From the NCBI RefSeq assembly GCF_002161065.1, contig NZ_NFLV01000011.1, positions 1 through 64,000 on the forward strand: a stretch of 64,000 nt of DNA. Reading direction: 5' to 3'. A model generated the notes under the pieces. It did no database searches, had not been told where the DNA came from, and worked only from the letters and a program-made list of their open reading frames with translations. The stretch comes from Eubacterium sp. An11. GTDB taxonomy: Bacteria; Bacillota; Clostridia; Lachnospirales; Lachnospiraceae. The first letter of the stretch is position 1; each line of letters opens with the position of its first letter. Below are positions 1 to 64,000 of the stretch, one piece after another. The translations under genes and the position numbers were made by a program.

Positions 1-2
1 CC

Positions 3-74
3 GCATCCATGCGGCTTTCAAGAATCCGGGAACAGCTGAGAAAATATCTTAGGAAGGAGGGCTATGACATATGA
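3..74 (+). CDS. C-terminal end of an ECF-type RNA polymerase sigma factor (partial)
   Basis: The open frame entering from the left edge ends in a basic helix (RLSRIREQLRKYL, then RKEGYDI and stop) typical of the end of sigma-70 region 4.2, which contacts the -35 element. Only about 23 codons are present. Its TGA at 72-74 overlaps the ATG of the next gene (ATGA), so the two are probably translationally coupled, as is usual for a sigma factor and its anti-sigma partner. The identity rests on this short tail and on the neighbour. Confidence 0.65.
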   Translation, partial: ASMRLSRIREQLRKYLRKEGYDI

Positions 75-1438
75 CGGGAAAAGATTTATATGAGGCTATC
101 CATCAATGTGACGACGAATACATTGAAAAAACGGCAGAAAAGATAGAAAAAAATCTGGAGAAAAAGGATCTTTCTCCGAACGGATGGATCCCCCGCCTGT
201 GGAGACACAGCGCCGCCTTCCGGACAGCGGCCGCTGTCCTGCTGTGTATTGTGATATTGGGAATGAGTGTATCGGTCCTGGCAACGGCGTCGGATGCCTT
301 CCGGGAGTGGCTGTTTGATATGTTTTCCGGCCATGAGGTGACGGAGCTAAATATCGGCGGCGCAGGTGGTGCGGAAGAAGGCAGTGGCGAAACCAGTCAG
401 CCGGATATCCCGGCGGATGAGAACCAGATGCTTACACTGGAGGAAGGAATGCAGATTTATGGCGTGAATGAAAGCTTTGTCTGCAAGGTGCATTATGAGA
501 ATGACGGGGAAGATGAAATCGTCGATAAAGTCTACGCCATTCAGGGTAATGGGCTGCGGGAACTGCCGGTATATTCATTCCGGGGAGAGTATGACGGCGT
601 GCCTTACTCTTTTGAGTATGCTGTTATCGGAAACGAAGTGCTGGGATTTAATGGAACGGGGGATTTTTGCGGACTGTTTCATTACAAAAATGGAGATATC
701 GTTTATGCGGATTTGCAGCATGTGGGAGAAGACACCATTGTGCAAAAAGAGTGCCTGGTGGAGATCAATCTTCGGACAGAGGAAGTGACAAAAATCTCCA
801 ACGATAAAATGATATGCAACTTCCTCATGTCACCGGATGGAAAGATCATTCTGTGCAATCACCGCTCTGCTGAATATTGGTCTGTGTTTGATATAGCGGC
901 CCGGACGGAGAAAAGGATAGACAGCCTGCTGTGGTATCTTCATACAGATGAGATCAAGTTTCTGGATACCTACACAGTGCTGGCATATGGCGATTCCATT
1001 GAAACAAAATTGCCGGACGGTTCTTTCTGGATGGATTCGCAGACCTATAAGATCGATCTTCATACCGGAGAGATTCTGGAGAAATATCCGGGTGCCTCAG
1101 ACCTTGATCTGGAATGGGATTATAAGACAGAAGGTAATACGCTGCGGTTTGATAATATTGTCACCGGAGAATCTTTTACCATAGATGGCGTCGATAAAAA
1201 TGTGGGTATACTGAGCGGTACAGGCAGCTATTTTTTGTTCGGCTACGATGAAGATGACGGAGACCAGCCGGGAACGGCATATTGCCTTGTGAATCTGGAT
1301 CAGCAGACTTTCATGAAAATACATATACCAAAAGAATTATATTTTGATGTAGAAATGTATCTGACAGTCAGTGAGAAGAAACTGCTGCTCACTAACGGCA
1401 AGGAAGCTTACATCGTAGATGTGAGCGAACTGGGGTGA
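71..1438 (+). CDS. Single-pass membrane protein, probable anti-sigma factor/sensor
   Basis: 455 residues. The acidic/basic cytoplasmic N-terminus (about 1-48) is followed by one membrane helix (about 51-72) and a long, probably extracytoplasmic, beta-rich C-terminus (about 75-455) with repeated short strands and turns such as SPDGKIIL that resemble propeller blades. It overlaps the sigma factor stop by ATGA, and AGGAGG at 55-60 is its ribosome binding site. This topology and position fit an anti-sigma factor that holds an ECF sigma at the membrane and senses something outside the cell. The residues bear no motif I can name, so the signal is unknown. No clear terminator follows. Confidence 0.6.
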   Translation: MTGKDLYEAIHQCDDEYIEKTAEKIEKNLEKKDLSPNGWIPRLWRHSAAFRTAAAVLLCIVILGMSVSVLATASDAFREWLFDMFSGHEVTELNIGGAGGAEEGSGETSQPDIPADENQMLTLEEGMQIYGVNESFVCKVHYENDGEDEIVDKVYAIQGNGLRELPVYSFRGEYDGVPYSFEYAVIGNEVLGFNGTGDFCGLFHYKNGDIVYADLQHVGEDTIVQKECLVEINLRTEEVTKISNDKMICNFLMSPDGKIILCNHRSAEYWSVFDIAARTEKRIDSLLWYLHTDEIKFLDTYTVLAYGDSIETKLPDGSFWMDSQTYKIDLHTGEILEKYPGASDLDLEWDYKTEGNTLRFDNIVTGESFTIDGVDKNVGILSGTGSYFLFGYDEDDGDQPGTAYCLVNLDQQTFMKIHIPKELYFDVEMYLTVSEKKLLLTNGKEAYIVDVSELG

Positions 1439-1523
1439 GGTAAACGAGTTGCAAGTAAATGAAAAGATAAGTAAAATTCCAATAAAATCCAAATAAAATT
1501 CTGTGATTAGCCAAATCTACCCC

Positions 1524-1552
1524 TTGCATTGCCGGGCATCATTTACTATAGT
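1524..1552 (+). promoter_or_regulatory. Sigma-A promoter of surE
   Basis: TTGCAT (1524-1529) and TATAGT (1547-1552) are separated by 17 bp, about 45 bp before the surE start codon. This is a good match to the housekeeping consensus and suggests surE is transcribed separately from the sigma/anti-sigma pair. Confidence 0.65.
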
Positions 1553-1598
1553 AGGATATGTGTGAGAACATAACAGGAAAAATAAAAGGGGTGTACAT

Positions 1599-2309
1599 AT
1601 GAGAATATTAGTGGTAAATGATGACGGTATTCAGGCGCCGGGGATCTGGAAGCTGGCGGAGCTGGCCAGACAGTTTGGAGAGGTGACGGTGGCAGCGCCG
1701 AAGAGCCAGTGCAGCGGCATGTCCCATCGGATCACGGTAGATCTGGGTATGGAGATTGCGAAGGTAGATTTTCCGGTGGAAGATGTGGAAGCTTACAGTA
1801 TTGACGGTACACCGGCGGACTGCGTGAAGCTTGCCATTGGAAATGTACTGAAAGAGAAGCCGGATGTGGTATTTTCCGGTATCAATAAAGGATATAATAT
1901 CGGCTATGAGATTCTGTATTCGGGGACTGTGGGAGCCGCCATGGAGGCGCTGGTGCACGGTGTGCCGGCCATCGCCTACTCCCAGGATGATACTGCGGAC
2001 TACGCCGTGGTGGAAAAATATTTCGGGGAGCTGACGGAGATTCTCCTGAAACAGAAGATCGGAGAGGGGCAGATCTGGAATGTGAATTTTCCTAACTGCG
2101 CGGCGGAAGAAGTGAAGGGAACTCTTTACGACCGGATTCCGGCGAAGCTGGAGTTCTACCATGACCGCTTTGAACTGGAAAAGATGGATGAGAATATCTA
2201 TATGGCAAATTCCATTCACAAAAAGAAAAAGAGTGCGCCGGAGGGTACCGATGCGGAGGCGCTGCTTGGCAATTACATTTCTGTGAGTAAACTGAATAGT
2301 ATTGTCTGA
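1599..2309 (+). CDS. surE: 5'/3'-nucleotidase SurE
   Basis: 236 residues, normal for the family. The N-terminus MRILVVNDDGI carries the diagnostic NDDG motif (Asp8, Asp9) that binds the divalent metal. It is followed by the conserved SQCSG serine near residue 39, a SGIN asparagine near 93 and the GT(V)GAAMEA segment. SurE removes phosphate from nucleoside monophosphates and short polyphosphates and is linked to stationary-phase survival. The start is set by an AAAAGGGG ribosome binding site. It appears monocistronic, with its own promoter at 1524-1552. Confidence 0.93.
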   Translation: MRILVVNDDGIQAPGIWKLAELARQFGEVTVAAPKSQCSGMSHRITVDLGMEIAKVDFPVEDVEAYSIDGTPADCVKLAIGNVLKEKPDVVFSGINKGYNIGYEILYSGTVGAAMEALVHGVPAIAYSQDDTADYAVVEKYFGELTEILLKQKIGEGQIWNVNFPNCAAEEVKGTLYDRIPAKLEFYHDRFELEKMDENIYMANSIHKKKKSAPEGTDAEALLGNYISVSKLNSIV

Positions 2310-2548
2310 GGAAATGTAAAGCCGCGTGTGACGGATATGTATTTGGTTTCTGTTTCCTGACGGATACCGTGCGTTCCTGTTTCCTGTATTCTTTTGCGGT
2401 AATATATTACACAAAAAGGATGGATTATTCCCTTTCCTGTGATTTTGTAAATATGTTATGCTATAGGCAAGAAAGTTCTGTCTGTCCGGATGGCGGGACA
2501 GCGGATGGCTGGAGAACAGTATGGACAGAATACGGGAGGAGAATTGCG

Positions 2549-3703
2549 ATGAATTTTAAGGAATTATATCAGCCGGTACACACGATTATCGGTGAAGGCT
2601 GTATTAACGAGATACCGAGGCATGTGGATCATTTTGGCGGAAAGAAGGCACTGATCGTGACTGATGAAGGTCTGGTGCAGATTGGAACGGTCAAGATGGT
2701 GACTGATGTGCTGGACAAGGCAGGAAGGCCTTATGCCATTTTTTCCGATGTAAAACCAAATCCGACGGTATCCATTGTCAATCAGGCGAAGGCGGCTTAT
2801 GACAGGGAGAATTGTGATTATATCATCGGAATCGGCGGCGGCTCGCCTATCGACGTGGCGAAAGCGGTCAGCATTCTTGCCACCAACGGCGGAAAGATCG
2901 AAGATTATAACGGACTGGAGTTGTCGGAGAAAAAGGGACAGCCGCTGATTGCAGTCAATACCACGGCGGGTACCGGTTCGGAGGTGACCAGAGCTTTTGT
3001 GGTGACCGACGAGGTGAGAAAGAGTAAGATGCTCATGGTGGACAGCAATTCCCTGGCATACCTGGCTGTCAATGACCCGACTATGATGGTGGGGATGCCT
3101 CCGGCGCTGACGGCGGCCACCGGTATGGATGCTCTGACCCACGCCATTGAAGCTTATGTGGCGAACTCACGCTGCCCGTTTACCGATGGTATTGCTCTGG
3201 AAGCCATCCGGCTGATCGGCCAATATCTGGAGAGAGCGGTGAAGGACGGAACAGATATGGAAGCCCGTACCAACATGTGCTGGGCACAGTACATGGGTGG
3301 CCTGGCATTTTCCAACGCCGGTCTTGGCATGGTACATGCCATGGCGCACCAGCTGGGCGGATTTTATGATACGCTTCACGGTGTGGCCAATGCGATCCTG
3401 CTTCCGTATGTGATGAAGTATAATCTGCCATCCTGTCCGGAGCGCTATGCGGATGTGGCACAGACATTTGGATTTGATGTGAGCAAACTGACGAAGACGC
3501 AGGCAGCTTATGCGGCTATTCTCTATATCGAAGAATTGGAGAAAACCATCGGGATTCCGAAGCTGTCTGATACGGCGTTTAAACCGGCAGACGTAGAGGA
3601 ATTATCGAAAAATGCCATGAAAGATACTGGCATGCCGGAGAATCCACGGAAGGCAACGGTGGAGGATGTGGAGAAAGTATTCCTCAACGCATATTTTGCG
3701 TGA
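2549..3703 (+). CDS. Iron-containing alcohol dehydrogenase
   Basis: 384 residues. Group III metal-dependent NAD(P)H alcohol dehydrogenase. The nucleotide-binding GGGSPIDVAKA segment (about residues 95-105), TTAGTGSEVT, the ALTHAIEAYV histidine and GLGMVHAMAHQLGG through the LHGVANA histidine carry the Asp/His metal ligands. Likely roles are 1,3-propanediol, butanol or lactaldehyde/ethanol interconversion; the substrate cannot be read from sequence. The longer open frame starts at 2369, but the GGGAGGAG site at 2535-2541 selects ATG 2549, and the family N-terminus MNFKELYQP fits. A weak extended -10 (TGCTATAG) lies near 2459-2466. Confidence 0.92.
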   Translation: MNFKELYQPVHTIIGEGCINEIPRHVDHFGGKKALIVTDEGLVQIGTVKMVTDVLDKAGRPYAIFSDVKPNPTVSIVNQAKAAYDRENCDYIIGIGGGSPIDVAKAVSILATNGGKIEDYNGLELSEKKGQPLIAVNTTAGTGSEVTRAFVVTDEVRKSKMLMVDSNSLAYLAVNDPTMMVGMPPALTAATGMDALTHAIEAYVANSRCPFTDGIALEAIRLIGQYLERAVKDGTDMEARTNMCWAQYMGGLAFSNAGLGMVHAMAHQLGGFYDTLHGVANAILLPYVMKYNLPSCPERYADVAQTFGFDVSKLTKTQAAYAAILYIEELEKTIGIPKLSDTAFKPADVEELSKNAMKDTGMPENPRKATVEDVEKVFLNAYFA

Positions 3704-3792
3704 GAGCTGTATACCACAAAACAGGAGGAATGAAATATTCCCGTTAAAAGAAGCGGCTGTCGGGAAAACGGCAGTGCGAATAATATAAATAA

Positions 3793-3902
3793 TATAATTG
3801 AAGATCGAAAAAGGCATCTGTACTGGAGAGAGGAAGCTTTCAGGGGCCGGAAGGGCCGGGAAAAGAGTTTCTTTGTGACAATCTATGGACGGATGCCTTT
3901 TT
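3793..3902 (+). ncRNA. Candidate structured small RNA closed by a 14-bp stem
   Basis: A TATAAT box (3793-3798) lies just before a block bounded by a 14-bp helix: 3808-3821 pairs with 3889-3902, five A:U pairs plus a GGCATC/GATGCC core. The interior of about 67 nt can form a GGCC-GGAAG-GGCC hairpin near 3844-3856 and an AAAGA/TCTTT hairpin. The 3' strand ends in a T run, so an RNA starting near 3805 would stop near 3902. There is no good -35 box. It could instead be an unusually long-looped bidirectional terminator for the alcohol dehydrogenase gene. The rest of the 3704-4096 gap holds only a small CTGTCG/CGGCAG hairpin near 3757-3772 and AT-rich sequence. Confidence 0.4.
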
Positions 3903-4096
3903 ATTATTTCACAGGGAACTATGTTTTGCAGAAAAGTACGTTTTTGTTATTTCGTAAAGGACAGTATTTTTGTGAAATCATAAGTGTTCTGCGGTAATCT
4001 CCCGTGGGGTATGCATAAAATGTGCGGAAATATAAACAACTAGTAATATAAAAATATAAAGCAGGTATGGAAGATAGGATGTGAGGAGGAAGCAGC

Positions 4097-5098
4097 ATGT
4101 GTACAGCCATTACTTTTACAGCAAAAGATTTTTATTTCGGACGGACACTGGATGATACGATTTCCCGGGGCGAGGAAGTCATCATCACACCGAGAAATTA
4201 TCCTTTTGTGTTCCGACATATGGAGACTATGCACAACCATTATGCTGTCATCGGCATGGCCTGTGCGGGAGAGTCACTTTCGGTTCGTCGGGCGTATCCC
4301 CTTTACTATGACGCGGTCAATGAGAAGGGGCTTGCCATGGCAGGGCTTAATTTTGTGGGAAATGCGTATTATCCGAAATTTGTGAGAGCGGTATCCGGGA
4401 GAGACCATGTGGCGCAGTTTGAGATGATCCCGTGGATTCTGGGACAGTGCGCCAGCGTAGAAGAAGCGAAGAAACGACTGGAGCGGTTGACGGTGACTGA
4501 CGACGCCTTTGCTGAGAATCTGCCTCCGGCGCCGCTCCACTGGCTGCTGGCAGACAGGGAGAAGGCGGTGGTCGTGGAAGCGGTGAAGGAGGGTCTGCAA
4601 ATCTATGATAATCCCACGGGAGTCCTTACCAATAATCCGCCTTTTTTGGAGCAGATGTTCCGTCTCAATGATTACATGCATATCTCCGCCAGGGAGCCGG
4701 AGAATCTGTTTTGTGACGGGCTGCCGCTCAAAAGTTACAGCCGGGGCATGGGCGCCCTGGGACTTCCGGGGGATCTGTCTTCCGGCTCCCGGTTTGTCCG
4801 GGCAGTGTTTACAAGAATGCATGCCGTACCCGGGGACAGCGAGGAGGACAATGTCGGCCAGTTTTTTCATATTCTGGGGACTGTGGGGCAGACAAAGGGC
4901 TGCTGTCAGGTGGGAGAACAGGAGTATGAGATGACCATTTACACGTCCTGCTGTAATACCCGAATGGGAATCTATTATTACACCACATACGGCAATCATC
5001 AGATTACAGCGGTGGATATGCACCGGGAGGATCTGGACGGCATTCGTCTGATACGGTATCCGCTGGTCAGCGAAGAGTGTATACACAGGCAGAATTAA
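4097..5098 (+). CDS. Choloylglycine hydrolase / bile salt hydrolase-like N-terminal nucleophile amidase
   Basis: 333 residues. After removal of Met1 the Cys2 thiol becomes the catalytic N-terminal nucleophile (MCTAITF). Arg16 and Asp19 (GRTLD), Asn85 in GLNFVGNAYY, the Asn179-Asn180 pair in LTNNPP and an Arg at 232/235 match the conserved set of the bile salt hydrolase/penicillin V acylase family (linear amide C-N hydrolases). It probably cleaves an amide such as a glycine- or taurine-conjugated bile acid, but the residues that separate bile-salt from penicillin V preference cannot be judged by eye. The start is fixed by the family's absolute need for Cys2 and by GAGGAGG at 4082-4088. Confidence 0.87.
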   Translation: MCTAITFTAKDFYFGRTLDDTISRGEEVIITPRNYPFVFRHMETMHNHYAVIGMACAGESLSVRRAYPLYYDAVNEKGLAMAGLNFVGNAYYPKFVRAVSGRDHVAQFEMIPWILGQCASVEEAKKRLERLTVTDDAFAENLPPAPLHWLLADREKAVVVEAVKEGLQIYDNPTGVLTNNPPFLEQMFRLNDYMHISAREPENLFCDGLPLKSYSRGMGALGLPGDLSSGSRFVRAVFTRMHAVPGDSEEDNVGQFFHILGTVGQTKGCCQVGEQEYEMTIYTSCCNTRMGIYYYTTYGNHQITAVDMHREDLDGIRLIRYPLVSEECIHRQN

Positions 5099-5182
5099 AG
5101 GATGATCCACACCTGGAAAATGGTAGCTGCATGGAAGAGTAGTCAGCGGGAGTGTGTTCAAAGTATTTTCAAAAAAAGAAGA

Positions 5183-5188
5183 TATAAT
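5183..5188 (+). promoter_or_regulatory. -10 box of the first two-component operon
   Basis: TATAAT lies 33 bp before the response regulator start codon. The best upstream hexamer, TTCAAA (5157-5162), is spaced 20 bp, which is too long for a strong promoter, so an activator may be needed. Confidence 0.4.
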
Positions 5189-5221
5189 CTGAAAATAAGA
5201 CGAGAAAGGGAGGAATGGAGC

Positions 5222-5896
5222 ATGCGGCTTCTGGTTGTGGAGGATGAAAAATCGCTGTCCAGGGCTCTGGCCGCCATACTGGCAAAGAATGGGTATTCGG
5301 TGGATACGGTTTATGACGGTGTGGAGGCGCTGGAGTATTTAAAAGGCGGAAATTATGACGGGATGATACTGGACGTGATGATGCCCCGGATGGACGGTTT
5401 CGAAGTATTAAAAAAAGTTCGGGAGGGCGGCAGCGCCATCCCCATTCTCATGCTGACGGCAAGAGGAGAGGTGGATGACAAAGTGGCCGGACTGGACGGC
5501 GGCGCCAACGATTATCTGACTAAACCCTTTGCCATGAGAGAATTGCTGGCGAGAATCCGCGCCATGACCAGAGACAGCACGGCGGGACAAGACTCCGTCC
5601 TGCGAGTGGGAAATGTACAGCTGAACCGGGCGACCAACGAACTGTCCTCGCCAACGGGTAGTTTTCATCTGACCAATAAAGAATTCCAGATGATGGAATA
5701 TCTCATGAGCCATCCGACCCATTTGATCTCTACAGAACGTTTCATGGAGAAAATCTGGGGATACGACAGCAAGGCGGAGATCAACGTGGTGTGGGTGTAC
5801 ATTTCTTATTTGAGGAAAAAACTGTCGGCCCTTGACGCCGACGTGCAGATCAAGGCGGCGAGAAACGCCGGCTATTCCCTGGAGGTTCTCTCATGA
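5222..5896 (+). CDS. OmpR-family response regulator
   Basis: 224 residues. The receiver domain (1-118) has the acidic pocket Glu7-Asp8, the phosphorylation site Asp51 (ILDVMMP), Thr79 and Lys101 (LTKPF). A winged-helix DNA-binding domain (about 128-222) ends in the family signature INVVWVYISYLRKK. The start is ATG 5222, with GGGAGG at 5210-5215; the open frame upstream is not conserved. It overlaps its kinase by ATGA and lies just before a MacAB-like efflux set, which it probably controls. Confidence 0.93.
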   Translation: MRLLVVEDEKSLSRALAAILAKNGYSVDTVYDGVEALEYLKGGNYDGMILDVMMPRMDGFEVLKKVREGGSAIPILMLTARGEVDDKVAGLDGGANDYLTKPFAMRELLARIRAMTRDSTAGQDSVLRVGNVQLNRATNELSSPTGSFHLTNKEFQMMEYLMSHPTHLISTERFMEKIWGYDSKAEINVVWVYISYLRKKLSALDADVQIKAARNAGYSLEVLS

Positions 5897-7128
5897 TCCG
5901 GCGGCTGCGGGTGACCTTTATCGTGGTATCTCTCGCTTCCATGGCGGCAGTGCTGCTGGTGATCCTTGGCGTGGTCAACTGGATGAATTACCGACAGGTG
6001 GTGAATGATGCAGACCGGGTCCTGGATATCCTGGCGGAAAATAACGGTACATTTCCGGAGCGGGGAGATCCCGGTGAATCTGTGGGACGGAAAAGGCGGA
6101 TGGCGCCGCCCGGCATGTCCCCGGAGACGCCCTATGAGAGTCGGTATTTTACCGTATGTTTTGGGGAAGACGGAACGGTTCTGCGGACGGATATGGGAAG
6201 GATAGCCGCCGTGGACGAGACGGAAGCGGAAGAGTATGCCCGGAGGATCCGGCAGATGGATGCGGCCAGGGGCTTTCTGAATCAATACCGTTATGTGAAG
6301 CAGGATACGGATGACGGGCAGCTGATCATTTTCCTGGACTGCGGCCGGAGTCTTGCCCATGTCCGGAGCTTTCTGGGGGTCAGTGCGGCGGTGGCGGTGA
6401 CAGGGATGGCAGCGGTATTGCTGCTGCTGGTCCTTCTGTCTAAAAAGGCGGTAAAGCCCTATGTGGAAAGTTATGAGAAACAGAAGCGGTTTATCACCGA
6501 CGCCGGCCATGAGATCAGGACGCCGCTGACTATCATTGACGCCGACGCGGAGCTGATCGCTCTGGAAACCGGGGAAAATGAATGGGTGGAGGATATCAAA
6601 AAACAGATTTTCCGTCTGAGAGATCTGACGGAAGACCTGATTTTTCTGTCCAAGATGGAAGAAAACAACAGGAAGGCCGAGAGAATGGAATTTCCCATCT
6701 CCGAGGTGGCGGCAGAGACCGCCCAATCCTTTCAGGCGCTGGCGAAGCTCCAGGGCAAAACCTTTGAGAGCAGTATTGAACCGCTGTTATCCTACACCGG
6801 AGAGATGAAATCCATCCAGCGGCTGTTTTCTATTTTGCTGGACAATGCCCTGAAATACTCGCCGGAAGGAGGAAAGATTACCTTCCGTCTGGAGAAGCGG
6901 GGAAGGAATCTGTGGGTGACGGTCTCCAACACGGCGGAGCCCATGAGCAAAGAACAGATTTCCCATCTTTTTGACCGTTTTTACCGGGTGGATGCCTCCA
7001 GGAATTCCGGAACCGGCGGCCATGGCATCGGTCTGTCCATCGCCAGGGCCATTGTAAACGCTCACAAGGGGAAAATTTCTGCCCTCTCGCCCGACGGAAA
7101 ATCTCTGACTATCCAGGTGATTTTGTAA
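5893..7128 (+). CDS. Sensor histidine kinase
   Basis: 411 residues. Membrane helix 1 (about 8-30), an extracytoplasmic sensor loop of about 130 residues, membrane helix 2 (about 161-183), HisKA with phospho-acceptor His206 (AGHEIRTPL) and HATPase_c with the N box at Asn318 (LLDNALKYSP) and GHGIGLSIA near 377-384. No HAMP domain is obvious. It is translationally coupled to the response regulator (ATG 5893 inside its stop). With the regulator it probably senses an envelope-active compound handled by the downstream exporter. Confidence 0.93.
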   Translation: MIRRLRVTFIVVSLASMAAVLLVILGVVNWMNYRQVVNDADRVLDILAENNGTFPERGDPGESVGRKRRMAPPGMSPETPYESRYFTVCFGEDGTVLRTDMGRIAAVDETEAEEYARRIRQMDAARGFLNQYRYVKQDTDDGQLIIFLDCGRSLAHVRSFLGVSAAVAVTGMAAVLLLLVLLSKKAVKPYVESYEKQKRFITDAGHEIRTPLTIIDADAELIALETGENEWVEDIKKQIFRLRDLTEDLIFLSKMEENNRKAERMEFPISEVAAETAQSFQALAKLQGKTFESSIEPLLSYTGEMKSIQRLFSILLDNALKYSPEGGKITFRLEKRGRNLWVTVSNTAEPMSKEQISHLFDRFYRVDASRNSGTGGHGIGLSIARAIVNAHKGKISALSPDGKSLTIQVIL

Positions 7129-7175
7129 ATATTTCGAAGCTTTTGCTGAATCTCTACGGAGTTTCTGTGGCAGGG

Positions 7176-7284
7176 TCACAAAAATTTCACAGAAGCAAAG
7201 GACTTTTTTAAAGTAAAATTTAACTGGCATTTCTATACTAAATGTACGGACGCTTTCATTGCAGTATGAACGTGTCCGTACATT
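7176..7284 (+). promoter_or_regulatory. Control region of the efflux operon: TCACA repeats, -10 box and 11-bp inverted repeat
   Basis: Two TCACA boxes start at 7176 and 7187, exactly 11 bp apart, as expected for an OmpR-type regulator dimer. A TATACT -10 candidate lies at 7234-7239 without a good -35, consistent with an activated promoter. Immediately after it a perfect 11-bp inverted repeat (7241-7251 with 7274-7284, arm AATGTACGGAC) covers the predicted transcription start, with no T run after it. It may be an operator or a 5' leader hairpin. A further TTCTGTG/CACAGAA inverted repeat overlaps the TCACA boxes. Confidence 0.45.
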
Positions 7285-7361
7285 CATGTGTTAACGGATT
7301 TCCTGTTTGGATGGAGACCATTATACAGGTAAAACAGTAGGATCAGAAAGGATGAAATGCC

Positions 7362-9551
7362 ATGGACCTGGTGAAAGATTTTGTACAGAGGATAGTAGGA
7401 TTTCTGCAGGACAAAATGAGCCGCCTGCGGAAGATGAAGAGAAAGAATAAATGGAAGCTGGCAGGGATTGTTCTGGCGGTGGCGCTGGTGGTCGTTGTGG
7501 TGGGACGGCTGGCAGCGGGACGAAGAGGATCCCGCAGTGCGTCGGCGGAGACGACAGTGCAGTCAGCCACGGCTGAGACGGGAAGCATCAGCACAACCGT
7601 GGAGGGAACCGGAACTTTGCAGCAGGGAACGGCAGAAAATGTAACGGTACCGGTGGGTATAAAAATTGAAGAAGTTCTGGTGGAAGCCGGCGATGCGGTG
7701 ACGGCAGGGCAGCAGCTTGCCACGGTGAATACAGCCTCCGTGGCAGCGCAGCTTCTGGAGGTGGAGGAAAACCTTGATGATGTAAAAGATGAGATCGCAG
7801 ATTTATCTGATGACGCCGACGAGGAAGGAACCACCGAATATCTGGAAGCTCTGGTGTTAAAGGGACAGAGAAAGGAGCTGCGGCAGGCGAAAAAAGCGCT
7901 GAAAGCGCTGTTGGATACAGGCGCCATTGAGGCGGACAGCGACGGGATCATCGGAGAAGTCTATGTATCGGAGAATACAGAGGTATCCAGTTCTTCCGGC
8001 AGCTCGGGCACATCTTCCGCTTCCGGCACGTCCGGTATATCCACAGTGACGGCGGCTAACACGGCCGTGACGGCGGCCAATACGGTCATGACAGCCAATG
8101 CGGCAAATGTGCAGGCGGCCAGTGCGGCGGCAATGACGCTGTCTTCTGCGGGAACCATAAAGGCGACATTTCTTTCCAGCAGCGGAACCGCCAAGAGTAA
8201 CAGTGACACGGAAACCACGATCATCCCATCCTGCAATCTGTCGGTGACGGCGCCGGTGACAGGGGCTGTTCCGCAAAACAGTATTACAACAACCGATAAA
8301 TATACGGGACAGATTTCCTGGAGTTGTAACGAATCTGTATTTCAGGCGGGAACCGCCTATACGGCAACCATTGTGTTGACGGCAAAGTCCGGATATAGTT
8401 TCTCATCGGATACAACAAAGGTCAGTATACCAGCTGCTTCCTCTTTCAAGCAGGAAGTGAGCGGCGACGGGAAAACAATGACAATCTCCGCGGTCTTTGC
8501 AGCCACGGCGGCAGATGCCACGGGCAGCAGTACCCAGTCCGGTTCCAGTACGGAAACGACCGCCGGTACAGGGAATTCTTCCGGTGCCACCGGCAGCAGC
8601 TCCGGCGGAACGACCGCTTCTTCCGGAAACAGCGGTTCCTCTGATACCGGGGGAACCTCCGGAAGTGACAGCAGTTCTGCAGAAAGTACTACGGAAAGTA
8701 AAAATTCCGGAGCCAGCGGCAGTACGGACGCGTCCAACAGTACAAACGGTACGGGAGCTGCGGGAGGAAACGGCGCCGGCGGGCAGAGCGGCAGTGGATT
8801 TTCCAGAAGCTCCGCGGGCGGATCGGCAGGAAGCGGCAGCGCCGCGGCAGGAACCAGCACAGCTTCCGTCAGCGCTGACTCCACCGGCAGCAGTTCCTCA
8901 TCCGGGGATGAATACAGTCTTTATGAGGCAGCTGCATTTTCCATTGTCAATGAGGATGAGGCGGTGGTATCCATCCAGGTGGATGAGCTGGATATTTTGT
9001 CCGTGAAAGAGGGGCAGACAGCGGCCATTACCATGGATGCCGTGGAAGACCAGGAATTTGAAGGAACGATCACCAAGGTATCCGCAACAGCTTCCGGCGA
9101 CAGCAGCAGTGCCAAATACCCGGTGGAGATCACGCTGGAAAAGACCGATGATATGCTTTACGGTATGAGCGCTTCCGCCACCATTCAGGTGGACGAGGCG
9201 GAAAATGCCGTGCTGATTCCGGTCAACGCTCTGCAGGAAGAGGGAAACAGTACGTTTGTGTATACAGAAAATGACGGGGACGGCAATCTTTCCGGAAAGG
9301 TGGAGGTCACTACGGGACTTTCCGACGGCAGTCAGGTGGAGATCACCAGCGGACTGGAGGAAGGCGATACGGTTTACTATCTGCGGACAGGAACGGATTC
9401 CGGCGGCAGTGAAGGCACATTTCCATCCATGGGCGGCGGAAAAAACGGTGAGATGCCGTCCGGTGGACGGGGCGGTTCTGAAGGCGGCGGACGGGAAGCC
9501 GGCGGCGGTTCCGGCGGGCCGGGAGGCAATCCTGGCGGCTTTGCGCAGTAA
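7362..9551 (+). CDS. HlyD/MacA-type efflux adaptor with a large low-complexity and Ig-like insertion
   Basis: 729 residues against the usual 350-450. Membrane anchor about 33-50; first lipoyl/hairpin half about 75-203 (VPVGIKIEEVLVEAGDAV, coiled segment 128-190, DSDGIIGEVYV). The normal continuation resumes at about 518 (SLYEAAAFSIVNEDEAVVSI) with the beta-barrel and membrane-proximal domains to about 675 and a Gly-rich tail. Between them lie about 310 extra residues: Ser/Thr/Gly/Ala-rich linkers flanking a compact domain (about 291-383) with GTAYTATIVLTAKSGYSF, a motif of Ig-like repeats in Gram-positive surface proteins. Family knowledge says the protein links an ABC permease to the envelope; the insertion may span or bind the thick wall. 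It begins a four-gene set with tight spacing. Confidence 0.85.
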   Translation: MDLVKDFVQRIVGFLQDKMSRLRKMKRKNKWKLAGIVLAVALVVVVVGRLAAGRRGSRSASAETTVQSATAETGSISTTVEGTGTLQQGTAENVTVPVGIKIEEVLVEAGDAVTAGQQLATVNTASVAAQLLEVEENLDDVKDEIADLSDDADEEGTTEYLEALVLKGQRKELRQAKKALKALLDTGAIEADSDGIIGEVYVSENTEVSSSSGSSGTSSASGTSGISTVTAANTAVTAANTVMTANAANVQAASAAAMTLSSAGTIKATFLSSSGTAKSNSDTETTIIPSCNLSVTAPVTGAVPQNSITTTDKYTGQISWSCNESVFQAGTAYTATIVLTAKSGYSFSSDTTKVSIPAASSFKQEVSGDGKTMTISAVFAATAADATGSSTQSGSSTETTAGTGNSSGATGSSSGGTTASSGNSGSSDTGGTSGSDSSSAESTTESKNSGASGSTDASNSTNGTGAAGGNGAGGQSGSGFSRSSAGGSAGSGSAAAGTSTASVSADSTGSSSSSGDEYSLYEAAAFSIVNEDEAVVSIQVDELDILSVKEGQTAAITMDAVEDQEFEGTITKVSATASGDSSSAKYPVEITLEKTDDMLYGMSASATIQVDEAENAVLIPVNALQEEGNSTFVYTENDGDGNLSGKVEVTTGLSDGSQVEITSGLEEGDTVYYLRTGTDSGGSEGTFPSMGGGKNGEMPSGGRGGSEGGGREAGGGSGGPGGNPGGFAQ

Positions 9552-9565
9552 CGGGAGGTGTGCAG

Positions 9566-10267
9566 ATGATTGTATTTGAAGATGTGTCGAAAATTTATCA
9601 TATCGGTGATGCGGAAGTACACGCCCTCGACCACGCCAGCATCAATATCGAAGATGGGGAGTTTGTCAGCATTGTGGGACCTTCCGGCAGCGGCAAATCT
9701 ACCATGATGAATATCATCGGCTGTCTGGATGTGGCGGACAGCGGCCGATATTTGCTGGATGGTATGCCCATCGAAGATTATTCAGAGTCGGAGCTGGCAA
9801 AAATCCGAAGCAAAAAAATCGGTTTCATTTTTCAGAATTTTAATCTCATCGGCAATCTGACAGCGGAAGAAAATGTGGAGCTGCCTATGATTTATCAGAA
9901 GGTACCCAGAGAAGAGCGGAAAAAAAGAGTGGAAGAAGCCCTGGAAAGGGTGCAGCTTGGTGCCAGGAAAAAACATAAACCCAACGAACTTTCCGGCGGA
10001 CAGCAGCAGCGGGTGGCCATCGCCCGGGCCATTGCCTCCCGCCCGTCGCTGTTTCTGGCCGATGAGCCGACGGGAAATCTGGACTCCGCCACAGGAAAAG
10101 AAATCATGAAGCTCTTTCATGAGCTTCATGAACAGGGAAACACCATTGTCCTCATTACCCACGACGAATCGGTGGCAGAGCAGGCAAGCCGGAGCATCCA
10201 CATTCTGGACGGAAAAGTATTGGATGATGCCGGCACATTTGCAGGAAGAAAGAAGGTGCGCTTATGA
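9566..10267 (+). CDS. MacB/LolD-type ABC transporter ATP-binding protein
   Basis: 233 residues. Walker [10 protein letters not shown] (about 36-44), Q-loop FQNFNL, signature [14 protein letters not shown], Walker [13 protein letters not shown] and a switch histidine in LITHD. It powers the adjacent FtsX-type permease. A GTG start at 9560 is too close to the GGGAGG site (9553-9558), so ATG 9566 is chosen. The stop overlaps the permease start (ATGA), showing translational coupling. Confidence 0.94.
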
Positions 10268-11445
10268 TGCAGCAATCGGTAAAAATGGCCTGGAAGTCCA
10301 TTTCTTCCAACAAAATGCGCTCCTTTCTGACTATGCTCGGCATCATCATCGGTGTGCTGGCCCTTGTGGTGCTTGTATCTCTGGTCAGCGGGGCGACCAG
10401 TTCTGTCAACGATCAGATTTCCAGCATGGGCGCCAATCTGATTCAGGTGTCCGTCATGGACGATAAAGATAAGCCTGTCAAACTGTCAGACCTGGAAGAT
10501 CTGGCGGAAGAAGAGGAGATCAGGGAAACAGCTCCGGTGGCGCAGATCAACAGTACCGCTTCCACTACTTACGCTGAGGAGACGGCGGTAGTTTACGGCA
10601 CTACCGGAGCTTACTCAGATATCATGCAGCAGGAATTGTATTCCGGCCGGTTCTTAAAAAACACCGATGTGGATAACCACACCAATGTGGCGGTCATCAA
10701 CGCGGGGCTGGCCACGGAAGTGCTGGGGAGAATGGATGTGGTGGGAGAAACCATCAAGCTGGATGGCGTTTCCTACATGGTGGTCGGCGTGCTTCAGGCC
10801 GATGACAGCGATACGTCTACCACCCAGACTTACGAAGCGTATATTCCTTATACCTCACTGGTCCGCCTGACGGACAGTGTTTCCATGGAAATCACTTCTT
10901 TTTACGTGTCGGCTGTCAGTGAGGAGAGTCTGGACCCGGCGGAGGAAGTGGTGACGGAAATGCTCATGGAGCGGTTTGATCAGGACGAAGACGCATTTAC
11001 GGTTATCAACCAGTCCACCATCATGGAAGCCATGGAGAGCGTCAACTCGATTTTAAGCCTGCTTCTGGGCGGTATTGCCGGCATCTCCCTGCTGGTGGGA
11101 GGTATCGGCATCATGAATATCATGCTGGTGTCGGTGACGGAACGGACCAGAGAAATCGGTATCCGGAAAGCCATCGGGGCCGGCCGGGGCGTGATCATGC
11201 TGCAATTTCTCATCGAGGCGCTGATGATCAGTCTCATGGGATGCGCCATCGGTATTTTGTTATCCTGGATAACGCTGCAGGTGATTTCAGTGATCGGCAA
11301 AGACAGCATGACTTTTGCCCTCTCGCCGGGGGTAGTCTGGATCGCCGTGGCGTTTTCCATCCTGATCGGCGTGGTGTTCGGCATCTACCCGGCCAATAAG
11401 GCAGCGAAGAAAAAGCCCATCGACGCGCTGCGGTATAATGGGTGA
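10264..11445 (+). CDS. MacB-type ABC transporter permease
   Basis: 393 residues with the MacB/FtsX layout: N-terminal cytoplasmic helix, membrane helix 1 (about 18-40), a periplasm-facing MacB core domain (about 45-245) and three C-terminal helices, including the GGIGIMNIMLVSVTERTREIGIRKAIGA segment (split here by family convention into a helix and the coupling loop), up to the PANKAAKKKPIDALRY end. With the adaptor and ATPase it forms an export machine for peptides, macrolides or other amphipathic substrates. A strong terminator follows at 11481. Confidence 0.93.
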   Translation: MMQQSVKMAWKSISSNKMRSFLTMLGIIIGVLALVVLVSLVSGATSSVNDQISSMGANLIQVSVMDDKDKPVKLSDLEDLAEEEEIRETAPVAQINSTASTTYAEETAVVYGTTGAYSDIMQQELYSGRFLKNTDVDNHTNVAVINAGLATEVLGRMDVVGETIKLDGVSYMVVGVLQADDSDTSTTQTYEAYIPYTSLVRLTDSVSMEITSFYVSAVSEESLDPAEEVVTEMLMERFDQDEDAFTVINQSTIMEAMESVNSILSLLLGGIAGISLLVGGIGIMNIMLVSVTERTREIGIRKAIGAGRGVIMLQFLIEALMISLMGCAIGILLSWITLQVISVIGKDSMTFALSPGVVWIAVAFSILIGVVFGIYPANKAAKKKPIDALRYNG

Positions 11446-11480
11446 CCTGGCGGTAAAATTCATGTGACTTGTAAAGTCTT

Positions 11481-11524
11481 AAACGGCAGATTCATACAAA
11501 TTCATGTATGTCTGCCGTTTTTTG
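11481..11524 (+). terminator. Intrinsic terminator of the MacAB-like operon
   Basis: AAACGGCAGA (11481-11490) pairs with TCTGCCGTTT (11511-11520), an inner CATAC/GTATG pair extends the stem, and a T run follows to 11523. Confidence 0.93.
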
Positions 11525-11648
11525 TGTTAAAATAACAAAATATCAAAACAACAAAACCAGGTATACGGTGACAGATTGCGTATGGCGGAAAGATATATTT
11601 GTCGGTTCTATACCGCGGTAAGCCGTATATTGGAGAAAGGACAGGAAA

Positions 11649-12440
11649 ATGCAGGCGGACCGGGAGGCGGCGGAACATTTGGTGCAAAATATTCTGGATA
11701 TGGGAGAAATGCTGTTATCTTCCGGGGCGGAAGTAAAACGGGTGGAAGATACCTTGAGCCGTATGGGCGCAGCCTGCGGTGCGGAAAAGGTAAATATTTT
11801 TGTGATCACTGCCAGCATCATGGCGACCATGGAGTTTTCCGGAGGGGTGCGGGTGACCCAGATTCGCCGGATTTCCCGCTCGCCCAAATATGATTTTCGC
11901 AGACTGGAGGCACTGAACCGCCTCAGCCGGGAGTGCTGTACCGGCGGCCTTTTGAGGAAAAGTCTGCACAAAGGTGGTGCAGGAGGAACCGTTCTGGAGA
12001 AAAAGCTTCGCGTATGGAAGCAGGGAGAAAATATCCGGGAGCGGTATCTGGGAAGCCTGTTGGTCACCGGCAGTTTTGCCGTTTATTTTGGCGGTAATCT
12101 CTCAGACGGACTGGCAGCGGCGGCATTTGCTCCGCTGATCTGTTTTCTGCAGAACCGCTTTGAGCCGTTCTGTCCCAATAAAGTGACTTTCTACAGTATC
12201 TGCTCCTTTGTCGCAGGAATCCTGATCTGCGTTTTCTCCCGGTGGACAGGGATGTTCCGGTATGACAGGGTGATCATGGGAGATATGATGCTCCTGCTTC
12301 CGGGCCTTGCTCTGATGAATTCTGTCCGGGATGTGCTGGCGGGCAACACTATCTCCGGTATTATGCGGCTGACGGAAAGTCTCATCTGGACCGGCGCGCT
12401 GGTGGTAGGTTTCATGGGTGCGATCTGGGTGGTCATATGA
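11649..12440 (+). CDS. ThrE-type threonine/serine exporter, N-terminal subunit
   Basis: 263 residues. The soluble N-terminal part (about 1-115) with SSGAEVKRVEDTLSRMG and FVITASIMAT matches the ThrE_1 (DUF1212) family; four to five membrane helices follow (about 135-262). In Firmicutes the exporter is usually split, this subunit supplying the N-terminal half and the next gene the rest. It probably exports threonine/serine or a related small metabolite. The ribosome binding site GAGAAAGGA lies at about 11632-11640. Confidence 0.88.
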   Translation: MQADREAAEHLVQNILDMGEMLLSSGAEVKRVEDTLSRMGAACGAEKVNIFVITASIMATMEFSGGVRVTQIRRISRSPKYDFRRLEALNRLSRECCTGGLLRKSLHKGGAGGTVLEKKLRVWKQGENIRERYLGSLLVTGSFAVYFGGNLSDGLAAAAFAPLICFLQNRFEPFCPNKVTFYSICSFVAGILICVFSRWTGMFRYDRVIMGDMMLLLPGLALMNSVRDVLAGNTISGIMRLTESLIWTGALVVGFMGAIWVVI

Positions 12441-12458
12441 TAAGAGGTGACAAACAAA

Positions 12459-12914
12459 ATGGAAATAGAAAGTATGGAACTGGCAGCGGCATTTTTCGGT
12501 CCTCTGGGTCTGGGAATCCTCTTCCATCTGCGCAGGGGACTGTTATTTCCGGCGGCCCTGGGAGGATTGCTGAACCGGCTCATATTTCTGCTGGTGTCGG
12601 AGAACGTGGGCGGAAAAATGTTTCCCTGTCTGGTGTGTTCCATGGTGACTGCGGTTTATGCGGAATGTCTGGCGAGAATATTAAAAGTTCCGGCGACCAT
12701 CCTGCTGCTGCCGGCCATTGCCACGGCGGCGCCGGGCAGACTGCTGTTTTTTACCATGAGCAGTCTCGTATGGGGATACAGGGCGCAGGCGTGGGAGTAT
12801 GGAATCACCACCGTACAGTATGCCCTGGCAGTAGCCATGGGAATCAGCCTGGTCTGGGCGTTTTTTATGATTGCAGGAAAAATGAGGGAGGAGTTATGGT
12901 TGAAAAAGAAATAA
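12459..12914 (+). CDS. ThrE-type threonine/serine exporter, C-terminal membrane subunit
   Basis: 151 residues, almost entirely four hydrophobic helices, matching the ThrE_2 (DUF3815) family that pairs with the gene just upstream. ATG 12459 is favoured over GTG 12447 because AGAGGTG (12443-12449) is then correctly placed. The gap to the upstream gene is 18 bp, and the end overlaps the next gene by 19 bp, so all three are likely co-translated. Confidence 0.87.
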   Translation: MEIESMELAAAFFGPLGLGILFHLRRGLLFPAALGGLLNRLIFLLVSENVGGKMFPCLVCSMVTAVYAECLARILKVPATILLLPAIATAAPGRLLFFTMSSLVWGYRAQAWEYGITTVQYALAVAMGISLVWAFFMIAGKMREELWLKKK

Positions 12915-13771
12915 GGCACTTCAGCCTGGAGCAGATCTGCCGCTCCGGGCAGTGCTTTCGCATGGAGAATATAGAAGAACATGAAAGTACAGATAGCTGT
13001 GAGAATACAGGGGAACATGGGAATGCAGGTGGACATGTATACAGGATTCTGGCAGGAGATAAATATCTGAAAGTCTGGCAGAACGGCAGTCTCTGTCGTT
13101 TTTATTGCAGCGAAGAAGCGTTTGAACAGTTCTGGAAAGACTATTTTGATCTGGAAAATGACTACGGCGCCTACATAGAGAAGGCCAATCCCAATGACGC
13201 CTATTTAAACCGTGCCATCGCCTTTGGCTCCGGAATGCGGATTCTCAGACAGGATCTCTGGGAGATGATCGTTTCATTTCTGATCTCCCAGCAGAATAAC
13301 ATCGTGCGGATCCGCCGCTGCATCTCGAATATCTGCGGGAAATACGGAGAGAAAAGAGAGGCGGAAGATGGTGTGATTTATTACACTTTCCCACAGCCGG
13401 AGGCGCTTGCCGGCCTTCCGGAAGATGCGCTGAAAGAATGTAATCTTGGTTATCGGAGTAAATATGTGGTGCGGGCGGCTCGCAGCGTGGTGACCGGAGA
13501 GTTTGATCTGGAGGCAGTCGGCAGCATGTCCTACCGGAAAGCAAAAGAAGAACTGCTGAAACTCTTTGGAGTGGGAGAAAAGGTGGCGGACTGTATCTGC
13601 CTGTTCGGTCTTCACCATCTGCAGGCGTTTCCCATGGACACACACATCAAGCAGGCCATGGCGGAGCATTATAAAAGGGGATTTCCCAATCGGAGATACC
13701 GGGGATTCCAGGGTGTGATGCAGCAGTACATTTTCTATTACGAGCTGTGCGGGAAGAAGGAATACATATGA
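12896..13771 (+). CDS. 8-oxoguanine DNA glycosylase/AP lyase (OGG family)
   Basis: 291 residues. N-terminal OGG beta domain (about 5-110) and a helix-hairpin-helix-GPD domain with GVGEKVADCICLFGL (catalytic Lys229) and PMDTH (Asp248), matching the Lys/Asp pair of OGG1-type enzymes. It removes 8-oxoguanine from DNA. A 20-residue, His/Asn/Glu-rich stretch at about 28-47 (HESTDSCENTGEHGNAGGH) looks like an insertion in the N-terminal domain. The start is ATG 12896 with GGGAGG at 12887-12892, inside the end of the ThrE gene. The stop overlaps the next start (ATGA). Confidence 0.9.
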   Translation: MVEKEIRHFSLEQICRSGQCFRMENIEEHESTDSCENTGEHGNAGGHVYRILAGDKYLKVWQNGSLCRFYCSEEAFEQFWKDYFDLENDYGAYIEKANPNDAYLNRAIAFGSGMRILRQDLWEMIVSFLISQQNNIVRIRRCISNICGKYGEKREAEDGVIYYTFPQPEALAGLPEDALKECNLGYRSKYVVRAARSVVTGEFDLEAVGSMSYRKAKEELLKLFGVGEKVADCICLFGLHHLQAFPMDTHIKQAMAEHYKRGFPNRRYRGFQGVMQQYIFYYELCGKKEYI

Positions 13772-14451
13772 AAGAAATCGGCAGAAAAATATGCATAGTG
13801 GAAGACGACAGGGAGATCGTAAAGAATCTGGAAATCCTTCTGACAGAGGAAGGATTCGACGTCCGGGCGGCCGGAAGCAGGAAGGAAGCGCTGCGCCTTT
13901 TAAGGGAAGAACATTTTGATCTGATCTTGCTGGATCTGATGCTTCCCGACGGCAGCGGGTATTCCCTCTGCGGCGCCATACGAAAAGAACAGGAGATTCC
14001 CATCATCATGCTCACAGCCATGGATGACGAAGCCAGTGTGGTGACAGGATTTGATCTGGGAGCGGATGATTATGTGACAAAGCCTTTTCGGCCCATGGAG
14101 CTTTTGTCCCGCATCCGAAATGTACTGCGCCGCAGCGAAAGAAAGCAGACTGTCTGTACTGCTGCGAATCTCTCGTTAGATATGCAGCGGGCCTGTGTGG
14201 AAAAAAACGGAAAGGAAATCTTTCTTTCTGCTCTGGAGTACCGGCTGCTGCTGATTTTTTTTCAGCATCAGGGGGACATTCTCAGCCGCAGCCGATTGCT
14301 GGAAGAAATCTGGGACATTGCCGGAGATTTTGTCAATGACAATACTCTGACCGTCTATATCAAACGGCTCCGGGAAAAGATTGAGGACGATCCGGCACAT
14401 CCGGTCATCATTAAAACGGTGCGCGGCCTTGGATACCGGATGGAACCATAA
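13768..14451 (+). CDS. OmpR-family response regulator, BceR-like
   Basis: 227 residues. Receiver domain with Asp56 as phosphorylation site (LLDLMLP), Thr83 and Lys105 (VTKPF), then a winged helix ending in TVYIKRLREKIEDDP. Encoded just before a short-loop histidine kinase and a BceAB-like transporter, so it most likely activates that transporter in response to a cell-wall antibiotic. The start overlaps the glycosylase stop; there is no separate promoter in between. Confidence 0.93.
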   Translation: MKEIGRKICIVEDDREIVKNLEILLTEEGFDVRAAGSRKEALRLLREEHFDLILLDLMLPDGSGYSLCGAIRKEQEIPIIMLTAMDDEASVVTGFDLGADDYVTKPFRPMELLSRIRNVLRRSERKQTVCTAANLSLDMQRACVEKNGKEIFLSALEYRLLLIFFQHQGDILSRSRLLEEIWDIAGDFVNDNTLTVYIKRLREKIEDDPAHPVIIKTVRGLGYRMEP

Positions 14452-14477
14452 AAATGTTTGGAAGGGGAGAAAATTTC

Positions 14478-15542
14478 ATGTGGCTGTGGAGAAATCCGGA
14501 AATAAAAAAACATAGTGCTGTCTGGGGGATTCTGACTGCAGCAGCTGTTGTCGGTGCTGTATGTTTTTGCGGACGGGCAGCGGCCGTCTATGTATTTGCA
14601 GTCTGTGCCGCAGCGGGACTTTTGTTCTGGAAATGGACAGAAAAACGATATGAGGACCTTTCGGAACTGTCCGCGCAGCTCAATCAGCTGCTTCACAGCC
14701 CGCATCCCCTGCGGTTTGTACCAGATGAGGAGGGAGAACTGGCGCTTTTATCCAGCGAAATCCAAAAGCTCACTCTGCGGCTGGTGGAACAGACGGAGGA
14801 ACTGAAAAGAGAGAAGAAATATCTGAAGGATTCTCTGGCCGATGTGTCTCATCAGATTCGCACGCCTTTGACATCCATCCGGATGATCGTGCCGCGGCTT
14901 AGCCGGCCGGATCTTCCCGATGCCCAAAGAATGGAGTATGCCAGGGAAATCAGTCGGCTTTTAAATCGTATGGAATGGCAGGTGTCTGTCCTTTTGAAAA
15001 TCGCCCGGCTGGAATCCGGCACAGTACAGATGGAAAGAAAGAGGGTAAACGTCCGGCAGGCAGCGGAGAAGGCGTGGGAGCCGCTGGCGATTCCGGCAGA
15101 ACTAAAAAGTATTGCCATAAAAATAGATGCAGAAGGAAATCCCTGTTTTCAGGGTGATCTGGCCTGGACCGTGGAAGCCCTTGGAAATATATTGAAAAAC
15201 TGTGTGGAACATCTGTCGGCGGGCGGACGGATAGAAATAACTGCCGGTCAGAATCCCATCTATACGGAACTTTGCATCGCTGACAACGGGCCGGGAATTC
15301 CGCAGAAGGAGCTGCCTCATCTGTTTGAGCGCTTTTACCGGGGCGCCGGAGCGGAGGCCGTCTCTGGAGAGGATTTGTCTGGCGCCGATACGGGATCGGA
15401 AGCACGGGTGGATGAACATGCCGGTATCGGTCTGGCCCTGGCGCAGATGATCATCCGCGAGCAAAATGGCATCATTCAGGCAGAAAATCGCCGGGAAGGC
15501 GGCACGGAGTTTCAGATCCGATTTTATCAGAAAGCAAAGTGA
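14478..15542 (+). CDS. Intramembrane-sensing histidine kinase, BceS-like
   Basis: 354 residues. Two membrane helices (about 13-31 and 34-52) are separated by only a few residues, so there is no extracellular sensor domain; kinases of this shape take their signal from a partner transporter. HisKA with His125 (DVSHQIRTPL), then HATPase_c with the N box (ILKNCVEH), ADNGPGIP and a GIGLALA G2 box. The upstream ATG at 14454 is in frame, but GGAAGGGGAG (14460-14469) points to ATG 14478. Confidence 0.9.
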   Translation: MWLWRNPEIKKHSAVWGILTAAAVVGAVCFCGRAAAVYVFAVCAAAGLLFWKWTEKRYEDLSELSAQLNQLLHSPHPLRFVPDEEGELALLSSEIQKLTLRLVEQTEELKREKKYLKDSLADVSHQIRTPLTSIRMIVPRLSRPDLPDAQRMEYAREISRLLNRMEWQVSVLLKIARLESGTVQMERKRVNVRQAAEKAWEPLAIPAELKSIAIKIDAEGNPCFQGDLAWTVEALGNILKNCVEHLSAGGRIEITAGQNPIYTELCIADNGPGIPQKELPHLFERFYRGAGAEAVSGEDLSGADTGSEARVDEHAGIGLALAQMIIREQNGIIQAENRREGGTEFQIRFYQKAK

Positions 15543-15548
15543 CAGATT

Positions 15549-15593
15549 TGTCACCGGGAAGTCACGGAGCTGTCACCGGAGAGATGGTATGCT
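15549..15593 (+). promoter_or_regulatory. Response-regulator operator (11-bp direct repeats) and extended -10 promoter
   Basis: TGTCACCGG (15549-15557), AGTCACGGA (15560-15568) and TGTCACCGG (15571-15579) recur with an exact 11-bp period, and a TGTCAGAAG half-site falls two turns later at 15593. The promoter has an extended -10, TG-G-TATGCT (15585-15593), and no real -35, as in activator-dependent promoters. The upstream GTGACA (15539-15544) also makes an inverted repeat with the first box. The site sits between the BceS-like kinase and the transporter genes. Confidence 0.72.
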
Positions 15594-15634
15594 GTCAGAA
15601 GACGGGATGACCAATGGAACGAAGGAGGCAGGAT

Positions 15635-16315
15635 ATGGAAATCTTGAGAGTGGAACATGTTTCGAGAATCTATGGAAAAGGGGAGACCGAGGTCCGGGCT
15701 TTGGATGACGTATCTTTTACAGTGGAAAAAGGAGAGATGACGGCGGTAGTGGGCCGGTCGGGCTCAGGAAAATCCACGCTGCTGCATCTGATCGGCGGAG
15801 TGGACCGTCCGGACGGCGGAAAAATTTTTGTGGAAGGGCAGGAAGTGTATCACCGTTCCCAGAAAGAAATGGCCATCTTTCGACGGAGAAAGGTGGGGCT
15901 TATCTATCAGTTTTATAATCTTATACCGGTGTTGAATGTGGTGGAAAATATCACGCTTCCTCTGCGGCTGGACGGACAGAAGATCAATCAGGATTATCTG
16001 GAACGTCTTCTTGATATTCTGGGACTTTCCGACCGGAAGAAGCATCTGCCAAAGCAGCTTTCCGGCGGACAGCAGCAGCGGGTTTCCATCGGACGGGCCC
16101 TCATTCATGCGCCAGCGCTGTTATTGGCCGATGAGCCCACGGGGAATCTTGACAAAAAGAACAGTCAGGAAATCATGGAACTTTTGAAATATACCAACCG
16201 GGAGTGGAAACAGACCACTCTCATTGTCACCCATGATGAGAGTATCGCCCTGCAGGCGGACAGGATCATCCGGCTGGAAGACGGACATATCGTATCCGAT
16301 GAAAAGAACCGGTGA
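15635..16315 (+). CDS. BceA-type ABC transporter ATP-binding protein
   Basis: 226 residues with Walker A GRSGSGKST, Q-loop YQFYNLIP, signature [14 protein letters not shown], Walker [12 protein letters not shown] and the switch histidine in VTHD. ATG 15635 follows AAGGAGG (15622-15628) at the right distance; the upstream ATG 15614 has no site. It pairs with the large permease downstream in a peptide-antibiotic resistance/sensing transporter and is preceded by the 11-bp-repeat operator. Confidence 0.93.
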   Translation: MEILRVEHVSRIYGKGETEVRALDDVSFTVEKGEMTAVVGRSGSGKSTLLHLIGGVDRPDGGKIFVEGQEVYHRSQKEMAIFRRRKVGLIYQFYNLIPVLNVVENITLPLRLDGQKINQDYLERLLDILGLSDRKKHLPKQLSGGQQQRVSIGRALIHAPALLLADEPTGNLDKKNSQEIMELLKYTNREWKQTTLIVTHDESIALQADRIIRLEDGHIVSDEKNR

Positions 16316-16329
16316 GAGGAGGAGAAAAG

Positions 16330-18327
16330 ATGTGGAAAGCTTTTTCTGTCCGGTATATCCGGGAAAATCGTGTAGCGAGCGCTCTTCTGGCAGGAGCCGC
16401 TTTTTTGTCATCCCTGCTGTTGTCTCTGCTGTACAGCATTGCCTACAACCTGTGGGCGGACGATTTGAAACAGCAGCAGGCGGCGGCGGAAGCGGCAGCA
16501 AGTCCGCCGGGCGCGCTTATGATACTGTATGCGATGGTGCTGTTCCTGGTCTGCGCGGCGCTGATTGCGCTGTTGCATAACGCCTTTGCCGTTTCCATGG
16601 GAAGCCGGATGCATCAGCTGGGGATTTTAAAAAGTGTGGGCGCCACCCCGGGTCAGATCCGGAGTTTTCTCTTGCAGGAAGTCCTGGTGCTGTGCGTGTT
16701 TCCTGTTCTGGCGGGAACCGGGACAGGCGTCGGACTCTGTGCGGTGTTTGTCCGGCGAATCATCGCCATGGGCAGGGAAATGGAGCTGAATATACAGTAT
16801 GATGTCGCTTTCGAATATCATATATTGGTTTTTCTGATTTCTCTGGGGACAGCTTTTCTCACGGTGTTGTTTTCCGCCTGGATTCCGGCACGAAAACTGG
16901 GACGGATGTCCCCTATGGAAGCTATTTTTTATGAAGAGGAGCCGGAAATAAAAAAGATCCGTGCGTTCCGTCTCACATCGAAATGTTTTGGTGTGTACGG
17001 GGAGCTGGCAGGGAAATCATTGTTTTCCAGGAGAAAATCCATGAGAACGGCGGGGGCTGCATTATTTCTTTCCTTTCTGGGTTTCTTTCTCTATTTAAGC
17101 GGAGAAACCATCTCCGGGCTCAGCACGCAGCACACCTATTTTTCCCGTTTTCGTGATACCTGGGATTATATGCTCAACGTGAACAGATCGTCGGGAGAGG
17201 ATGTGAACAGGTCATCGGGAGAAGATGAAAATGCAGGTACAGAAGATACGATGCTGACCGAACTGCGGGCGCTGCCGGGCATGGAATCCTGCATCGCCTA
17301 CGGTCTTGTGGATACGACGGTATCCGTACCGGAGCAGATGCTCAGCGATCCATTGCGGGAAGCCGGCCCGGAAACTCTGCTTGGCGACGCACGGCAGGAG
17401 GAAATCTCCGGACAGACAGCCTGGCAGCTGAAGGCACTTTTTTATATTCTGGATGACCGGAGTTTTCAGGAATATTGTGAGTCTCGGGACATTTCTTCCG
17501 ATACAGGAACGGTGCTGGTAAATCTTCTCTGGGATGACCGGAACAGCAGTTACATGGACCGCGCCTATCTTCCATTTCTCCGGGAAAAAGCCGGGACACT
17601 GCTGATCAAAGAAATCCCTCTGCGGTATGATGCCTTTGCGGATACCATCCCTGATATCCGCGAGGAACTGGAACAGAAAGCGTTAAATCTCGTGATGTCC
17701 GAGACGGCATTTTCCCGTATCGGAAGCCTGTTTTCAGTCAATGAAACGCATTATGATATGCGGACGGAGAAAAGCTTATCCGGAGAGGAAAGCGACGCGA
17801 TGGAAGCTTCCATTGAAAATGTGGTATCCGAAAATATAGGATCAGGCATGACAGGAAGCAGTTATACGCTGGAAAATCGCCTGGAAGATGAGCGGGCGGA
17901 TGCGTCAGCCAGAAAAGGACTGCGTATCGTTATGGGGGTGCTGGCAGGTATCCTCGCCTGCGTGGGTATTGCGGGTATCCTGTCCTCCACTCTGGGGCAG
18001 ATGTATCAGCGGAAAAAAGAATTTGCCCGGTACTTATCGGTGGGCGTTTCTCTGGATGCGATGAAGAAAATGCTGTTTCTGGAGGCGCTGTTCATTGTGG
18101 GAAGGCCGTTTCTGCTGGCCCTGATCATCGATATACCAGTGACAGTTCTGCTTCTTAACGCCGCGCCGGTGACGGCCGGAGAATTCCTGGGGCATCTGCC
18201 CTGGGTGCCGATGCTGCTTCTTCTTGCCGTGACGGCAGCCATTGTGGCAGTTTTTTATGCGGCGGCGGCCGGAAAAATCTGCAGGCAGAACATTGTGGAA
18301 ATTTTAAAAGACGATGCGCTGGTATAA
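16330..18327 (+). CDS. BceB-type ABC transporter permease
   Basis: 665 residues, close to the family length. Helix 1 near 17-40, an FtsX block of three helices (about 60-210), further helices near 240-260, a large extracellular domain (about 265-535) as in BceB-type sensors, and three C-terminal helices (about 540-655). The extracellular part has a short internal repeat, VNRSSGED, twice in tandem (about 286-301). The ribosome binding site GAGGAGG before ATG 16330 decides the start. It likely removes or senses lantibiotic/bacitracin-like compounds and signals to the short-loop kinase. Confidence 0.9.
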   Translation: MWKAFSVRYIRENRVASALLAGAAFLSSLLLSLLYSIAYNLWADDLKQQQAAAEAAASPPGALMILYAMVLFLVCAALIALLHNAFAVSMGSRMHQLGILKSVGATPGQIRSFLLQEVLVLCVFPVLAGTGTGVGLCAVFVRRIIAMGREMELNIQYDVAFEYHILVFLISLGTAFLTVLFSAWIPARKLGRMSPMEAIFYEEEPEIKKIRAFRLTSKCFGVYGELAGKSLFSRRKSMRTAGAALFLSFLGFFLYLSGETISGLSTQHTYFSRFRDTWDYMLNVNRSSGEDVNRSSGEDENAGTEDTMLTELRALPGMESCIAYGLVDTTVSVPEQMLSDPLREAGPETLLGDARQEEISGQTAWQLKALFYILDDRSFQEYCESRDISSDTGTVLVNLLWDDRNSSYMDRAYLPFLREKAGTLLIKEIPLRYDAFADTIPDIREELEQKALNLVMSETAFSRIGSLFSVNETHYDMRTEKSLSGEESDAMEASIENVVSENIGSGMTGSSYTLENRLEDERADASARKGLRIVMGVLAGILACVGIAGILSSTLGQMYQRKKEFARYLSVGVSLDAMKKMLFLEALFIVGRPFLLALIIDIPVTVLLLNAAPVTAGEFLGHLPWVPMLLLLAVTAAIVAVFYAAAAGKICRQNIVEILKDDALV

Positions 18328-18369
18328 AGGAAACAGAAATTTTTTCTGGAACATTTCCTGAAAATCCTT

Positions 18370-18417
18370 TATAATATGTCTGACAACAGCAGATTGCTGC
18401 CGGATTTGTCCGACAGC
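18370..18417 (+). promoter_or_regulatory. -10 box and leader hairpin of the nitroreductase gene
   Basis: TATAAT at 18370-18375 has only a poor -35 partner. The leader then forms a GCTGCCGGA/TCCGACAGC hairpin (18396-18404 with 18409-18417, one mismatch). Its role is unknown. Confidence 0.4.
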
Positions 18418-18488
18418 ATAGAACAGACAAAATAGTACCGACATCCGCCCGTATGAGGGAAAGATGTGGTGCGCAGGGAGGATTGACA

Positions 18489-19013
18489 ATGAGTGATTTA
18501 ATTCAGGAAATGATTTCAAGAAGAAGTGTGCGTAAATATAAACCGGACATGGTTCCGAAGGAGACGATTGATAAGATTATCGAGGCCGGACTTTATGCTC
18601 CGAGCGGCATGGGACGGCAGCCGGTGATCATTCTGGCTATCACCAATAAGGAAGTCAGAGACCGCTTCTCGAAGCTTAACGCGGGCATCATGGGAGCGGA
18701 CGGAACAGATCCGTTTTACGGTGCGCCGGTAGTGCTGGTAGTCCTGGCCGATAAAAAGGTACCGACTTATCTGTATGACGGCAGCCTTGTCATGGCCAAT
18801 CTGATGCTGGCTGCCCATGATCTGGGAATCGGCAGCTGCTGGATCCACAGAGCCAAAGAGGAATTTGAGCAGAAGGAAGGAAAAGAACTCCTGAAAAGCC
18901 TTGGCATCGAAGGAGATTATGAAGGAATCGGTCACTGCATTTTGGGATATGCCGATGAACCTGCCAAAGAGGCTGCGCCTAGAAAAGAAAACCGTGTCTA
19001 TTATGTAGAGTAG
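18489..19013 (+). CDS. Nitroreductase-family FMN oxidoreductase
   Basis: 174 residues. The N-terminal SRRSVRKYKPDMVPKE (SRRSxRxF-like) FMN-binding motif, APSGMGRQP, and the C-terminal GYADE...PRK segment are those of the nitroreductase/FMN reductase fold. It uses NAD(P)H to reduce flavin-accessible substrates; the physiological substrate is unknown. ATG 18489 follows GGGAGGA (18476-18482). Monocistronic: a strong terminator follows at 19024. Confidence 0.92.
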   Translation: MSDLIQEMISRRSVRKYKPDMVPKETIDKIIEAGLYAPSGMGRQPVIILAITNKEVRDRFSKLNAGIMGADGTDPFYGAPVVLVVLADKKVPTYLYDGSLVMANLMLAAHDLGIGSCWIHRAKEEFEQKEGKELLKSLGIEGDYEGIGHCILGYADEPAKEAAPRKENRVYYVE

Positions 19014-19023
19014 TAGGGAAGGT

Positions 19024-19067
19024 TCCTCTTCTTGCAGAATACATTTTCTGTGAGAAGAGGATTTTTT
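19024..19067 (+). terminator. Intrinsic terminator of the nitroreductase gene
   Basis: TCCTCTTCT (19024-19032) pairs with AGAAGAGGA (19053-19061), followed by six T. Confidence 0.92.
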
Positions 19068-19068
19068 C

Positions 19069-19196
19069 ATTTCATAGGAAATTGCATTCCTATGAAATAA
19101 AAAACGCTCCGCAAGGATCGCACTGCGGCGGATAGGAAGATGCCGCTTTCGCGACCCGCCGCAGGCGGAGAATCCTGCTTTGCAGGATTCTTTCTT
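19069..19196. repeat. Cluster of palindromes, probable dispersed repeat or small RNA
   Basis: Three consecutive dyads: ATTTCATAGGAA/TTCCTATGAAAT (19069-19080 with 19087-19098); a nested CTCCGC/GCGGAG (19107-19112, 19165-19170) around a 9-bp CTGCGGCGG/CCGCCGCAG pair (19123-19131, 19156-19164); and GAATCCTGC-TTT-GCAGGATTC (19170-19190) followed by TTTCTT. They fill the centre of a 385-bp gene-free gap. The last is terminator-like. Whether the block recurs elsewhere in the genome cannot be seen here. Confidence 0.5.
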
Positions 19197-19342
19197 ATGC
19201 TGCAGTGCTTTCATCGGATACAATACGGGAAATAGACAGTTTGTGAGGATATCATATTGCTGAAATAATTGCAGTGTAAGATAAACGATATCAAAACAGA
19301 CTTGCAGTTAAATTCGCTATGGCATATTTCCTGTGAATCCGG

Positions 19343-19348
19343 TATAAT
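19343..19348 (+). promoter_or_regulatory. -10 box upstream of the acidic unknown gene
   Basis: GGTATAATGG lies about 50 bp before the start codon at 19399. No convincing -35 box is present at 16-18 bp. Confidence 0.4.
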
Positions 19349-19398
19349 GGGGCTGTATTCGGTTATTTTTCAGAAAAAAGGAGTTTAAGGAGGATAAA

Positions 19399-19989
19399 AT
19401 GAAAAACAACAAGGATAAATTCAAAGTATATTCCAATGACAGCATGCCAAAGAAGAATCAGCAGGAAGAAGAAATGTCTGTGGAACTGGAAGTGCCGCAC
19501 GAAGATCTGGTCACAGGACTGTTTGTCACCAGCCCGTATTTTATGGAGATGATGACAGCCCAGGATTTCTTCTATTATCCGGTGGATGTGGAAGCAGAAG
19601 AGTCTCTCATGGCTCCGATGCTCAGCCCGGAAGTCCTTCGTGATTTCTTCAGCAACACGGAAATGTTCCGGAAAAGAGAGGGCGTTCCGGCAGCTCTGTT
19701 CCTTCATATCCCGGTGGAAGATGAGGAAGAAGAGCAGGAACTGGTATCTATTTTTGACGGCGTCATTCAGACAGAGTTTACGAAGTTCTTCCACACAGTG
19801 GTAGCGGTCATGAACCCGGAATCCGCACTGGATGAAACCTTCGAAGATGTATTTGAAAGTCTCATGGATGAGATGGCAGAAAATGGTTATCTGGATAATG
19901 TGATCAATAATATTGCTGATTACCTCAGTGATCCGGAAGTAATGGAAGCTGTACTTTTTCCGGAGGAAGATGACGACGACGAGGAATAA
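19399..19989 (+). CDS. Acidic protein of unknown function
   Basis: 196 residues, no membrane helix or signal peptide, strongly acidic, with a run of Asp/Glu at the C-terminus (EEDDDDEE) and a second acidic patch near 106-113. The N-terminal 25 residues are polar and lysine-rich, the middle is predicted helical with several Phe/Met clusters. I do not recognise a family. It has a strong AAGGAGG site (19388-19394) and lies 15 bp before the TraX gene, so the two are probably co-transcribed. Confidence 0.8.
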   Translation: MKNNKDKFKVYSNDSMPKKNQQEEEMSVELEVPHEDLVTGLFVTSPYFMEMMTAQDFFYYPVDVEAEESLMAPMLSPEVLRDFFSNTEMFRKREGVPAALFLHIPVEDEEEEQELVSIFDGVIQTEFTKFFHTVVAVMNPESALDETFEDVFESLMDEMAENGYLDNVINNIADYLSDPEVMEAVLFPEEDDDDEE

Positions 19990-20004
19990 AGGGGGCAGAT
20001 ATCT

Positions 20005-20736
20005 ATGAGCCGGGGACTGAACCGGGATGAGATCAAGCTCATTGCTATGGGGACTATGCTGCTCAACCATGTGGCAACGGTGTTTATGGAGCCGGGAACC
20101 TTTTTCTATGAGCTGTTTCTGGATATCGGGTATTTTACGGCCATCACCATGTGCTATTTTCTGGTGGAAGGCTGGCATTATACGCATTCCAGAAAGCAAT
20201 ATGCGCTCCGTCTGTTTGTGTTCGCGCTGCTTTCCCAGATTCCATTCAGTCTTGCCTTTGCGGAAGGCGGAAAGCTGCAGAATTCTAACCTGAACATGAT
20301 GTTCACGTTGTTTTTCTGTTTTCTGATCATCTGCGCTTTGAAGCAGATTCCTAACCCGATGCTTGGAAAATGCATCGCCCTCTTTCTGACCTTCGGCACT
20401 ATTTTCTGTGACTGGGCAGTGTTTGCCGCGGTGTTTACATGGCTCTTTGTCTGGGCGGAAGGCTCAGAAGAGAAAAAACGTTCCGCCTATCTCTGGGCGG
20501 TGGGAATCTTCGGTGTCTTCACTCTGCTCTCGGGCATTGGCCGTTTCACACCGGTCGGACTTCTTTTTTATGCGCTGGGAGCGACAGCGGGAGTGGCTCT
20601 TTCGGCTTACTGCATTCTGTATTGGTATAATGGAAAACGGATGAAAAAAGGGAAAAAGTTCCTGCAGTGGTTTTTCTATCTGTTTTATCCGGTACATTTG
20701 TTAATTCTGGGACTGCTGCGTTTTGCTTTACAGTAA
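20005..20736 (+). CDS. TraX-family membrane protein (acyltransferase-3-like)
   Basis: 243 residues, seven or eight membrane helices. The opening LNRDEIKLIAMGTMLLNHVA with a conserved His and the following GYFTAITMCYFLVEGWHYT are characteristic of TraX. F-plasmid TraX acetylates pilin; chromosomal homologues in Firmicutes have no assigned substrate. There is no conjugation gene nearby, so this is probably a housekeeping surface acylation protein. Confidence 0.87.
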   Translation: MSRGLNRDEIKLIAMGTMLLNHVATVFMEPGTFFYELFLDIGYFTAITMCYFLVEGWHYTHSRKQYALRLFVFALLSQIPFSLAFAEGGKLQNSNLNMMFTLFFCFLIICALKQIPNPMLGKCIALFLTFGTIFCDWAVFAAVFTWLFVWAEGSEEKKRSAYLWAVGIFGVFTLLSGIGRFTPVGLLFYALGATAGVALSAYCILYWYNGKRMKKGKKFLQWFFYLFYPVHLLILGLLRFALQ

Positions 20737-20796
20737 CGCGCACGAAGAAGCCTGGCGACAAAAAATATGGAGAAAAATACGACGAGGAGGAAGACA

Positions 20797-22005
20797 ATGA
20801 AAAAACGTGTTACAGCTGTACTGCTGGCTCTTCTCATGGTCTGCGGCATGCTGGCTCCGGTGAAAACGGAAGCCGCAGCCTCAGCAGATGATTACAGGGC
20901 GGTATGGTTTTCTTATTATGATTATGAAAGTTATTTAAAATCTGCGGGCAGCAACAATGCCTCCGCTTTCACAAGCTTTTTCCGTAAAGTGGTGAGCAAA
21001 TGCAAGACCCGGGGAATGAACAGAATCATCGTTCAGGTACGCCCGACCGGCGATGCCATCTATGATTCCGATATTTTCCCGACTTCCGCATACATTTCCG
21101 GCAAACAGGGCAGGGATGTTTCTTACGATCCGCTTTCCATCATGGTGGAAGAAGCCCACAGACAGGGACTTGCCATTGAAGCATGGGTCAATCCGTACCG
21201 GGTATCTTTTAACACAAGCTACTCCCAGCTTTCCAAAGACAATCCGGCAAGAAAGTGGCATGAATCCGGCAACGCTTCCGAACGGAGAAATGTATTGTCC
21301 TACAACGGACAACTGTATTACAATCCGTCCAAACCGGAGGTCCGTCAGCTGATCATCGATGGCGTGGAAGAAATTGTGCGTAACTACGATGTGGATGGCA
21401 TACATATGGATGATTACTTTTATCCGAGCTTTTCATCCAGCAATTACAATAAAACCTTTGATGCCCAGGAATACAATGCCTCCGCTGAGAAGAAGAACGG
21501 TATGTCCATCAAAAAATACAGACGTAAACAGGTCAACAAACTGGTGAAAGGCATCAAGAGCGCCATTGACGCCATTGATTCAGATGTGGTATTCGGTGTC
21601 AGTCCTGCCGGCAACATCGACAGCCTGAACAGCAAATATTCCTATTACGTCAACATTAAAAAATGGACAAATTCTACAAAATTTGTCGATTACATCGCTC
21701 CGCAGATCTACTGGGGCTTCTCTCACAAGACTGCGAAGTTTGATAAAATGGTCGACCGCTGGTCTTCTATGGTGGACCAGAGCAAAGTGAAGCTCTACAT
21801 CGGAATTCCGGCCTACAAAATGGCTCAGCCGTCCAACGGCACCACAAAAGCCGAGAAAAAAGAGTTGAAAGGCAAAACCCTTCTGCGGAAAATGGCCAAA
21901 TACGTCAACAAAAAGAACGCAAACGGCATTATTGTCTTCGACTATGCTGACCTGGACAAGGCAGCCTGCAAGAAATTGGCTAAATATTTAAAGAAAACAT
22001 ATTAA
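20797..22005 (+). CDS. Secreted GHL10/DUF187 family putative glycoside hydrolase
   Basis: 402 residues. Signal peptide (about 1-28, ending in EAAAS-A). The rest is a TIM-barrel-like domain with YRAVWFSY, VRPTGDAIY, AWVNPYRV, VDGIHMDDYFYP and FGVSPAG, the markers of the glycosyl-hydrolase-like 10 (YngK-type) family. These act on wall or exopolysaccharide glycans; the substrate is unproven. ATG 20797 follows GAGGAGG (20784-20790); a 10-codon in-frame extension would disrupt the signal peptide. A strong terminator follows. Confidence 0.9.
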   Translation: MKKRVTAVLLALLMVCGMLAPVKTEAAASADDYRAVWFSYYDYESYLKSAGSNNASAFTSFFRKVVSKCKTRGMNRIIVQVRPTGDAIYDSDIFPTSAYISGKQGRDVSYDPLSIMVEEAHRQGLAIEAWVNPYRVSFNTSYSQLSKDNPARKWHESGNASERRNVLSYNGQLYYNPSKPEVRQLIIDGVEEIVRNYDVDGIHMDDYFYPSFSSSNYNKTFDAQEYNASAEKKNGMSIKKYRRKQVNKLVKGIKSAIDAIDSDVVFGVSPAGNIDSLNSKYSYYVNIKKWTNSTKFVDYIAPQIYWGFSHKTAKFDKMVDRWSSMVDQSKVKLYIGIPAYKMAQPSNGTTKAEKKELKGKTLLRKMAKYVNKKNANGIIVFDYADLDKAACKKLAKYLKKTY

Positions 22006-22037
22006 AAAGCAGAATATTTAATTAATTTTCAGAGTTT

Positions 22038-22079
22038 AAAAATTGGTGTTTTGAATTTTAATTCAAAACACCAATTTTT
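22038..22079 (+). terminator. Long-stem bidirectional terminator
   Basis: A 20-bp perfect inverted repeat (22038-22057 with 22060-22079), with A5 on the left and T5 on the right, follows the GHL10 gene. The next 200 bp are AT-rich leader of the phosphatase gene without a clear promoter. Confidence 0.92.
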
Positions 22080-22280
22080 ATGTAAAAAATGAGATAAACA
22101 TAAAAAACAAAATTTAATAAAGAAAAAACATCATTACCTTCCGCTTTTTCTGTTAATTTTTACTTTTTTTTTACGAAATCACGGTAGAATCCTTTACTCT
22201 GCATTTCTAAAATAAAGATAACATGCATGTGAAGAAAATCTACAAAAATAAAACAGAAAGGGCGAAAGGTAATTTCAGTT

Positions 22281-24164
22281 ATGAGAAAGAATCAATTTAG
22301 AGCGTTTGCAGGGATCGCGACATTATCTTTATGTCTTGGCCTTGGAGCAGCGGTAATGCCAGCGAATGTGAAGGCAGCGGCAATTGAGATGACAGATAAA
22401 GGGGTTAGTCAGGTTACTTTGGCTCCAGGTGCTAATGAGACAGAATTAAATTTTTCTTGGTACAGTACAGGAACGGATGATGCCAGAGTACGTTTTGGTA
22501 CAACTGCAAATCTGACAGATGAAAATATAGTTGTCGGCGGTTATACGGAGTATGGAAAAAATGCAGATGCTGACGTATTCTATGCCGGTAAAGGTGAAGA
22601 TATTGAAAACACTAAAAATGACACTATTAACAGCGATTATTATTCCAATAAAGTGACTGTAACAGGCTTAAAAGAAGATACCACATATTATTATCAGGTG
22701 ATGAAAGACGGAGAATGGTCAGATATATATACTTATCAGACAAAATCTTTTTCTGATTTTTCTTTCCTGTATGTAGGAGACCCTCAGATTGGTGCCAGCA
22801 GTGATGCTCAAAGTGATGCCACAAGTTGGAATAATGTTCTGAATCAGGCAACTTCCCAGCATGATGTTAGTTTCATGGTTTCCGCTGGTGACCAGATTAA
22901 CAATACGAATGGTGATAGTGAAGGAGAATATTGTGGATATTTAGGTGCTACAGCACTTCGTTCTCTGCCGGTAGCTACCACGATTGGAAATCATGATTCT
23001 AAGAATCCGAATTATTCTTATCACTTTAATTATCCGAATAGTCAGTTTGGTGCACCGAGAGGTTATAATCAGGGAGTAACAGCTGCTGGAACAGATTATT
23101 ATTATTCTTACGGTAATGTACTGTTTATCGTGCTGGATACAAATAATTATAATTGCGCAACTCATGAAAATGTGATTAGAAAAGCGATTAAATCTAATCC
23201 GGATGCTAAATGGCGTGTGGTAACATTCCATCAGGATATTTATGGAGCAGCTAAAGATCACTCTGATTCTGATGGTATGATTCTTCGTACACAATTGACT
23301 CCTCTTATGGATAAATACAATATTGATGTTGTTCTTCAGGGACATGACCATACATATTCCAGAACGTATCAGTTAACGGGAGATGGAGAAGAACACGTTA
23401 AATATAGTAGCGATGGTACTCTTGAGGGTACTGTAGCAGCAGATGAAGATAATACTACATATCAGAAAGAAAATGGCAGCGCTTATGAAATAAAAAGCGA
23501 TGTAGTTGGAGGAACAGTTGAAAATCCGGAAGGAACAGTTTACTTTGAGGCAAACTCTGCAACTGGTTCCAAATATTATGAACTTTTCAATCCTGTACAG
23601 GATTACATTGCAGAAAAGAGTCAGCAGTATCATCCAACTTATTCCGTGGTCAGCGTAACTGATGATACTTTCTCTGTAACAACTTATGATGCAGATACTA
23701 ATAAACAGTTAGTTGGTTCTTCTACTTACACAATCAAGAAGACTGAGAAACAGGAAGAACTTCCACCGGCAGATGATGAGCAGAATATTACAAATGTTAC
23801 AAATAATAACTATAATATTACTGTAAATAAGAATGAAGACAAAACAGAACAGACAGCAACATCAGCAGCTACACTTAAGAAAGTAAAAGGTGTTAAGGTG
23901 ACAAAGAAAGCTGGAAATAAAGTTTCTGTAAAATGGAATACTGTAAAAGGTGCCGATGGATACCAGATTCAGTACACTTACAAGAAAGGCTTTAAGAAAG
24001 CAGTGAAAACTGTCAACGTCAACAAAGCATCCAAATCTTCTAAAGTACTCAAGAAGATGAAAATAGGTAAGAAAGTTTACGTAAAGGTACGTGCTTTCCA
24101 GAATGCAAATGGACAGAAAGTCTATGGTAACTTCAGTAAAGTGAAGAAGCTTACCGTTCGCTAG
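22281..24164 (+). CDS. Secreted purple-acid-phosphatase-like metallophosphoesterase with C-terminal Fn3 domain
   Basis: 627 residues. Signal peptide (about 1-33), a PAP N-terminal Fn3-like domain (about 40-155), and a metallophosphoesterase domain with metal ligands Asp167 (GDPQ), Asp204 (AGDQIN), Asn237-His238 (GNHD), His317 (FHQD) and His355/His357 (GHDH). A second Fn3-like domain (about 535-627) ends the protein, with many Lys residues as in wall-binding modules. It likely releases phosphate from extracellular organic phosphates. The gene is AT-rich and uses AT-ending codons far more than its neighbours upstream, suggesting different ancestry or expression selection. Confidence 0.9.
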   Translation: MRKNQFRAFAGIATLSLCLGLGAAVMPANVKAAAIEMTDKGVSQVTLAPGANETELNFSWYSTGTDDARVRFGTTANLTDENIVVGGYTEYGKNADADVFYAGKGEDIENTKNDTINSDYYSNKVTVTGLKEDTTYYYQVMKDGEWSDIYTYQTKSFSDFSFLYVGDPQIGASSDAQSDATSWNNVLNQATSQHDVSFMVSAGDQINNTNGDSEGEYCGYLGATALRSLPVATTIGNHDSKNPNYSYHFNYPNSQFGAPRGYNQGVTAAGTDYYYSYGNVLFIVLDTNNYNCATHENVIRKAIKSNPDAKWRVVTFHQDIYGAAKDHSDSDGMILRTQLTPLMDKYNIDVVLQGHDHTYSRTYQLTGDGEEHVKYSSDGTLEGTVAADEDNTTYQKENGSAYEIKSDVVGGTVENPEGTVYFEANSATGSKYYELFNPVQDYIAEKSQQYHPTYSVVSVTDDTFSVTTYDADTNKQLVGSSTYTIKKTEKQEELPPADDEQNITNVTNNNYNITVNKNEDKTEQTATSAATLKKVKGVKVTKKAGNKVSVKWNTVKGADGYQIQYTYKKGFKKAVKTVNVNKASKSSKVLKKMKIGKKVYVKVRAFQNANGQKVYGNFSKVKKLTVR

Positions 24165-24191
24165 GAAAGATTTCCTGTAACATGAAAGTAG

Positions 24192-24218
24192 CCGGGATGT
24201 CCAGGAAGGATATCCCGG
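24192..24218 (+). terminator. Weak terminator after the phosphatase gene
   Basis: CCGGGAT (24192-24198) pairs with ATCCCGG (24212-24218), but the T tract after it is interrupted. Confidence 0.6.
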
Positions 24219-24294
24219 TTATCTGTTTAAAAATAAAAAAATGTGATGAAAGAATGTATGTATTGTTTGAAATTATAGAAAGTGAAATAACGTA

Positions 24295-25494
24295 ATGAAT
24301 AAGATAAAATTAAACTGGAAAAAAATCACGGCAGTAATTGTGATGGTGGTTATTTATATTGCTGTGTTAATTGCTTGCAATAATATAGATAAAACAGAAA
24401 TGGTTTCGACAGATGGACGAACCTTTGAAAAAGCAGTTGTAACGGAAATCACAAAAGACAATTTGCTGGAAGATGGTTCGCGTGCCGGGGAACAGGAAGT
24501 TATTTTAAGGATTAACAGTGGAGAATTAAAAGGACAGGAGGTGGAGGCCACCAGCCCGGATGGTATGCTTTTTGGAGCCACCTGTGAAGTGGGGATGAAA
24601 GTCATTGCCATTGTCAGTATTTCAGATGGTAACAATCTGGTTACCGTATATAGTCAGGACAGAAGCATGGCAATTTATGGATTCGTGGCATTTTTTGTTT
24701 TATGTGTCTGTCTTGTGGGCGGATGGAAAGGATTCAAGTCGATTCTTAGTCTTGCCTTTACCGGAGTAACAATTCTGTTTATTTTATTCCCATTAATGTA
24801 CCGGGGATATTCTCCGATCCTCATGTCGGTCATCATATGTACCATTGCTACGATATTCTCTATGGCAATGATAGGAGGGCTGTCAACCAAGACAGTGGCT
24901 GCAACTATTGGTACGGTCATTGGTGTAGTTGCTTCGGCAGTGGCCGCCATGGTCTTTGGACATTTTGCAGGTATAGGCGGTTATAATGTATCTGATGTTG
25001 AAAACCTTATCTATGTTCAACAGATTACTTCAATTAAAGTAGGAGAACTCTTATTTGCAGGTATTATTATTTCTGCCCTGGGTGCGGTCACAGACGTGGG
25101 TGTCTCTGTTGCTTCCACTGTACAGGAAATTCACAATACTGATCCACATCTGGGAAAGAGAAAACTTTTTATGTCAGGTATCCATGTGGGAAGAGATATG
25201 ATGGGAACCATGGTAGATACTTTGATTCTCGCTTATGTGGGAACTGCTCTTTCCACGTTGGTGACTAATTATGCTTATGATTTAAGTTATAACCAGCTTA
25301 TCAATTCCAATAACATTGGCATCGAGATCATGCAGAGTCTTGCCGGCAGCTTAGGTATTGTCCTCGCTGTTCCGATCACAGCCTTTGTGGCTGTAGAGCT
25401 GATTTACCGGAAGCCGAAGACGGAAAAAGCAGTGGCTGACCATTCGGCGCAGGAAGAAAAAGGACCGGAAGGAATCCCGGTATCAGAACATTAA
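24295..25494 (+). CDS. YibE/F family membrane protein
   Basis: 399 residues. One N-terminal helix (about 11-28), an extracytoplasmic beta domain (about 35-122), then seven or eight helices with GGLSTKTVAATIGT and SALGAVTDVGVSVASTVQEI, which define YibE/F (PF07907). The biochemical function of this family is unknown. It starts with ATG 24295 and has only a weak upstream purine tract, so expression may be low. It shares the AT-rich composition of the upstream phosphatase gene. Confidence 0.86.
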   Translation: MNKIKLNWKKITAVIVMVVIYIAVLIACNNIDKTEMVSTDGRTFEKAVVTEITKDNLLEDGSRAGEQEVILRINSGELKGQEVEATSPDGMLFGATCEVGMKVIAIVSISDGNNLVTVYSQDRSMAIYGFVAFFVLCVCLVGGWKGFKSILSLAFTGVTILFILFPLMYRGYSPILMSVIICTIATIFSMAMIGGLSTKTVAATIGTVIGVVASAVAAMVFGHFAGIGGYNVSDVENLIYVQQITSIKVGELLFAGIIISALGAVTDVGVSVASTVQEIHNTDPHLGKRKLFMSGIHVGRDMMGTMVDTLILAYVGTALSTLVTNYAYDLSYNQLINSNNIGIEIMQSLAGSLGIVLAVPITAFVAVELIYRKPKTEKAVADHSAQEEKGPEGIPVSEH

Positions 25495-25525
25495 AATAAA
25501 TAATCCTTCAATAATTTCACATCAC

Positions 25526-25634
25526 AAAAGCTCCCGGAAGCGGTTATGCCGTATGTCAGACAGAATGACAGGAAAATAATATTATTTCTGGTTATTCTGA
25601 GAAACAGTGCATTAACATTGCTCCCGGGAGTTTT
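25526..25634 (+). terminator. Multibranched terminator-like element
   Basis: AAAA-G-CTCCCGG (25526-25537) pairs with CCGGGAG-TTTT (25624-25634) around about 85 nt that contain a TGTCA/TGACA hairpin and a GAAAATAATATTATTTC palindrome. Ends in a T run and lies between the converging YibE/F and Rpn genes, so it can act on both strands. It could also be a small RNA. Confidence 0.5.
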
Positions 25635-25676
25635 GTTGCTATGATTTAACCATTGGATAAAAAGGGCGTATTTTGA

Positions 25677-26517
25677 TTATTTATTCAGCAGTTTCCTGAG
25701 TTCGCCTTCTTCCATAGGAATCCGCTTTGCTGCATCGGCTATATTTAATATCCCATCTCTAATCAATTCCAGATAGGTTTCAGTCCTTCCTTCGGTACGT
25801 CCTTCTGCCAGTCCAGAACGATGTCCTTCCGCCAGTCCCGAATTATGCCCTTCTGCCAGTCCGGACTTTCTGCCCAGAATCCATCCCTGCTGTTTGCCCT
25901 CGTTAAGAATCGTCTTCGCCTCATATTCCAATATTTTACCGCCCATAATGTCTAAAACCTCCTTTTTTACAGTGCCATAGTTGGCGCATAAGTTTTCAGC
26001 CACTTTTCTGCCCAGGTCAAGAATGGTTCGGTAGATGTATTCGGTAATCGTGCCTTTCCGTGCCATTTGTTCCAGCCGAAAACGTATGTCGGCACAGATG
26101 TTTTTTAGATGTTCTCGTTTTTTGGCGTCCCGCTCCATTTCCGGAAATGTATGTTCATAGCAGAAGAGATGGAAAGGAAAGAATGAGGATATCCTCTACT
26201 TTCTCGCTGTCTTCCAGGGCAATCTGTGAATCGTATTCAAAAAAGCGCCGGTCCATGGTGGAATCGCTGGTGCTTTGACATTCCAGGTGGTATCGGATGA
26301 GATGAATGCCGGATACCGTGAAACTGCTGTCGGTGATCCGTCTGTCACTTTCACCGTTCTGCCGTTCCAGGAAATGCTCGTTGGAGCCAAAGTGGATGGC
26401 TTCCTGACCGGAATACCTTTCTCCGAAGATTTCATTGAGGAGCGGATGTATCAGAGACCGGCAGTCATTGAGTATTGTTCGAAAAACATCATCATAAGGT
26501 GAGCCTCTTGCAGCCAT
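25677..26517 (-). pseudogene. Broken copy of Rpn-family nuclease/transposase-like gene
   Basis: Two reading frames match the intact downstream copy: 26155-26517 gives the N-terminal third (MAARGSPYDDVF through YDSQIALED), then a stop; 25677-26138 gives the C-terminal part from MERDAKKREHL. The block between them, equivalent to 176 bp of the intact copy, is missing, and the deletion ends coincide with a 10-bp direct repeat (TGGAAAGGAA) in that copy, giving a frameshift. The C-terminal piece also has an expanded run of SGLAEGH-like heptads (about residues 91-111 of that piece) absent from the intact copy. The start codon and AAGGAGG site are still intact. Confidence 0.88.
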
Positions 26518-26578
26518 TATATGCCTCCTTACTGTCAAACGGGTCTCTCCAGGCAGCAAGAAACAAAAAGTTATTTAT

Positions 26579-27532
26579 TTATCGGTCCGTTTCATTTAAC
26601 AGTTCCTGCAGTTTATTTTCATCCATAGGAATCCGTTTTGCTGCATCAGTAATATTCAATAGTCCGTCTCTGACCAGTTCCAGATAGGTTTCAGTCCTTC
26701 CGGACTCTCTGCCAAGAACCCAGCCCTGCTGTTTCCCTTCGTTGAGAATCGTCTTTGCCTCATATTCTAATATTTTACCGCCCATGATATCCAGCACCTC
26801 CTTTTTCAGAGTATCATAGTTTGCGCATAAATTCTCAGCTACTTTTCTGCTCAGATCAAGAATGGTCTGGCAGATGTATTCGGTTATTGTGCCTCTCCAT
26901 GCCATCCGTTCCAGCCGAAAACGTATGTCGGCACAGATGTTTTTTAGATGTTCTCGTTTTTTGGCGTCCCGCTCCATTTCCAGAAATGCATGTTCATAGC
27001 AGAAGAGATGGAAAGGAAGAAGGAGCAGAAGATTTTTGTCAAAAAGTTCTTCTAAAGTATAGTCAATGATGTAGATAATCGGTATCTCCCAAGTGACAGT
27101 TTTTTCGGGATGAACAATCTTTAACCGGATCTGCAGCTGCCGTGGTGCCGAGGCAGTCTTTCTTAAAAAGAGAACTGCTGATTTTGGAAAGGAAAGAGTG
27201 AGGATATCCTCTACTTTCTCGCTGTCTTCCAAGGCAATCTGTGAATCGTATTCAAAAAAGCGCCGGTCCATGGTGGAATCCACGGTACTCTGACACTCCA
27301 GATGGTATCGGATGAGAAGGATGCCGGATACTGTGAAGCTGCTGTCGGTGATCCGTTTGTCGCTTTCGCCGTTCTGCCGTTCCAGAAAATGCTCGTTGGA
27401 ACCAAAGTGGATGGGTTCCTGGCCGGAATATCTTTCTCCGAAGATTTCATTGAGAAGAGGGTGGATCAGAGACCGGCAGTCATTGAGTATTGTCCGAAAA
27501 ACATCATCATAAGGTGAGCCTCTTGCAGCCAT
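26579..27532 (-). CDS. Rpn family recombination-promoting nuclease / PD-(D/E)XK transposase-like protein
   Basis: 317 residues from ATG 27532, which follows AATAAGGAGG; a TTG start at 27574 is also open. The N-terminal PD-(D/E)XK-like core includes the acidic pair in SPYDDVF and YHLECQS (the E-x-Q-like catalytic strand). The C-terminus (MGGKILEYEAKTILNEGKQQGWVLGRESG, then a helical tail) is typical of the family. Rpn proteins cut DNA and promote RecA-independent recombination; many are amplified in gut Firmicutes. A near-identical broken copy lies just downstream, and three 52-bp repeats lie upstream. No terminal inverted repeats or target duplications are visible. Confidence 0.85.
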   Translation of the reverse strand: MAARGSPYDDVFRTILNDCRSLIHPLLNEIFGERYSGQEPIHFGSNEHFLERQNGESDKRITDSSFTVSGILLIRYHLECQSTVDSTMDRRFFEYDSQIALEDSEKVEDILTLSFPKSAVLFLRKTASAPRQLQIRLKIVHPEKTVTWEIPIIYIIDYTLEELFDKNLLLLLPFHLFCYEHAFLEMERDAKKREHLKNICADIRFRLERMAWRGTITEYICQTILDLSRKVAENLCANYDTLKKEVLDIMGGKILEYEAKTILNEGKQQGWVLGRESGRTETYLELVRDGLLNITDAAKRIPMDENKLQELLNETDR

Positions 27533-27540
27533 TATATGCC

Positions 27541-27696
27541 TCCTTATTGCTGAGCAGGTCTCTCCAGGCAGCAAGAAACAAAAGTATACGCTTCCTTATT
27601 GCTGAGCGGGTTTCTTTCCGGACAGCAGGAAACAAAATGATAAGTCCTTTTATTGTTAAGCAGCTCTCTCCGGACTGCGGGAAAATAGTAATTTAA
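27541..27696. repeat. Three tandem 52-bp repeats upstream of the Rpn gene
   Basis: Units begin at 27541, 27593 and 27645, each opening with TCCTTATTG or TCCTTTTATTG (the complement of an AATAAGGA ribosome-binding-site-like string) and containing a CCGGACAGCAGGAAACAAA-like core. The first two are the most similar. One matching unit precedes the broken copy at about 26527, so the unit was duplicated with the gene. Confidence 0.75.
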
Positions 27697-27876
27697 GATG
27701 CTTTTATTATAGCACTCTTCCGGGAAAAAACAATATAAAAAATATAAAAATAATTTTAATAATATGATCCAGTTCTTTCACCTTTTTGTTGTTCTGAACA
27801 GGAAAATGTATTAAAATGATTTTATCAATCTGCCAGTGTGCGGAAGATAAAACGTAAAGAAAGGATTCTGTTATTT

Positions 27877-28659
27877 ATGGAAACAAATGCAAAAAGAGAT
27901 TCTCAGGAAGCTCCTTATACCCTGGAGGTCTGTGCGGACTGCACGGAGTCGGCTCTGGAGGCGGCAGAAAATGGGGCGACAAGGCTGGAGCTGTGCGCCA
28001 ATCTGGTCATTGGGGGAACGACACCGAGTCTGGAGCTGTTCCGGGAGATCCGGGCAGAGTCGGACATTGATATCAATGTACTGATCCGTCCGCGGTTTGG
28101 AGATTTTCATTATACGGACCATGAACTGGCTATTATGTGCCGGGAAATCGAAACATTTGCCAGAGAAGGAGCCCATGGAATCGTAATTGGCAGCCTGCAT
28201 TCTGATGGCAGTCTGCATGTGCCGCAGATGAAGGAGATGATTGCAGCGGCTGGAAACTGTCATATTACATTGCATCGGGCCTTTGATGTGTGCCGGGATC
28301 CTTTTGAAGTGATGGAGCAGGCAGCCGGACTGGGAGTGGATACAATCCTGACATCGGGCCAGGAAGCCAGCTGTCTGGCAGGCAGAGACATGCTGAAGCA
28401 ACTGATAGAAAAGGCGCCGGAAGGGATGGATATTCTTATCGGCGCCGGTGTGACGCCGGAAGTGATTCGTCAGATTCTTTCTCAGATGCCGGCAAAACAT
28501 TTCCATATGTCCGGAAAAAAGGTACTGGACAGTGCGATGACATGGCGGAATCCTAAAGTGAATATGGGACTTCCGGGTATCAGCGAGTTTGAAATTTACC
28601 GGACGGATGGCGCGGTGATACGGGAGGCGAAAGAAATCCTGGAAAGTAAATGGAGTTAA
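27877..28659 (+). CDS. cutC: CutC-family copper homeostasis protein
   Basis: 260 residues. TLEVCADCTESALEAAENGATRLELC, GGTTPS, INVLIRPRFGDFHY, HRAFD and GAGVTPE are the strand-loop motifs of the CutC TIM barrel. Despite its name the enzymatic role is not settled. ATG 27877 is chosen; a GTG 13 codons upstream is in frame but would add a basic, non-conserved tail. It lies 22 bp before an HD-domain gene and probably forms an operon with it. Confidence 0.92.
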   Translation: METNAKRDSQEAPYTLEVCADCTESALEAAENGATRLELCANLVIGGTTPSLELFREIRAESDIDINVLIRPRFGDFHYTDHELAIMCREIETFAREGAHGIVIGSLHSDGSLHVPQMKEMIAAAGNCHITLHRAFDVCRDPFEVMEQAAGLGVDTILTSGQEASCLAGRDMLKQLIEKAPEGMDILIGAGVTPEVIRQILSQMPAKHFHMSGKKVLDSAMTWRNPKVNMGLPGISEFEIYRTDGAVIREAKEILESKWS

Positions 28660-28681
28660 ATTTTAAGAAAGGAGTATTGGG

Positions 28682-29164
28682 ATGAGTCGATTAAAAGAAT
28701 TGAGAGCATATGTGGATGCTGAACTGCTTAAGATGGAGAATAAAGAGAAAATGATCAGTGCAGTCGCCCATCTTTATGGGGTATCGCTGGCAGCTGCCAT
28801 GATTGCAAAGAAACGCGGCGAAGATCCGGAACTGGCTTCTATGGCAGCTATGCTGCATGATATGCATGCCTACAAAACAGGTTCCTATGAAGATCATGCC
28901 CATAAAGGGGCAGAGCTTGCCAGGACAATTCTGGGAGAACTGGGACTGACCAGTCAGGAGGAGACAGAGGTGATCTGTTCAGCCATTTATCATCATGATG
29001 ACAAGCTGGTGGTGGATGGGCCGATGGATGAAGTATTAAAAGACGCCGATGTGATTCACCATTGCATGAATGATCTTTCCAAGGCAGTCAAGGAAAAAGA
29101 ACAGAAGAGATTCGAAGCTCTCTGTGAAGAATTTGGCTTGACTCCGGAAAGTAATGAAAAGTAA
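28682..29164 (+). CDS. HD-domain phosphohydrolase
   Basis: 160 residues. The HD superfamily metal ligands appear as the first His in AVAHLYG (or near), His-Asp in MLHDMHAY, His in AIYHHDD and Asp in LKDADVIHH. Single-domain HD proteins act on nucleotides or other phosphoesters; the substrate is unknown. AAGAAAGGAG before ATG 28682 supports the start. Second gene of the cutC operon, ended by the shared terminator at 29250. Confidence 0.9.
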   Translation: MSRLKELRAYVDAELLKMENKEKMISAVAHLYGVSLAAAMIAKKRGEDPELASMAAMLHDMHAYKTGSYEDHAHKGAELARTILGELGLTSQEETEVICSAIYHHDDKLVVDGPMDEVLKDADVIHHCMNDLSKAVKEKEQKRFEALCEEFGLTPESNEK

Positions 29165-29249
29165 ATGTTTCAATCAATCTGAGAGGACTTTGAGAAAATG
29201 TTATGGTGGTCATGACAGATTGCTGCGGCACACACAAAGATAAAAGAAA

Positions 29250-29275
29250 AATCCCCGGCGGTTCAACCGGGGATT
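29250..29275. terminator. Bidirectional terminator between the HD gene and pyk
   Basis: AATCCCCGG (29250-29258) pairs with CCGGGGATT (29267-29275). On the minus strand the stem is followed by TTTTTCTTTT, so it mainly terminates pyk; the plus-strand T run is weak. A second small hairpin, GTATGC-GCG-GCATAC, lies at about 29294-29308. Confidence 0.88.
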
Positions 29276-29336
29276 CCTTATGTGTAAATTGCTTGTATGC
29301 GCGGCATACGCGCAAACATAATTGAATGGATGGGGT

Positions 29337-30755
29337 TTAATCTACAACCTGAACCTTCATCATGTTGGTGGTTCCGGAACGTCCGATCGGCACACCGGAA
29401 GTAATGACAGTGACATCGCCGTCTTTCAGATAACCTTTCTTCTTTGCTGCGGAAATCGCACGGTCAAAGAGAACGAATACTTCCCACTCTTCTTTCAGAA
29501 GGATTGGGCGAACGCCCCAGGAAAGATTTAACTGACGACAGACTTTTTCTTCGATGGCACAGCCAATGATATCACAGGCCGGACGATATCTGGAAATCAT
29601 CCTTGCGGAGAAACCGGATTTGGTAACTGTGATAATAGCCGTTGCATTCAGGTCATAAGCGGTGCTGCAGGTAGCGTGGCAGATAGCGTCGGTCACGCCA
29701 GGATTCTCGCTTAAAGTAAGAGCGTTAAAACGTTTCTGATAGTTGATAGCTTTCTCTGCGCGCATGGCAATCTTTGTCATGGTCTTTAAAGCCTCTACAG
29801 GGTAGGCGCCGGCTGCAGTCTCACCGGAAAGCATGATAGCGCTGGTACCATCAAAAATTGCATTGGCAACGTCTGTGGTCTCTGCTCTGGTAGGACGAGG
29901 ATTCTTGATCATGGAATCCAGCATCTGTGTTGCAGTGATAACGATCTTACCTGCGGCACAGACTTTGTGAATGATCATCTTCTGGAGGATCGGTACTTCT
30001 TCTTCCGGAATCTCCACACCCATGTCGCCGCGGGCTACCATAACGCCATCGGAAACTTCGATGATCTCATCAATATTTTCGATACCTTCTGCGTTCTCAA
30101 CTTTTGCGATGATGCGGATGTCTTCGCCGCCGTTCTCTTTTAAGAGTTTACGGATCTGACGGATATCCCCTGCATTTCGTGTGAAAGAAGCAGCGATAAA
30201 ATCTACATCTTCCTGGATACCAAACAGAATATCGGCTTTGTCTTTGTCGCTTAAGTATGGCATGGAAATCTTCACGCCTGGCAGGTTCACACCCTTGCGG
30301 TTGGAAATGGTTCCGCCGTTGATGACCTGACAGTGTGCGTCCTCTCCATCAATGGATAAAACTTTAAGTTCAATAAGACCGTCATCGATCAGGATGCTGG
30401 AGCCTACGGAAATGTCTTTGATGAAGTCTTCGTAGGTTACGCTTACGATCTCTTCGGTTCCTTCCACATCTCTGGTGGTCAGACAGAATTCCTGTCCTCT
30501 TTCCAGATGGATGCTGCCGTTTTTGAAGGTCTTGATACGAATTTCAGGCCCCTTGGTGTCCAGAAGACAAGCAACAGGACGATGATGTTTGGCTCTCAGA
30601 GCCTTTACCTTGTCCATACGTTCTTTTTGTTCTTCACAGGAATTGTGAGAAAAGTTAAATCTTGCCACATCCATCCCTTCGATGATCAACTGCTCAAGAA
30701 CGTCGTCTTTGTCTGTGGCAGGGCCAAGTGTACAAATAATTTTTGTTTTTCTCAT
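29337..30755 (-). CDS. pyk: Pyruvate kinase
   Basis: 472 residues. TKIICTLGPA at the N-terminus, ARFNFSH, the metal/ADP site GDMGVEIP and TATQMLDSM identify pyruvate kinase, which makes pyruvate and ATP from phosphoenolpyruvate. This is the short form, ending after the allosteric C domain without the extra PEP-utiliser domain found in Bacillus. It has its own strong promoter (30801-30828), ribosome binding site AAGGAG and terminator, so it is monocistronic on the minus strand. Confidence 0.97.
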   Translation of the reverse strand: MRKTKIICTLGPATDKDDVLEQLIIEGMDVARFNFSHNSCEEQKERMDKVKALRAKHHRPVACLLDTKGPEIRIKTFKNGSIHLERGQEFCLTTRDVEGTEEIVSVTYEDFIKDISVGSSILIDDGLIELKVLSIDGEDAHCQVINGGTISNRKGVNLPGVKISMPYLSDKDKADILFGIQEDVDFIAASFTRNAGDIRQIRKLLKENGGEDIRIIAKVENAEGIENIDEIIEVSDGVMVARGDMGVEIPEEEVPILQKMIIHKVCAAGKIVITATQMLDSMIKNPRPTRAETTDVANAIFDGTSAIMLSGETAAGAYPVEALKTMTKIAMRAEKAINYQKRFNALTLSENPGVTDAICHATCSTAYDLNATAIITVTKSGFSARMISRYRPACDIIGCAIEEKVCRQLNLSWGVRPILLKEEWEVFVLFDRAISAAKKKGYLKDGDVTVITSGVPIGRSGTTNMMKVQVVD

Positions 30756-30800
30756 CTTGCAGTACTCCTTGTTAAATGGTTAGTTTTTGCTTGCACTTTC

Positions 30801-30828
30801 ATTGTAAAACAATTCATAAAATTGTCAA
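30801..30828 (-). promoter_or_regulatory. pyk promoter
   Basis: On the minus strand TTGACA (30823-30828) and TACAAT (30801-30806) are separated by 16 bp, about 45 bp before the pyk start codon. Confidence 0.8.
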
Positions 30829-30867
30829 TGAAAAAAGTTGTAAATTTTCAGCAAATTGTAATTTATA

Positions 30868-30876
30868 TGGTATACT
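30868..30876 (+). promoter_or_regulatory. Extended -10 promoter of the L,D-transpeptidase gene
   Basis: TGGTATACT gives an extended -10; it diverges from the pyk promoter about 40 bp away, so the two may influence each other. Confidence 0.5.
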
Positions 30877-30935
30877 GAGAAAAAGTAAGGTAATGAAAAC
30901 GTAATTTATTTGTTAAAAATGGAGAGAAATCAATA

Positions 30936-31652
30936 TTGAAAAAAAGAATGGAGGAAGACAAATTGAATAAAATAAGAAAAGATCATTTTAACATGAAAGG
31001 AAGAAGAACCATTTTTTTTCTGGGAATGTTATGCGTGGGAGCAGGAGTATTTATGGGAAGGATATCGGCACATGCATGGAAGGTCCCGGACGGATATTCG
31101 GTGCCGGAAAAGGTCTCGCAGCTGGCGGTGGTCCGCTATAAGGGAGGAAGCAGGGGACGATTTCAGTTTTACATAAAAAATAAACAGGGAATATGGAAGA
31201 AAAAATTTGCCTGTACAGCATGGCTGGGACGCCGGGGAATCGGAAAGAAGAGAGAGGGAGATCAGAAAACTCCCACCGGGCTGTATTCCCTGGATCAGGC
31301 CTTCGGTATCCTGCGAAGTCCCGGGACAAAGATGCCTTATGTGAAGGTGAACCGCCAGCATTACTGGTGCGGAGATTCCGGCAGCGGATATTATAATCGG
31401 CTGATCCGGAAAAATGAGACCGGACACAACTGTGGTGGAGAGCATTTGATTGATTATAAAGGTGTGTATGATTATGCGGTTTCCATTGGATATAATAAAA
31501 AAGGGAAACCAGGAAAGGGCAGCGCGATTTTTCTTCATTGCTCCAGAGGCAGAGCAACGGCGGGATGTGTGGCAATTCCCAAAAAGTATATGAAAAAAGT
31601 GCTGAAAAAACTGGATCCGGCGTCCAGCCCTCAAATTTTAATCTATGAGTGA
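30936..31652 (+). CDS. Membrane-anchored L,D-transpeptidase (YkuD family)
   Basis: 238 residues from TTG 30936. One membrane helix (about 25-47) and a YkuD catalytic domain (about 62-238) with the TPTGLYSL strand and HCSRGRATAGCVAIP carrying the His201 and nucleophile Cys211. It probably makes 3-3 peptidoglycan cross-links or attaches proteins to the wall, outside the membrane. The start is uncertain: ATG 30951, TTG 30963 (after GGAGGA) and ATG 30993 are alternatives that change only the cytoplasmic tail. Confidence 0.87.
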   Translation: MKKRMEEDKLNKIRKDHFNMKGRRTIFFLGMLCVGAGVFMGRISAHAWKVPDGYSVPEKVSQLAVVRYKGGSRGRFQFYIKNKQGIWKKKFACTAWLGRRGIGKKREGDQKTPTGLYSLDQAFGILRSPGTKMPYVKVNRQHYWCGDSGSGYYNRLIRKNETGHNCGGEHLIDYKGVYDYAVSIGYNKKGKPGKGSAIFLHCSRGRATAGCVAIPKKYMKKVLKKLDPASSPQILIYE

Positions 31653-31667
31653 AGTCGTACTGTGATA

Positions 31668-31696
31668 TTGACAAACGGTACTGATAATATTAAAAT
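31668..31696 (+). promoter_or_regulatory. degV promoter
   Basis: TTGACA (31668-31673) and TAAAAT (31691-31696) with a 17-bp spacer, about 120 bp before the degV start codon. Confidence 0.78.
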
Positions 31697-31816
31697 ATAG
31701 AAACAAAAACTACATTATATAGAATACAAAACAAGAATACGGGCGCAGCCCGGAGAGCAGAATGAGTGGATCATTTTGCGGATAAAATATATTGTAGAGT
31801 AAAAGAGGAGAACACT

Positions 31817-32716
31817 ATGGATTATAAAATTATCAGTGACGGATGCTGTGATCTGGGAAAAGATGTGATCGAAAAATATCAGCTGCATGTTATACCGTTT
31901 TACATTTCTTTCGATGATGAAACGTATTATAAAGAAATAGAGGAAATTGGAATCCGGGAAGTTTATAAGAGAATGGTGGATAATCCTGATGTGTATCCCA
32001 AAACGTCGCTGCCGTCGGTGCAGAATTATATCGATGCGTTTATGCCGTATGTCAAAGAGAATATGCCGGTCATATGTATTTGTTTCACTCCTTCGCTGAG
32101 CGGTTCTTACAACAGTGCCTGCAACGCCAGAGACATCGTTTGTGAAGAACATCCGGAGGCGAAGATTACGGTGGTCAATTCAGAGGCGGCAACGGTGTCT
32201 CAGGGACTGATGGTTATTGAGGCGGGACGGATGCGCATGGATGGTGTCCCATATGAGACCTGTGTCCGGATTCTGGAGGAGATGAAAAAGACTAACCGTA
32301 TTTTCTTCACCGTGGGAAGCGTGGATTATCTAAAACACGGAGGAAGAATCGGCAAACTGGCGGGACTAGCCACCAGCGCCCTGTCATTAAAACCTCTTAT
32401 CACCCTGGTGAATGGAGATATTGAAGCTTCGGGGATTGGGCGGAGCCGGAAAAAGACTGTGTTGAAGACTATCAGTCTGATGAAAGGATATTTTAAAGAT
32501 AACGGAGAATCCATGGAGGATTACAGTTTCGCTGTCGGATACGGATATGACATGGAAGAAGGCAGGGAATTTTATGACAAAGTATGTCAGGATGTCCGGT
32601 CCGCCGTCAATGGAAAGGATGTCAGCTTTATTCAGATTGGCGCCACCATCGCCGTTCACACCGGACCGCATGCCATCGGTATTGGAATTATAAAACAATA
32701 TGAACACTATCTATAA
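31817..32716 (+). CDS. DegV-family fatty-acid-binding protein
   Basis: 299 residues. ISDGCCDLGKDVIEKYQLHVIPF, KTSLPS, CICFTPSLSGSYNSA, DSEAAT-like NSEAATVSQGL and YLKHGGRIG are the ligand-pocket motifs of DegV (FakB-like) proteins, which present fatty acids to the FakA kinase. No fakA is nearby. ATG 31817 follows GAGGAG (31805-31810). Confidence 0.93.
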   Translation: MDYKIISDGCCDLGKDVIEKYQLHVIPFYISFDDETYYKEIEEIGIREVYKRMVDNPDVYPKTSLPSVQNYIDAFMPYVKENMPVICICFTPSLSGSYNSACNARDIVCEEHPEAKITVVNSEAATVSQGLMVIEAGRMRMDGVPYETCVRILEEMKKTNRIFFTVGSVDYLKHGGRIGKLAGLATSALSLKPLITLVNGDIEASGIGRSRKKTVLKTISLMKGYFKDNGESMEDYSFAVGYGYDMEEGREFYDKVCQDVRSAVNGKDVSFIQIGATIAVHTGPHAIGIGIIKQYEHYL

Positions 32717-32751
32717 TATAGAAGATTTGGATTGTCCATTTTCTCATAGCG

Positions 32752-32796
32752 CTGCGCTGCAGGAGTTACAAGATTTCTGTGGCGCAGTTTTTCTTT
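32752..32796 (+). terminator. Terminator of degV
   Basis: CTGCGCTGCAG (32752-32762) pairs over 11 bp, with two G:U, with CTGTGGCGCAG (32777-32787), followed by TTTTTCTTT. The rest of the spacer to 32986 shows nothing clear. Confidence 0.88.
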
Positions 32797-32986
32797 ACGG
32801 AAAATACCACGAAGCCTCTGGGATATAACAAGTTTTTACGAAAAACTGTACTGTTCGGCAGGCCGATTTACGAAAAAACCGGTCACTTTGAGAAAAAATG
32901 TACAATGCTTCCCGGAGGGGATTCTTGTCACTCCAATCATCCTGTGATATGATTAGCCTAAAAAACAGAAAAAGGATTGAAATATT

Positions 32987-33850
32987 ATGTGGATAGCAAA
33001 TAATTGGAAAGAATACGAAGTCATTGATTGCAGTGCAGGAGAAAAACTGGAACGCTGGGGAAAATATATCTTGCTGCGTCCCGATCCGCAGGTTATTTGG
33101 GATACAGAGAAACAAGACAGACGCTGGCGTCATCTCAACGCCCATTATCACAGAAGTAAAAAGGGCGGCGGTCAGTGGGAGTTTTTTGATCTGCCGGAAC
33201 AGTGGGATCTTCATTATAAAAATCTTACCTTCCATCTGAAACCGTTTAGTTTCAAACATACAGGACTGTTTCCGGAGCAGGCGGTAAACTGGGACTGGTT
33301 TTCGGAAAAAATCCGCCGGGCAGGACGGCCGGTGAAAGTGTTAAATCTCTTTGCCTATACAGGCGGAGCGACTCTGGCGGCGGCGGCAGCCGGCGCTGCG
33401 GTCACCCACGTGGATGCATCCAAAGGAATGGTTACCTGGGCGAAAGAAAATGCGGCGGCCAGCGGTTTATCAGAGGCGCCGGTCCGCTGGCTGGTGGATG
33501 ACTGCGTGAAGTTCGTGGAACGGGAGATCCGCCGGGGCAATCACTATGATGGTATCATTATGGATCCACCGTCCTATGGCAGGGGGCCAAAGGGGGAAGT
33601 GTGGAAGATAGAAGAAAAAATATATCCTCTGGTTCGTCTTTGTGAGAAACTTCTGTCGGAAGATCCGCTCTTTTTCCTGATCAACTCTTATACCACCGGC
33701 CTGCAGCCGGCAGTGCTGTCCTATATGCTTGGCAGTGCTGTGGCCAAAAAGCACGGCGGTGTGGTGGAAGCGGAAGAGATCGGTCTGCCGGTCAGCGCCA
33801 GCGGACTGGTACTCCCGTGCGGCGCCTCCGGAAGATGGGAGAGCAGATAG
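32987..33850 (+). CDS. Class I SAM-dependent rRNA methyltransferase (RlmI/RlmK-like)
   Basis: 287 residues. An N-terminal beta region with GLFPEQAVNWDWF leads into a Rossmann core: motif I NLFAYTGGATLAA (119-131), Asp143 after it (HVDASKGMVTWAKENA), and the catalytic-type DPPSYGRGPKGEVW (193-206). The layout matches the 23S rRNA cytosine-5/guanine-N7 methyltransferase-like family (PF10672), but this protein lacks the N-terminal PUA domain of E. coli RlmI. The target base is not determinable. Confidence 0.88.
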   Translation: MWIANNWKEYEVIDCSAGEKLERWGKYILLRPDPQVIWDTEKQDRRWRHLNAHYHRSKKGGGQWEFFDLPEQWDLHYKNLTFHLKPFSFKHTGLFPEQAVNWDWFSEKIRRAGRPVKVLNLFAYTGGATLAAAAAGAAVTHVDASKGMVTWAKENAAASGLSEAPVRWLVDDCVKFVEREIRRGNHYDGIIMDPPSYGRGPKGEVWKIEEKIYPLVRLCEKLLSEDPLFFLINSYTTGLQPAVLSYMLGSAVAKKHGGVVEAEEIGLPVSASGLVLPCGASGRWESR

Positions 33851-33886
33851 AGAAACAACGCAGATGCAGCGTGAAAAGGTGATTTC

Positions 33887-34396
33887 ATGAAAAAAGGCAA
33901 AAGAACGGCATTTTATGGGATGTTTCTGGCTCTGGCTCTGGTAGCGGGTTATGTGGAACAGCTGCTGCCCATTAACCTGGGAGTGCCGGGGGTTAAGCTG
34001 GGACTCGCCAATATTGTGACCATGGTGCTTCTTTATACCGTGGGAATCCGTGCAGCGGCAGGCATCACTGCCATTCGGATTCTGCTGGCAGGAATTTTGT
34101 TCGGCACAGGATTTTCCATTGTATACAGTGCGGCAGGAGCGGTACTGAGCATTCTGGTCATGACGGCTTTAAAAAGTACAAAACAGTTTTCCTGCATCAG
34201 CGTCAGCGTGGCAGGCGGCGTTTTTCACAACGTGGGACAGATTCTGGTGGCGATTCTGATTCTGGAGACCGGCGCGCTGGTCTATTACCTTCCGGTTCTG
34301 ATTTTGTCCGGTCTGATCGCCGGGATTGTCATTGGAATCCTGAGCGGCCTGCTCATGAGGCGGCTGGCACCGGTGATCCGGGCGTCGGATTTGTAA
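33887..34396 (+). CDS. Gx transporter family membrane protein
   Basis: 169 residues, about five helices, with the GVPGVKLGLANIVTMVLLY and FGTGFSIVYSAAGAVLS segments of the Gx family (once called heptaprenyl diphosphate synthase component I, PF07456), related to ECF substrate-binding subunits. In Clostridia these genes sit beside NusG-II and ApbE genes; here apbE follows after an unusual 644-bp spacer. The TAA stop at 34394-34396 is also the first bases of a palindromic repeat. Confidence 0.87.
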   Translation: MKKGKRTAFYGMFLALALVAGYVEQLLPINLGVPGVKLGLANIVTMVLLYTVGIRAAAGITAIRILLAGILFGTGFSIVYSAAGAVLSILVMTALKSTKQFSCISVSVAGGVFHNVGQILVAILILETGALVYYLPVLILSGLIAGIVIGILSGLLMRRLAPVIRASDL

Positions 34397-34591
34397 AGGT
34401 GGCAACAGTTTTTCGATTAAACAGACAATGACGCAAGGGCACATACGGATTCGCCCGGCTCGGCCCTCAGTCGGACTGACCAGGGGTATTCATTGTAAAA
34501 TGATTATATCAGTCCTCCCTCACAGCTCGCGGTCGAAAGCCGTATGTGTCCAAAACGTCATCTGCCTGTTGAAAAGCCTATGTGCCACCTT
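34396..34591. repeat. Palindromic element, copy A (about 196 bp)
   Basis: The ends AAGGTGGCA (34396-34404) and TGCCACCTT (34583-34591) are perfect 9-bp inverted repeats. Further pairs nest toward the centre: CAACAG/CTGTTG (34403-34408, 34566-34571), ATGACG/CGTCAT (34428-34433, 34556-34561), CACATACGG/CCGTATGTG (34440-34448, 34540-34548), TTCG/CGAA and GGACTGA/TCAGTCC, around a TCATT-GTAA-AATGA apex. A second copy of the left arm lies at 63886-64000. It could be a MITE-like insertion or the template of a large folded RNA. Confidence 0.8.
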
Positions 34592-34593
34592 AA

Positions 34594-34809
34594 AAAAATC
34601 CTGTGCTACGCTGACAAAACAGCAGGTTATGGCTACAGATGAATCAGTGGATACCAAAATTTACGGTCGCGTCTGTCGGGCATGAACCAGCAGAGCAAGC
34701 TGCACAGGCAGCGCTTCTGTCGGTTTGAATCAGGTATTTTTATTATCATCGATAGACCACAGTCAAAAACTGCCACAATCTGTTGTTTCGCCAGGGTAGC
34801 CAGGATTCT
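34594..34809. repeat. Second palindrome of the Gx-apbE spacer (about 215 bp)
   Basis: Roughly 40-nt outer arms (34594-34633 and 34772-34809) are imperfect inverted copies: read on opposite strands both begin AA-ATCCTG, contain GCTAC-CTG, AAACA-CAG and TT-TGGC. The differences are mostly single transitions. Both arms can be read as similar peptides (ILATL-KQQ), suggesting two inverted copies of one ancestral sequence. No gene with a ribosome binding site is seen. Confidence 0.6.
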
Positions 34810-35011
34810 TTGTAAATCTCTATACACGCAGACTGCATTGGGAGAAGACGAGGTATTGATATGGTTTGACGACGACTGTGAGCGCAGGCGTCTGATTTAT
34901 ATTGACGAAATGCAGCCAAGTACCAGTCTGCCGAAGTGGAGGAGGAGAACTTTTATCAATGCCTTGTCTTCGGTAAAGCAGCCTTCTGTGGGCTGCAAAG
35001 AGATTTACAAA
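34809..35011. repeat. Third palindrome of the Gx-apbE spacer (about 203 bp)
   Basis: Perfect 13-bp ends, TTTGTAAATCTCT (34809-34821) and AGAGATTTACAAA (34999-35011), plus an inner 18-bp stem (34844-34861 with 34954-34971) with two G:U pairs. The loop holds smaller pairs such as GACG/CGTC. The element ends 29 bp before the apbE start. Confidence 0.75.
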
Positions 35012-35040
35012 TCCCAATTTATAAAGAAAGGAATTGTTTT

Positions 35041-36207
35041 ATGAGAATCATACAACATGGCGAACCAAACATTTTCCATAAGAGTCGCCGCGTGCGGCGC
35101 GCCGTGCTGCGGGGAAGAGGAATCCGGATAACAGCGCTGGCGCTGGCGGCAGTTTTAGTTCTGTCCTTATCCGGCTGCGCGATGAGAGGCGGCAGTGACG
35201 GGAATTCGCCGGATGGACAGGAAAAGACGGAAGCAGAGACATTTACTGCCACAAATTTTGTGATGGACACAGTGCTGCAGGAGACGATTTATGGCAGCGA
35301 GGATGTCACAAAGGAGATTGCTGACCGGTTGTCGGAGATTGAAATCGGACAGCTTTCCTGGAGAGAGGAAAACAGTGAGGTAGCTCAGATCAATACTCGA
35401 TGCGGGGAGGGAGAGAGTGTTGTCATGAGCGATGATTTTTATCACTGGACAGAAGTCTCTCTGGATTTGGCGAAAAAAAGCGGAGGGGCCTTTGATCCCA
35501 CCATCGGTAATCTGACCCGGCTTTGGAACATAGAGGGAGAGAATCCATCGGTGCCGGCGCAGGCGGATATCGATGAGGCGTTAAAACATGTTGGATATGG
35601 ATATATTAATATAGAAGAAACAGATAAGACTATTTCCATGGCGCAGGGATGTACGCTGGATCTTGGGGCCGTGGGAAAGGGGATTGCCTGTGATGTGACG
35701 AGAGATTATCTGGAGGGACAGGATGGGGTTTCCGGAGCGGTCGTTGCCGTGGGAGGCAGCATCCTCGCCTATGGCAGTAAACCGGATGGAAGCGACTGGA
35801 AGGTGGCCATTCAGGATCCGGAGAAAGAGGAAGGCGAGTACATGGGAGTTCTGAGTCTCCCGGGAACAGTCTGCGTTTCCACCTCCGGCGATTATGAGAA
35901 GTATTTTATCCAGGACGGAAAGCGGTATCATCACATTCTTGATCCGGCTACGGGATATCCGTCAGAGAGCGGTCTTTCCTCTGTCACGGTGATCTGCCCG
36001 GATGAGGGAGAGTGGAAAGACGATGCCGGTCTGCTGTCCGACGGCCTGTGTACCGCCTGTTTTGTGCTGGGCAGGGAAAAAGGCATGAAGCTTCTGGAGC
36101 AGTACGGCATGGAAGGCGTTTTTATTGACAAGGATAAAAATGTGAGCGTAACTGACGGCATCGCCGACAGCTTTGAGATTCTCAACGAAGAGTATCAGAT
36201 ACAGTGA
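35041..36207 (+). CDS. apbE: FAD:protein FMN transferase (ApbE lipoprotein)
   Basis: 388 residues. A basic N-terminus of about 30 residues precedes a lipoprotein signal with lipobox LSGC (Cys46). The ApbE domain shows TNFVMDT, GGAFDPTIGNLTRLW, LDLGAVGKGIACD, VAVGGSILAYG, STSGDYEKYF and HHILDPATGYP. It transfers FMN from FAD to Ser/Thr of partner flavoproteins outside the membrane, typically redox-complex subunits. ATG 35041 follows AAGAAAGGA; the open frame from 34936 runs through the third palindrome and is not used. It probably forms a unit with the Gx gene. Confidence 0.93.
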   Translation: MRIIQHGEPNIFHKSRRVRRAVLRGRGIRITALALAAVLVLSLSGCAMRGGSDGNSPDGQEKTEAETFTATNFVMDTVLQETIYGSEDVTKEIADRLSEIEIGQLSWREENSEVAQINTRCGEGESVVMSDDFYHWTEVSLDLAKKSGGAFDPTIGNLTRLWNIEGENPSVPAQADIDEALKHVGYGYINIEETDKTISMAQGCTLDLGAVGKGIACDVTRDYLEGQDGVSGAVVAVGGSILAYGSKPDGSDWKVAIQDPEKEEGEYMGVLSLPGTVCVSTSGDYEKYFIQDGKRYHHILDPATGYPSESGLSSVTVICPDEGEWKDDAGLLSDGLCTACFVLGREKGMKLLEQYGMEGVFIDKDKNVSVTDGIADSFEILNEEYQIQ

Positions 36208-36209
36208 CC

Positions 36210-36440
36210 TTGCGACGCCTCTTTTCCCCCCTTTCTGTCGCATGGCTAAACGAGAAGATGAAAAAGTTCAGCCATGACATCTCGGAAACGCGCTGCCAGG
36301 GCAGCTTACCCGGTGCTGGCGCACCTGTTTCCTCGATTATGGCAGAACGCCATATGCCTGCCAGTGAAAAAAAGTTTGTGCAAATAAATTTGCGACGCAT
36401 CTTTTTTCACATGCCAGACGCATGGCTGAACTTTTTTTAA
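36210..36440. repeat. Inverted/direct repeat element after apbE, ending as a terminator
   Basis: A 16-bp perfect inverted repeat, AAAAAGTTCAGCCATG (36261-36276) and CATGGCTGAACTTTTT (36421-36436), ends in a T run. The left part also holds CATGGCTAAAC (36241-36251), and about 40 bp starting TTGCGACGC are directly repeated at about 36210 and 36389. Inside are GCTGCC-AG-GGCAGC, GGAAAC/GTTTCC and TATGGC-AGAAC-GCCATA hairpins. It separates apbE from the S10 operon and probably terminates apbE transcription. Confidence 0.65.
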
Positions 36441-36447
36441 AAAACGC

Positions 36448-36475
36448 TTGATTTCCTGTAAAATATGTGTATAAT
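36448..36475 (+). promoter_or_regulatory. Promoter of the S10 ribosomal operon
   Basis: TTGATT (36448-36453) and TATAAT (36470-36475) with a 16-bp spacer, 232 bp before rpsJ. Confidence 0.75.
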
Positions 36476-36483
36476 AGAACATG

Positions 36484-36690
36484 TTGTGTGACATGATAGC
36501 GATGAAGCGTGAGGTTGCTGCGCATGGCGCAGGTTTTCCGTGGAGCGAATGTCAAGTCAAGATACTGGCGACAAGTCACTGTACAATAGATACAATCTAC
36601 AGATGCGTAGAGACGCAGTGTGGTATCAAGTATGATACACACGGAGGAGTGTACAGTCACCGCTTGTCGTACTGAATGAAAAGTGCGAAA
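36484..36690 (+). ncRNA. Structured 5' leader of the S10 operon
   Basis: A CTGCGC-ATG-GCGCAG hairpin (36518-36532) is followed by a multibranched domain closed by CGACAAG/CTTGTCG (36569-36575, 36663-36669) and ACTGTAC/GTACAGT (36578-36584, 36651-36657). Inside are TGCGT-AGAG-ACGCA (36604-36617) and a 10-bp GTGTGGTATCA/TGATACACAC stem (36618-36642). Long leaders of this operon are bound by a ribosomal protein product (L4 in E. coli) for autogenous control; which protein binds here is not known. Confidence 0.7.
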
Positions 36691-36707
36691 AGGAGGCGAC
36701 TTTTTTT

Positions 36708-37025
36708 ATGGCAAGTCAAATTATGAGAATCACGTTAAAAGCGTACGATCATCAATTAATCGATGCATCTGCAAAAAGCATTATCGAAACTGTCAAGAAA
36801 ACAGGATCCAAGGTGAGCGGACCGGTTCCGATGCCGACTAAGAAAGAGGTAGTTACCATTCTTAGAGCCGTTCACAAATACAAAGATTCCAGAGAACAGT
36901 TCGAGCAGAGAACTCACAAGAGATTGATTGATATCATCACACCTACGCAGAAAACGGTTGATGCTTTATCAAGACTTGAGATGCCAGCAGGTGTCTACAT
37001 CGACATCAAGATGAAAAACAAATAA
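36708..37025 (+). CDS. rpsJ: 30S ribosomal protein S10
   Basis: 105 residues. [41 protein letters not shown] (split at the conserved loop) is the S10 (uS10) signature, and the protein also acts as NusE in antitermination. First gene of the S10-spc-alpha cluster; AGGAGG at 36691-36696 lies 11 bp before the ATG. A tandem hairpin region separates it from rplC. Confidence 0.98.
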
Positions 37026-37039
37026 TTTATGTCCTATGG

Positions 37040-37120
37040 CTAGTATGATTGCCCCGGGTTGATATTGGGTAATCCGCTGTAGACTAGTATGATTGCGGCA
37101 GCTGCTGCAATCCGCTGTAG
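37040..37120 (+). repeat. Tandemly duplicated hairpin in the rpsJ-rplC spacer
   Basis: Two units, 37040-37082 and 37084-37120, share the flanks CTAGTATGATTGC and AATCCGCTGTAG but differ in the loop. Unit 1 forms an 8-bp stem (37047-37054 with 37067-37074); unit 2 an 11-bp stem (37091-37101 with 37102-37112). Conserved flanks with changed but still pairing interiors suggest an RNA function such as processing, partial attenuation or protein binding. Confidence 0.7.
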
Positions 37121-37139
37121 AAATTAGGAGGAAGACAGA

Positions 37140-37769
37140 ATGAAAAAGGCTATTTTAGCAACAAAAATCGGCATGACTCAGATCTTCGCAGAAGATGGAG
37201 AATTAATTCCGGTTACAGTGTTACAGGCTGGACCATGTGTGGTAACACAGGTTAAAACAGTTGAGAACGACGGTTACAGCGCTGTACAGGTTGGTTTCCA
37301 GGATATGAGAGAAAAATTATCCACCAAACCAATGAAAGGTCACTTTGAAAAAGCAGGCACATCCGTAAAGAGATTTGTAAGAGAGTTTAAACTGGATGAC
37401 GCAGAGAACTATACACTGGGTCAGGAGATCACAGTCGACGTATTCGAGGCTGGCGACAAAGTAGATGCAACTGCTATTTCAAAAGGTAAAGGTTTTCAGG
37501 GTGCTATCAAGAAACACGGACAGCATACCGGTCCTAAGACTCATGGTTCCAAATACCATCGTCACGCAGGTTCCAACGGTATGGCATCTGATCCGTCCAA
37601 GGTTATGAAAGGCAAAAAGATGCCTGGTCAGATGGGACACGTAAAAGTTACTGTTCAGAATCTTGAAGTAGTTAAAATAGATGCAGAGAATAATGTTATT
37701 TTGGTAAAGGGTTCTGTTCCTGGACCGAAGAAAGCTTTAGTAACATTAAAAACATCAGTAAAAGCCTAG
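37140..37769 (+). CDS. rplC: 50S ribosomal protein L3
   Basis: 209 residues (uL3). [15 protein letters not shown] at the N-terminus and the [23 protein letters not shown] loop (cut by convention) that reaches the peptidyl transferase centre are diagnostic. TTAGGAGG precedes the ATG by 10 bp. It follows the duplicated hairpin after rpsJ and is 26 bp before rplD. Confidence 0.98.
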
Positions 37770-37795
37770 GCGCTTAAGGAAGGAGGAACTTACAA

Positions 37796-38416
37796 ATGGC
37801 ATCAGTATCTGTTTATAATATGGAAGGTGCTCAGGTTGGTACAATCGAGTTAAGCGATTCTATCTTTGCAGTGCCGGTTAATGAACATTTAATTCATCAG
37901 GCTGTTGTAGCACAGCTTGCTAATAAACGTCAGGGTACACAGAGCGCAAAAACACGTTCCGAAGTACGCGGCGGCGGAAGAAAACCATGGAGACAGAAAG
38001 GAACAGGTCACGCAAGACAGGGTTCCATTCGTGCACCACAGTGGACTGGCGGCGGAATGGTATTCGCACCGAAGCCAAGAGATTATTCCGTAAAAATGAA
38101 CAAAAAAGAGAAACAGCTCGCTATGAAGTCTGTTTTATCTGAGAAAGTAAATGAGAATAAATTCATCGTTTTAGAAGAGCTCACATTACCGGAGATCAAG
38201 ACAAAACGAATCAAAGCAGTTTTAGATAATCTGAAAGTTGAGAAGGCTTTAATCGTGACAAAAGAGAAAGACGATGTTGTGGTTAAGTCCGCTAACAACT
38301 TACCAACAGTAAAAACTGCAGCTCTTAATAACATCAATGTATACGATATCCTGAAATACGATACAATTGTTGTTACCAAAGAAGCAGTTGCAACGATTGA
38401 GGAGGTATACGCATAA
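37796..38416 (+). CDS. rplD: 50S ribosomal protein L4
   Basis: 206 residues (uL4). The exit-tunnel loop is present around residues 45-90 ([19 protein letters not shown]). In E. coli L4 represses the S10 operon by binding its leader; here a comparable structured leader exists but the repressor is not established. Its TAA stop overlaps the rplW start (TAATG). Confidence 0.98.
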
Positions 38417-38715
38417 TGGCAGATTTAAAATATTATGACGTCATTTTAAAACCAGTCGTTACAGAAAAAAGTATGACTGCTATGGCAGAGAAAAAATATA
38501 CATTCTATGTAAATCCGGACGCTAACAAGAGCCAGATCAAAGAGGCTGTTGAGAAAATGTTCGAAGGCGCAAAGGTTGCTAAGGTCAACACCATGAACCT
38601 GGACGGAAAGAAAAAACGCCGCGGTATGGTTTACGGAAAGACTGCAAAAAGAAAGAAAGCAATCGTTCAGCTTACTGAGGACAGCGCAGATATTCAGATT
38701 TTTGAAGGTCTGTAA
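38416..38715 (+). CDS. rplW: 50S ribosomal protein L23
   Basis: 99 residues (uL23). [13 protein letters not shown] and the [19 protein letters not shown] segment identify it; it lines the exit-tunnel rim and docks trigger factor and SRP. Translationally coupled to rplD; a 68-bp spacer follows before rplB. Confidence 0.98.
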
Positions 38716-38783
38716 AAACGACGAGACATTATACGCAATAGAAGCGTGAGACTAAATATTCGGAAACGAAAGGAGAGACAGTA

Positions 38784-39626
38784 ATGGGAATCAAAACATA
38801 TAACCCATATACACCTTCCAGAAGACATATGACCGGTTCTGATTTCTCTGAGATCACAAAGACTACTCCGGAGAAATCCCTGACTTATTCCTTAAAGAAA
38901 AACTCCGGTCGTAACAATCAGGGTAAGATTACAGTAAGACATCGCGGAGGCGGAGTCAGAAGAAAATACAGAATGATCGATTTCAAGAGAAACAAAGACG
39001 GTATTCCGGCTAAGGTTGTTGCTATCGAATACGATCCGAACAGAACAGCTAATATCGCACTGATCTGCTACGCAGACGGCGTAAAATCCTATATTATCGC
39101 ACCTTATAAACTGGAAGTCGGCACAACCATCATGAATGGTCCTGACGCAGAAATCCACATCGGAAACTGCCTGCCATTAGCAAACATCCCGGTTGGTACT
39201 GAGGTACACAACGTAGAGCTTCATCCGGGAAGAGGCGCTCAGATGGTTCGTTCCGCCGGTAACTCCGCACAGCTTATGGCGAAGGAAGGCAAATATGCCA
39301 CATTAAGACTTCCATCCGGTGAAATGAGAATGGTATCCTTAAACTGCCGTGCAACCATCGGACAGGTTGGAAACATTGATCATGACCTGATCAACATTGG
39401 TAAGGCAGGACGTAAGCGTCACATGGGTATCCGTCCTACAGTTCGTGGTTCCGTTATGAACCCTAATGACCATCCACACGGTGGTGGTGAAGGTAAAGCA
39501 GGTATCGGACGTCCAGGTCCATGTACTCCATGGGGTAAACCGGCTCTCGGCCTGAAGACCAGAAAGAAAAACAAACAGTCCAATAAGATGATTGTAAGAA
39601 CAAGAGACGGAAAGAACGTTAAATAA
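38784..39626 (+). CDS. rplB: 50S ribosomal protein L2
   Basis: 280 residues (uL2). [16 protein letters not shown] at the start and the catalytic-centre-proximal [14 protein letters not shown] motif near 223-236, with its conserved His, are typical. GAAAGGAGAG lies before ATG 38784. Confidence 0.98.
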
Positions 39627-39641
39627 ATAAGGAGGTAACAC

Positions 39642-39923
39642 ATGGCTCGTTCACTGAAAAAAGGACCATTTGCTGATAAAAGTTTATTAAAAAAAGTAGA
39701 TGAGATGAATAAGTCCGGCGACAAGAGTGTAATTAAAACATGGTCCCGCCGTTCTACGATTTTCCCGACATTTGTAGGTCATACATTTGCCGTACATGAC
39801 GGAAGAAGACATGTGCCTGTATATGTAACAGAGGATATGGTTGGACATAAATTAGGAGAATTTGTTTCCACCAGAACTTACAGAGGACATGGTAAAGACG
39901 AGAAGAAGAGTAAAGTTAGATAG
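39642..39923 (+). CDS. rpsS: 30S ribosomal protein S19
   Basis: 93 residues (uS19). [19 protein letters not shown] and [19 protein letters not shown] are diagnostic. It lies in the 30S head beside S13, 15 bp after rplB with AAGGAGG upstream. Confidence 0.98.
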
Positions 39924-39950
39924 TTGACAGCCTGAAAGGAGGGTTCATCC

Positions 39951-40337
39951 ATGGCAAAAGGACATAGATCCCAGATTAAGAGAGAAAGAAATGCAAATAA
40001 AGATACAAGACCATCTGCAAAGCTTTCTTATGCAAGATGTTCTGTGACAAAAGCATGTTTCGTACTGGATGCCATCAGAGGCAAAGACGTGGAAACAGCT
40101 TTGGGTATTTTAGAATATAATCCAAGATACGCATCTGAAATCATTGGCAAGTTATTAAAATCTGCCATTGCCAACGCAGAGAACAATAACGGAATGAACA
40201 AAGAGAACCTTTACATCGCAGAGTGTTATGCGAACAAAGGACCGACAATGAAGAGAATCAGAGCCAGAGCACAGGGCAGAGCGTACAGAATCGAGAAGAG
40301 ACAGTGCCACATCACCATCGTTCTGGATGAAAGATAA
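39951..40337 (+). CDS. rplV: 50S ribosomal protein L22
   Basis: 128 residues (uL22). The C-terminal beta-hairpin (GPTMKRIRARAQGRAYRI) that lines the exit tunnel is intact, as is LLKSAIANAENN. GAAAGGAGG precedes the ATG. Confidence 0.98.
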   Translation: MAKGHRSQIKRERNANKDTRPSAKLSYARCSVTKACFVLDAIRGKDVETALGILEYNPRYASEIIGKLLKSAIANAENNNGMNKENLYIAECYANKGPTMKRIRARAQGRAYRIEKRQCHITIVLDER

Positions 40338-40349
40338 GGAGGTTTACAG

Positions 40350-41012
40350 ATGGGACAGAAGGTTAATCCTCATGGTTTAAGAGTCGGAATCATCAAGGAT
40401 TGGGATTCAAGATGGTATGCAGAGAAAGATTTCGCAGACAATCTTGTTGAAGACGATAAAATCAGAAAATATATTAAAAAGAGATTATACAGCGCTGGAA
40501 TTTCCAGAACGGAAATTGAGAGAGCGTCTGATCGCTTAAAACTCATCATTCACACCGCTAAACCGGGTATCGTAATCGGCCGCGGCGGTTCCGCAATCGA
40601 GGAATTAAAGAAAGAGCTTCAGAAACTCACATCCAAAAAGCTCATGATCGAGATCAAAGAGGTTAAGAGATACGATGTGGATAAAGATGCTCAGCTGGTT
40701 GCAGAAAACATCGCACAGCAGCTGGAAAACCGTATTTCCTTCCGTCGTGCAATGAAATCCTGCATGCAGAGAACAATGAGAAACGGCGCTTTAGGTATTA
40801 AAGCATCCTGTTCCGGACGTCTGGGCGGTGCTGATATGGCGCGTACAGAGTTCTACAGCGAGGGAACAATTCCTCTGCAGACACTGAGAGCTGATATTGA
40901 TTATGGTTTTGCCGAAGCTGATACCACTTACGGAAAAGTAGGTGTAAAGGTTTGGATTTACCATGGTGAAGTACTTCCTACAAAGGAAACTAAGGAAGGG
41001 AGCGATAAATAA
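40350..41012 (+). CDS. rpsC: 30S ribosomal protein S3
   Basis: 220 residues (uS3). [19 protein letters not shown] at the N-terminus, a KH domain with [16 protein letters not shown] (GxxG loop) and the C-terminal [19 protein letters not shown] block. The stop overlaps the rplP start (TAATG). Confidence 0.98.
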
Positions 41013-41452
41013 TGTTAATGCCAAAAAGAGTGAAACGCCGTAAACAGTTCCGTGGTTCCATGACTGGAAAGGCTACAAGAGGAAATAAAATTACTTACGG
41101 TGAATTTGGTCTGGTCGCACAGGAGCCTGCATGGATCAAATCCAACCAGATTGAAGCAGCCCGTATTGCCATGACTCGTTACATGAAGCGTGGCGGTAAA
41201 GTATGGATCAAAATCTTCCCGGATAAACCGGTTACAGCGAAACCTGCTGAAACCCGTATGGGTTCCGGTAAAGGTTCACTGGAATATTGGGTAGCAGTAG
41301 TTAAACCAGGTCGTGTAATGTTTGAAGTTGCTGGAGTACCTGAAGAGACAGCGAGAGAAGCTTTACGTCTTGCAATGCACAAATTGCCTGTAAAATGTAA
41401 AATCGTTTCTCGTGCAGATTTAGAAGGCGGTGATAACAGTGAAAACAACTAA
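41012..41452 (+). CDS. rplP: 50S ribosomal protein L16
   Basis: 146 residues (uL16). [13 protein letters not shown] and the KMRxG-like [18 protein letters not shown] segment (near the A-site tRNA) identify it. Overlaps rpsC at its start and rpmC at its end. Confidence 0.98.
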
Positions 41453-41642
41453 GTATGTAGAAGATTTAAGAACAAAATCCATCGCAGAACTTAATGAGGA
41501 ATTAGTAGCTGCTAAAAAGGAATTATTTAATTTAAGATTCCAGAACGCAACAAATCAGTTAGATAACACCAGCAGAATCAAAGAAGTCAGAAGAAACATT
41601 GCCAGAATCCAGGGAATCATCGCTGAAAAGAATGCTGAGTAA
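41439..41642 (+). CDS. rpmC: 50S ribosomal protein L29
   Basis: 67 residues (uL29) from GTG 41439, which gives the usual [14 protein letters not shown] start; GTG 41430 is also open but lacks a site. Contains [18 protein letters not shown] and [10 protein letters not shown]. It lies inside the 3' end of rplP. Confidence 0.95.
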
Positions 41643-41662
41643 TCGGGAAGGAGGAATTTGTT

Positions 41663-41917
41663 GTGGAAAGAAACCTGAGAAAGACTCGTGTAGGTCTCGT
41701 AACAAGCGACAAGATGGATAAGACAATCGTTGTCAGCGTTACTGATAATGTAAAACATCCTTTATACGGTAAGATCGTAAAAAGAACCTATAAATTAAAA
41801 GCACATGACGAAGAGAATCAGTGCAGAATCGGTGACAGAGTAAGAGTAATGGAGACAAGACCTTTATCCAAGGATAAGAGATGGAGACTTGTCGAGATTG
41901 TTGAAAGAGCTAAATAG
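41663..41917 (+). CDS. rpsQ: 30S ribosomal protein S17
   Basis: 84 residues (uS17), GTG start after [25 protein letters not shown] and the C-terminal [18 protein letters not shown] match the OB-fold protein that binds 16S helix 11. Confidence 0.98.
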
Positions 41918-41940
41918 TTAGCACGGAAGGAGGAAACAGC

Positions 41941-42309
41941 ATGATTCAGCAGGAATCAAGACTCAGAGTTGCTGACAATACAGGAGCAAAAGAACTTCTT
42001 TGTATCCGTGTTATGGGCGGCTCAACAAGAAGATATGCTAATATCGGTGATATCATCGTTGCCACGGTTAAAGACGCAACACCAGGCGGTGTTGTAAAGA
42101 AAGGTGACGTAGTGAAAGCCGTTGTTGTTCGTACGAAAAAAGGTGCTCGCCGTAAAGACGGTTCCTATATCAAGTTTGACGAAAATGCTGCAGTAATTAT
42201 CAGAGATGATATGAACCCAAGAGGAACCCGTATTTTTGGACCGGTTGCCAGAGAGCTTCGTGAAAAGAAATTTATGAAGATCGTTTCCTTAGCACCGGAA
42301 GTATTATAA
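41941..42309 (+). CDS. rplN: 50S ribosomal protein L14
   Basis: 122 residues (uL14). [27 protein letters not shown] (abridged here) and [24 protein letters not shown] ends are diagnostic. Spaced 23 bp after rpsQ with GGAAGGAGG. Confidence 0.98.
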
Positions 42310-42321
42310 GGAGGTATTTTC

Positions 42322-42630
42322 GTGGCTCAGAAGATTAAAAAAGACGATATGGTAAGAGTGATTGCCGGTAAAGATATCGACAAAGAAGGAAAGGTCATCG
42401 CAGTTGACAGAAAAAACCACAGAGTCATCGTGGAAGGTGTCAACATGCTTACAAAACATACAAAACCAAGTATGCAGAATCAGGCTGGCGGAATCATTCA
42501 TCAGGAAGGACCGATTGATGTGTCCAACGTAATGCTTCTTCATAAAGGTCAGCCGACAAGAGTTGGTTTCAAATTTGTTGACGGTAAAAAAGTTCGTTTC
42601 GCAAAATCCACCGGCGAAGTTATTGACTAA
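42322..42630 (+). CDS. rplX: 50S ribosomal protein L24
   Basis: 102 residues (uL24), GTG start after AAGGAGG. KKDDMVRVIAGKDIDKEGKV is its KOW motif, followed by GGIIHQEGPIDVSNVML. Confidence 0.98.
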   Translation: MAQKIKKDDMVRVIAGKDIDKEGKVIAVDRKNHRVIVEGVNMLTKHTKPSMQNQAGGIIHQEGPIDVSNVMLLHKGQPTRVGFKFVDGKKVRFAKSTGEVID

Positions 42631-42653
42631 TTTAAGAGAGGAGGCTGACAAAG

Positions 42654-43193
42654 TTGAGTAGACTGAAAGAAATGTATGACAGCGAGATCAAAGCTGCCAT
42701 GATGAAAAAGTTTGGCTATAAAAATGAAATGCAGATTCCAAAGCTCGTAAAAATTGTTGTCAATATGGGTGTTGGTGATGCGAAAGATAATCATAAATTA
42801 CTGGATGCGGCTGTAAATGATATGCAGATCATCACAGGTCAGAAAGCCGTTATCTGTAAAGCAAAGAAATCAGTTGCGAACTTCAAGTTAAGAGAAGGAA
42901 TGCCGATTGGCTGTAAAGTAACATTAAGAGGCGATAGAATGTATGATTTTGTTGACCGTCTTGTTAATCTTGCTTTACCACGTGTACGTGACTTCAGAGG
43001 TGTTAATCCTAACGCTTTCGACGGAAGAGGTAATTACGCACTGGGAATTAAGGAACAGCTTATCTTCCCTGAAATCGAGTACGATAAGGTAGAAAAAGTC
43101 AGAGGTATGGATGTAATCTTCGTTACAACCGCTCACACTGATGAAGAAGCCCGCGAATTACTTACTTTATTCGGAATGCCGTACGCAAAATAG
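42654..43193 (+). CDS. rplE: 50S ribosomal protein L5
   Basis: 179 residues (uL5), with a TTG start in frame with the conserved [11 protein letters not shown], after [31 protein letters not shown] and the C-terminal [19 protein letters not shown] are typical. Binds 5S rRNA. Confidence 0.97.
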
Positions 43194-43208
43194 TTAGGAG
43201 GATTTCTA

Positions 43209-43394
43209 ATGGCTAAAAAAGCAATGAAAATTAAACAGCAGCGTAAACAGAAATTTTCTACAAGAGAATATTCCCGCTGTAGAATCTGTGGCCGTCCACA
43301 TGCTTATTTAAGAAAATACGGAATCTGCAGAATCTGCTTCCGTGAATTAGCATACAAAGGTCAGATACCTGGAGTTAAGAAAGCAAGCTGGTAA
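43209..43394 (+). CDS. rpsZ: 30S ribosomal protein S14, zinc-binding type Z
   Basis: 61 residues. Cys24-x2-Cys27 and Cys40-x2-Cys43 form the zinc site of the short C+ form (uS14), replaced by zinc-free paralogues under zinc limitation in some bacteria. No such paralogue is in this window. Confidence 0.97.
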
Positions 43395-43426
43395 AACAAG
43401 CGAATCAGGAAGGAGGCAAAACCAAC

Positions 43427-43828
43427 ATGACAATGAGTGATCCTATTGCAGATATGCTTACAAGAATCCGTAATGCGAACACTGCAAAACACGATACAGT
43501 AGATGTACCTGCATCTAAAATGAAACTTGCCATCGCAGATATCCTTTTAAAAGAAGGATACATCAAAAGCTACGATGTAATCGAAGATGGAATTTTTAAG
43601 ACAATCCGTATCACATTAAAATACGGTGCAGATAAAAATGAAAAGATTATTTCCGGTCTGAAGAGAATTTCCAAACCGGGACTTCGAGTATACGCTGACG
43701 TTGAGAACCTTCCACGGGTACTTAACGGTTTAGGTGTGGCTATCATTTCCACAAACAAAGGCGTTCTCACAGACAAAGAAGCTCGTTCCATGAACGTTGG
43801 CGGAGAAGTTCTTGCCTTCGTATGGTAA
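43427..43828 (+). CDS. rpsH: 30S ribosomal protein S8
   Basis: 133 residues (uS8). [15 protein letters not shown] at the N-terminus and the C-terminal [26 protein letters not shown]. In E. coli S8 represses the spc operon at the rplE start. ATG 43427 is preceded by AAGGAGG; ATG 43433 is possible. Confidence 0.97.
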
Positions 43829-43855
43829 AAATATTATTATAAACTGCTGAAAACA

Positions 43856-43877
43856 GAAGAGACGAAAACGTCTCTTC
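43856..43877 (+). other. Hairpin in the rpsH-rplF spacer
   Basis: A perfect 9-bp stem GAAGAGACG-AAAA-CGTCTCTTC lies in the 71-bp spacer, ending 11 bp before the rplF AAGGAGG. No T run follows, so it is more likely a processing or stability element than a terminator. Confidence 0.7.
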
Positions 43878-43899
43878 CGACAATCTAAGGAGGTGCACT

Positions 43900-44442
43900 A
43901 TGTCACGAATTGGTAGATTACCTGTTGAAATCCCTGCTGGTGTTGAAGTTACCGTAGCAGAGAACAACGTAGTGACTGTGAAAGGTCCAAAAGGAACACT
44001 GACAGAAAGTCTTCCTGTGGAAATGGACATCAAAATTGAAGATAATCATGTTGTTGTAACAAGACCGAACGACTTAAAGAAAATGAAATCTTTACACGGT
44101 CTTACAAGAACACTGATCGCAAATATGGTAACAGGTGTTACAAAAGGATACGAAAAAGTTCTGGAGATCAACGGTGTTGGTTACAGAGCACAGAAACAGG
44201 GTAAGAAACTTATCCTCTCCCTCGGATATTCTCATCCGGTAGAAATGGAAGACCCGGAAGGTCTGGAATCTGTACTGGACGGACAGAATAAGATCACGAT
44301 CAAAGGTATTGACAAACAGAAAGTTGGTCAGTACGCAGCTGAGATCAGAGATAAGAGAAGACCGGAACCTTACAAAGGTAAAGGTATCAAATACGCTGAT
44401 GAGGTTATCAGACGTAAAGTTGGTAAGACAGGTAAGAAATAA
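43900..44442 (+). CDS. rplF: 50S ribosomal protein L6
   Basis: 180 residues (uL6), two L6 repeats. [18 protein letters not shown] and the C-terminal [21 protein letters not shown] are diagnostic. Preceded by a stable hairpin and AAGGAGG. Confidence 0.98.
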
Positions 44443-44458
44443 TTAGGAGGACGTAAGA

Positions 44459-44827
44459 ATGATTAGTAAAAAATCAAGAAGTGAAGTACGTGTTAAAAAA
44501 CATAGAAGACTTCGTAACCGCATCAGCGGAACCGCTTCTACTCCGCGTTTAGCCGTATTTAGAAGTAACAATCATATGTACGCTCAGATTATTGACGACG
44601 TCGCTCAGCATACTCTCGTTTCAGCTTCTACAGTACAGAAGGACGTAAAGGCAGAACTCGAAAAAACCAACGATGTTGCTGCGGCAAAATACCTGGGAAC
44701 AGTAATCGCAAAGAGAGCACTGGAAAAAGGTATTACATCAGTTGTCTTTGACAGAGGCGGATACATTTATCAGGGCAAAGTTCAGGCTCTGGCAGAAGCA
44801 GCCCGTGAAGCTGGTCTGAATTTCTAA
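44459..44827 (+). CDS. rplR: 50S ribosomal protein L18
   Basis: 122 residues (uL18). [24 protein letters not shown] is the 5S-rRNA-binding N-terminus; the family end [17 protein letters not shown] is present. Confidence 0.98.
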
Positions 44828-44842
44828 CAAGGAGGAAATAAC

Positions 44843-45346
44843 ATGAAGCGTGAATTAATTGATGCTAGTCAATTAGAATTACAGGAAACAGTAGTATCAA
44901 TCAAACGTGTTACCAAAGTAGTAAAGGGTGGACGTAACATGCGTTTTGCTGCTCTGGTAGTCGTTGGTGATAAAAACGGTCATGTTGGAGCTGGTTTAGG
45001 AAAAGCAATCGAGATCCCTGAAGCAATCCGCAAGGGAAAAGAAGCTGCTATGAAAAAACTGGTTGAGGTACCTGTAAATGAAGTAGGTTCCATTCCACAT
45101 GATTTCATCGGCAAATTCGGCAGCGCTTCCGTACTGCTGAAGACATCCCCAGAAGGTACCGGTATCATCGCCGGAGGTCCTTCCCGTGCCGTACTGGAGC
45201 TGGCCGGATACAAAAATATCCGTTCCAAAGCACTGGGCTCCAACAATAAACAGAACGTTGTACTTGCTACAATCGAAGGTCTGAAAGCTATGAAGACACC
45301 GGAAGAAGTTGCGAGACTTCGCGGCAAATCCGTTGATGAGCTCTAA
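44843..45346 (+). CDS. rpsE: 30S ribosomal protein S5
   Basis: 167 residues (uS5). Double-stranded-RNA-binding-like N-terminal domain ([23 protein letters not shown]) and C-terminal domain with [22 protein letters not shown]. Contributes to decoding accuracy. Confidence 0.98.
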
Positions 45347-45361
45347 AAGGAGGGAACGAAG

Positions 45362-45544
45362 ATGGCAGATAAATTAAGAATCACATTAGTTAAGTCTCCT
45401 ATCGGTGCTATCCCAAAACAGAGAGCAACTGTAGCAGCCCTGGGACTTAAAAAATTACACAAAACAGTTGAAATGCCTGACAATGATGCCATCCGCGGCA
45501 TGATTTGGCATGTGAGACATCTCGTAAAAGTTGAAGAGATTTAG
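45362..45544 (+). CDS. rpmD: 50S ribosomal protein L30
   Basis: 60 residues (uL30). [24 protein letters not shown] and the [14 protein letters not shown] end are typical of bacterial L30. Confidence 0.98.
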
Positions 45545-45568
45545 TTGCAGATAAGGAGGTATCCGTAA

Positions 45569-46012
45569 ATGAATTTATCCAATTTACATCCTGCTGCAGG
45601 TTCTAAACACAGCGATGCATTTCGTGTAGGCCGTGGACATGGTTCAGGAAATGGCAAAACAGCAGGCAGAGGACAGAAAGGACAGAAATCCCGTTCCGGC
45701 GGAAATGTCCGTGTAGGTTTTGAAGGCGGTCAGATGCCTTTATACAGACGAATCCCTAAGAGAGGATTCACCTGCATCAACTCCAAAAAGATCATCGGAA
45801 TCAATGTTTCCGAGCTTGAAAGATTTGACGCAGACAGCGTAGTGACAATTGAAACATTAAAAGAGGCAGGAATGGTTAAGAACTCTTTTGATGGTGTAAA
45901 AATTCTTGGAAATGGAGATTTAAGCAAGAAGCTTACAGTTCAGGTTAACGCGTTCTCCAAGAGCGCAATTGCCAAGATTGAAGCTGCTGGCGGAAAAGCC
46001 GAGGTGATCTAA
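45569..46012 (+). CDS. rplO: 50S ribosomal protein L15
   Basis: 147 residues (uL15). NLSNLHPAAGSKHSDAFRVGRGHGSGNGKTAGRG (abridged) and GFEGGQMPLYRRIPKRGF identify it. TAA overlaps the secY ATG (TAATG). Confidence 0.98.
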   Translation: MNLSNLHPAAGSKHSDAFRVGRGHGSGNGKTAGRGQKGQKSRSGGNVRVGFEGGQMPLYRRIPKRGFTCINSKKIIGINVSELERFDADSVVTIETLKEAGMVKNSFDGVKILGNGDLSKKLTVQVNAFSKSAIAKIEAAGGKAEVI

Positions 46013-47325
46013 TGTTTGAAACTCTCAGAAATGCTCTGAAAGTAAAGGACATCAGAAGAAAGCTTCTCTTTACGCTTTTTATCTTAATTATAACGAGGCT
46101 GGGCAGTCAGTTGCCGATTCCGGGAATTGACAGTGCCCGCATCAGCGAATATCTGAATTCGCTGATGGGAGACTCTTTTAACCTGCTGAATTCCTTTACT
46201 GGCGGATCGTTTGAGTCAATGTCCGTTTTTGCGCTGAACGTAACACCATATATCACATCTTCCATCATTATACAGCTTCTTACCATTGCCATTCCGGCAC
46301 TGGAGGAAATGCATCGTGATGGAGAAGACGGACGTAAAAAGATAAACACTATCACGAGATTTGTGACACTGGGACTGGCTGTTCTTGAGAGTGCCGGTCT
46401 GGCCATCGGATTCGGACGTCAGGGCCTGTTATCTGACTTCAGTCCGCTGATTGTGATCGAAATGATCGTGTGCCTGACAGCCGGTGCCGTATTTGTTATG
46501 TGGCTGGGTGAGCAGATTACCGATAAGGGCGTGGGCAATGGTATTTCCATTATCCTTCTTATCAACATCGTATCCCGTATGCCAGGTGACTTCTATAACC
46601 TGTATCAGAAATTTGTGCAGGGTAAACAGATTGGCGGCATTGTTATTGCGGTAGTGGTTATTTTGGCTATTATCATCGGAACTTTTGTTCTGACGATACT
46701 TTTAAATGATGCAGAAAGACGCATCCCTGTACAGTATTCAAAGAAACTGCAGGGAAGAAAACAGATTGGTGGACAGGGCTCCGTGCTGCCTGTAAAGGTG
46801 AACACAGCCAGTGTTATCCCAATCATCTTTTCCTCTTCATTGTTGCAGTTTCCTCTGGTTATTGAGCAGCTGGTGGGCGCAAATCCGGATGGAATTCCGG
46901 GATTTATCTTTGCCTGCCTGAATCAGTCCAACTGGTGTGACCCGGAACATCCGGCACGTTCCATTGGTCTGGTTGTATATCTGCTTCTTACCGTATTGTT
47001 TGCGTATTTCTATACGTCGATTACTTTTAATCCGCTAGAGATCGCCAACAATATGAAGAAACAGGGTGGCTTCATCCCGGGCATCCGTCCAGGTAAGCCG
47101 ACAGTGGATTATCTGAATTCGATTCTGAACTACGTAATCTTCATCGGAGCGATCGGTCTGTGTATCATCGCAGTAATCCCGATTTTCTTCAATGGATATT
47201 TCGGAGCAAATGTTTCCTTCGGCGGAACTTCCCTGATCATTATTGCCGGAGTTGTACTGGAGACAATCAAACAGATTGAATCACAGATGCTGGTAAGACA
47301 TTACACAGGATTTTTAAGTGATTAA
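46012..47325 (+). CDS. secY: Protein translocase subunit SecY
   Basis: 437 residues, ten membrane helices, with the plug-region/helix-2 TGGSFESMSVFALNVTPYITSSI and the NPLEIANNMKKQGGFIPGIRPGKPT loop near helix 8 that binds the ribosome and SecA. Coupled to rplO. In many Firmicutes adk follows directly; here a terminator-like element and a 7.8-kb block intervene. Confidence 0.98.
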   Translation: MFETLRNALKVKDIRRKLLFTLFILIITRLGSQLPIPGIDSARISEYLNSLMGDSFNLLNSFTGGSFESMSVFALNVTPYITSSIIIQLLTIAIPALEEMHRDGEDGRKKINTITRFVTLGLAVLESAGLAIGFGRQGLLSDFSPLIVIEMIVCLTAGAVFVMWLGEQITDKGVGNGISIILLINIVSRMPGDFYNLYQKFVQGKQIGGIVIAVVVILAIIIGTFVLTILLNDAERRIPVQYSKKLQGRKQIGGQGSVLPVKVNTASVIPIIFSSSLLQFPLVIEQLVGANPDGIPGFIFACLNQSNWCDPEHPARSIGLVVYLLLTVLFAYFYTSITFNPLEIANNMKKQGGFIPGIRPGKPTVDYLNSILNYVIFIGAIGLCIIAVIPIFFNGYFGANVSFGGTSLIIIAGVVLETIKQIESQMLVRHYTGFLSD

Positions 47326-47351
47326 ATTTGAATAAATAATATACGTTTAGG

Positions 47352-47453
47352 CAGTCGTTTGGATGACGCCTTCGATCAAGACAACAGAAGCAGGATAGTG
47401 CCTGCATCTCAGTTTGTCCTGATCTGAAGGAAGAATCAGACGGCTGTTTTTTT
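47352..47453 (+). terminator. Multibranched terminator-like element after secY
   Basis: CAGTCGTTTG (47352-47361) pairs with CAGACGGCTG (47437-47446) with two G:U pairs, followed by seven T. Inside, GCAGG/CCTGC (47390-47394, 47401-47405) makes a hairpin. It would end the spc transcript after secY. The long interior is unusual for a simple terminator. The rest of the gap to 47654 holds the promoter and attenuator described next. Confidence 0.65.
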
Positions 47454-47521
47454 AGATTTTCTTTCATTTTGTGTATGGAATCGGATTTTCTTTAGCTTTT
47501 CTTTCATATGGGAGTCTTCTG

Positions 47522-47549
47522 TTGAAATGAGCAAAATACAGAGTATAAT
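47522..47549 (+). promoter_or_regulatory. Promoter of the glycosyltransferase-yfhO operon
   Basis: TTGAAA (47522-47527) and TATAAT (47544-47549), 16-bp spacer, about 105 bp before the start codon. Confidence 0.65.
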
Positions 47550-47571
47550 ATATAATATTATTGTAACTTAG

Positions 47572-47635
47572 GACAATATAAAATCATTGATTTTTCTGGG
47601 GGGGGTATAATAAACTATACCCTTTTTATATTGTC
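47572..47635 (+). promoter_or_regulatory. Attenuator-like double hairpin with an eight-G tract
   Basis: The inner hairpin GGGTATA (47603-47609)/TATACCC (47616-47622) is followed by five T, an intrinsic-terminator shape. The outer arms GACAATATAAAA (47572-47583) and TTTTATATTGTC (47624-47635) are perfect complements that would swallow the T run. A run of eight G (47598-47605) abuts a second TATAAT (47606-47611). The element ends 20 bp before the start codon, so it could switch expression on or off by RNA folding, a ligand/protein, or G-tract length change. Confidence 0.6.
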
Positions 47636-47654
47636 TGAAAACAGGAGGAAAAAT

Positions 47655-48614
47655 ATGAAACAGGAACTTTTATCAATTATCGTGCCGGCTTACAATGAAG
47701 AATCAACAGTGAAAATTTTCCTGGAAGAAACAGAAAAATATACGGCGGAGATGCCAGTTGATGTGGAATATCTCTTTGTGGATGATGGTTCCACGGATAA
47801 TACCATGGAGAAGCTTAGGGATCTGAGCGAAAAAAACGAGAAAGTACATTATCTCTCCTTCTCCAGAAATTTTGGGAAGGAAGCAGCCATATATGCGGGG
47901 ATGCAGTATTCCCGCGGGGATTATGTGGTCATCATGGATGCAGATCTGCAGGACCCGCCGTCTTTGCTCCCGGAAATGTACAGGCTCATCACAGAGGAAC
48001 AATACGACTGTGTGGGGAGCCGAAGGGTGGACAGAAAAGGAGAACCGCCGATTCGCTCTTTTTTTGCCCGGATGTTTTACAGAATGATCAACCGCATGTC
48101 AAAAACAGATGTGGTGGATGGAGCCAGAGATTTTCAGATGATGCGGCGGAAAGTGGTGGATGCCATTTTGTCCATGCCGGAGAAGAACCGTTTTTCCAAA
48201 GGTATTTTCGGCTGGGTCGGTTTTAAAAAGAAGTGGCTGGAATACGAAAATATAGAACGGGTGGCAGGAGAGACCAAATGGTCTTTCTGGAAACTTTTAG
48301 TTTACGCGCTGGACGGAATCGTCGCCTTCACCACGGTTCCCCTGGTTTTTTCTTCATTGCTGGGGATCTTGTTCTGTCTTGCTGCACTGATTATGATCGT
48401 ATTTATTATTGTCAAAACTGTTGTATTCGGAGATCCCACCACAGGCTGGCCGTCTCTGGCTTGTATCGTTATCTTTGTATCGGGTGTACAGCTTTTTTGT
48501 ATCGGTATACTGGGACAGTATCTGGCCAAGACCTACATTGAAACTAAAAACCGGCCGATTTTTCTGGTGGAAGAGACAAATATAAAAGAAAAACCGGAAA
48601 TAAATCAGAGATGA
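47655..48614 (+). CDS. Family 2 glycosyltransferase, CsbB/GtrB-like
   Basis: 319 residues. GT-A domain with LSIIVPAYNEEST, VDDGSTDNT and the DxD-like MDADLQDPP, then two C-terminal membrane helices (about 228-255 and 265-295). Such enzymes transfer a sugar from UDP-sugar to undecaprenyl phosphate on the inner membrane face. ATG 47655 follows AGGAGG (47643-47648). The next gene encodes a YfhO protein, the partner known from B. subtilis csbB-yfhO and Listeria teichoic acid glycosylation. Confidence 0.92.
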   Translation: MKQELLSIIVPAYNEESTVKIFLEETEKYTAEMPVDVEYLFVDDGSTDNTMEKLRDLSEKNEKVHYLSFSRNFGKEAAIYAGMQYSRGDYVVIMDADLQDPPSLLPEMYRLITEEQYDCVGSRRVDRKGEPPIRSFFARMFYRMINRMSKTDVVDGARDFQMMRRKVVDAILSMPEKNRFSKGIFGWVGFKKKWLEYENIERVAGETKWSFWKLLVYALDGIVAFTTVPLVFSSLLGILFCLAALIMIVFIIVKTVVFGDPTTGWPSLACIVIFVSGVQLFCIGILGQYLAKTYIETKNRPIFLVEETNIKEKPEINQR

Positions 48615-48638
48615 TCAACAAGAAAGAGAGAAAGACAA

Positions 48639-51464
48639 ATGAAGTTTAGCAAAAGAAGAAAGGAAATATTGTCGTATATTGGTATTTACACAGTTGTATT
48701 TATTTTAATGTGCCTGCTGGTGTTTCAGCAATTCTGGTCAGAGGGAAGATCGTTTGTGTGGCAGATAGACGGATGGAATCAGCATTATAAGGCGCTGCAG
48801 TTTTATTCAGACTGGCTGCAGGGAATCGTGAGAAATCTTGTGGAGAATCATCAGCTGGCCATTCCGCTCTGGAGTCAGTGCATTGGATTTGGCAGCGATA
48901 TCGTTACTACTTTACACTACTATGTCATAGGAGATCCCTTATGTCTGTTATCCGTATTTGTCCCGGACAGGTACATGGTGAATTTTTATGATGGAATGAT
49001 TCTTCTGCGTCTGTATCTGGCAGGGCTGGCGTTTGGCGCCTTCTGCTGCTGCAGGAGAAACCGGAATGTCAGAGAAGGGCATATGAATTTCTCTGCGGAA
49101 GATAACAGAAAGGACAGGCTGATAGCCATAACGGGAATGCTGGCGGCATCCATGATCTACCTTTTTTCCGCTTATGCCTTGGTCATGGGGCTTCATCACC
49201 CGTATTTTTTAAATCCAATGATCTATCTGCCGCTGATGCTCATAGGAGTGGAAAAAATACTGGAGAAGAAATCACCGGCGCTTTTCATCGCCATGGTCTG
49301 TCTCAGCGCCGTCAACAATTTCTATTTCTTTTATATCATCGGATGTAACGTGATCGTCTATGTGCTGATTCGTCTGTTCACCCGATACGGCCTTCGCCGG
49401 TGGAAAAAGCTGGTGGGAAATCTGATGAAGATTGCCGGATATGCAGTGACAGGTGCCTGTCTTGCCGGTGTGATGCTGATTCCGGTGCTGAATCTTCTGT
49501 CACGGACTGCCCGGATTTCCAGAAAGTCGGGAATAGAACTTTTTTATGAAGGAGATTTTTATAAGAATCTGCCGGTCTTATTTTTTACATCGACACCGAC
49601 GCTGCCCCATCATACAGCCATGGTATTTTCTTTCGTGGCATTTTTCTGCCTGCTGCTGTTGTTCATGGACCGGAAGAAACATCTGGAGCTTAAAGCAGCT
49701 TTTCTTACATTGACTGCAGTCGCGTGTCTGCCGCTGATGGGAAAGATTTTTCATGGCTTTGCCTATTCCTCCAACCGATGGATGTTTGGCTATGTTCTGC
49801 TCGTGGCATGTATTGTGTCAGTGGAATGGAGAACACTGTTCTCTTTAAGTACAAAGAAGCTGGCGGTGCTGGCTGTCTCGGCGGCGGCGGCCGGCGGTTA
49901 TCTTTTATGGCGCAGAGAGATAGCGGTCACCGAAGAGATTCTTTTTATCCTGGCATTTATGGCGGTGGGAATCTGTGTGCTTGCCTTGTCCCATATGGAA
50001 TGGAGGCACCTTAAGGCTGGCTTGTCTTCTGTCATTATGCTGGTTCTGGTCGCAGCGTCTGTGGGAACCAATGCCTTTTATAATTTTTCAGAGAGAGGGA
50101 ATAACAGAGCTTCTGAATACAGATACAAGGAGGTTGTGAGAACGGATCTCAATGCTCCGGTGGACACTGCAGTGAAAAAGATAGCGGGGGATGATGTGAA
50201 AGAGGCACGTTATTCCGCTGCCTTTGATCTCATTGAGAGAAATTCCACTTTAAAGAGCGGCCTGATGTCCACCCATTTTTACTGGAGTCTGACAGATAAA
50301 CTGCCAGAGCAATTTTTCAAAGAGATGGGAGTCAATAATAAAACAGATTATAATTACCGGGGACTGGATGGCAGAACGGTACTGAATACTCTGGCGGGAG
50401 TGAAATATTATGTGGTGCAGACCGGGGATACAGACAGCCTGCCTTATGGATACGTGAAGAAGGGAAGCTGTCAGATCAGGACAAACCGGGGGCAGAAGAG
50501 TTACAGTGTATATGAGAATCAATTTGCCCTTCCCCTGGGATACACTTATGACAGCTATATGGACAGAGAAACCTATGAAAAAATGAACGAACAGGACAAA
50601 GAGAAGGGAATGTTACAAAGTGTCCTTCTGGAAAAAGATCTGCCGGGTTATAAGAAGGAATCGCCGGAGCCTACTTCCCGTGTGTTGTCCTGGGAAATAG
50701 AGAAAGCGGACGGTGTTTCCGTGGAAGGAAGAAACGACGGAGATGGAAACAGTGAAGACGCTTCACAAAACGGAATCCGTTTTCGGGTGAAAAAGGCCAA
50801 TGCCAGCATTACCCTGAAACTCATGGACAAAATTCCTGATGCAGAAACAGCAGTGATGGTGAAGGGACTGGAATATAAAGGACAGAAACGGGATATCAGA
50901 CAGATCAATCTCCGTATAGACGGAAAATCCGGAAGAAAACACGGAGTGCAAAAACGTCTGACATATCTGACGCCGCGCCACGTGAGATACAGCGGAAGGA
51001 AAGATTATCTTATTCATCTGGGATGGAGCGAAAAAGGCCGGGATGAGATTACCATATATTTTCCTCGAAGAGGCCGCTACAGCACGGACAAATTCCAGGT
51101 GCTCGGACAGACCATGAAAGGGTATGCGGAGGAAACCGCTGCCAGGAAGGAGAACGTACTGGAAAACATGGAGATAGGAACCAACCGGATCAGCGGACAG
51201 ATTCACCTGTCAGAAAATAAAATCCTATGTCTTGCCTTTCCGTATTCCACCGGGTGGACCGCCTGGGTGGACGGAGAAAAGACGGAAATCCTCCAGGCCA
51301 ACACCATGTTCATGGCAATTCCTCTGGAAAAGGGCAGTCACGACATTGTATTGACTTACCGGACTCCGGGGCTGACAATGGGAATTGGTTTTTCGGCGCT
51401 TGGAGCAGCCCTCTGTGTCATAATTGCTGTGAAAAGAAGATATAACAGAATAAAAATGTTATAG
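48639..51464 (+). CDS. YfhO-family membrane glycosyltransferase (GT-C type)
   Basis: 941 residues. A GT-C-like membrane part of about 12 helices (1-500; the first outside loop holds SFVWQIDGWNQHY, with an acidic residue typical for the active site), then a soluble outer region (about 505-900) and a last helix (about 908-930). The YfhO signature PYSTGWTAWVDGEKTEI is near 868. It is expected to take the sugar from the lipid carrier made by the preceding enzyme and place it on a wall polymer. Only 24 bp separate the two genes. Confidence 0.9.
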   Translation: MKFSKRRKEILSYIGIYTVVFILMCLLVFQQFWSEGRSFVWQIDGWNQHYKALQFYSDWLQGIVRNLVENHQLAIPLWSQCIGFGSDIVTTLHYYVIGDPLCLLSVFVPDRYMVNFYDGMILLRLYLAGLAFGAFCCCRRNRNVREGHMNFSAEDNRKDRLIAITGMLAASMIYLFSAYALVMGLHHPYFLNPMIYLPLMLIGVEKILEKKSPALFIAMVCLSAVNNFYFFYIIGCNVIVYVLIRLFTRYGLRRWKKLVGNLMKIAGYAVTGACLAGVMLIPVLNLLSRTARISRKSGIELFYEGDFYKNLPVLFFTSTPTLPHHTAMVFSFVAFFCLLLLFMDRKKHLELKAAFLTLTAVACLPLMGKIFHGFAYSSNRWMFGYVLLVACIVSVEWRTLFSLSTKKLAVLAVSAAAAGGYLLWRREIAVTEEILFILAFMAVGICVLALSHMEWRHLKAGLSSVIMLVLVAASVGTNAFYNFSERGNNRASEYRYKEVVRTDLNAPVDTAVKKIAGDDVKEARYSAAFDLIERNSTLKSGLMSTHFYWSLTDKLPEQFFKEMGVNNKTDYNYRGLDGRTVLNTLAGVKYYVVQTGDTDSLPYGYVKKGSCQIRTNRGQKSYSVYENQFALPLGYTYDSYMDRETYEKMNEQDKEKGMLQSVLLEKDLPGYKKESPEPTSRVLSWEIEKADGVSVEGRNDGDGNSEDASQNGIRFRVKKANASITLKLMDKIPDAETAVMVKGLEYKGQKRDIRQINLRIDGKSGRKHGVQKRLTYLTPRHVRYSGRKDYLIHLGWSEKGRDEITIYFPRRGRYSTDKFQVLGQTMKGYAEETAARKENVLENMEIGTNRISGQIHLSENKILCLAFPYSTGWTAWVDGEKTEILQANTMFMAIPLEKGSHDIVLTYRTPGLTMGIGFSALGAALCVIIAVKRRYNRIKML

Positions 51465-51987
51465 AATTAACAAAATAAAAATTTTGTATTTGTTATATCT
51501 GCGTGAAAATGTACAAAAATTAAAATTTAGTACAAAAATAATTAAAATTTTAGATACTTTTTTAGCGATAAATTTAATAAAAAAAGAGAAAATGTACATT
51601 TTTGCACAAGACTCAAGGGTTACATTAGGCATTTTGTAAAAAATGTATAATTTACAATTTGGGAAAAATGCGGTAATATATATGCATAGAAACGAGTGAT
51701 AAAAAGCGGTCTTATTTGTATATTTTATGAAAAATGTGTGTGATTTTTTCATACACATTTGTGCAATTGGTAGACCTGATGGCTGATTTATGTACAAATA
51801 CTATATCTAACTTGCTGTCTGTGATGCCCAACGCAGGCGGTGGCTGGAATTTTTTTGGCCGGGAAATCTGCATGAAATTTATATACAAAATAAAAGCAGT
51901 CTGGTAATTTTGTAACAAATTTCTGCGGAGAAAGCATGGCTGGCCGTTTTCTTATCATGCGGGCAAAGCAAATGGAGGTAAAAAGAC
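51465..51987. other. AT-rich 523-bp intergenic region with hairpin and possible operator
   Basis: No open frame is convincing. TATAAT (51646-51651) is flanked by an inverted repeat TTGTAAA (51634-51640)/TTTACAA (51651-51657), a possible operator, but there is no -35. AAATGTGTGTG (51732-51742) pairs with CATACACATTT (51750-51760) around a T-rich loop. No strong terminator for yfhO is seen, apart from a TAACAAA/TTTGTTA dyad at its stop. Confidence 0.5.
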
Positions 51988-53430
51988 ATGTATGACATTA
52001 TTGTAATTGGTGCCGGCGTTGTCGGTACTTGTATTGCCAGAGAGCTTTCTAAATATCAGGCAAACGTTTGCGTGATTGACAAAGGTGACGATGTGGCATC
52101 TGGAACTTCAAAAGCAAACAGCGGTATTGTTCATGCCGGTTATGACTGTAAGCCTGGCACTCTGATGGCTAAGCTGAATGTACGTGGTAATGAGCTGTTA
52201 TATCAGCTGGCAGAGGAACTGGATTTCCCGATCAAGAAAAACGGTTCTCTGATTGTCTGTACAGTAGAATCTGAGAGAGGAAAACTGGACGAGCTGCTGG
52301 CACAGGCCAATGCCAACGGTGTTCCGGATGCAAGAATTGTGGAGAGAGACGAGCTTCTTCAGATGGAGCCGAACCTGTCCCCGAATTCTGTTGCAGCCCT
52401 TTACGTTCCGACCGGCGGAATCATCTGTCCGTTCAATCTTGCCATTGCCATGGGCGAGAACGCTGCAGTCAATGGCGTTGAATTTAAATTTGAGACAAAG
52501 GTAGAGAATATTGTAAAGAAAGACGGCTACTATGAGCTGGATACCAACAAAGGTGTCATGGAGACAAAAGCTGTTGTCAACGCTGCCGGTGTTTATGCAG
52601 ATGTAATGCATAACATGGTAAGCGAGAAGAAGATGAAGATCGTTGCCCGTAAAGGTGAATATCTGCTGATGGATAAGGAACTTGGCAATTACTTCACAGC
52701 GACAATCTTCCCGCTGCCGGGCCCGATGGGCAAGGGTGTTCTTACAGCTCCTACCATTCACGGCAATATGTTCGTAGGTCCTTCCGCAACAGATATCGAG
52801 GATAAAGAAGGCGTAAATACCACACAGGAAATCATCAATGATCTGGTAGATAAGGCTTCCAACAGTTATCTGACAAAGGATCGTCTTCCAATGAATAAAG
52901 TCATTACTTCTTTTGCCGGCCTTCGTGCCCACGAAGAACATCATGAATTTATCGTAGAAGAGGTTGCTGATGCACCGGGCTTCTTCGATGCAGCAGGTAT
53001 TGAATCTCCTGGTCTTACCAGCTCCCCTGCCATTGCAGAGATGATGGTTGGCCTGATCCAGGATAAATATCATTTCCCGAAGAATGAGAACTTCATTGCA
53101 AAGAGAAAAGGCATCGTTCACATGGAAGATCTCTCCATGGAAGAGAAGAACGAGATGATCAAGAAGAATCCTCAGTACGGCAACATCGTATGCCGTTGTG
53201 AGATGGTAACAGAGGGTGAGATCGTAGATGCCATCAATCGTCCGCTGGGCGCAAGATCCCTGGACGGCATCAAACGTCGTACCCGTCAGGGTATGGGCCG
53301 CTGCCAGGCTGGCTTCTGTACTCCAAGAACAATGGAAATTCTTTCAAGAGAACTTGGTATTCCTATGACAGAAATCACCAAGAAGGGTGAAGGTTCCAAT
53401 ATGTTAGTAGGAAAGATCAAAGAAGACTAA
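51988..53430 (+). CDS. GlpA-like FAD-dependent dehydrogenase with C-terminal BFD-type [2Fe-2S] domain
   Basis: 480 residues. N-terminal FAD fold (IGAGVVGTCIARELSKY, residues 7-23; GTSKANSGIVHAGYD) of the glycerol-3-phosphate/2-hydroxyglutarate dehydrogenase group, then a BFD-like domain with Cys402-x-Cys404 and Cys439-x4-Cys444. With the next two genes it forms the clostridial counterpart of anaerobic GlpABC, passing electrons from glycerol 3-phosphate or a similar hydroxy-acid. The substrate is inferred. The ribosome binding site is ATGGAGG (51971-51977). Confidence 0.88.
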   Translation: MYDIIVIGAGVVGTCIARELSKYQANVCVIDKGDDVASGTSKANSGIVHAGYDCKPGTLMAKLNVRGNELLYQLAEELDFPIKKNGSLIVCTVESERGKLDELLAQANANGVPDARIVERDELLQMEPNLSPNSVAALYVPTGGIICPFNLAIAMGENAAVNGVEFKFETKVENIVKKDGYYELDTNKGVMETKAVVNAAGVYADVMHNMVSEKKMKIVARKGEYLLMDKELGNYFTATIFPLPGPMGKGVLTAPTIHGNMFVGPSATDIEDKEGVNTTQEIINDLVDKASNSYLTKDRLPMNKVITSFAGLRAHEEHHEFIVEEVADAPGFFDAAGIESPGLTSSPAIAEMMVGLIQDKYHFPKNENFIAKRKGIVHMEDLSMEEKNEMIKKNPQYGNIVCRCEMVTEGEIVDAINRPLGARSLDGIKRRTRQGMGRCQAGFCTPRTMEILSRELGIPMTEITKKGEGSNMLVGKIKED

Positions 53431-53457
53431 GATTGAAAGAAAGTGAGGAATAATGCT

Positions 53458-54732
53458 ATGAAATCATATGATGTCATAATTGTCGGCGGAGGCCCGGCAG
53501 GTCTTGCTGCTGCCATCTCTGCAAAAAAAGAAGGAATCGACAGTATTTTAATTATCGAAAGAGATAACCAGCTCGGCGGTATCTTAAATCAGTGTATCCA
53601 TAACGGATTCGGTCTTCATACATTTAAAGAGGAGCTGACCGGACCAGAGTACGCAGACCGTTTCATCCAGCAGGCTGCAGAGTTAAATATCGAATATAAA
53701 TTACATACCATGGTATGCGACATCTCCCATGATAAAGTTGTGACCGTGATGAACCGGGAAGACGGTATGGTAATGTACCAGGCAAAGGCCGTTGTCCTGG
53801 CCATGGGATGCCGTGAGAGACCGCGTGGAGCCCTGAACATTCCTGGTTACCGTCCGGCAGGTATCTATTCTGCAGGTACTGCTCAGAGACTGGTAAACAT
53901 CGAAGGATTTATGCCGGGTAAAAAAGTTGTCATCCTTGGTTCCGGTGATATCGGACTGATCATGGCAAGACGTATGACTTTTGAGGGCGCGAAGGTACAG
54001 TGTGTGGCAGAGGTTATGCCTTACTCCGGAGGTCTGAAGAGAAATATCGTACAGTGTCTGGATGACTATGATATCCCGCTGTACTTAAGCCATACTGTTA
54101 TTGATATCGAGGGAAGAGACCGTCTGACCGGCGTTGTCATCGCAGAGGTCGGACCGGACAGAAAACCGATCCCTGGCACAGAGATGCACTACGATTGTGA
54201 TACTCTTCTTCTTTCTGTCGGACTGATCCCGGAGAACGAACTGTCCAAGAAAGCAGAAGTTGAGATGAGCCCGATCACCAACGGACCGATCGTTGATGAG
54301 AGCCTGGAGACCAACGTGGAAGGTATCTTTGCCTGCGGTAATGTTCTGCATGTACATGACCTGGTAGACTATGTTTCCGAGGAAGCCGCTCTGGCCGGAA
54401 AGAATGCCGCTCAGTATGTAAAAGAACGTTACGGAAAAGATGTGAAGAAGTCTGACAATGTCATCGATATCAAGGCAACAGACGGCGCACGTTACACGGT
54501 TCCTACTTCCATCCATCTGGACAACATGGCAGATCTGCTGACAGTACGTTTCCGTGTGGGCAGTGTATTTAAAGACAGCTATATCAGCGTGTACTTCAAT
54601 GATGAGAGAGTACAGCACAGAAAGAAACAGGTTATGGCACCTGGCGAGATGGAACAGATCATCCTGAAGAAAAAAGCTCTTGAGGATTATGACGGATTAA
54701 AGACCATCACTGTAAAGATTGAGGAGGAGTAG
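53458..54732 (+). CDS. FAD/NAD(P)-dependent oxidoreductase, partner of the GlpA-like enzyme
   Basis: 424 residues. FAD-binding VGGGPAGLAAAISAKKEGI near the N-terminus, a second dinucleotide-binding motif GSGDIGLIMARR (about 160-171), AMGCRERPRGA and GNVLHVHDLVDYVSEEA near the C-terminus. The same arrangement is found in the pyridine-nucleotide oxidoreductase that accompanies GlpA and DUF1667 proteins in Clostridia. GTG 53443 is open, but ATG 53458 has the better-placed GTGAGG. Confidence 0.87.
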   Translation: MKSYDVIIVGGGPAGLAAAISAKKEGIDSILIIERDNQLGGILNQCIHNGFGLHTFKEELTGPEYADRFIQQAAELNIEYKLHTMVCDISHDKVVTVMNREDGMVMYQAKAVVLAMGCRERPRGALNIPGYRPAGIYSAGTAQRLVNIEGFMPGKKVVILGSGDIGLIMARRMTFEGAKVQCVAEVMPYSGGLKRNIVQCLDDYDIPLYLSHTVIDIEGRDRLTGVVIAEVGPDRKPIPGTEMHYDCDTLLLSVGLIPENELSKKAEVEMSPITNGPIVDESLETNVEGIFACGNVLHVHDLVDYVSEEAALAGKNAAQYVKERYGKDVKKSDNVIDIKATDGARYTVPTSIHLDNMADLLTVRFRVGSVFKDSYISVYFNDERVQHRKKQVMAPGEMEQIILKKKALEDYDGLKTITVKIEEE

Positions 54733-54738
54733 GATATC

Positions 54739-55104
54739 ATGGAAAAAAGACAATTGACATGTATAGGATGTCCTCTGGGATGTCAGATTACAGTAACAAT
54801 GGAAAATGGCGAAGTAAAAGATGTGGCAGGTTACACCTGTGCCCGTGGTGAGAAATACGCGAGAGAAGAAGTGACCAACCCGACCCGTACCGTTACGACC
54901 ATCGTCAGAGTGGATGGCGGTAACCTGGCAGCTGTATCCGTAAAGACAAAGGATGTAATTCCGAAGGCAAAGATCTTCGATATCTTAGAGGAGATCAAAC
55001 CTGTCATCGTAAAAGCTCCGGTTAAGATCGGTGATGTGATCGTTCCTAACGTAGCAGGTACCGGTGTGGACGTAGTTGCCACAAAGAACATTGAGGCAGT
55101 GTAA
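54739..55104 (+). CDS. DUF1667 small Cys-rich redox protein
   Basis: 121 residues. Cys8, Cys11, Cys15 and Cys34 (CIGCPLGC, then GYTCARG) resemble the iron-sulfur N-terminus of molybdopterin oxidoreductases. DUF1667 proteins always travel with this oxidoreductase pair and are probably an electron-transfer subunit. It lies 6 bp after its neighbour and 25 bp before adk, without a terminator, so adk is probably read from this transcript. Confidence 0.87.
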
Positions 55105-55129
55105 ATCTTCGAATCTGGAGGTTAATGAT

Positions 55130-55771
55130 ATGAAAATTATTATGTTGGGCGCGCCTGGAGCAGGAAAAGGAACCCAGGCGAAGATGCTGGCAGAGAAATA
55201 CGGAATTCCGCACATTTCCACCGGTGATATCTTCAGAATGAATATCAAAAATAATACAGAGCTCGGAAAGAAAGCGAAAGGATATATGGATGCCGGCGAG
55301 CTGGTTCCGGACGAGCTGACTGTAGATTTGGTTATCGACAGAATCAAAGAGAAAGACTGTATGAACGGTTTTATTCTGGATGGATTTCCACGGAATATTC
55401 CACAGGCTGAGGCTCTTGATTACGCGTTGAATAATCAGAACGAAAAGATTGATTACGCTATCAATGTGGATGTGCCGGATGCCAATATCATCGAGAGAAT
55501 GTCCGGAAGAAGAGCCTGCTTAAACTGCGGCGCCACCTATCACATTGTAAATCTTCCAAGTAAAAAGGAAGGTATCTGCGATGTCTGTGGAGAAAAACTG
55601 GTTCTTCGTGATGATGACAAGCCGGAGACCGTCAAGAAAAGACTGCAGGTATATCATGAGCAGACCCAGCCGCTGATCGACTATTATAATAAGAAGGAAG
55701 TCCTTCTCACAGTGGATGGCACAAAGGATATTCAGGTGGTATTTGACGAGATCACAGCAGTGCTTGGATAA
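55130..55771 (+). CDS. adk: Adenylate kinase, zinc LID type
   Basis: 213 residues. P-loop GAPGAGKGT (7-15), GFPRNIPQA, and a LID with Cys130, Cys133, Cys150 and Cys153 that bind a structural zinc. It makes two ADP from ATP and AMP. The GGAGG at 55117-55121 selects ATG 55130. A terminator follows, so map is on a separate transcript. Confidence 0.97.
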
Positions 55772-55809
55772 AATCAAAAATGTTCTGACAGCAATTCAGA
55801 AGAAATGGA

Positions 55810-55838
55810 GCAGGACCGCGTACAGCGGCCCTGCTTTT
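55810..55838 (+). terminator. Terminator after adk
   Basis: GCAGGACCGC (55810-55819) pairs, with one mismatch, with GCGGCCCTGC (55825-55834), followed by four T. Confidence 0.85.
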
Positions 55839-55862
55839 CGTCATGTCGGGGAGTAGTTACAT

Positions 55863-55891
55863 TTGACAGAATGACCGATTCAGATTATTAT
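55863..55891 (+). promoter_or_regulatory. Promoter of the map-infA segment
   Basis: Perfect TTGACA (55863-55868), 17-bp spacer and TATTAT (55886-55891), about 45 bp before map. Confidence 0.82.
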
Positions 55892-55938
55892 AGAAAAATA
55901 AATAAAAAACATATTGGAATGAAATAAAGGGAGAACGT

Positions 55939-56703
55939 ATGTCAATTACAATAAAAAGCGAACATGAGATTGAATTAATGCGGACGGCCGGTCAGATTCT
56001 GGCAAAGGTCCACTACGAGCTGGGAAAAGAACTGAAAGAGGGAATGACCACAAAGGACATTGACCGTCTGGGAGAAGAGATGATCCGGAGCTACGGCTGT
56101 ATTCCGAATTTTTTGAATTATAACGGTTATCCGGCGTCCATCTGCGTATCGGTCAACAACGAGGTGGTACATGGTATTCCTTCTGATAAGAGGTATATCA
56201 AAAACGGAGATATCGTCAGCCTGGATGCCGGTCTCATTTACAAAGGATATCATTCAGATGCCGCAAGGACCCACGGAGTGGGGGAGATCAGCGATGAAGC
56301 CAGGAAACTGATCGATGTGACAAAACAGTCCTTTTTTGAAGGAATAAAAAATGCGAAACCAGGCAACCATTTAGTTGATATTGCCAGGGGAATCCAGACT
56401 TACGCCGAGAAGAACCGTTTTTCTGTTGTGCGGGATCTGGTAGGCCATGGCATCGGCACTTCTCTGCATGAAGAACCGGAGATCCCGAACTTTGTGCGCA
56501 GACGCCGGGGAGCGAGACTTCAGAAGGGGATGACTCTTGCCGTCGAACCGATGATCAATGCGGGAACTTACGATGTGTGGTGGATGGATGACGACTGGAC
56601 AGTAGTCACCAGGGACGGAAGGCTTTCCGCTCATTATGAGAATACCATTGCCATCACCGATGACGGATGTGAGATTCTCACCATGCTGCCGGAGGAGAAA
56701 TAA
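55939..56703 (+). CDS. map: Methionine aminopeptidase, type I
   Basis: 254 residues. The metal ligands sit in SLDAGLIYKGYHSDAARTHGVG (two Asp), GHGIGTSLHEEPEIPN (His) and the C-terminal Glu-containing AVEPMINAG and ITIAITDDG-like blocks. Removes the initiator Met cotranslationally. No SEC-C zinc tail. AAAGGGAG precedes the ATG. Confidence 0.97.
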   Translation: MSITIKSEHEIELMRTAGQILAKVHYELGKELKEGMTTKDIDRLGEEMIRSYGCIPNFLNYNGYPASICVSVNNEVVHGIPSDKRYIKNGDIVSLDAGLIYKGYHSDAARTHGVGEISDEARKLIDVTKQSFFEGIKNAKPGNHLVDIARGIQTYAEKNRFSVVRDLVGHGIGTSLHEEPEIPNFVRRRRGARLQKGMTLAVEPMINAGTYDVWWMDDDWTVVTRDGRLSAHYENTIAITDDGCEILTMLPEEK

Positions 56704-56797
56704 CAGATTTTCTGCCGGATATGGGCAGTTTTCATAAAACAAAACGGATAAAATAAATTTACTTTTTAAAATTTTTTGCTTGTAACGGAGAAAATAT

Positions 56798-57067
56798 ATG
56801 ATAGAATATAAAGCAGGTTATTTTGCCACGTCTTTATGCGGTCATGACAAAGGAAGACTTTATATGATCGTCAGTGAGGCTGGTGAGATGGTGGGGCTGT
56901 GTGACGGTGTACACAGATGCCTTGCCAACCCCAAAATGAAAAAAAAGAAACATGTTCAGATGATGCGCTCTGAGAAAATGGCAGAAGCTTTCCCGTCTCT
57001 GATTCAGTCGGCCGACGCGGATATGCAGATTAAAAAAGCGGTACTGGCAGCGGGAGAGCGCAAGTAA
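56798..57067 (+). CDS. KOW-domain RNA-binding protein (L14e/L6e/L27e-like)
   Basis: 89 residues. [21 protein letters not shown] is the KOW start and the rest is lysine-rich ([12 protein letters not shown]). Clostridia keep this small gene between map and infA; it resembles archaeal/eukaryotic L14e and probably binds RNA. Its exact partner is unknown. Confidence 0.9.
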
Positions 57068-57090
57068 AGAAAGCAGGAGGATTATATAGT

Positions 57091-57309
57091 ATGTCAAAAT
57101 CAGATGTTATTGAAGTAGAAGGAAAGGTAGTAGAGAAGCTTCCTAACGCTATGTTCAAGGTGGAGCTGGAGAATGGCCATCAGGTGCTGGGTCACATCAG
57201 CGGCAAATTACGCATGAACTTTATCAAGATTTTACCTGGAGATAAAGTGACCATTGAACTTTCCCCATACGATTTAACAAAAGGCAGAATTATCTGGAGA
57301 GATAAATAG
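57091..57309 (+). CDS. infA: Translation initiation factor IF-1
   Basis: 72 residues. [25 protein letters not shown] and [20 protein letters not shown] define the OB-fold IF-1. AGGAGG lies 12 bp before the ATG. Confidence 0.98.
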
Positions 57310-57353
57310 ACAGAAAGGTTTTGTACGATTTAGCCTTGAAAGACGGTATATTT

Positions 57354-57407
57354 ATGCCGACTTTTGGCATTTTCGTGCTTGCTTTTTGTATAGATGAATG
57401 ATATAAT
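57354..57407 (+). promoter_or_regulatory. Short hairpin and promoter for rpmJ and the alpha operon
   Basis: An ATGCC/GGCAT hairpin (57354-57370) followed by TTTTC may weakly stop infA transcripts. TTGCTT (57379-57384) and TATAAT (57402-57407) with a 17-bp spacer then form a promoter 33 bp before rpmJ. Confidence 0.72.
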
Positions 57408-57440
57408 AATCGCTGAACGTTTTGGAAAGGAGAGTTTATC

Positions 57441-57554
57441 GTGAAGGTTAGAGCATCAGTAAAGCCTATCTGTGAAAAATGTAAAGTTATCAAACGGAAA
57501 GGCGCAATCAGAATCATTTGCGAAAATCCAAAACATAAACAGAGACAGGGATAA
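57441..57554 (+). CDS. rpmJ: 50S ribosomal protein L36
   Basis: 37 residues from a GTG start after [24 protein letters not shown] with Cys11, Cys14, Cys27 and His32 is the zinc-binding form of bL36. Too short for ordinary ORF lists but certain by motif and position between infA and rpsM. Confidence 0.98.
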
Positions 57555-57838
57555 GAATTAGTTCGGCACCGCCCAGGCGGTCAGGGATTAAGGACGATAC
57601 TTGATTTTTGTTGTGTCATTGGTTACAGTATCCCATCAGGGTATTGTACGACATTGCTACCGTCATGGCAATTATATTTTTAAATAAGCGGCTGCGGTAA
57701 ACGGAAGTTTACCGATTTTATTTTAAGAGAATTATTTTGAATTTGAAAAGAGCATTCGATGAGAGACACGTTAGTCATTTCACCGTACTGCGGTAACGAT
57801 GGATTGATTCGAATAAGATTTTTAGTGGAGGTGCACAC
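57555..57838 (+). other. Leader region of rpsM
   Basis: 284 bp without a gene. A GGAA-tetraloop hairpin CGGTAAAC/GTTTACCG (57695-57702, 57707-57714) is followed by ATTTTATTTT and can act as a weak terminator or protein site. Further short pairs lie near 57629-57650. In E. coli S4 regulates the alpha operon through such a leader; no direct homology is claimed. Confidence 0.5.
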
Positions 57839-58207
57839 ATGGCTCGTATTTCGGGTGTCGATTTACCTAGAGAAAAACGTGTAGAAATTGGTCTGACTTA
57901 TATTTATGGAATTGGAAGAACAAGCGCTGACAAGATTCTTGCAGCAGCAAACGTGAATCCTGATACACGTGTACGTGATTTAACAGATGAAGAAGTTCGC
58001 CGCATCAGCGAAATCATCAATGCTGATTACACAGTAGAGGGTGACCTGCGTCGTGAGATCGCTATGAACATCAAACGTCTGCAGGAGATCGGATGCTACA
58101 GAGGCATTCGTCACAGAAAAGGTCTTCCGGTTCGTGGACAGAAAACAAAAACAAATGCCAGAACACGTAAAGGTCCTAGAAAAACAGTTGCAAATAAGAA
58201 GAAATAA
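57839..58207 (+). CDS. rpsM: 30S ribosomal protein S13
   Basis: 122 residues (uS13). [25 protein letters not shown] and [23 protein letters not shown] are diagnostic. Start of the alpha cluster; GGAGGTG precedes the ATG. A 105-bp spacer with small hairpins follows. Confidence 0.98.
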
Positions 58208-58312
58208 GTGTGAGCTTACGCTTCACGCTATTTGTATGTCCGCATGAGGACGATTTTAAAGAAGAGATAAGTATTATTTATAGATTCAATAACCTACAGG
58301 AGGGTTTCGTCA

Positions 58313-58708
58313 ATGGCAAAAAAAGTCGCAAAAAAGGTGACGAAAAAACGTGTAAAGAAAAATATCCAGCATGGACAGGCACACATTCAGTCATCCTTTA
58401 ATAATACAATTGTAACATTAACTGACTCTGAAGGTAACGCTATTTCCTGGGCAAGCGCAGGAGAGATGGGCTTCAGAGGCTCCAAAAAGTCCACACCATA
58501 CGCAGCACAGATGGCAGCAGAAGCAGCTACAAAGGCAGCGGTTATCCACGGTTTAAAGACTGTGGAAGTTATGGTAAAAGGACCTGGTTCAGGCAGAGAG
58601 GCAGCAATCCGTGCTCTGCAGGCATGCGGTCTTGAAGTAACAAGCATCAAAGACGTTACTCCGGTACCACATAACGGATGCCGTCCACCAAAGAGAAGAA
58701 GAGTCTAG
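58313..58708 (+). CDS. rpsK: 30S ribosomal protein S11
   Basis: 131 residues (uS11). Lysine-rich start, then [23 protein letters not shown] and the C-terminal [24 protein letters not shown] at about 58299-58304. Confidence 0.98.
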
Positions 58709-58729
58709 TCTGATAGGAGGTAAGTTAGA

Positions 58730-59323
58730 ATGGCAATTGATAGAACTCCAGTCCTGAAAAGATGCAGGTCTTTAGATATGGACCCTGTATACCTGGGCGT
58801 AAATAAAAAATCCAACAGAAAGTTAGTTCGTTCCAGCAGAAAGATCAGCGAGTATGGTCTTCAGCTTCGCGAAAAACAGAAAGCAAAATTCATCTACGGC
58901 GTATTAGAAAAACCTTTCAGAAATTACTATGCTAAGGCTGAGAGAATGCAGGGCCTTGCAGGTACAAACCTGATGGTTCTTCTTGAGACAAGACTTGACA
59001 ACATCGTGTTCCGTATGGGCTTTGCAAGAACAAGAAGAGAAGCAAGACAGATTGTCGGACACAAACACATCCTTGTGAATGGAAAATGTGTCAACATTCC
59101 TTCCTACAGAGTAAGCGTTGGCGATGTGATCGAAGTCAAAGAAAATAAAAAGACAATGCAGAGATACAAAGACATCGCTGAGGCTACAGATGGTGTTTTA
59201 GTACCGGCTTGGTTAGACGCTGACCTGGAGAACTTCAAAGGAAGCGTAAAAGAGCTTCCTTCCAGAGATATGATTGATGTTCCTGTAAATGAGACATTAA
59301 TCGTCGAGTTATATTCCAAATAA
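58730..59323 (+). CDS. rpsD: 30S ribosomal protein S4
   Basis: 197 residues (uS4). Contains the S4 RNA-binding domain (LDNIVFRMGFARTRREARQIVGHKHI). The N-terminus RTPVLKRCRSLDMDP lacks the four-Cys zinc knuckle of some S4 proteins. In Firmicutes S4 often represses its own gene. A stable hairpin follows before rpoA. Confidence 0.97.
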   Translation: MAIDRTPVLKRCRSLDMDPVYLGVNKKSNRKLVRSSRKISEYGLQLREKQKAKFIYGVLEKPFRNYYAKAERMQGLAGTNLMVLLETRLDNIVFRMGFARTRREARQIVGHKHILVNGKCVNIPSYRVSVGDVIEVKENKKTMQRYKDIAEATDGVLVPAWLDADLENFKGSVKELPSRDMIDVPVNETLIVELYSK

Positions 59324-59336
59324 TTAATGATTCTTC

Positions 59337-59369
59337 CAATTGGATGCCTGATTTTCAGGCATTCAATTG
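59337..59369 (+). other. Strong hairpin between rpsD and rpoA
   Basis: CAATTGGATGCCTGA (59337-59351) pairs over 15 bp, one G:U, with TCAGGCATTCAATTG (59355-59369). No T run follows, so it may set the rpoA/ribosomal protein ratio by processing or partial pausing. Confidence 0.72.
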
Positions 59370-59409
59370 TGGTATGTATTGAAGTTTGTCCAAAAGGAGG
59401 GTCCCATTC

Positions 59410-60369
59410 GTGTTTGATTTCGAAAAACCAAGAATTGAAATAGCAGAAATTTCAGAAGACAATAAATATGGTCGTTTTGTGGTGGAACCGCTGGAAAGAG
59501 GTTACGGCACAACTTTAGGTAACTCCTTAAGAAGAATCATGTTATCCTCATTACCGGGGGCGGCTGTCAGTGCAGTGAAGATTAAAGGTGTCCTGCATGA
59601 GTTCAGTTCTATTCCTGGAGTCAAAGAGGATGTCACTGAAATCATTATGAATATCAAAGAGCTGGCTATCAAGAATAACAGCTCATCCAATGAGCCGAAG
59701 CGCGCTTTTATTGAATACAGCGGTGAGGGCGTTGTCACAGCTGCTGACATTCAGGTTGACAGTGACATCGAGATTATCAATCCGGATTTAGTCATCGCAA
59801 CGTTAAGCGGCGGTGCAGACAGTCATTTTGAAGCGGAGCTGACGATCACAAAAGGCCGCGGTTATGTTGGAGCAGACAAAAACAAAACAGAAGACCAGTC
59901 CATTGATGTAATTGCAGTGGATTCTATTTATACACCGGTCGAGAGAGTAAACTTAACAGTAGAGAATACTCGTGTCGGACAGATTACAGACTTTGATAAG
60001 CTGACGCTGGATGTTTTCACTAACGGAACACTGGCACCGGATGAGGCAGTGAGTCTTGCAGCTAAAGTATTGAGCGAGCATCTGAATCTTTTCATTGATT
60101 TATCTGAAAACGCAAAAGTTGCTGAGGTCATGGTTGAGACCGCTCAGGATCCGGTTGACAAAGTGCTGGAAATGAATATTGACGAGCTGGAATTATCTGT
60201 TCGTTCTTACAACTGTCTGAAGAGAGCAGGTATTAATACCGTAGAAGAGTTGACCAACAAGACTCCGGAAGATATGATGAAGGTTCGTAACCTTGGACGG
60301 AAGTCTTTGGAAGAGGTTCTGGCTAAGTTAAAAGAGCTGGGGCTTTCCCTCAACTCAAGTGAAGAGTAG
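59410..60369 (+). CDS. rpoA: RNA polymerase alpha subunit
   Basis: 319 residues from GTG 59410 ([11 protein letters not shown]), chosen because GGAGGG (59396-59401) precedes it and the family starts here. N-terminal assembly domain with [21 protein letters not shown]-terminal domain (about 250-315) with [21 protein letters not shown] and [11 protein letters not shown], which binds UP elements and activators. Confidence 0.98.
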
Positions 60370-60372
60370 ATA

Positions 60373-60418
60373 ATCGGCTTTTGCCGATAGATTTCCTGTG
60401 CCGGAGCAGCGGCGCAGG
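60373..60418 (+). other. Two hairpins in the rpoA-rplQ spacer
   Basis: ATCGGC-TTTT-GCCGAT (60373-60388) and CCTGTGCCG/CGGCGCAGG (60395-60403, 60410-60418) lie in the 119-bp spacer. Neither ends in a T run. Confidence 0.6.
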
Positions 60419-60488
60419 GCATACAATAGACCCGCCTAGGCTGAAGGTAAAGTAAGCATGGCGAAAAATAAACAGGAGGTCCATTACA

Positions 60489-61025
60489 ATGGCAAAATAC
60501 AGAAAATTAGGCAGAACATCCAATCAGAGAAAAGCATTATTACGTAATCAGGTAACACAGTTACTGTATCATGGAAAGATTCGTACAACAGAGGCAAAGG
60601 CAAAAGAGATTCGTAAAATTGCAGAAGGCCTGATCGCACTGGGTGTGAAAGAAAAAGATAACTACGAAGTTGTTAAGGTTCAGGCAAAAGTTGCCAAAAA
60701 AGATAAAGATGGCAAGAGAGTGAAAGAAGTTGTAGACGGCAAGAAAGTTACCGTATATGACACAGTAGAGAAAGAAATCAAAAAAGATCTGCCTTCCAGA
60801 CTTCACGCAAGACGTCAGATGTTAAAGGTATTATATCCTGTAACAGAGGTTCCTGCTGAAGCTAAGGGAAGAAAAGCAAATACAAAGAAAATCGATTTAG
60901 CACAGAAGATTTTTGACGAGTACGGTCCAAAATATGCCGGACGTAACGGTGGTTACACCAGAATCGTCAAAATTGGACAGCGTAAAGGTGACGCTGCTCT
61001 GGAAGTTATCATCGAGTTAGTATAA
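60489..61025 (+). CDS. rplQ: 50S ribosomal protein L17 with internal extension
   Basis: 178 residues against about 115-130 in most bacteria. KYRKLGRTSNQRKALLRNQVTQLLYHGKI (abridged by convention) and the C-terminal NGGYTRIVKIGQRKGDAALEVIIEL are standard bL17. An extra lysine-rich block of about 50 residues (about 54-102, containing KKDKDGKRVKEVVDGKKVTVY) sits in the middle. Similar extensions occur in Lachnospiraceae. Last gene of the superoperon. Confidence 0.96.
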   Translation: MAKYRKLGRTSNQRKALLRNQVTQLLYHGKIRTTEAKAKEIRKIAEGLIALGVKEKDNYEVVKVQAKVAKKDKDGKRVKEVVDGKKVTVYDTVEKEIKKDLPSRLHARRQMLKVLYPVTEVPAEAKGRKANTKKIDLAQKIFDEYGPKYAGRNGGYTRIVKIGQRKGDAALEVIIELV

Positions 61026-61040
61026 TGAATAAATGATCGG

Positions 61041-61069
61041 AGGAGACTGTTACGGCGGTCTCCTTTTTT
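61041..61069 (+). terminator. Terminator of the ribosomal superoperon
   Basis: AGGAGAC (61041-61047) pairs with GTCTCCT (61058-61064), followed by a run of T to 61069. Confidence 0.93.
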
Positions 61070-61207
61070 GTCGTTGCGGCGGGAAGTGTCCACGTCGGAA
61101 GAAGAAAACATATGAATGAATCGAAGCGGCAATAAAGATGAATGAGTCTGATGATATTCAATGACGATCAACGATCAATGAGATGAATGATAGATAATAA
61201 GACAGCT

Positions 61208-62071
61208 ATGAAAATAATAGAGACATTAAACCTGATTTTTAAATATAGAACTTACACAGAGGACCAGGAGATCCCAGAGGAGAAGACCGTCCTGGACGAT
61301 GTGTCCATCTCCATAAAAAAGGGGAATTTTGTCGGTATCCTCGGTCATAACGGTTCCGGCAAATCCACCCTGGCCAGACAGCTGACGGCATTGCTGCAGC
61401 CTACGGACGGAGCTGTATTCATTAAAAACATGGATTCCTCTCTTCCGGAAAACATTATTCCAATCCGAAAGACAGCGGGCATGGTATTCCAGAATCCTGA
61501 TAATCAGATCATCGGCAATCTGGTGGAGGAAGATGTGGCCTTTGGCCCCGAAAACCTGGGCGTTCCCACAGAGCAGATCTGGGGCAGGATAGCCGAAGCC
61601 CTGGAGGCAACGGGAATGACTGCCTATCGGGAACAGTCACCGGGGAGCCTCTCCGGCGGTCAGAAACAGAAGGTGGCTATTGCCGGAATCCTTGCCATGG
61701 AGCCAGAGTGTATCGTTTTCGATGAACCTACCGCCATGCTGGACCCAAGGGGAAGAAAGGAAGTGCTAGATGCCATCTGGCACCTCAATAAAGACAAAGG
61801 CATCACAGTCATCTACATCACCCATCATATTGAGGAAGTGGAGAATGCCGACTATATCTATGTGATGAACAAAGGACAGGTGGCCATGGAGGGACGTCCG
61901 GAGGAACTTTGGCCGCAGACAGAGACTCTGAAAAGCCTTGGTATTTCTCTGCCTTTTGACAAGGAACTGCTTTTGCTGCTGCGGCAGGGAGGTATGGAGA
62001 TTCCGGCGAGGATCCAGACAGGAGAAGCGCTGGCAGAATATCTGACGGCATTTGGCGCCGGGAAGTATTGA
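61208..62071 (+). CDS. ecfA1: ECF transporter ATPase, EcfA1
   Basis: 287 residues. Walker A GHNGSGKST, Q-loop FQNPDNQ, signature SLSGGQKQKVAIAG, Walker B CIVFDEPTAMLDP and YITHH. FQNPDNQ and the C-terminal extension are typical of energy-coupling-factor ATPases that power vitamin uptake with separate S components. ATG 61208 fits the family start (MKIIETLNLIFKY); ATG 61187 is open, and neither has a strong ribosome binding site. Confidence 0.92.
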   Translation: MKIIETLNLIFKYRTYTEDQEIPEEKTVLDDVSISIKKGNFVGILGHNGSGKSTLARQLTALLQPTDGAVFIKNMDSSLPENIIPIRKTAGMVFQNPDNQIIGNLVEEDVAFGPENLGVPTEQIWGRIAEALEATGMTAYREQSPGSLSGGQKQKVAIAGILAMEPECIVFDEPTAMLDPRGRKEVLDAIWHLNKDKGITVIYITHHIEEVENADYIYVMNKGQVAMEGRPEELWPQTETLKSLGISLPFDKELLLLLRQGGMEIPARIQTGEALAEYLTAFGAGKY

Positions 62072-62141
62072 GAACGATCATAAATAAAAGACAGATAGAA
62101 GATTATACAATACTGTTTGATACATTTGACAGGAAATTATT

Positions 62142-63089
62142 ATGGGAATTGTTTTGAAAAATATTAGTTACCAATATAAAGATCAGTGGCAGAAAGAGAA
62201 ACAATATGCCATCCGGGATATTAGTTTTTCTCTGGAAAAGGGAGAATATGCGGCGTTGATCGGCCACAGCGGTTCAGGAAAATCCACTCTTCTTCAACAT
62301 TTAAACGGCCTGCTCCGCCCGGTTTCCGGCGAGTATTTGTTCGACGGAGAAAATGTTTTCGGAGGAAAGTTTCCTCTGCAAAAGCTCCGGCAAAAGGTAG
62401 CACTCTGTTTCCAGTACCCGGAATATCAGCTTTTTGAGGAAACTGTGCTGAAAGATATCTCCTTCGGACCAAAAAATCTGGGTTTTGACCAGCACACCTG
62501 CGAGGAAAAAGCAAGGAAGGCCATGGAACTTGTGGGAATCGCTCCCGACCTGGAAGATGCTTCGCCCTTTGCGCTCTCCGGAGGACAGAAAAGAAGAGTA
62601 GCACTGGCAGGCATTCTGGCCATGGAACCGGAATATCTCATTCTCGATGAACCGGTGGCAGGACTGGATGGTAAGGGAAAAGATAATCTGTTCTCCCTGC
62701 TTCGTTATCTCAATGAAGAAAAGAAGATCACTATTCTGCTGGTCTCTCATGACATGGACGATGTGGCAGCCAATGCCCGCCGGGTTCTTGTGATGAACCA
62801 TGGCGAGCTGATCATGGACGACACTACAGAGAAGGTCTTTTCAAGAGAAAAAGAACTGAAAACCATAGGACTTGCCATACCTCAGGCACTGCAGTTCTAC
62901 AACAGTCTGAAATCAGGAGGATATTTTAAAAACGTATCCGAAACCTGGAATAAAAAGAAAACGGTGGAGACAGCGCAGGCAGAAAGAAACGGAAAGACAG
63001 CGCAGGCAGAAAGAAATGGAAAGACACCGCTGACTGTAGAAGAACTGGCCATACGTATTTTGGAGGAAAACCGATGCTTCGAGAAATGA
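62142..63089 (+). CDS. ecfA2: ECF transporter ATPase, EcfA2
   Basis: 315 residues. Walker A GHSGSGKST, Q-loop FQYPEYQLF, signature ALSGGQKRRVALAG, Walker B YLILDEPVAGLD and LVSHD. Partner of EcfA1. Near the C-terminus a nine-residue unit, TAQAERNGK, is repeated twice in tandem (residues 277-294; 62970-63023), an apparent recent 27-bp duplication outside the catalytic core. Overlaps ecfT by 16 bp. Confidence 0.94.
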   Translation: MGIVLKNISYQYKDQWQKEKQYAIRDISFSLEKGEYAALIGHSGSGKSTLLQHLNGLLRPVSGEYLFDGENVFGGKFPLQKLRQKVALCFQYPEYQLFEETVLKDISFGPKNLGFDQHTCEEKARKAMELVGIAPDLEDASPFALSGGQKRRVALAGILAMEPEYLILDEPVAGLDGKGKDNLFSLLRYLNEEKKITILLVSHDMDDVAANARRVLVMNHGELIMDDTTEKVFSREKELKTIGLAIPQALQFYNSLKSGGYFKNVSETWNKKKTVETAQAERNGKTAQAERNGKTPLTVEELAIRILEENRCFEK

Positions 63090-63886
63090 CATTAGGACAA
63101 TATTATAAGGCGGATTCTCCCCTTCACCGGCTGGATCCGCGGGTCAAACTGGCGGGAACGCTTCTGTTTGTGATCACTCTGTTTTTCCCGAAATCTGTGT
63201 TGGGCCTTGTGACGGCGACCCTGTTTCTGGGGATTATCATTGCCTTGTCCCGGGTGCCGTTTTCCATGGTGATCCGCGGCGTAAAACCGCTCTTTATCAT
63301 CATTTGCTTTTCGGCTATTGTCAACCTTCTCTGCACACCGGGAACAGTACTTCTTGAGGCGGGACCTGTACGAATCACCCGGGAAGGTATCTGGATATCG
63401 TTTTATCTGGTGGTGCGTCTGGTGTATCTGGTCATGGGATCATCCATCATGACATTTACCACGACACCGAATCAGCTTACAGACGGACTGGAGAAATCTC
63501 TGGGATTCCTGCAGCACCTTCGGATACCGATTCATGAACTTTCTATGATGATTTCCATTGCCCTTCGTTTTATTCCGATCCTCACGGAGGAGCTGGATAA
63601 GATCATGAAAGCGCAGATGTCCAGAGGAGCGGATCTGGAATCCGGAAATATTCTTCAGAGAGCCAGAAAAATGCTGCCGGTATTGGTGCCGCTGTTTATT
63701 TCCGCCATCCGTCGTGCTTCTGACCTGGCCCTGGCCATGGACGCCCGGTGCTATAACGGCGGAGAGGGAAGAACGAAACTGAAACCACTTATATATAGAA
63801 GAAATGATTTTATCGCTTACGGGATTCTGTTCTTGTATGTGGCGGTGATGGTATTGTGGGGGTTTTGCTTCAGGTGGGATTTATAA
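63074..63886 (+). CDS. ecfT: ECF transporter transmembrane subunit EcfT
   Basis: 270 residues, about five helices and the coupling helices with ARG-type motifs (AQMSRGADLE and ALAMDARCYNGG). Joins the two ATPases to exchangeable S components. Coupled to ecfA2 by overlap. Its TAA stop is the start of repeat copy B. Confidence 0.94.
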   Translation: MLREMTLGQYYKADSPLHRLDPRVKLAGTLLFVITLFFPKSVLGLVTATLFLGIIIALSRVPFSMVIRGVKPLFIIICFSAIVNLLCTPGTVLLEAGPVRITREGIWISFYLVVRLVYLVMGSSIMTFTTTPNQLTDGLEKSLGFLQHLRIPIHELSMMISIALRFIPILTEELDKIMKAQMSRGADLESGNILQRARKMLPVLVPLFISAIRRASDLALAMDARCYNGGEGRTKLKPLIYRRNDFIAYGILFLYVAVMVLWGFCFRWDL

Positions 63887-64000
63887 AGGTGGTAACAGTT
63901 ACCCAATCAAACAGACAATGACGTATGGCACATACGGATTCGCCCGACTCGACCCTCAGTCGGACTGACCGGGGGCAGGGGTATCATTGTAAAATGACTA
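63886..64000. repeat. Palindromic element, copy B (left part, cut by the window end)
   Basis: About 115 bp closely matching 34396-34505: AAGGTGG-AACAG, AACAGACAATGACG, GGCACATACGGATTCGCCCG, CCCTCAGTCGGACTGACC and ATCATTGTAAAATGA are shared. As in copy A, it begins directly at a transporter stop codon (TAAAGGTGG). The complementary right arm would lie beyond the window. Confidence 0.85.

Follow-up and report, generated by a model that had tools for sequence, protein, structure and literature searches.

What is the palindromic repeat that begins at the stop codons of two membrane-protein genes in this DNA? The window, by which we mean the whole stretch of 64,000 nucleotides analysed here, had been described from its letters alone as holding a palindrome at 34396-34591 and a second, partial copy that opens in the same way. 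This preliminary description left two readings, a MITE-like element with a target preference and a 3' RNA module tied to transporter mRNAs. We compared the window with the rest of its own draft genome (G000, whose contigs include C1, C8, C18, C30, C46, C53 and C94) and with the genomes of relatives (among them G002, G007, G013, G020 and G022).

Extent and structure of the element

The palindrome is real. Positions 34394-34593 form a long imperfect palindrome with a predicted RNA fold of -79.1 kcal/mol (z -6.7; 0/200 shuffles as stable), and 34390-34600 folded as DNA gives z -5.9. Its ends, AAGGTGGCA and TGCCACCTT, are perfect over 9 bp as read from the sequence, and the inverted-repeat listing gives its arms as 15 nt with 87% complementarity. 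The boundaries first drawn did not hold, since the flanks of other copies reveal the ~196-bp palindrome to be one arm of a ~630-bp repeat. With 30 matches turned to the same orientation, similarity mostly starts at GGATTTGTAAAGG on the left and extends for hundreds of bases to the right. Copy A has AGAGATTTACAAATCC as its right terminus and spans 34387 to ~35014 (Table 1), between a PF07456 gene and apbE (PF02424). Outer inverted ends (GGATTTGT and ACAAATCC) flank three predicted hairpins, P, M and Q. Folding 635 nt of copy A gives -240.3 kcal/mol (z -7.0, 20 shuffles), and the predicted shape is an outer stem, formed by both ends, that carries these hairpins.

The second copy does open alike at the stop codon of ecfT, which its TAA at 63884-63886 ends. 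It had been taken for a left half because the window stops at 64000; the contig carries the remainder to 64514. The sequence TAAAGGTGG, from which the palindrome had been said to start, lies inside the element, and therefore the element's own end supplies the TAA that closes both genes.

Table 1. Features of the two copies in the window.
Feature	Position	Strand	Basis or remark
Full-length composite element, copy A (P-M-Q)	34387..35014	+	Bounds of similarity to other copies
Left outer inverted end GGATTTGTAAA	34387..34397	+	Holds TAA 34394-34396, now ending the upstream gene
Right outer inverted end TTTACAAATCC	35004..35014	+	End match to other copies
Arm P (palindrome first described)	34396..34592	.	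Folds and alignment of copies
Conserved core of arm P	34450..34537	-	Core alignment, compensatory changes
Middle arm M, approximate bounds	34593..34806	.	Own hairpin in predicted fold
Arm Q, approximate bounds	34807..35006	.	Predicted fold
Conserved core of arm Q	34866..34947	+	Core alignment, compensatory changes
Copy B, first 125 bases	63876..64000	+	Continues on the contig, between ecfT and truA

No known RNA family was found in the element, either by an Rfam gathering scan of the window, which matched elsewhere only, or by a search of 34380-35035 with E up to 5. The match elsewhere, at 36494-36574, is an ordinary S10-Clostridia ribosomal protein leader (RF03136, 95 bits). No terminator-like match lies inside the element; the sole one in 34300-35100 sits within the upstream gene. 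At 34930-34947, the Q core contains GGAGGAG, which resembles a ribosome binding site.

Arm types and conserved cores

The arms are ~200-290 nt long and come in several types: P, Q and R in G000, where some copies carry R instead of Q, and a further type, T, in relatives. Because P and its partner, Q or R, are read on opposite strands, the cores point outwards. Such outward-pointing arms stand at both ends of 23 loci, and divergent core pairs also occur in G022. The cores lie ~65-150 bp inside the element ends and are strongly conserved. A motif search allowing 3-4 substitutions, which favours conserved cores, retrieved 44 P and 40 Q/R cores; 37 and 36 of these were aligned, with 37 (P) and 36 (Q/R) invariant columns. 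The order of the blocks shared by the P and Q/R cores suggests to us that the two are homologous.

The alignments are consistent with conserved base pairing. Paired cells amount to 98.7% in P and 97.2% in Q/R, falling to 25-58% when the partner is slid by 1-3 columns, although the structures were derived from the same alignments as were tested. Compensatory changes, on both sides of a pair, affect 6/21 pairs in P and 9/25 in Q/R, where many of the cells concerned separate Q from R and may reflect few events. The covariation score is 0.185 for P (0.109 when shuffled) and 0.331 for Q/R (0.175), and 0/500 shuffles scored as high. Further pair types on the P core gave no signal (452/500 shuffles as high).

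Two other structures were noticed. At the tip of some arms, there is a long GC-rich, terminator-like hairpin (L081, L082 and L087 in G022; L111 and L234 in G013) that is absent from most G000 arms. In the right flanks of loci L007 and L009, a second long palindrome lies beside the element, GC-rich inside and with ends like CATAGGAAATTG and CAATTTCCTATG; it is perhaps another repeat family.

Copies in the genome and among relatives

The repeat belongs to a family, as had been proposed. In its own genome, the 200-bp part has 35 matches and a 647-bp query 74. The 46 stretches fetched from G000 hold 70 end instances, of which we kept 66 after dropping four as internal or false. They define 43 loci with recognisable ends, some of which may be halves of one element split between contigs; both ends are present in 23. 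These numbers are lower bounds because draft assemblies break in or beside elements. Such breaks are seen at the G000 contig ends of C1, C8, C18, C46, C53 and C94 and at several contig ends of G022. The family had been expected to fail if there were no further copies, or if copies differed without compensatory changes and lay away from gene ends; we found neither.

The distribution is narrow. Among named genomes, an exact core pattern has 11 matches, six of them in 'Eubacteriaceae bacterium CHKCI004' and three in 'Candidatus Anaerobutyricum avicola'; the two outside the genus were judged by eye to be chance. With up to 3 mismatches, the P pattern matches 34 times in G000, 57 in G022 and 5 in G020, and 25 other genomes of the 245 have 1-2 matches each, the same as the reversed control. 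The T-type pattern matches 19 times in G013 and four times each in G020 and G022, and in no other of the 245 genomes (its reversed control gave one match in each of three genomes). The P model finds 29 copies in G000, 43 in G022, 5 in G020 and a doubtful one in G002 among 24 genomes of the genus. Run on 250 genomes of the family, it hits none but the window's own genome; as it missed the T type, its counts are minimum values. From pattern and model matches together, four of the 24 genus genomes therefore hold the family at this sensitivity, and the models and patterns used found no convincing copy in the other 20. An origin in phages, plasmids or viral contigs was dropped, neither the 647-bp query nor the exact core pattern having a match there.

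Shared junctions with changed contents

Elements often occupy the same junctions in different species. Six of the 11 G020 loci align on both sides with element loci of G000 (L090, L091, L093, L094, L098, which has no recognisable core, and L244). Of the others, L095 shares one side, L097 the neighbourhood only, and L092, L096 and L247 are not shared. In G013, where 16 loci were fetched of 19 matches, five share both sides with G000 (L246, L249, L252, L257 and L262); one of these junctions is that of copy A in the window, and its element in G013 is of the T type. Chance would give 0.14 (G020) and 0.20 (G013) shared junctions, assuming ~3500 junctions. In G022, an element follows ecfT near a contig end and the start of truA faces another, and therefore the ecfT/truA site is probably occupied there too. 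Joins in G022 and G013 may be wrong because these drafts break at repeats.

The contents of these junctions differ. At site 1, the flanks match to ~1 base on both sides, with P-M-Q in G000 vs P' and an R-type arm in G020. Site 2 shows opposite orientations between species, and at site 3 each of three species has its own arm combination; the flanks agree closely at both. The hypD junction holds P-M-Q in G000 and T-type elements in G020 and G013. At C8:81496, behind a gene assigned to PF00148 by Pfam, G020 has a 266-bp remnant, seemingly without a core, G013 a 575-bp element, and G007 no element.

P arms cluster largely by genome. At matching sites, G000 and G020 P arms are 0.738 (L004/L090), 0.736 (L010/L091) and 0.745 (L011/L095, a site shared on one side only) identical. 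The median identity of the same G000 arms to the other 28 is 0.907, 0.890 and 0.885, and for each of the three, 26/28 G000 arms are closer than the arm of the other species. In a tree of 44 P arms, all five from G020 group together (100/99), and 21 of the 29 from G000 make up a second clade (93/94, short of the tool's star). Neither G000 nor G022 is a single clade as a whole; they need 4 and 3 changes. Arms also appear to be mosaic, as seven pairs of G000 elements with P identity >=0.94 carry different right arms (arms hand-assigned).

These patterns bear on whether the elements stayed in place. Each species may instead have received independent insertions at the same hot spots, which would account for different arm types and orientations at the same junctions and for the clustering of P arms by genome. 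Against this, 6/11 G020 loci fall on G000 junctions, with flanks that match to ~1 base at site 1 and also agree closely at the other two sites, and no known strong target motif accounts for such reuse. Outer flanks are often AAATT, except where the end falls in a reading frame, but stops are no more frequent at points beside AAATT (13/86 vs 2101/11094). We give recurrent insertion about one chance in four. The shared junctions support the persistence of elements at their sites, which we regard as probable. The trees and mosaic arms, and not conversion tracts, lead us to infer that arms have been homogenised or replaced within genomes.

Position relative to genes

We asked how often an ORF of >=95 codons reads towards an element and has its stop codon between -6 and +15 bases from the element end. 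Under this rule, 28/66 ends and 26/43 loci face a stop. They fall into two classes. In class 1 (19/66 ends), the stop is at +6 or before, in the flank or just inside the end; eight of these stops are at -3, TAA followed by three bases, mostly ATT. In class 2 (9/66 ends), the stop is at +11 and the element's own TAA ends the ORF. Under the same rule, class 1 is expected at 3.6% of ends from random tolerated points of C8 (P = 1e-12) and at 1.7% from all points outside elements (P = 2e-18). Class 2 shows no clear excess (7.0% at tolerated points, P = 0.04; 18.0% at all points, P = 0.86). The gene-end signal therefore rests on class 1. Under a loose rule, 37% of loci would be expected to pass if all points outside elements are taken (P = 0.002 for 26/43). 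A first control (19% of points against 26/43 loci, P = 2e-9) was superseded; it relied on called genes, and data and control were handled unlike. Both window copies belong to class 2; it is the relatives, with stops within a few codons, that show them to lie at gene ends.

The genes concerned are of many kinds. By Pfam, the 28 stop-facing ORFs include DNA polymerase III alpha, MutL, HypD, PF00148, an M18 peptidase, an acyl-CoA dehydrogenase, an aminotransferase, a carbonic anhydrase, a methyltransferase, a glycerol-3-phosphate acyltransferase and ArsC; five have no Pfam match. Only five are transporter-like, so the proposed link to transporter genes fell away: CbiQ (EcfT) and PF07456, both in the window, BioY, one ABC ATPase and a weak P-type ATPase match, with PF07456 counted solely by its name in the preliminary description (Gx family). 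Stops face P arms at 17/32 ends, Q at 7/22 and R at 4/12, with no significant orientation bias of P towards stops (17/32 vs 11/34, Fisher p = 0.13).

Placement between a stop codon and the start of the next gene, a conserved structure and the occupation of the same junctions across species could all reflect a benefit to the host, the element being a bidirectional terminator, insulator or RNA processing site under selection. We find this improbable, at about one chance in five. The one terminator-like match around copy A lies inside the upstream gene, 20 of the 24 genus genomes have no convincing copy, some orthologous junctions are empty, and the G020 remnant seemingly lacks a core.

Insertion and the search for a mover

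Both window junctions are empty in G020. There, the PF07456 gene stop is followed by the apbE start region and ecfT is likewise directly followed by truA, with no element in either place. In G022, no element lies behind the one PF07456 gene read, of two matching genes. These empty sites support insertion of the element as the probable event. The 23 two-ended elements show no clear excess of target-site duplications over unpaired flanks (offsets 0-7, lengths 2-6, 8 and 9), and none is a longer copy, the longest being <=895 bp. Among the matches in the 104-contig draft, we found no transposase-bearing element with these ends.

Co-occurrence with RAYT found no support. PF01797, the family searched for, is not specific for RAYT; it occurs in 16/24 genus genomes with no link to the element, and G000 has no more of it than one truncated ORF and one fragment. 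No cores lie near the three Y1 loci inspected. One of the Y1-type transposase ORFs, at L219 (C30, near 20714-21001), is truncated to 119 aa and has no hairpin core nearby; the ORF beside the Y1 genes of G020 and G022 we take to be TnpB.

These results largely support the proposal of a MITE-like element with target preference, though not in every part. Its many copies, inverted ends, G020 empty sites and flank stops (19/66 vs 3.6%) stood; it found no support in a target duplication, a longer copy or a linked transposase, and the class closed by the element's own TAA is in no clear excess. A classic MITE, a deletion derivative of an IS that a DDE transposase mobilises by binding the outer inverted ends, would also fit the AAATT-like flanks at many ends. 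Its terminal inverted repeats are present here, but the absence of target duplications above chance, the strong conservation of cores ~65-150 bp inside the ends and the 895-bp ceiling leave us sceptical of it, to the same degree as of a host benefit. The other early proposal, a 3' RNA module of transporter mRNAs, was suggested by both window copies following membrane-protein genes and has next to no chance of being right, given stop-facing genes of all kinds, stops facing all arm types and an orientation that differs at a shared site.

Discussion

We observe outer ends that enclose several arm types, presence or absence between species, an excess of stop codons at the element ends, and the same junctions with different arms. 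The interpretation we lean towards, with somewhat better than even confidence, is a non-autonomous, mosaic composite hairpin element that inserts at gene ends, is retained there and is homogenised within genomes. A trans-acting factor would recognise the folded core and move the element, as is thought for TnpA_REP with REPIN/BIME. Insertions at gene ends would be kept because they are tolerated, and perhaps they are targeted. Once placed, elements would stay at their junction across species divergence, while recombination between copies, by gene conversion or arm exchange, would homogenise the arms within each genome. Movement itself we infer from sequence comparisons. A more specific version seems possible to us, though clearly less probable: cloverleaf-like intergenic elements whose position is vertically inherited and whose arms evolve in concert through exchange, with a structure-specific nuclease recognising the core.

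A search of the open-licence literature returned nothing on this hairpin element family or its behaviour. For intergenic repeats, it is usually presence or absence that is scored. Here, position and sequence appear to evolve apart, with junctions common to species and arms that follow the host genome. If the non-autonomous composite element is the correct interpretation, it would offer a tractable gut-bacterial system for asking how such repeats persist, whether dispersed non-coding DNA undergoes gene conversion and what favours gene ends. In addition, the conserved core is a concrete bait for finding the protein that recognises it.

Several known systems invite comparison, each as the sources cited describe it. 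CIR, ERIC and Correia elements are also small, mobile and intergenic and form long stem-loops, and CIR consists of two arms and a linker (PMC2229807), but they measure ~100-200 bp and are likened here by description, not sequence. The staphylococcal STAR are intergenic repeats that have likewise been compared between species, but they are short direct repeats for which the source reports finding no signs of gene conversion (PMC3532100), unlike the homogenisation proposed here. REPIN/BIME share with our element two inverted imperfect hairpins, found here at 23 loci, a mosaic of hairpin types, irregular stems, an intergenic location and a non-autonomous nature (PMC3116915, PMC8266576). For them, a single-strand transposase has been described (PMC8266576, PMC3116915). 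They differ in that, in these accounts, a REP has 20-50 nt, whereas our arms have ~200-290 nt, and carries a conserved 5' tetranucleotide, most often GTAG; we noticed none by eye. Our element, in turn, has a middle hairpin, stop-codon enrichment and no linked RAYT. We do not file it as a REPIN/BIME because its arms exceed the size of a REP and no cognate transposase was found. The BOX elements of Streptococcus pneumoniae likewise consist of modules, measure 67-637 bp, fold tightly with their ends paired and are nearly restricted to one lineage; unlike our element, they cause target duplications (PMC3049150), and the likeness is again one of description, not sequence. By analogy, then, the design resembles REPIN/BIME but is far larger, and in size and modularity it resembles BOX.
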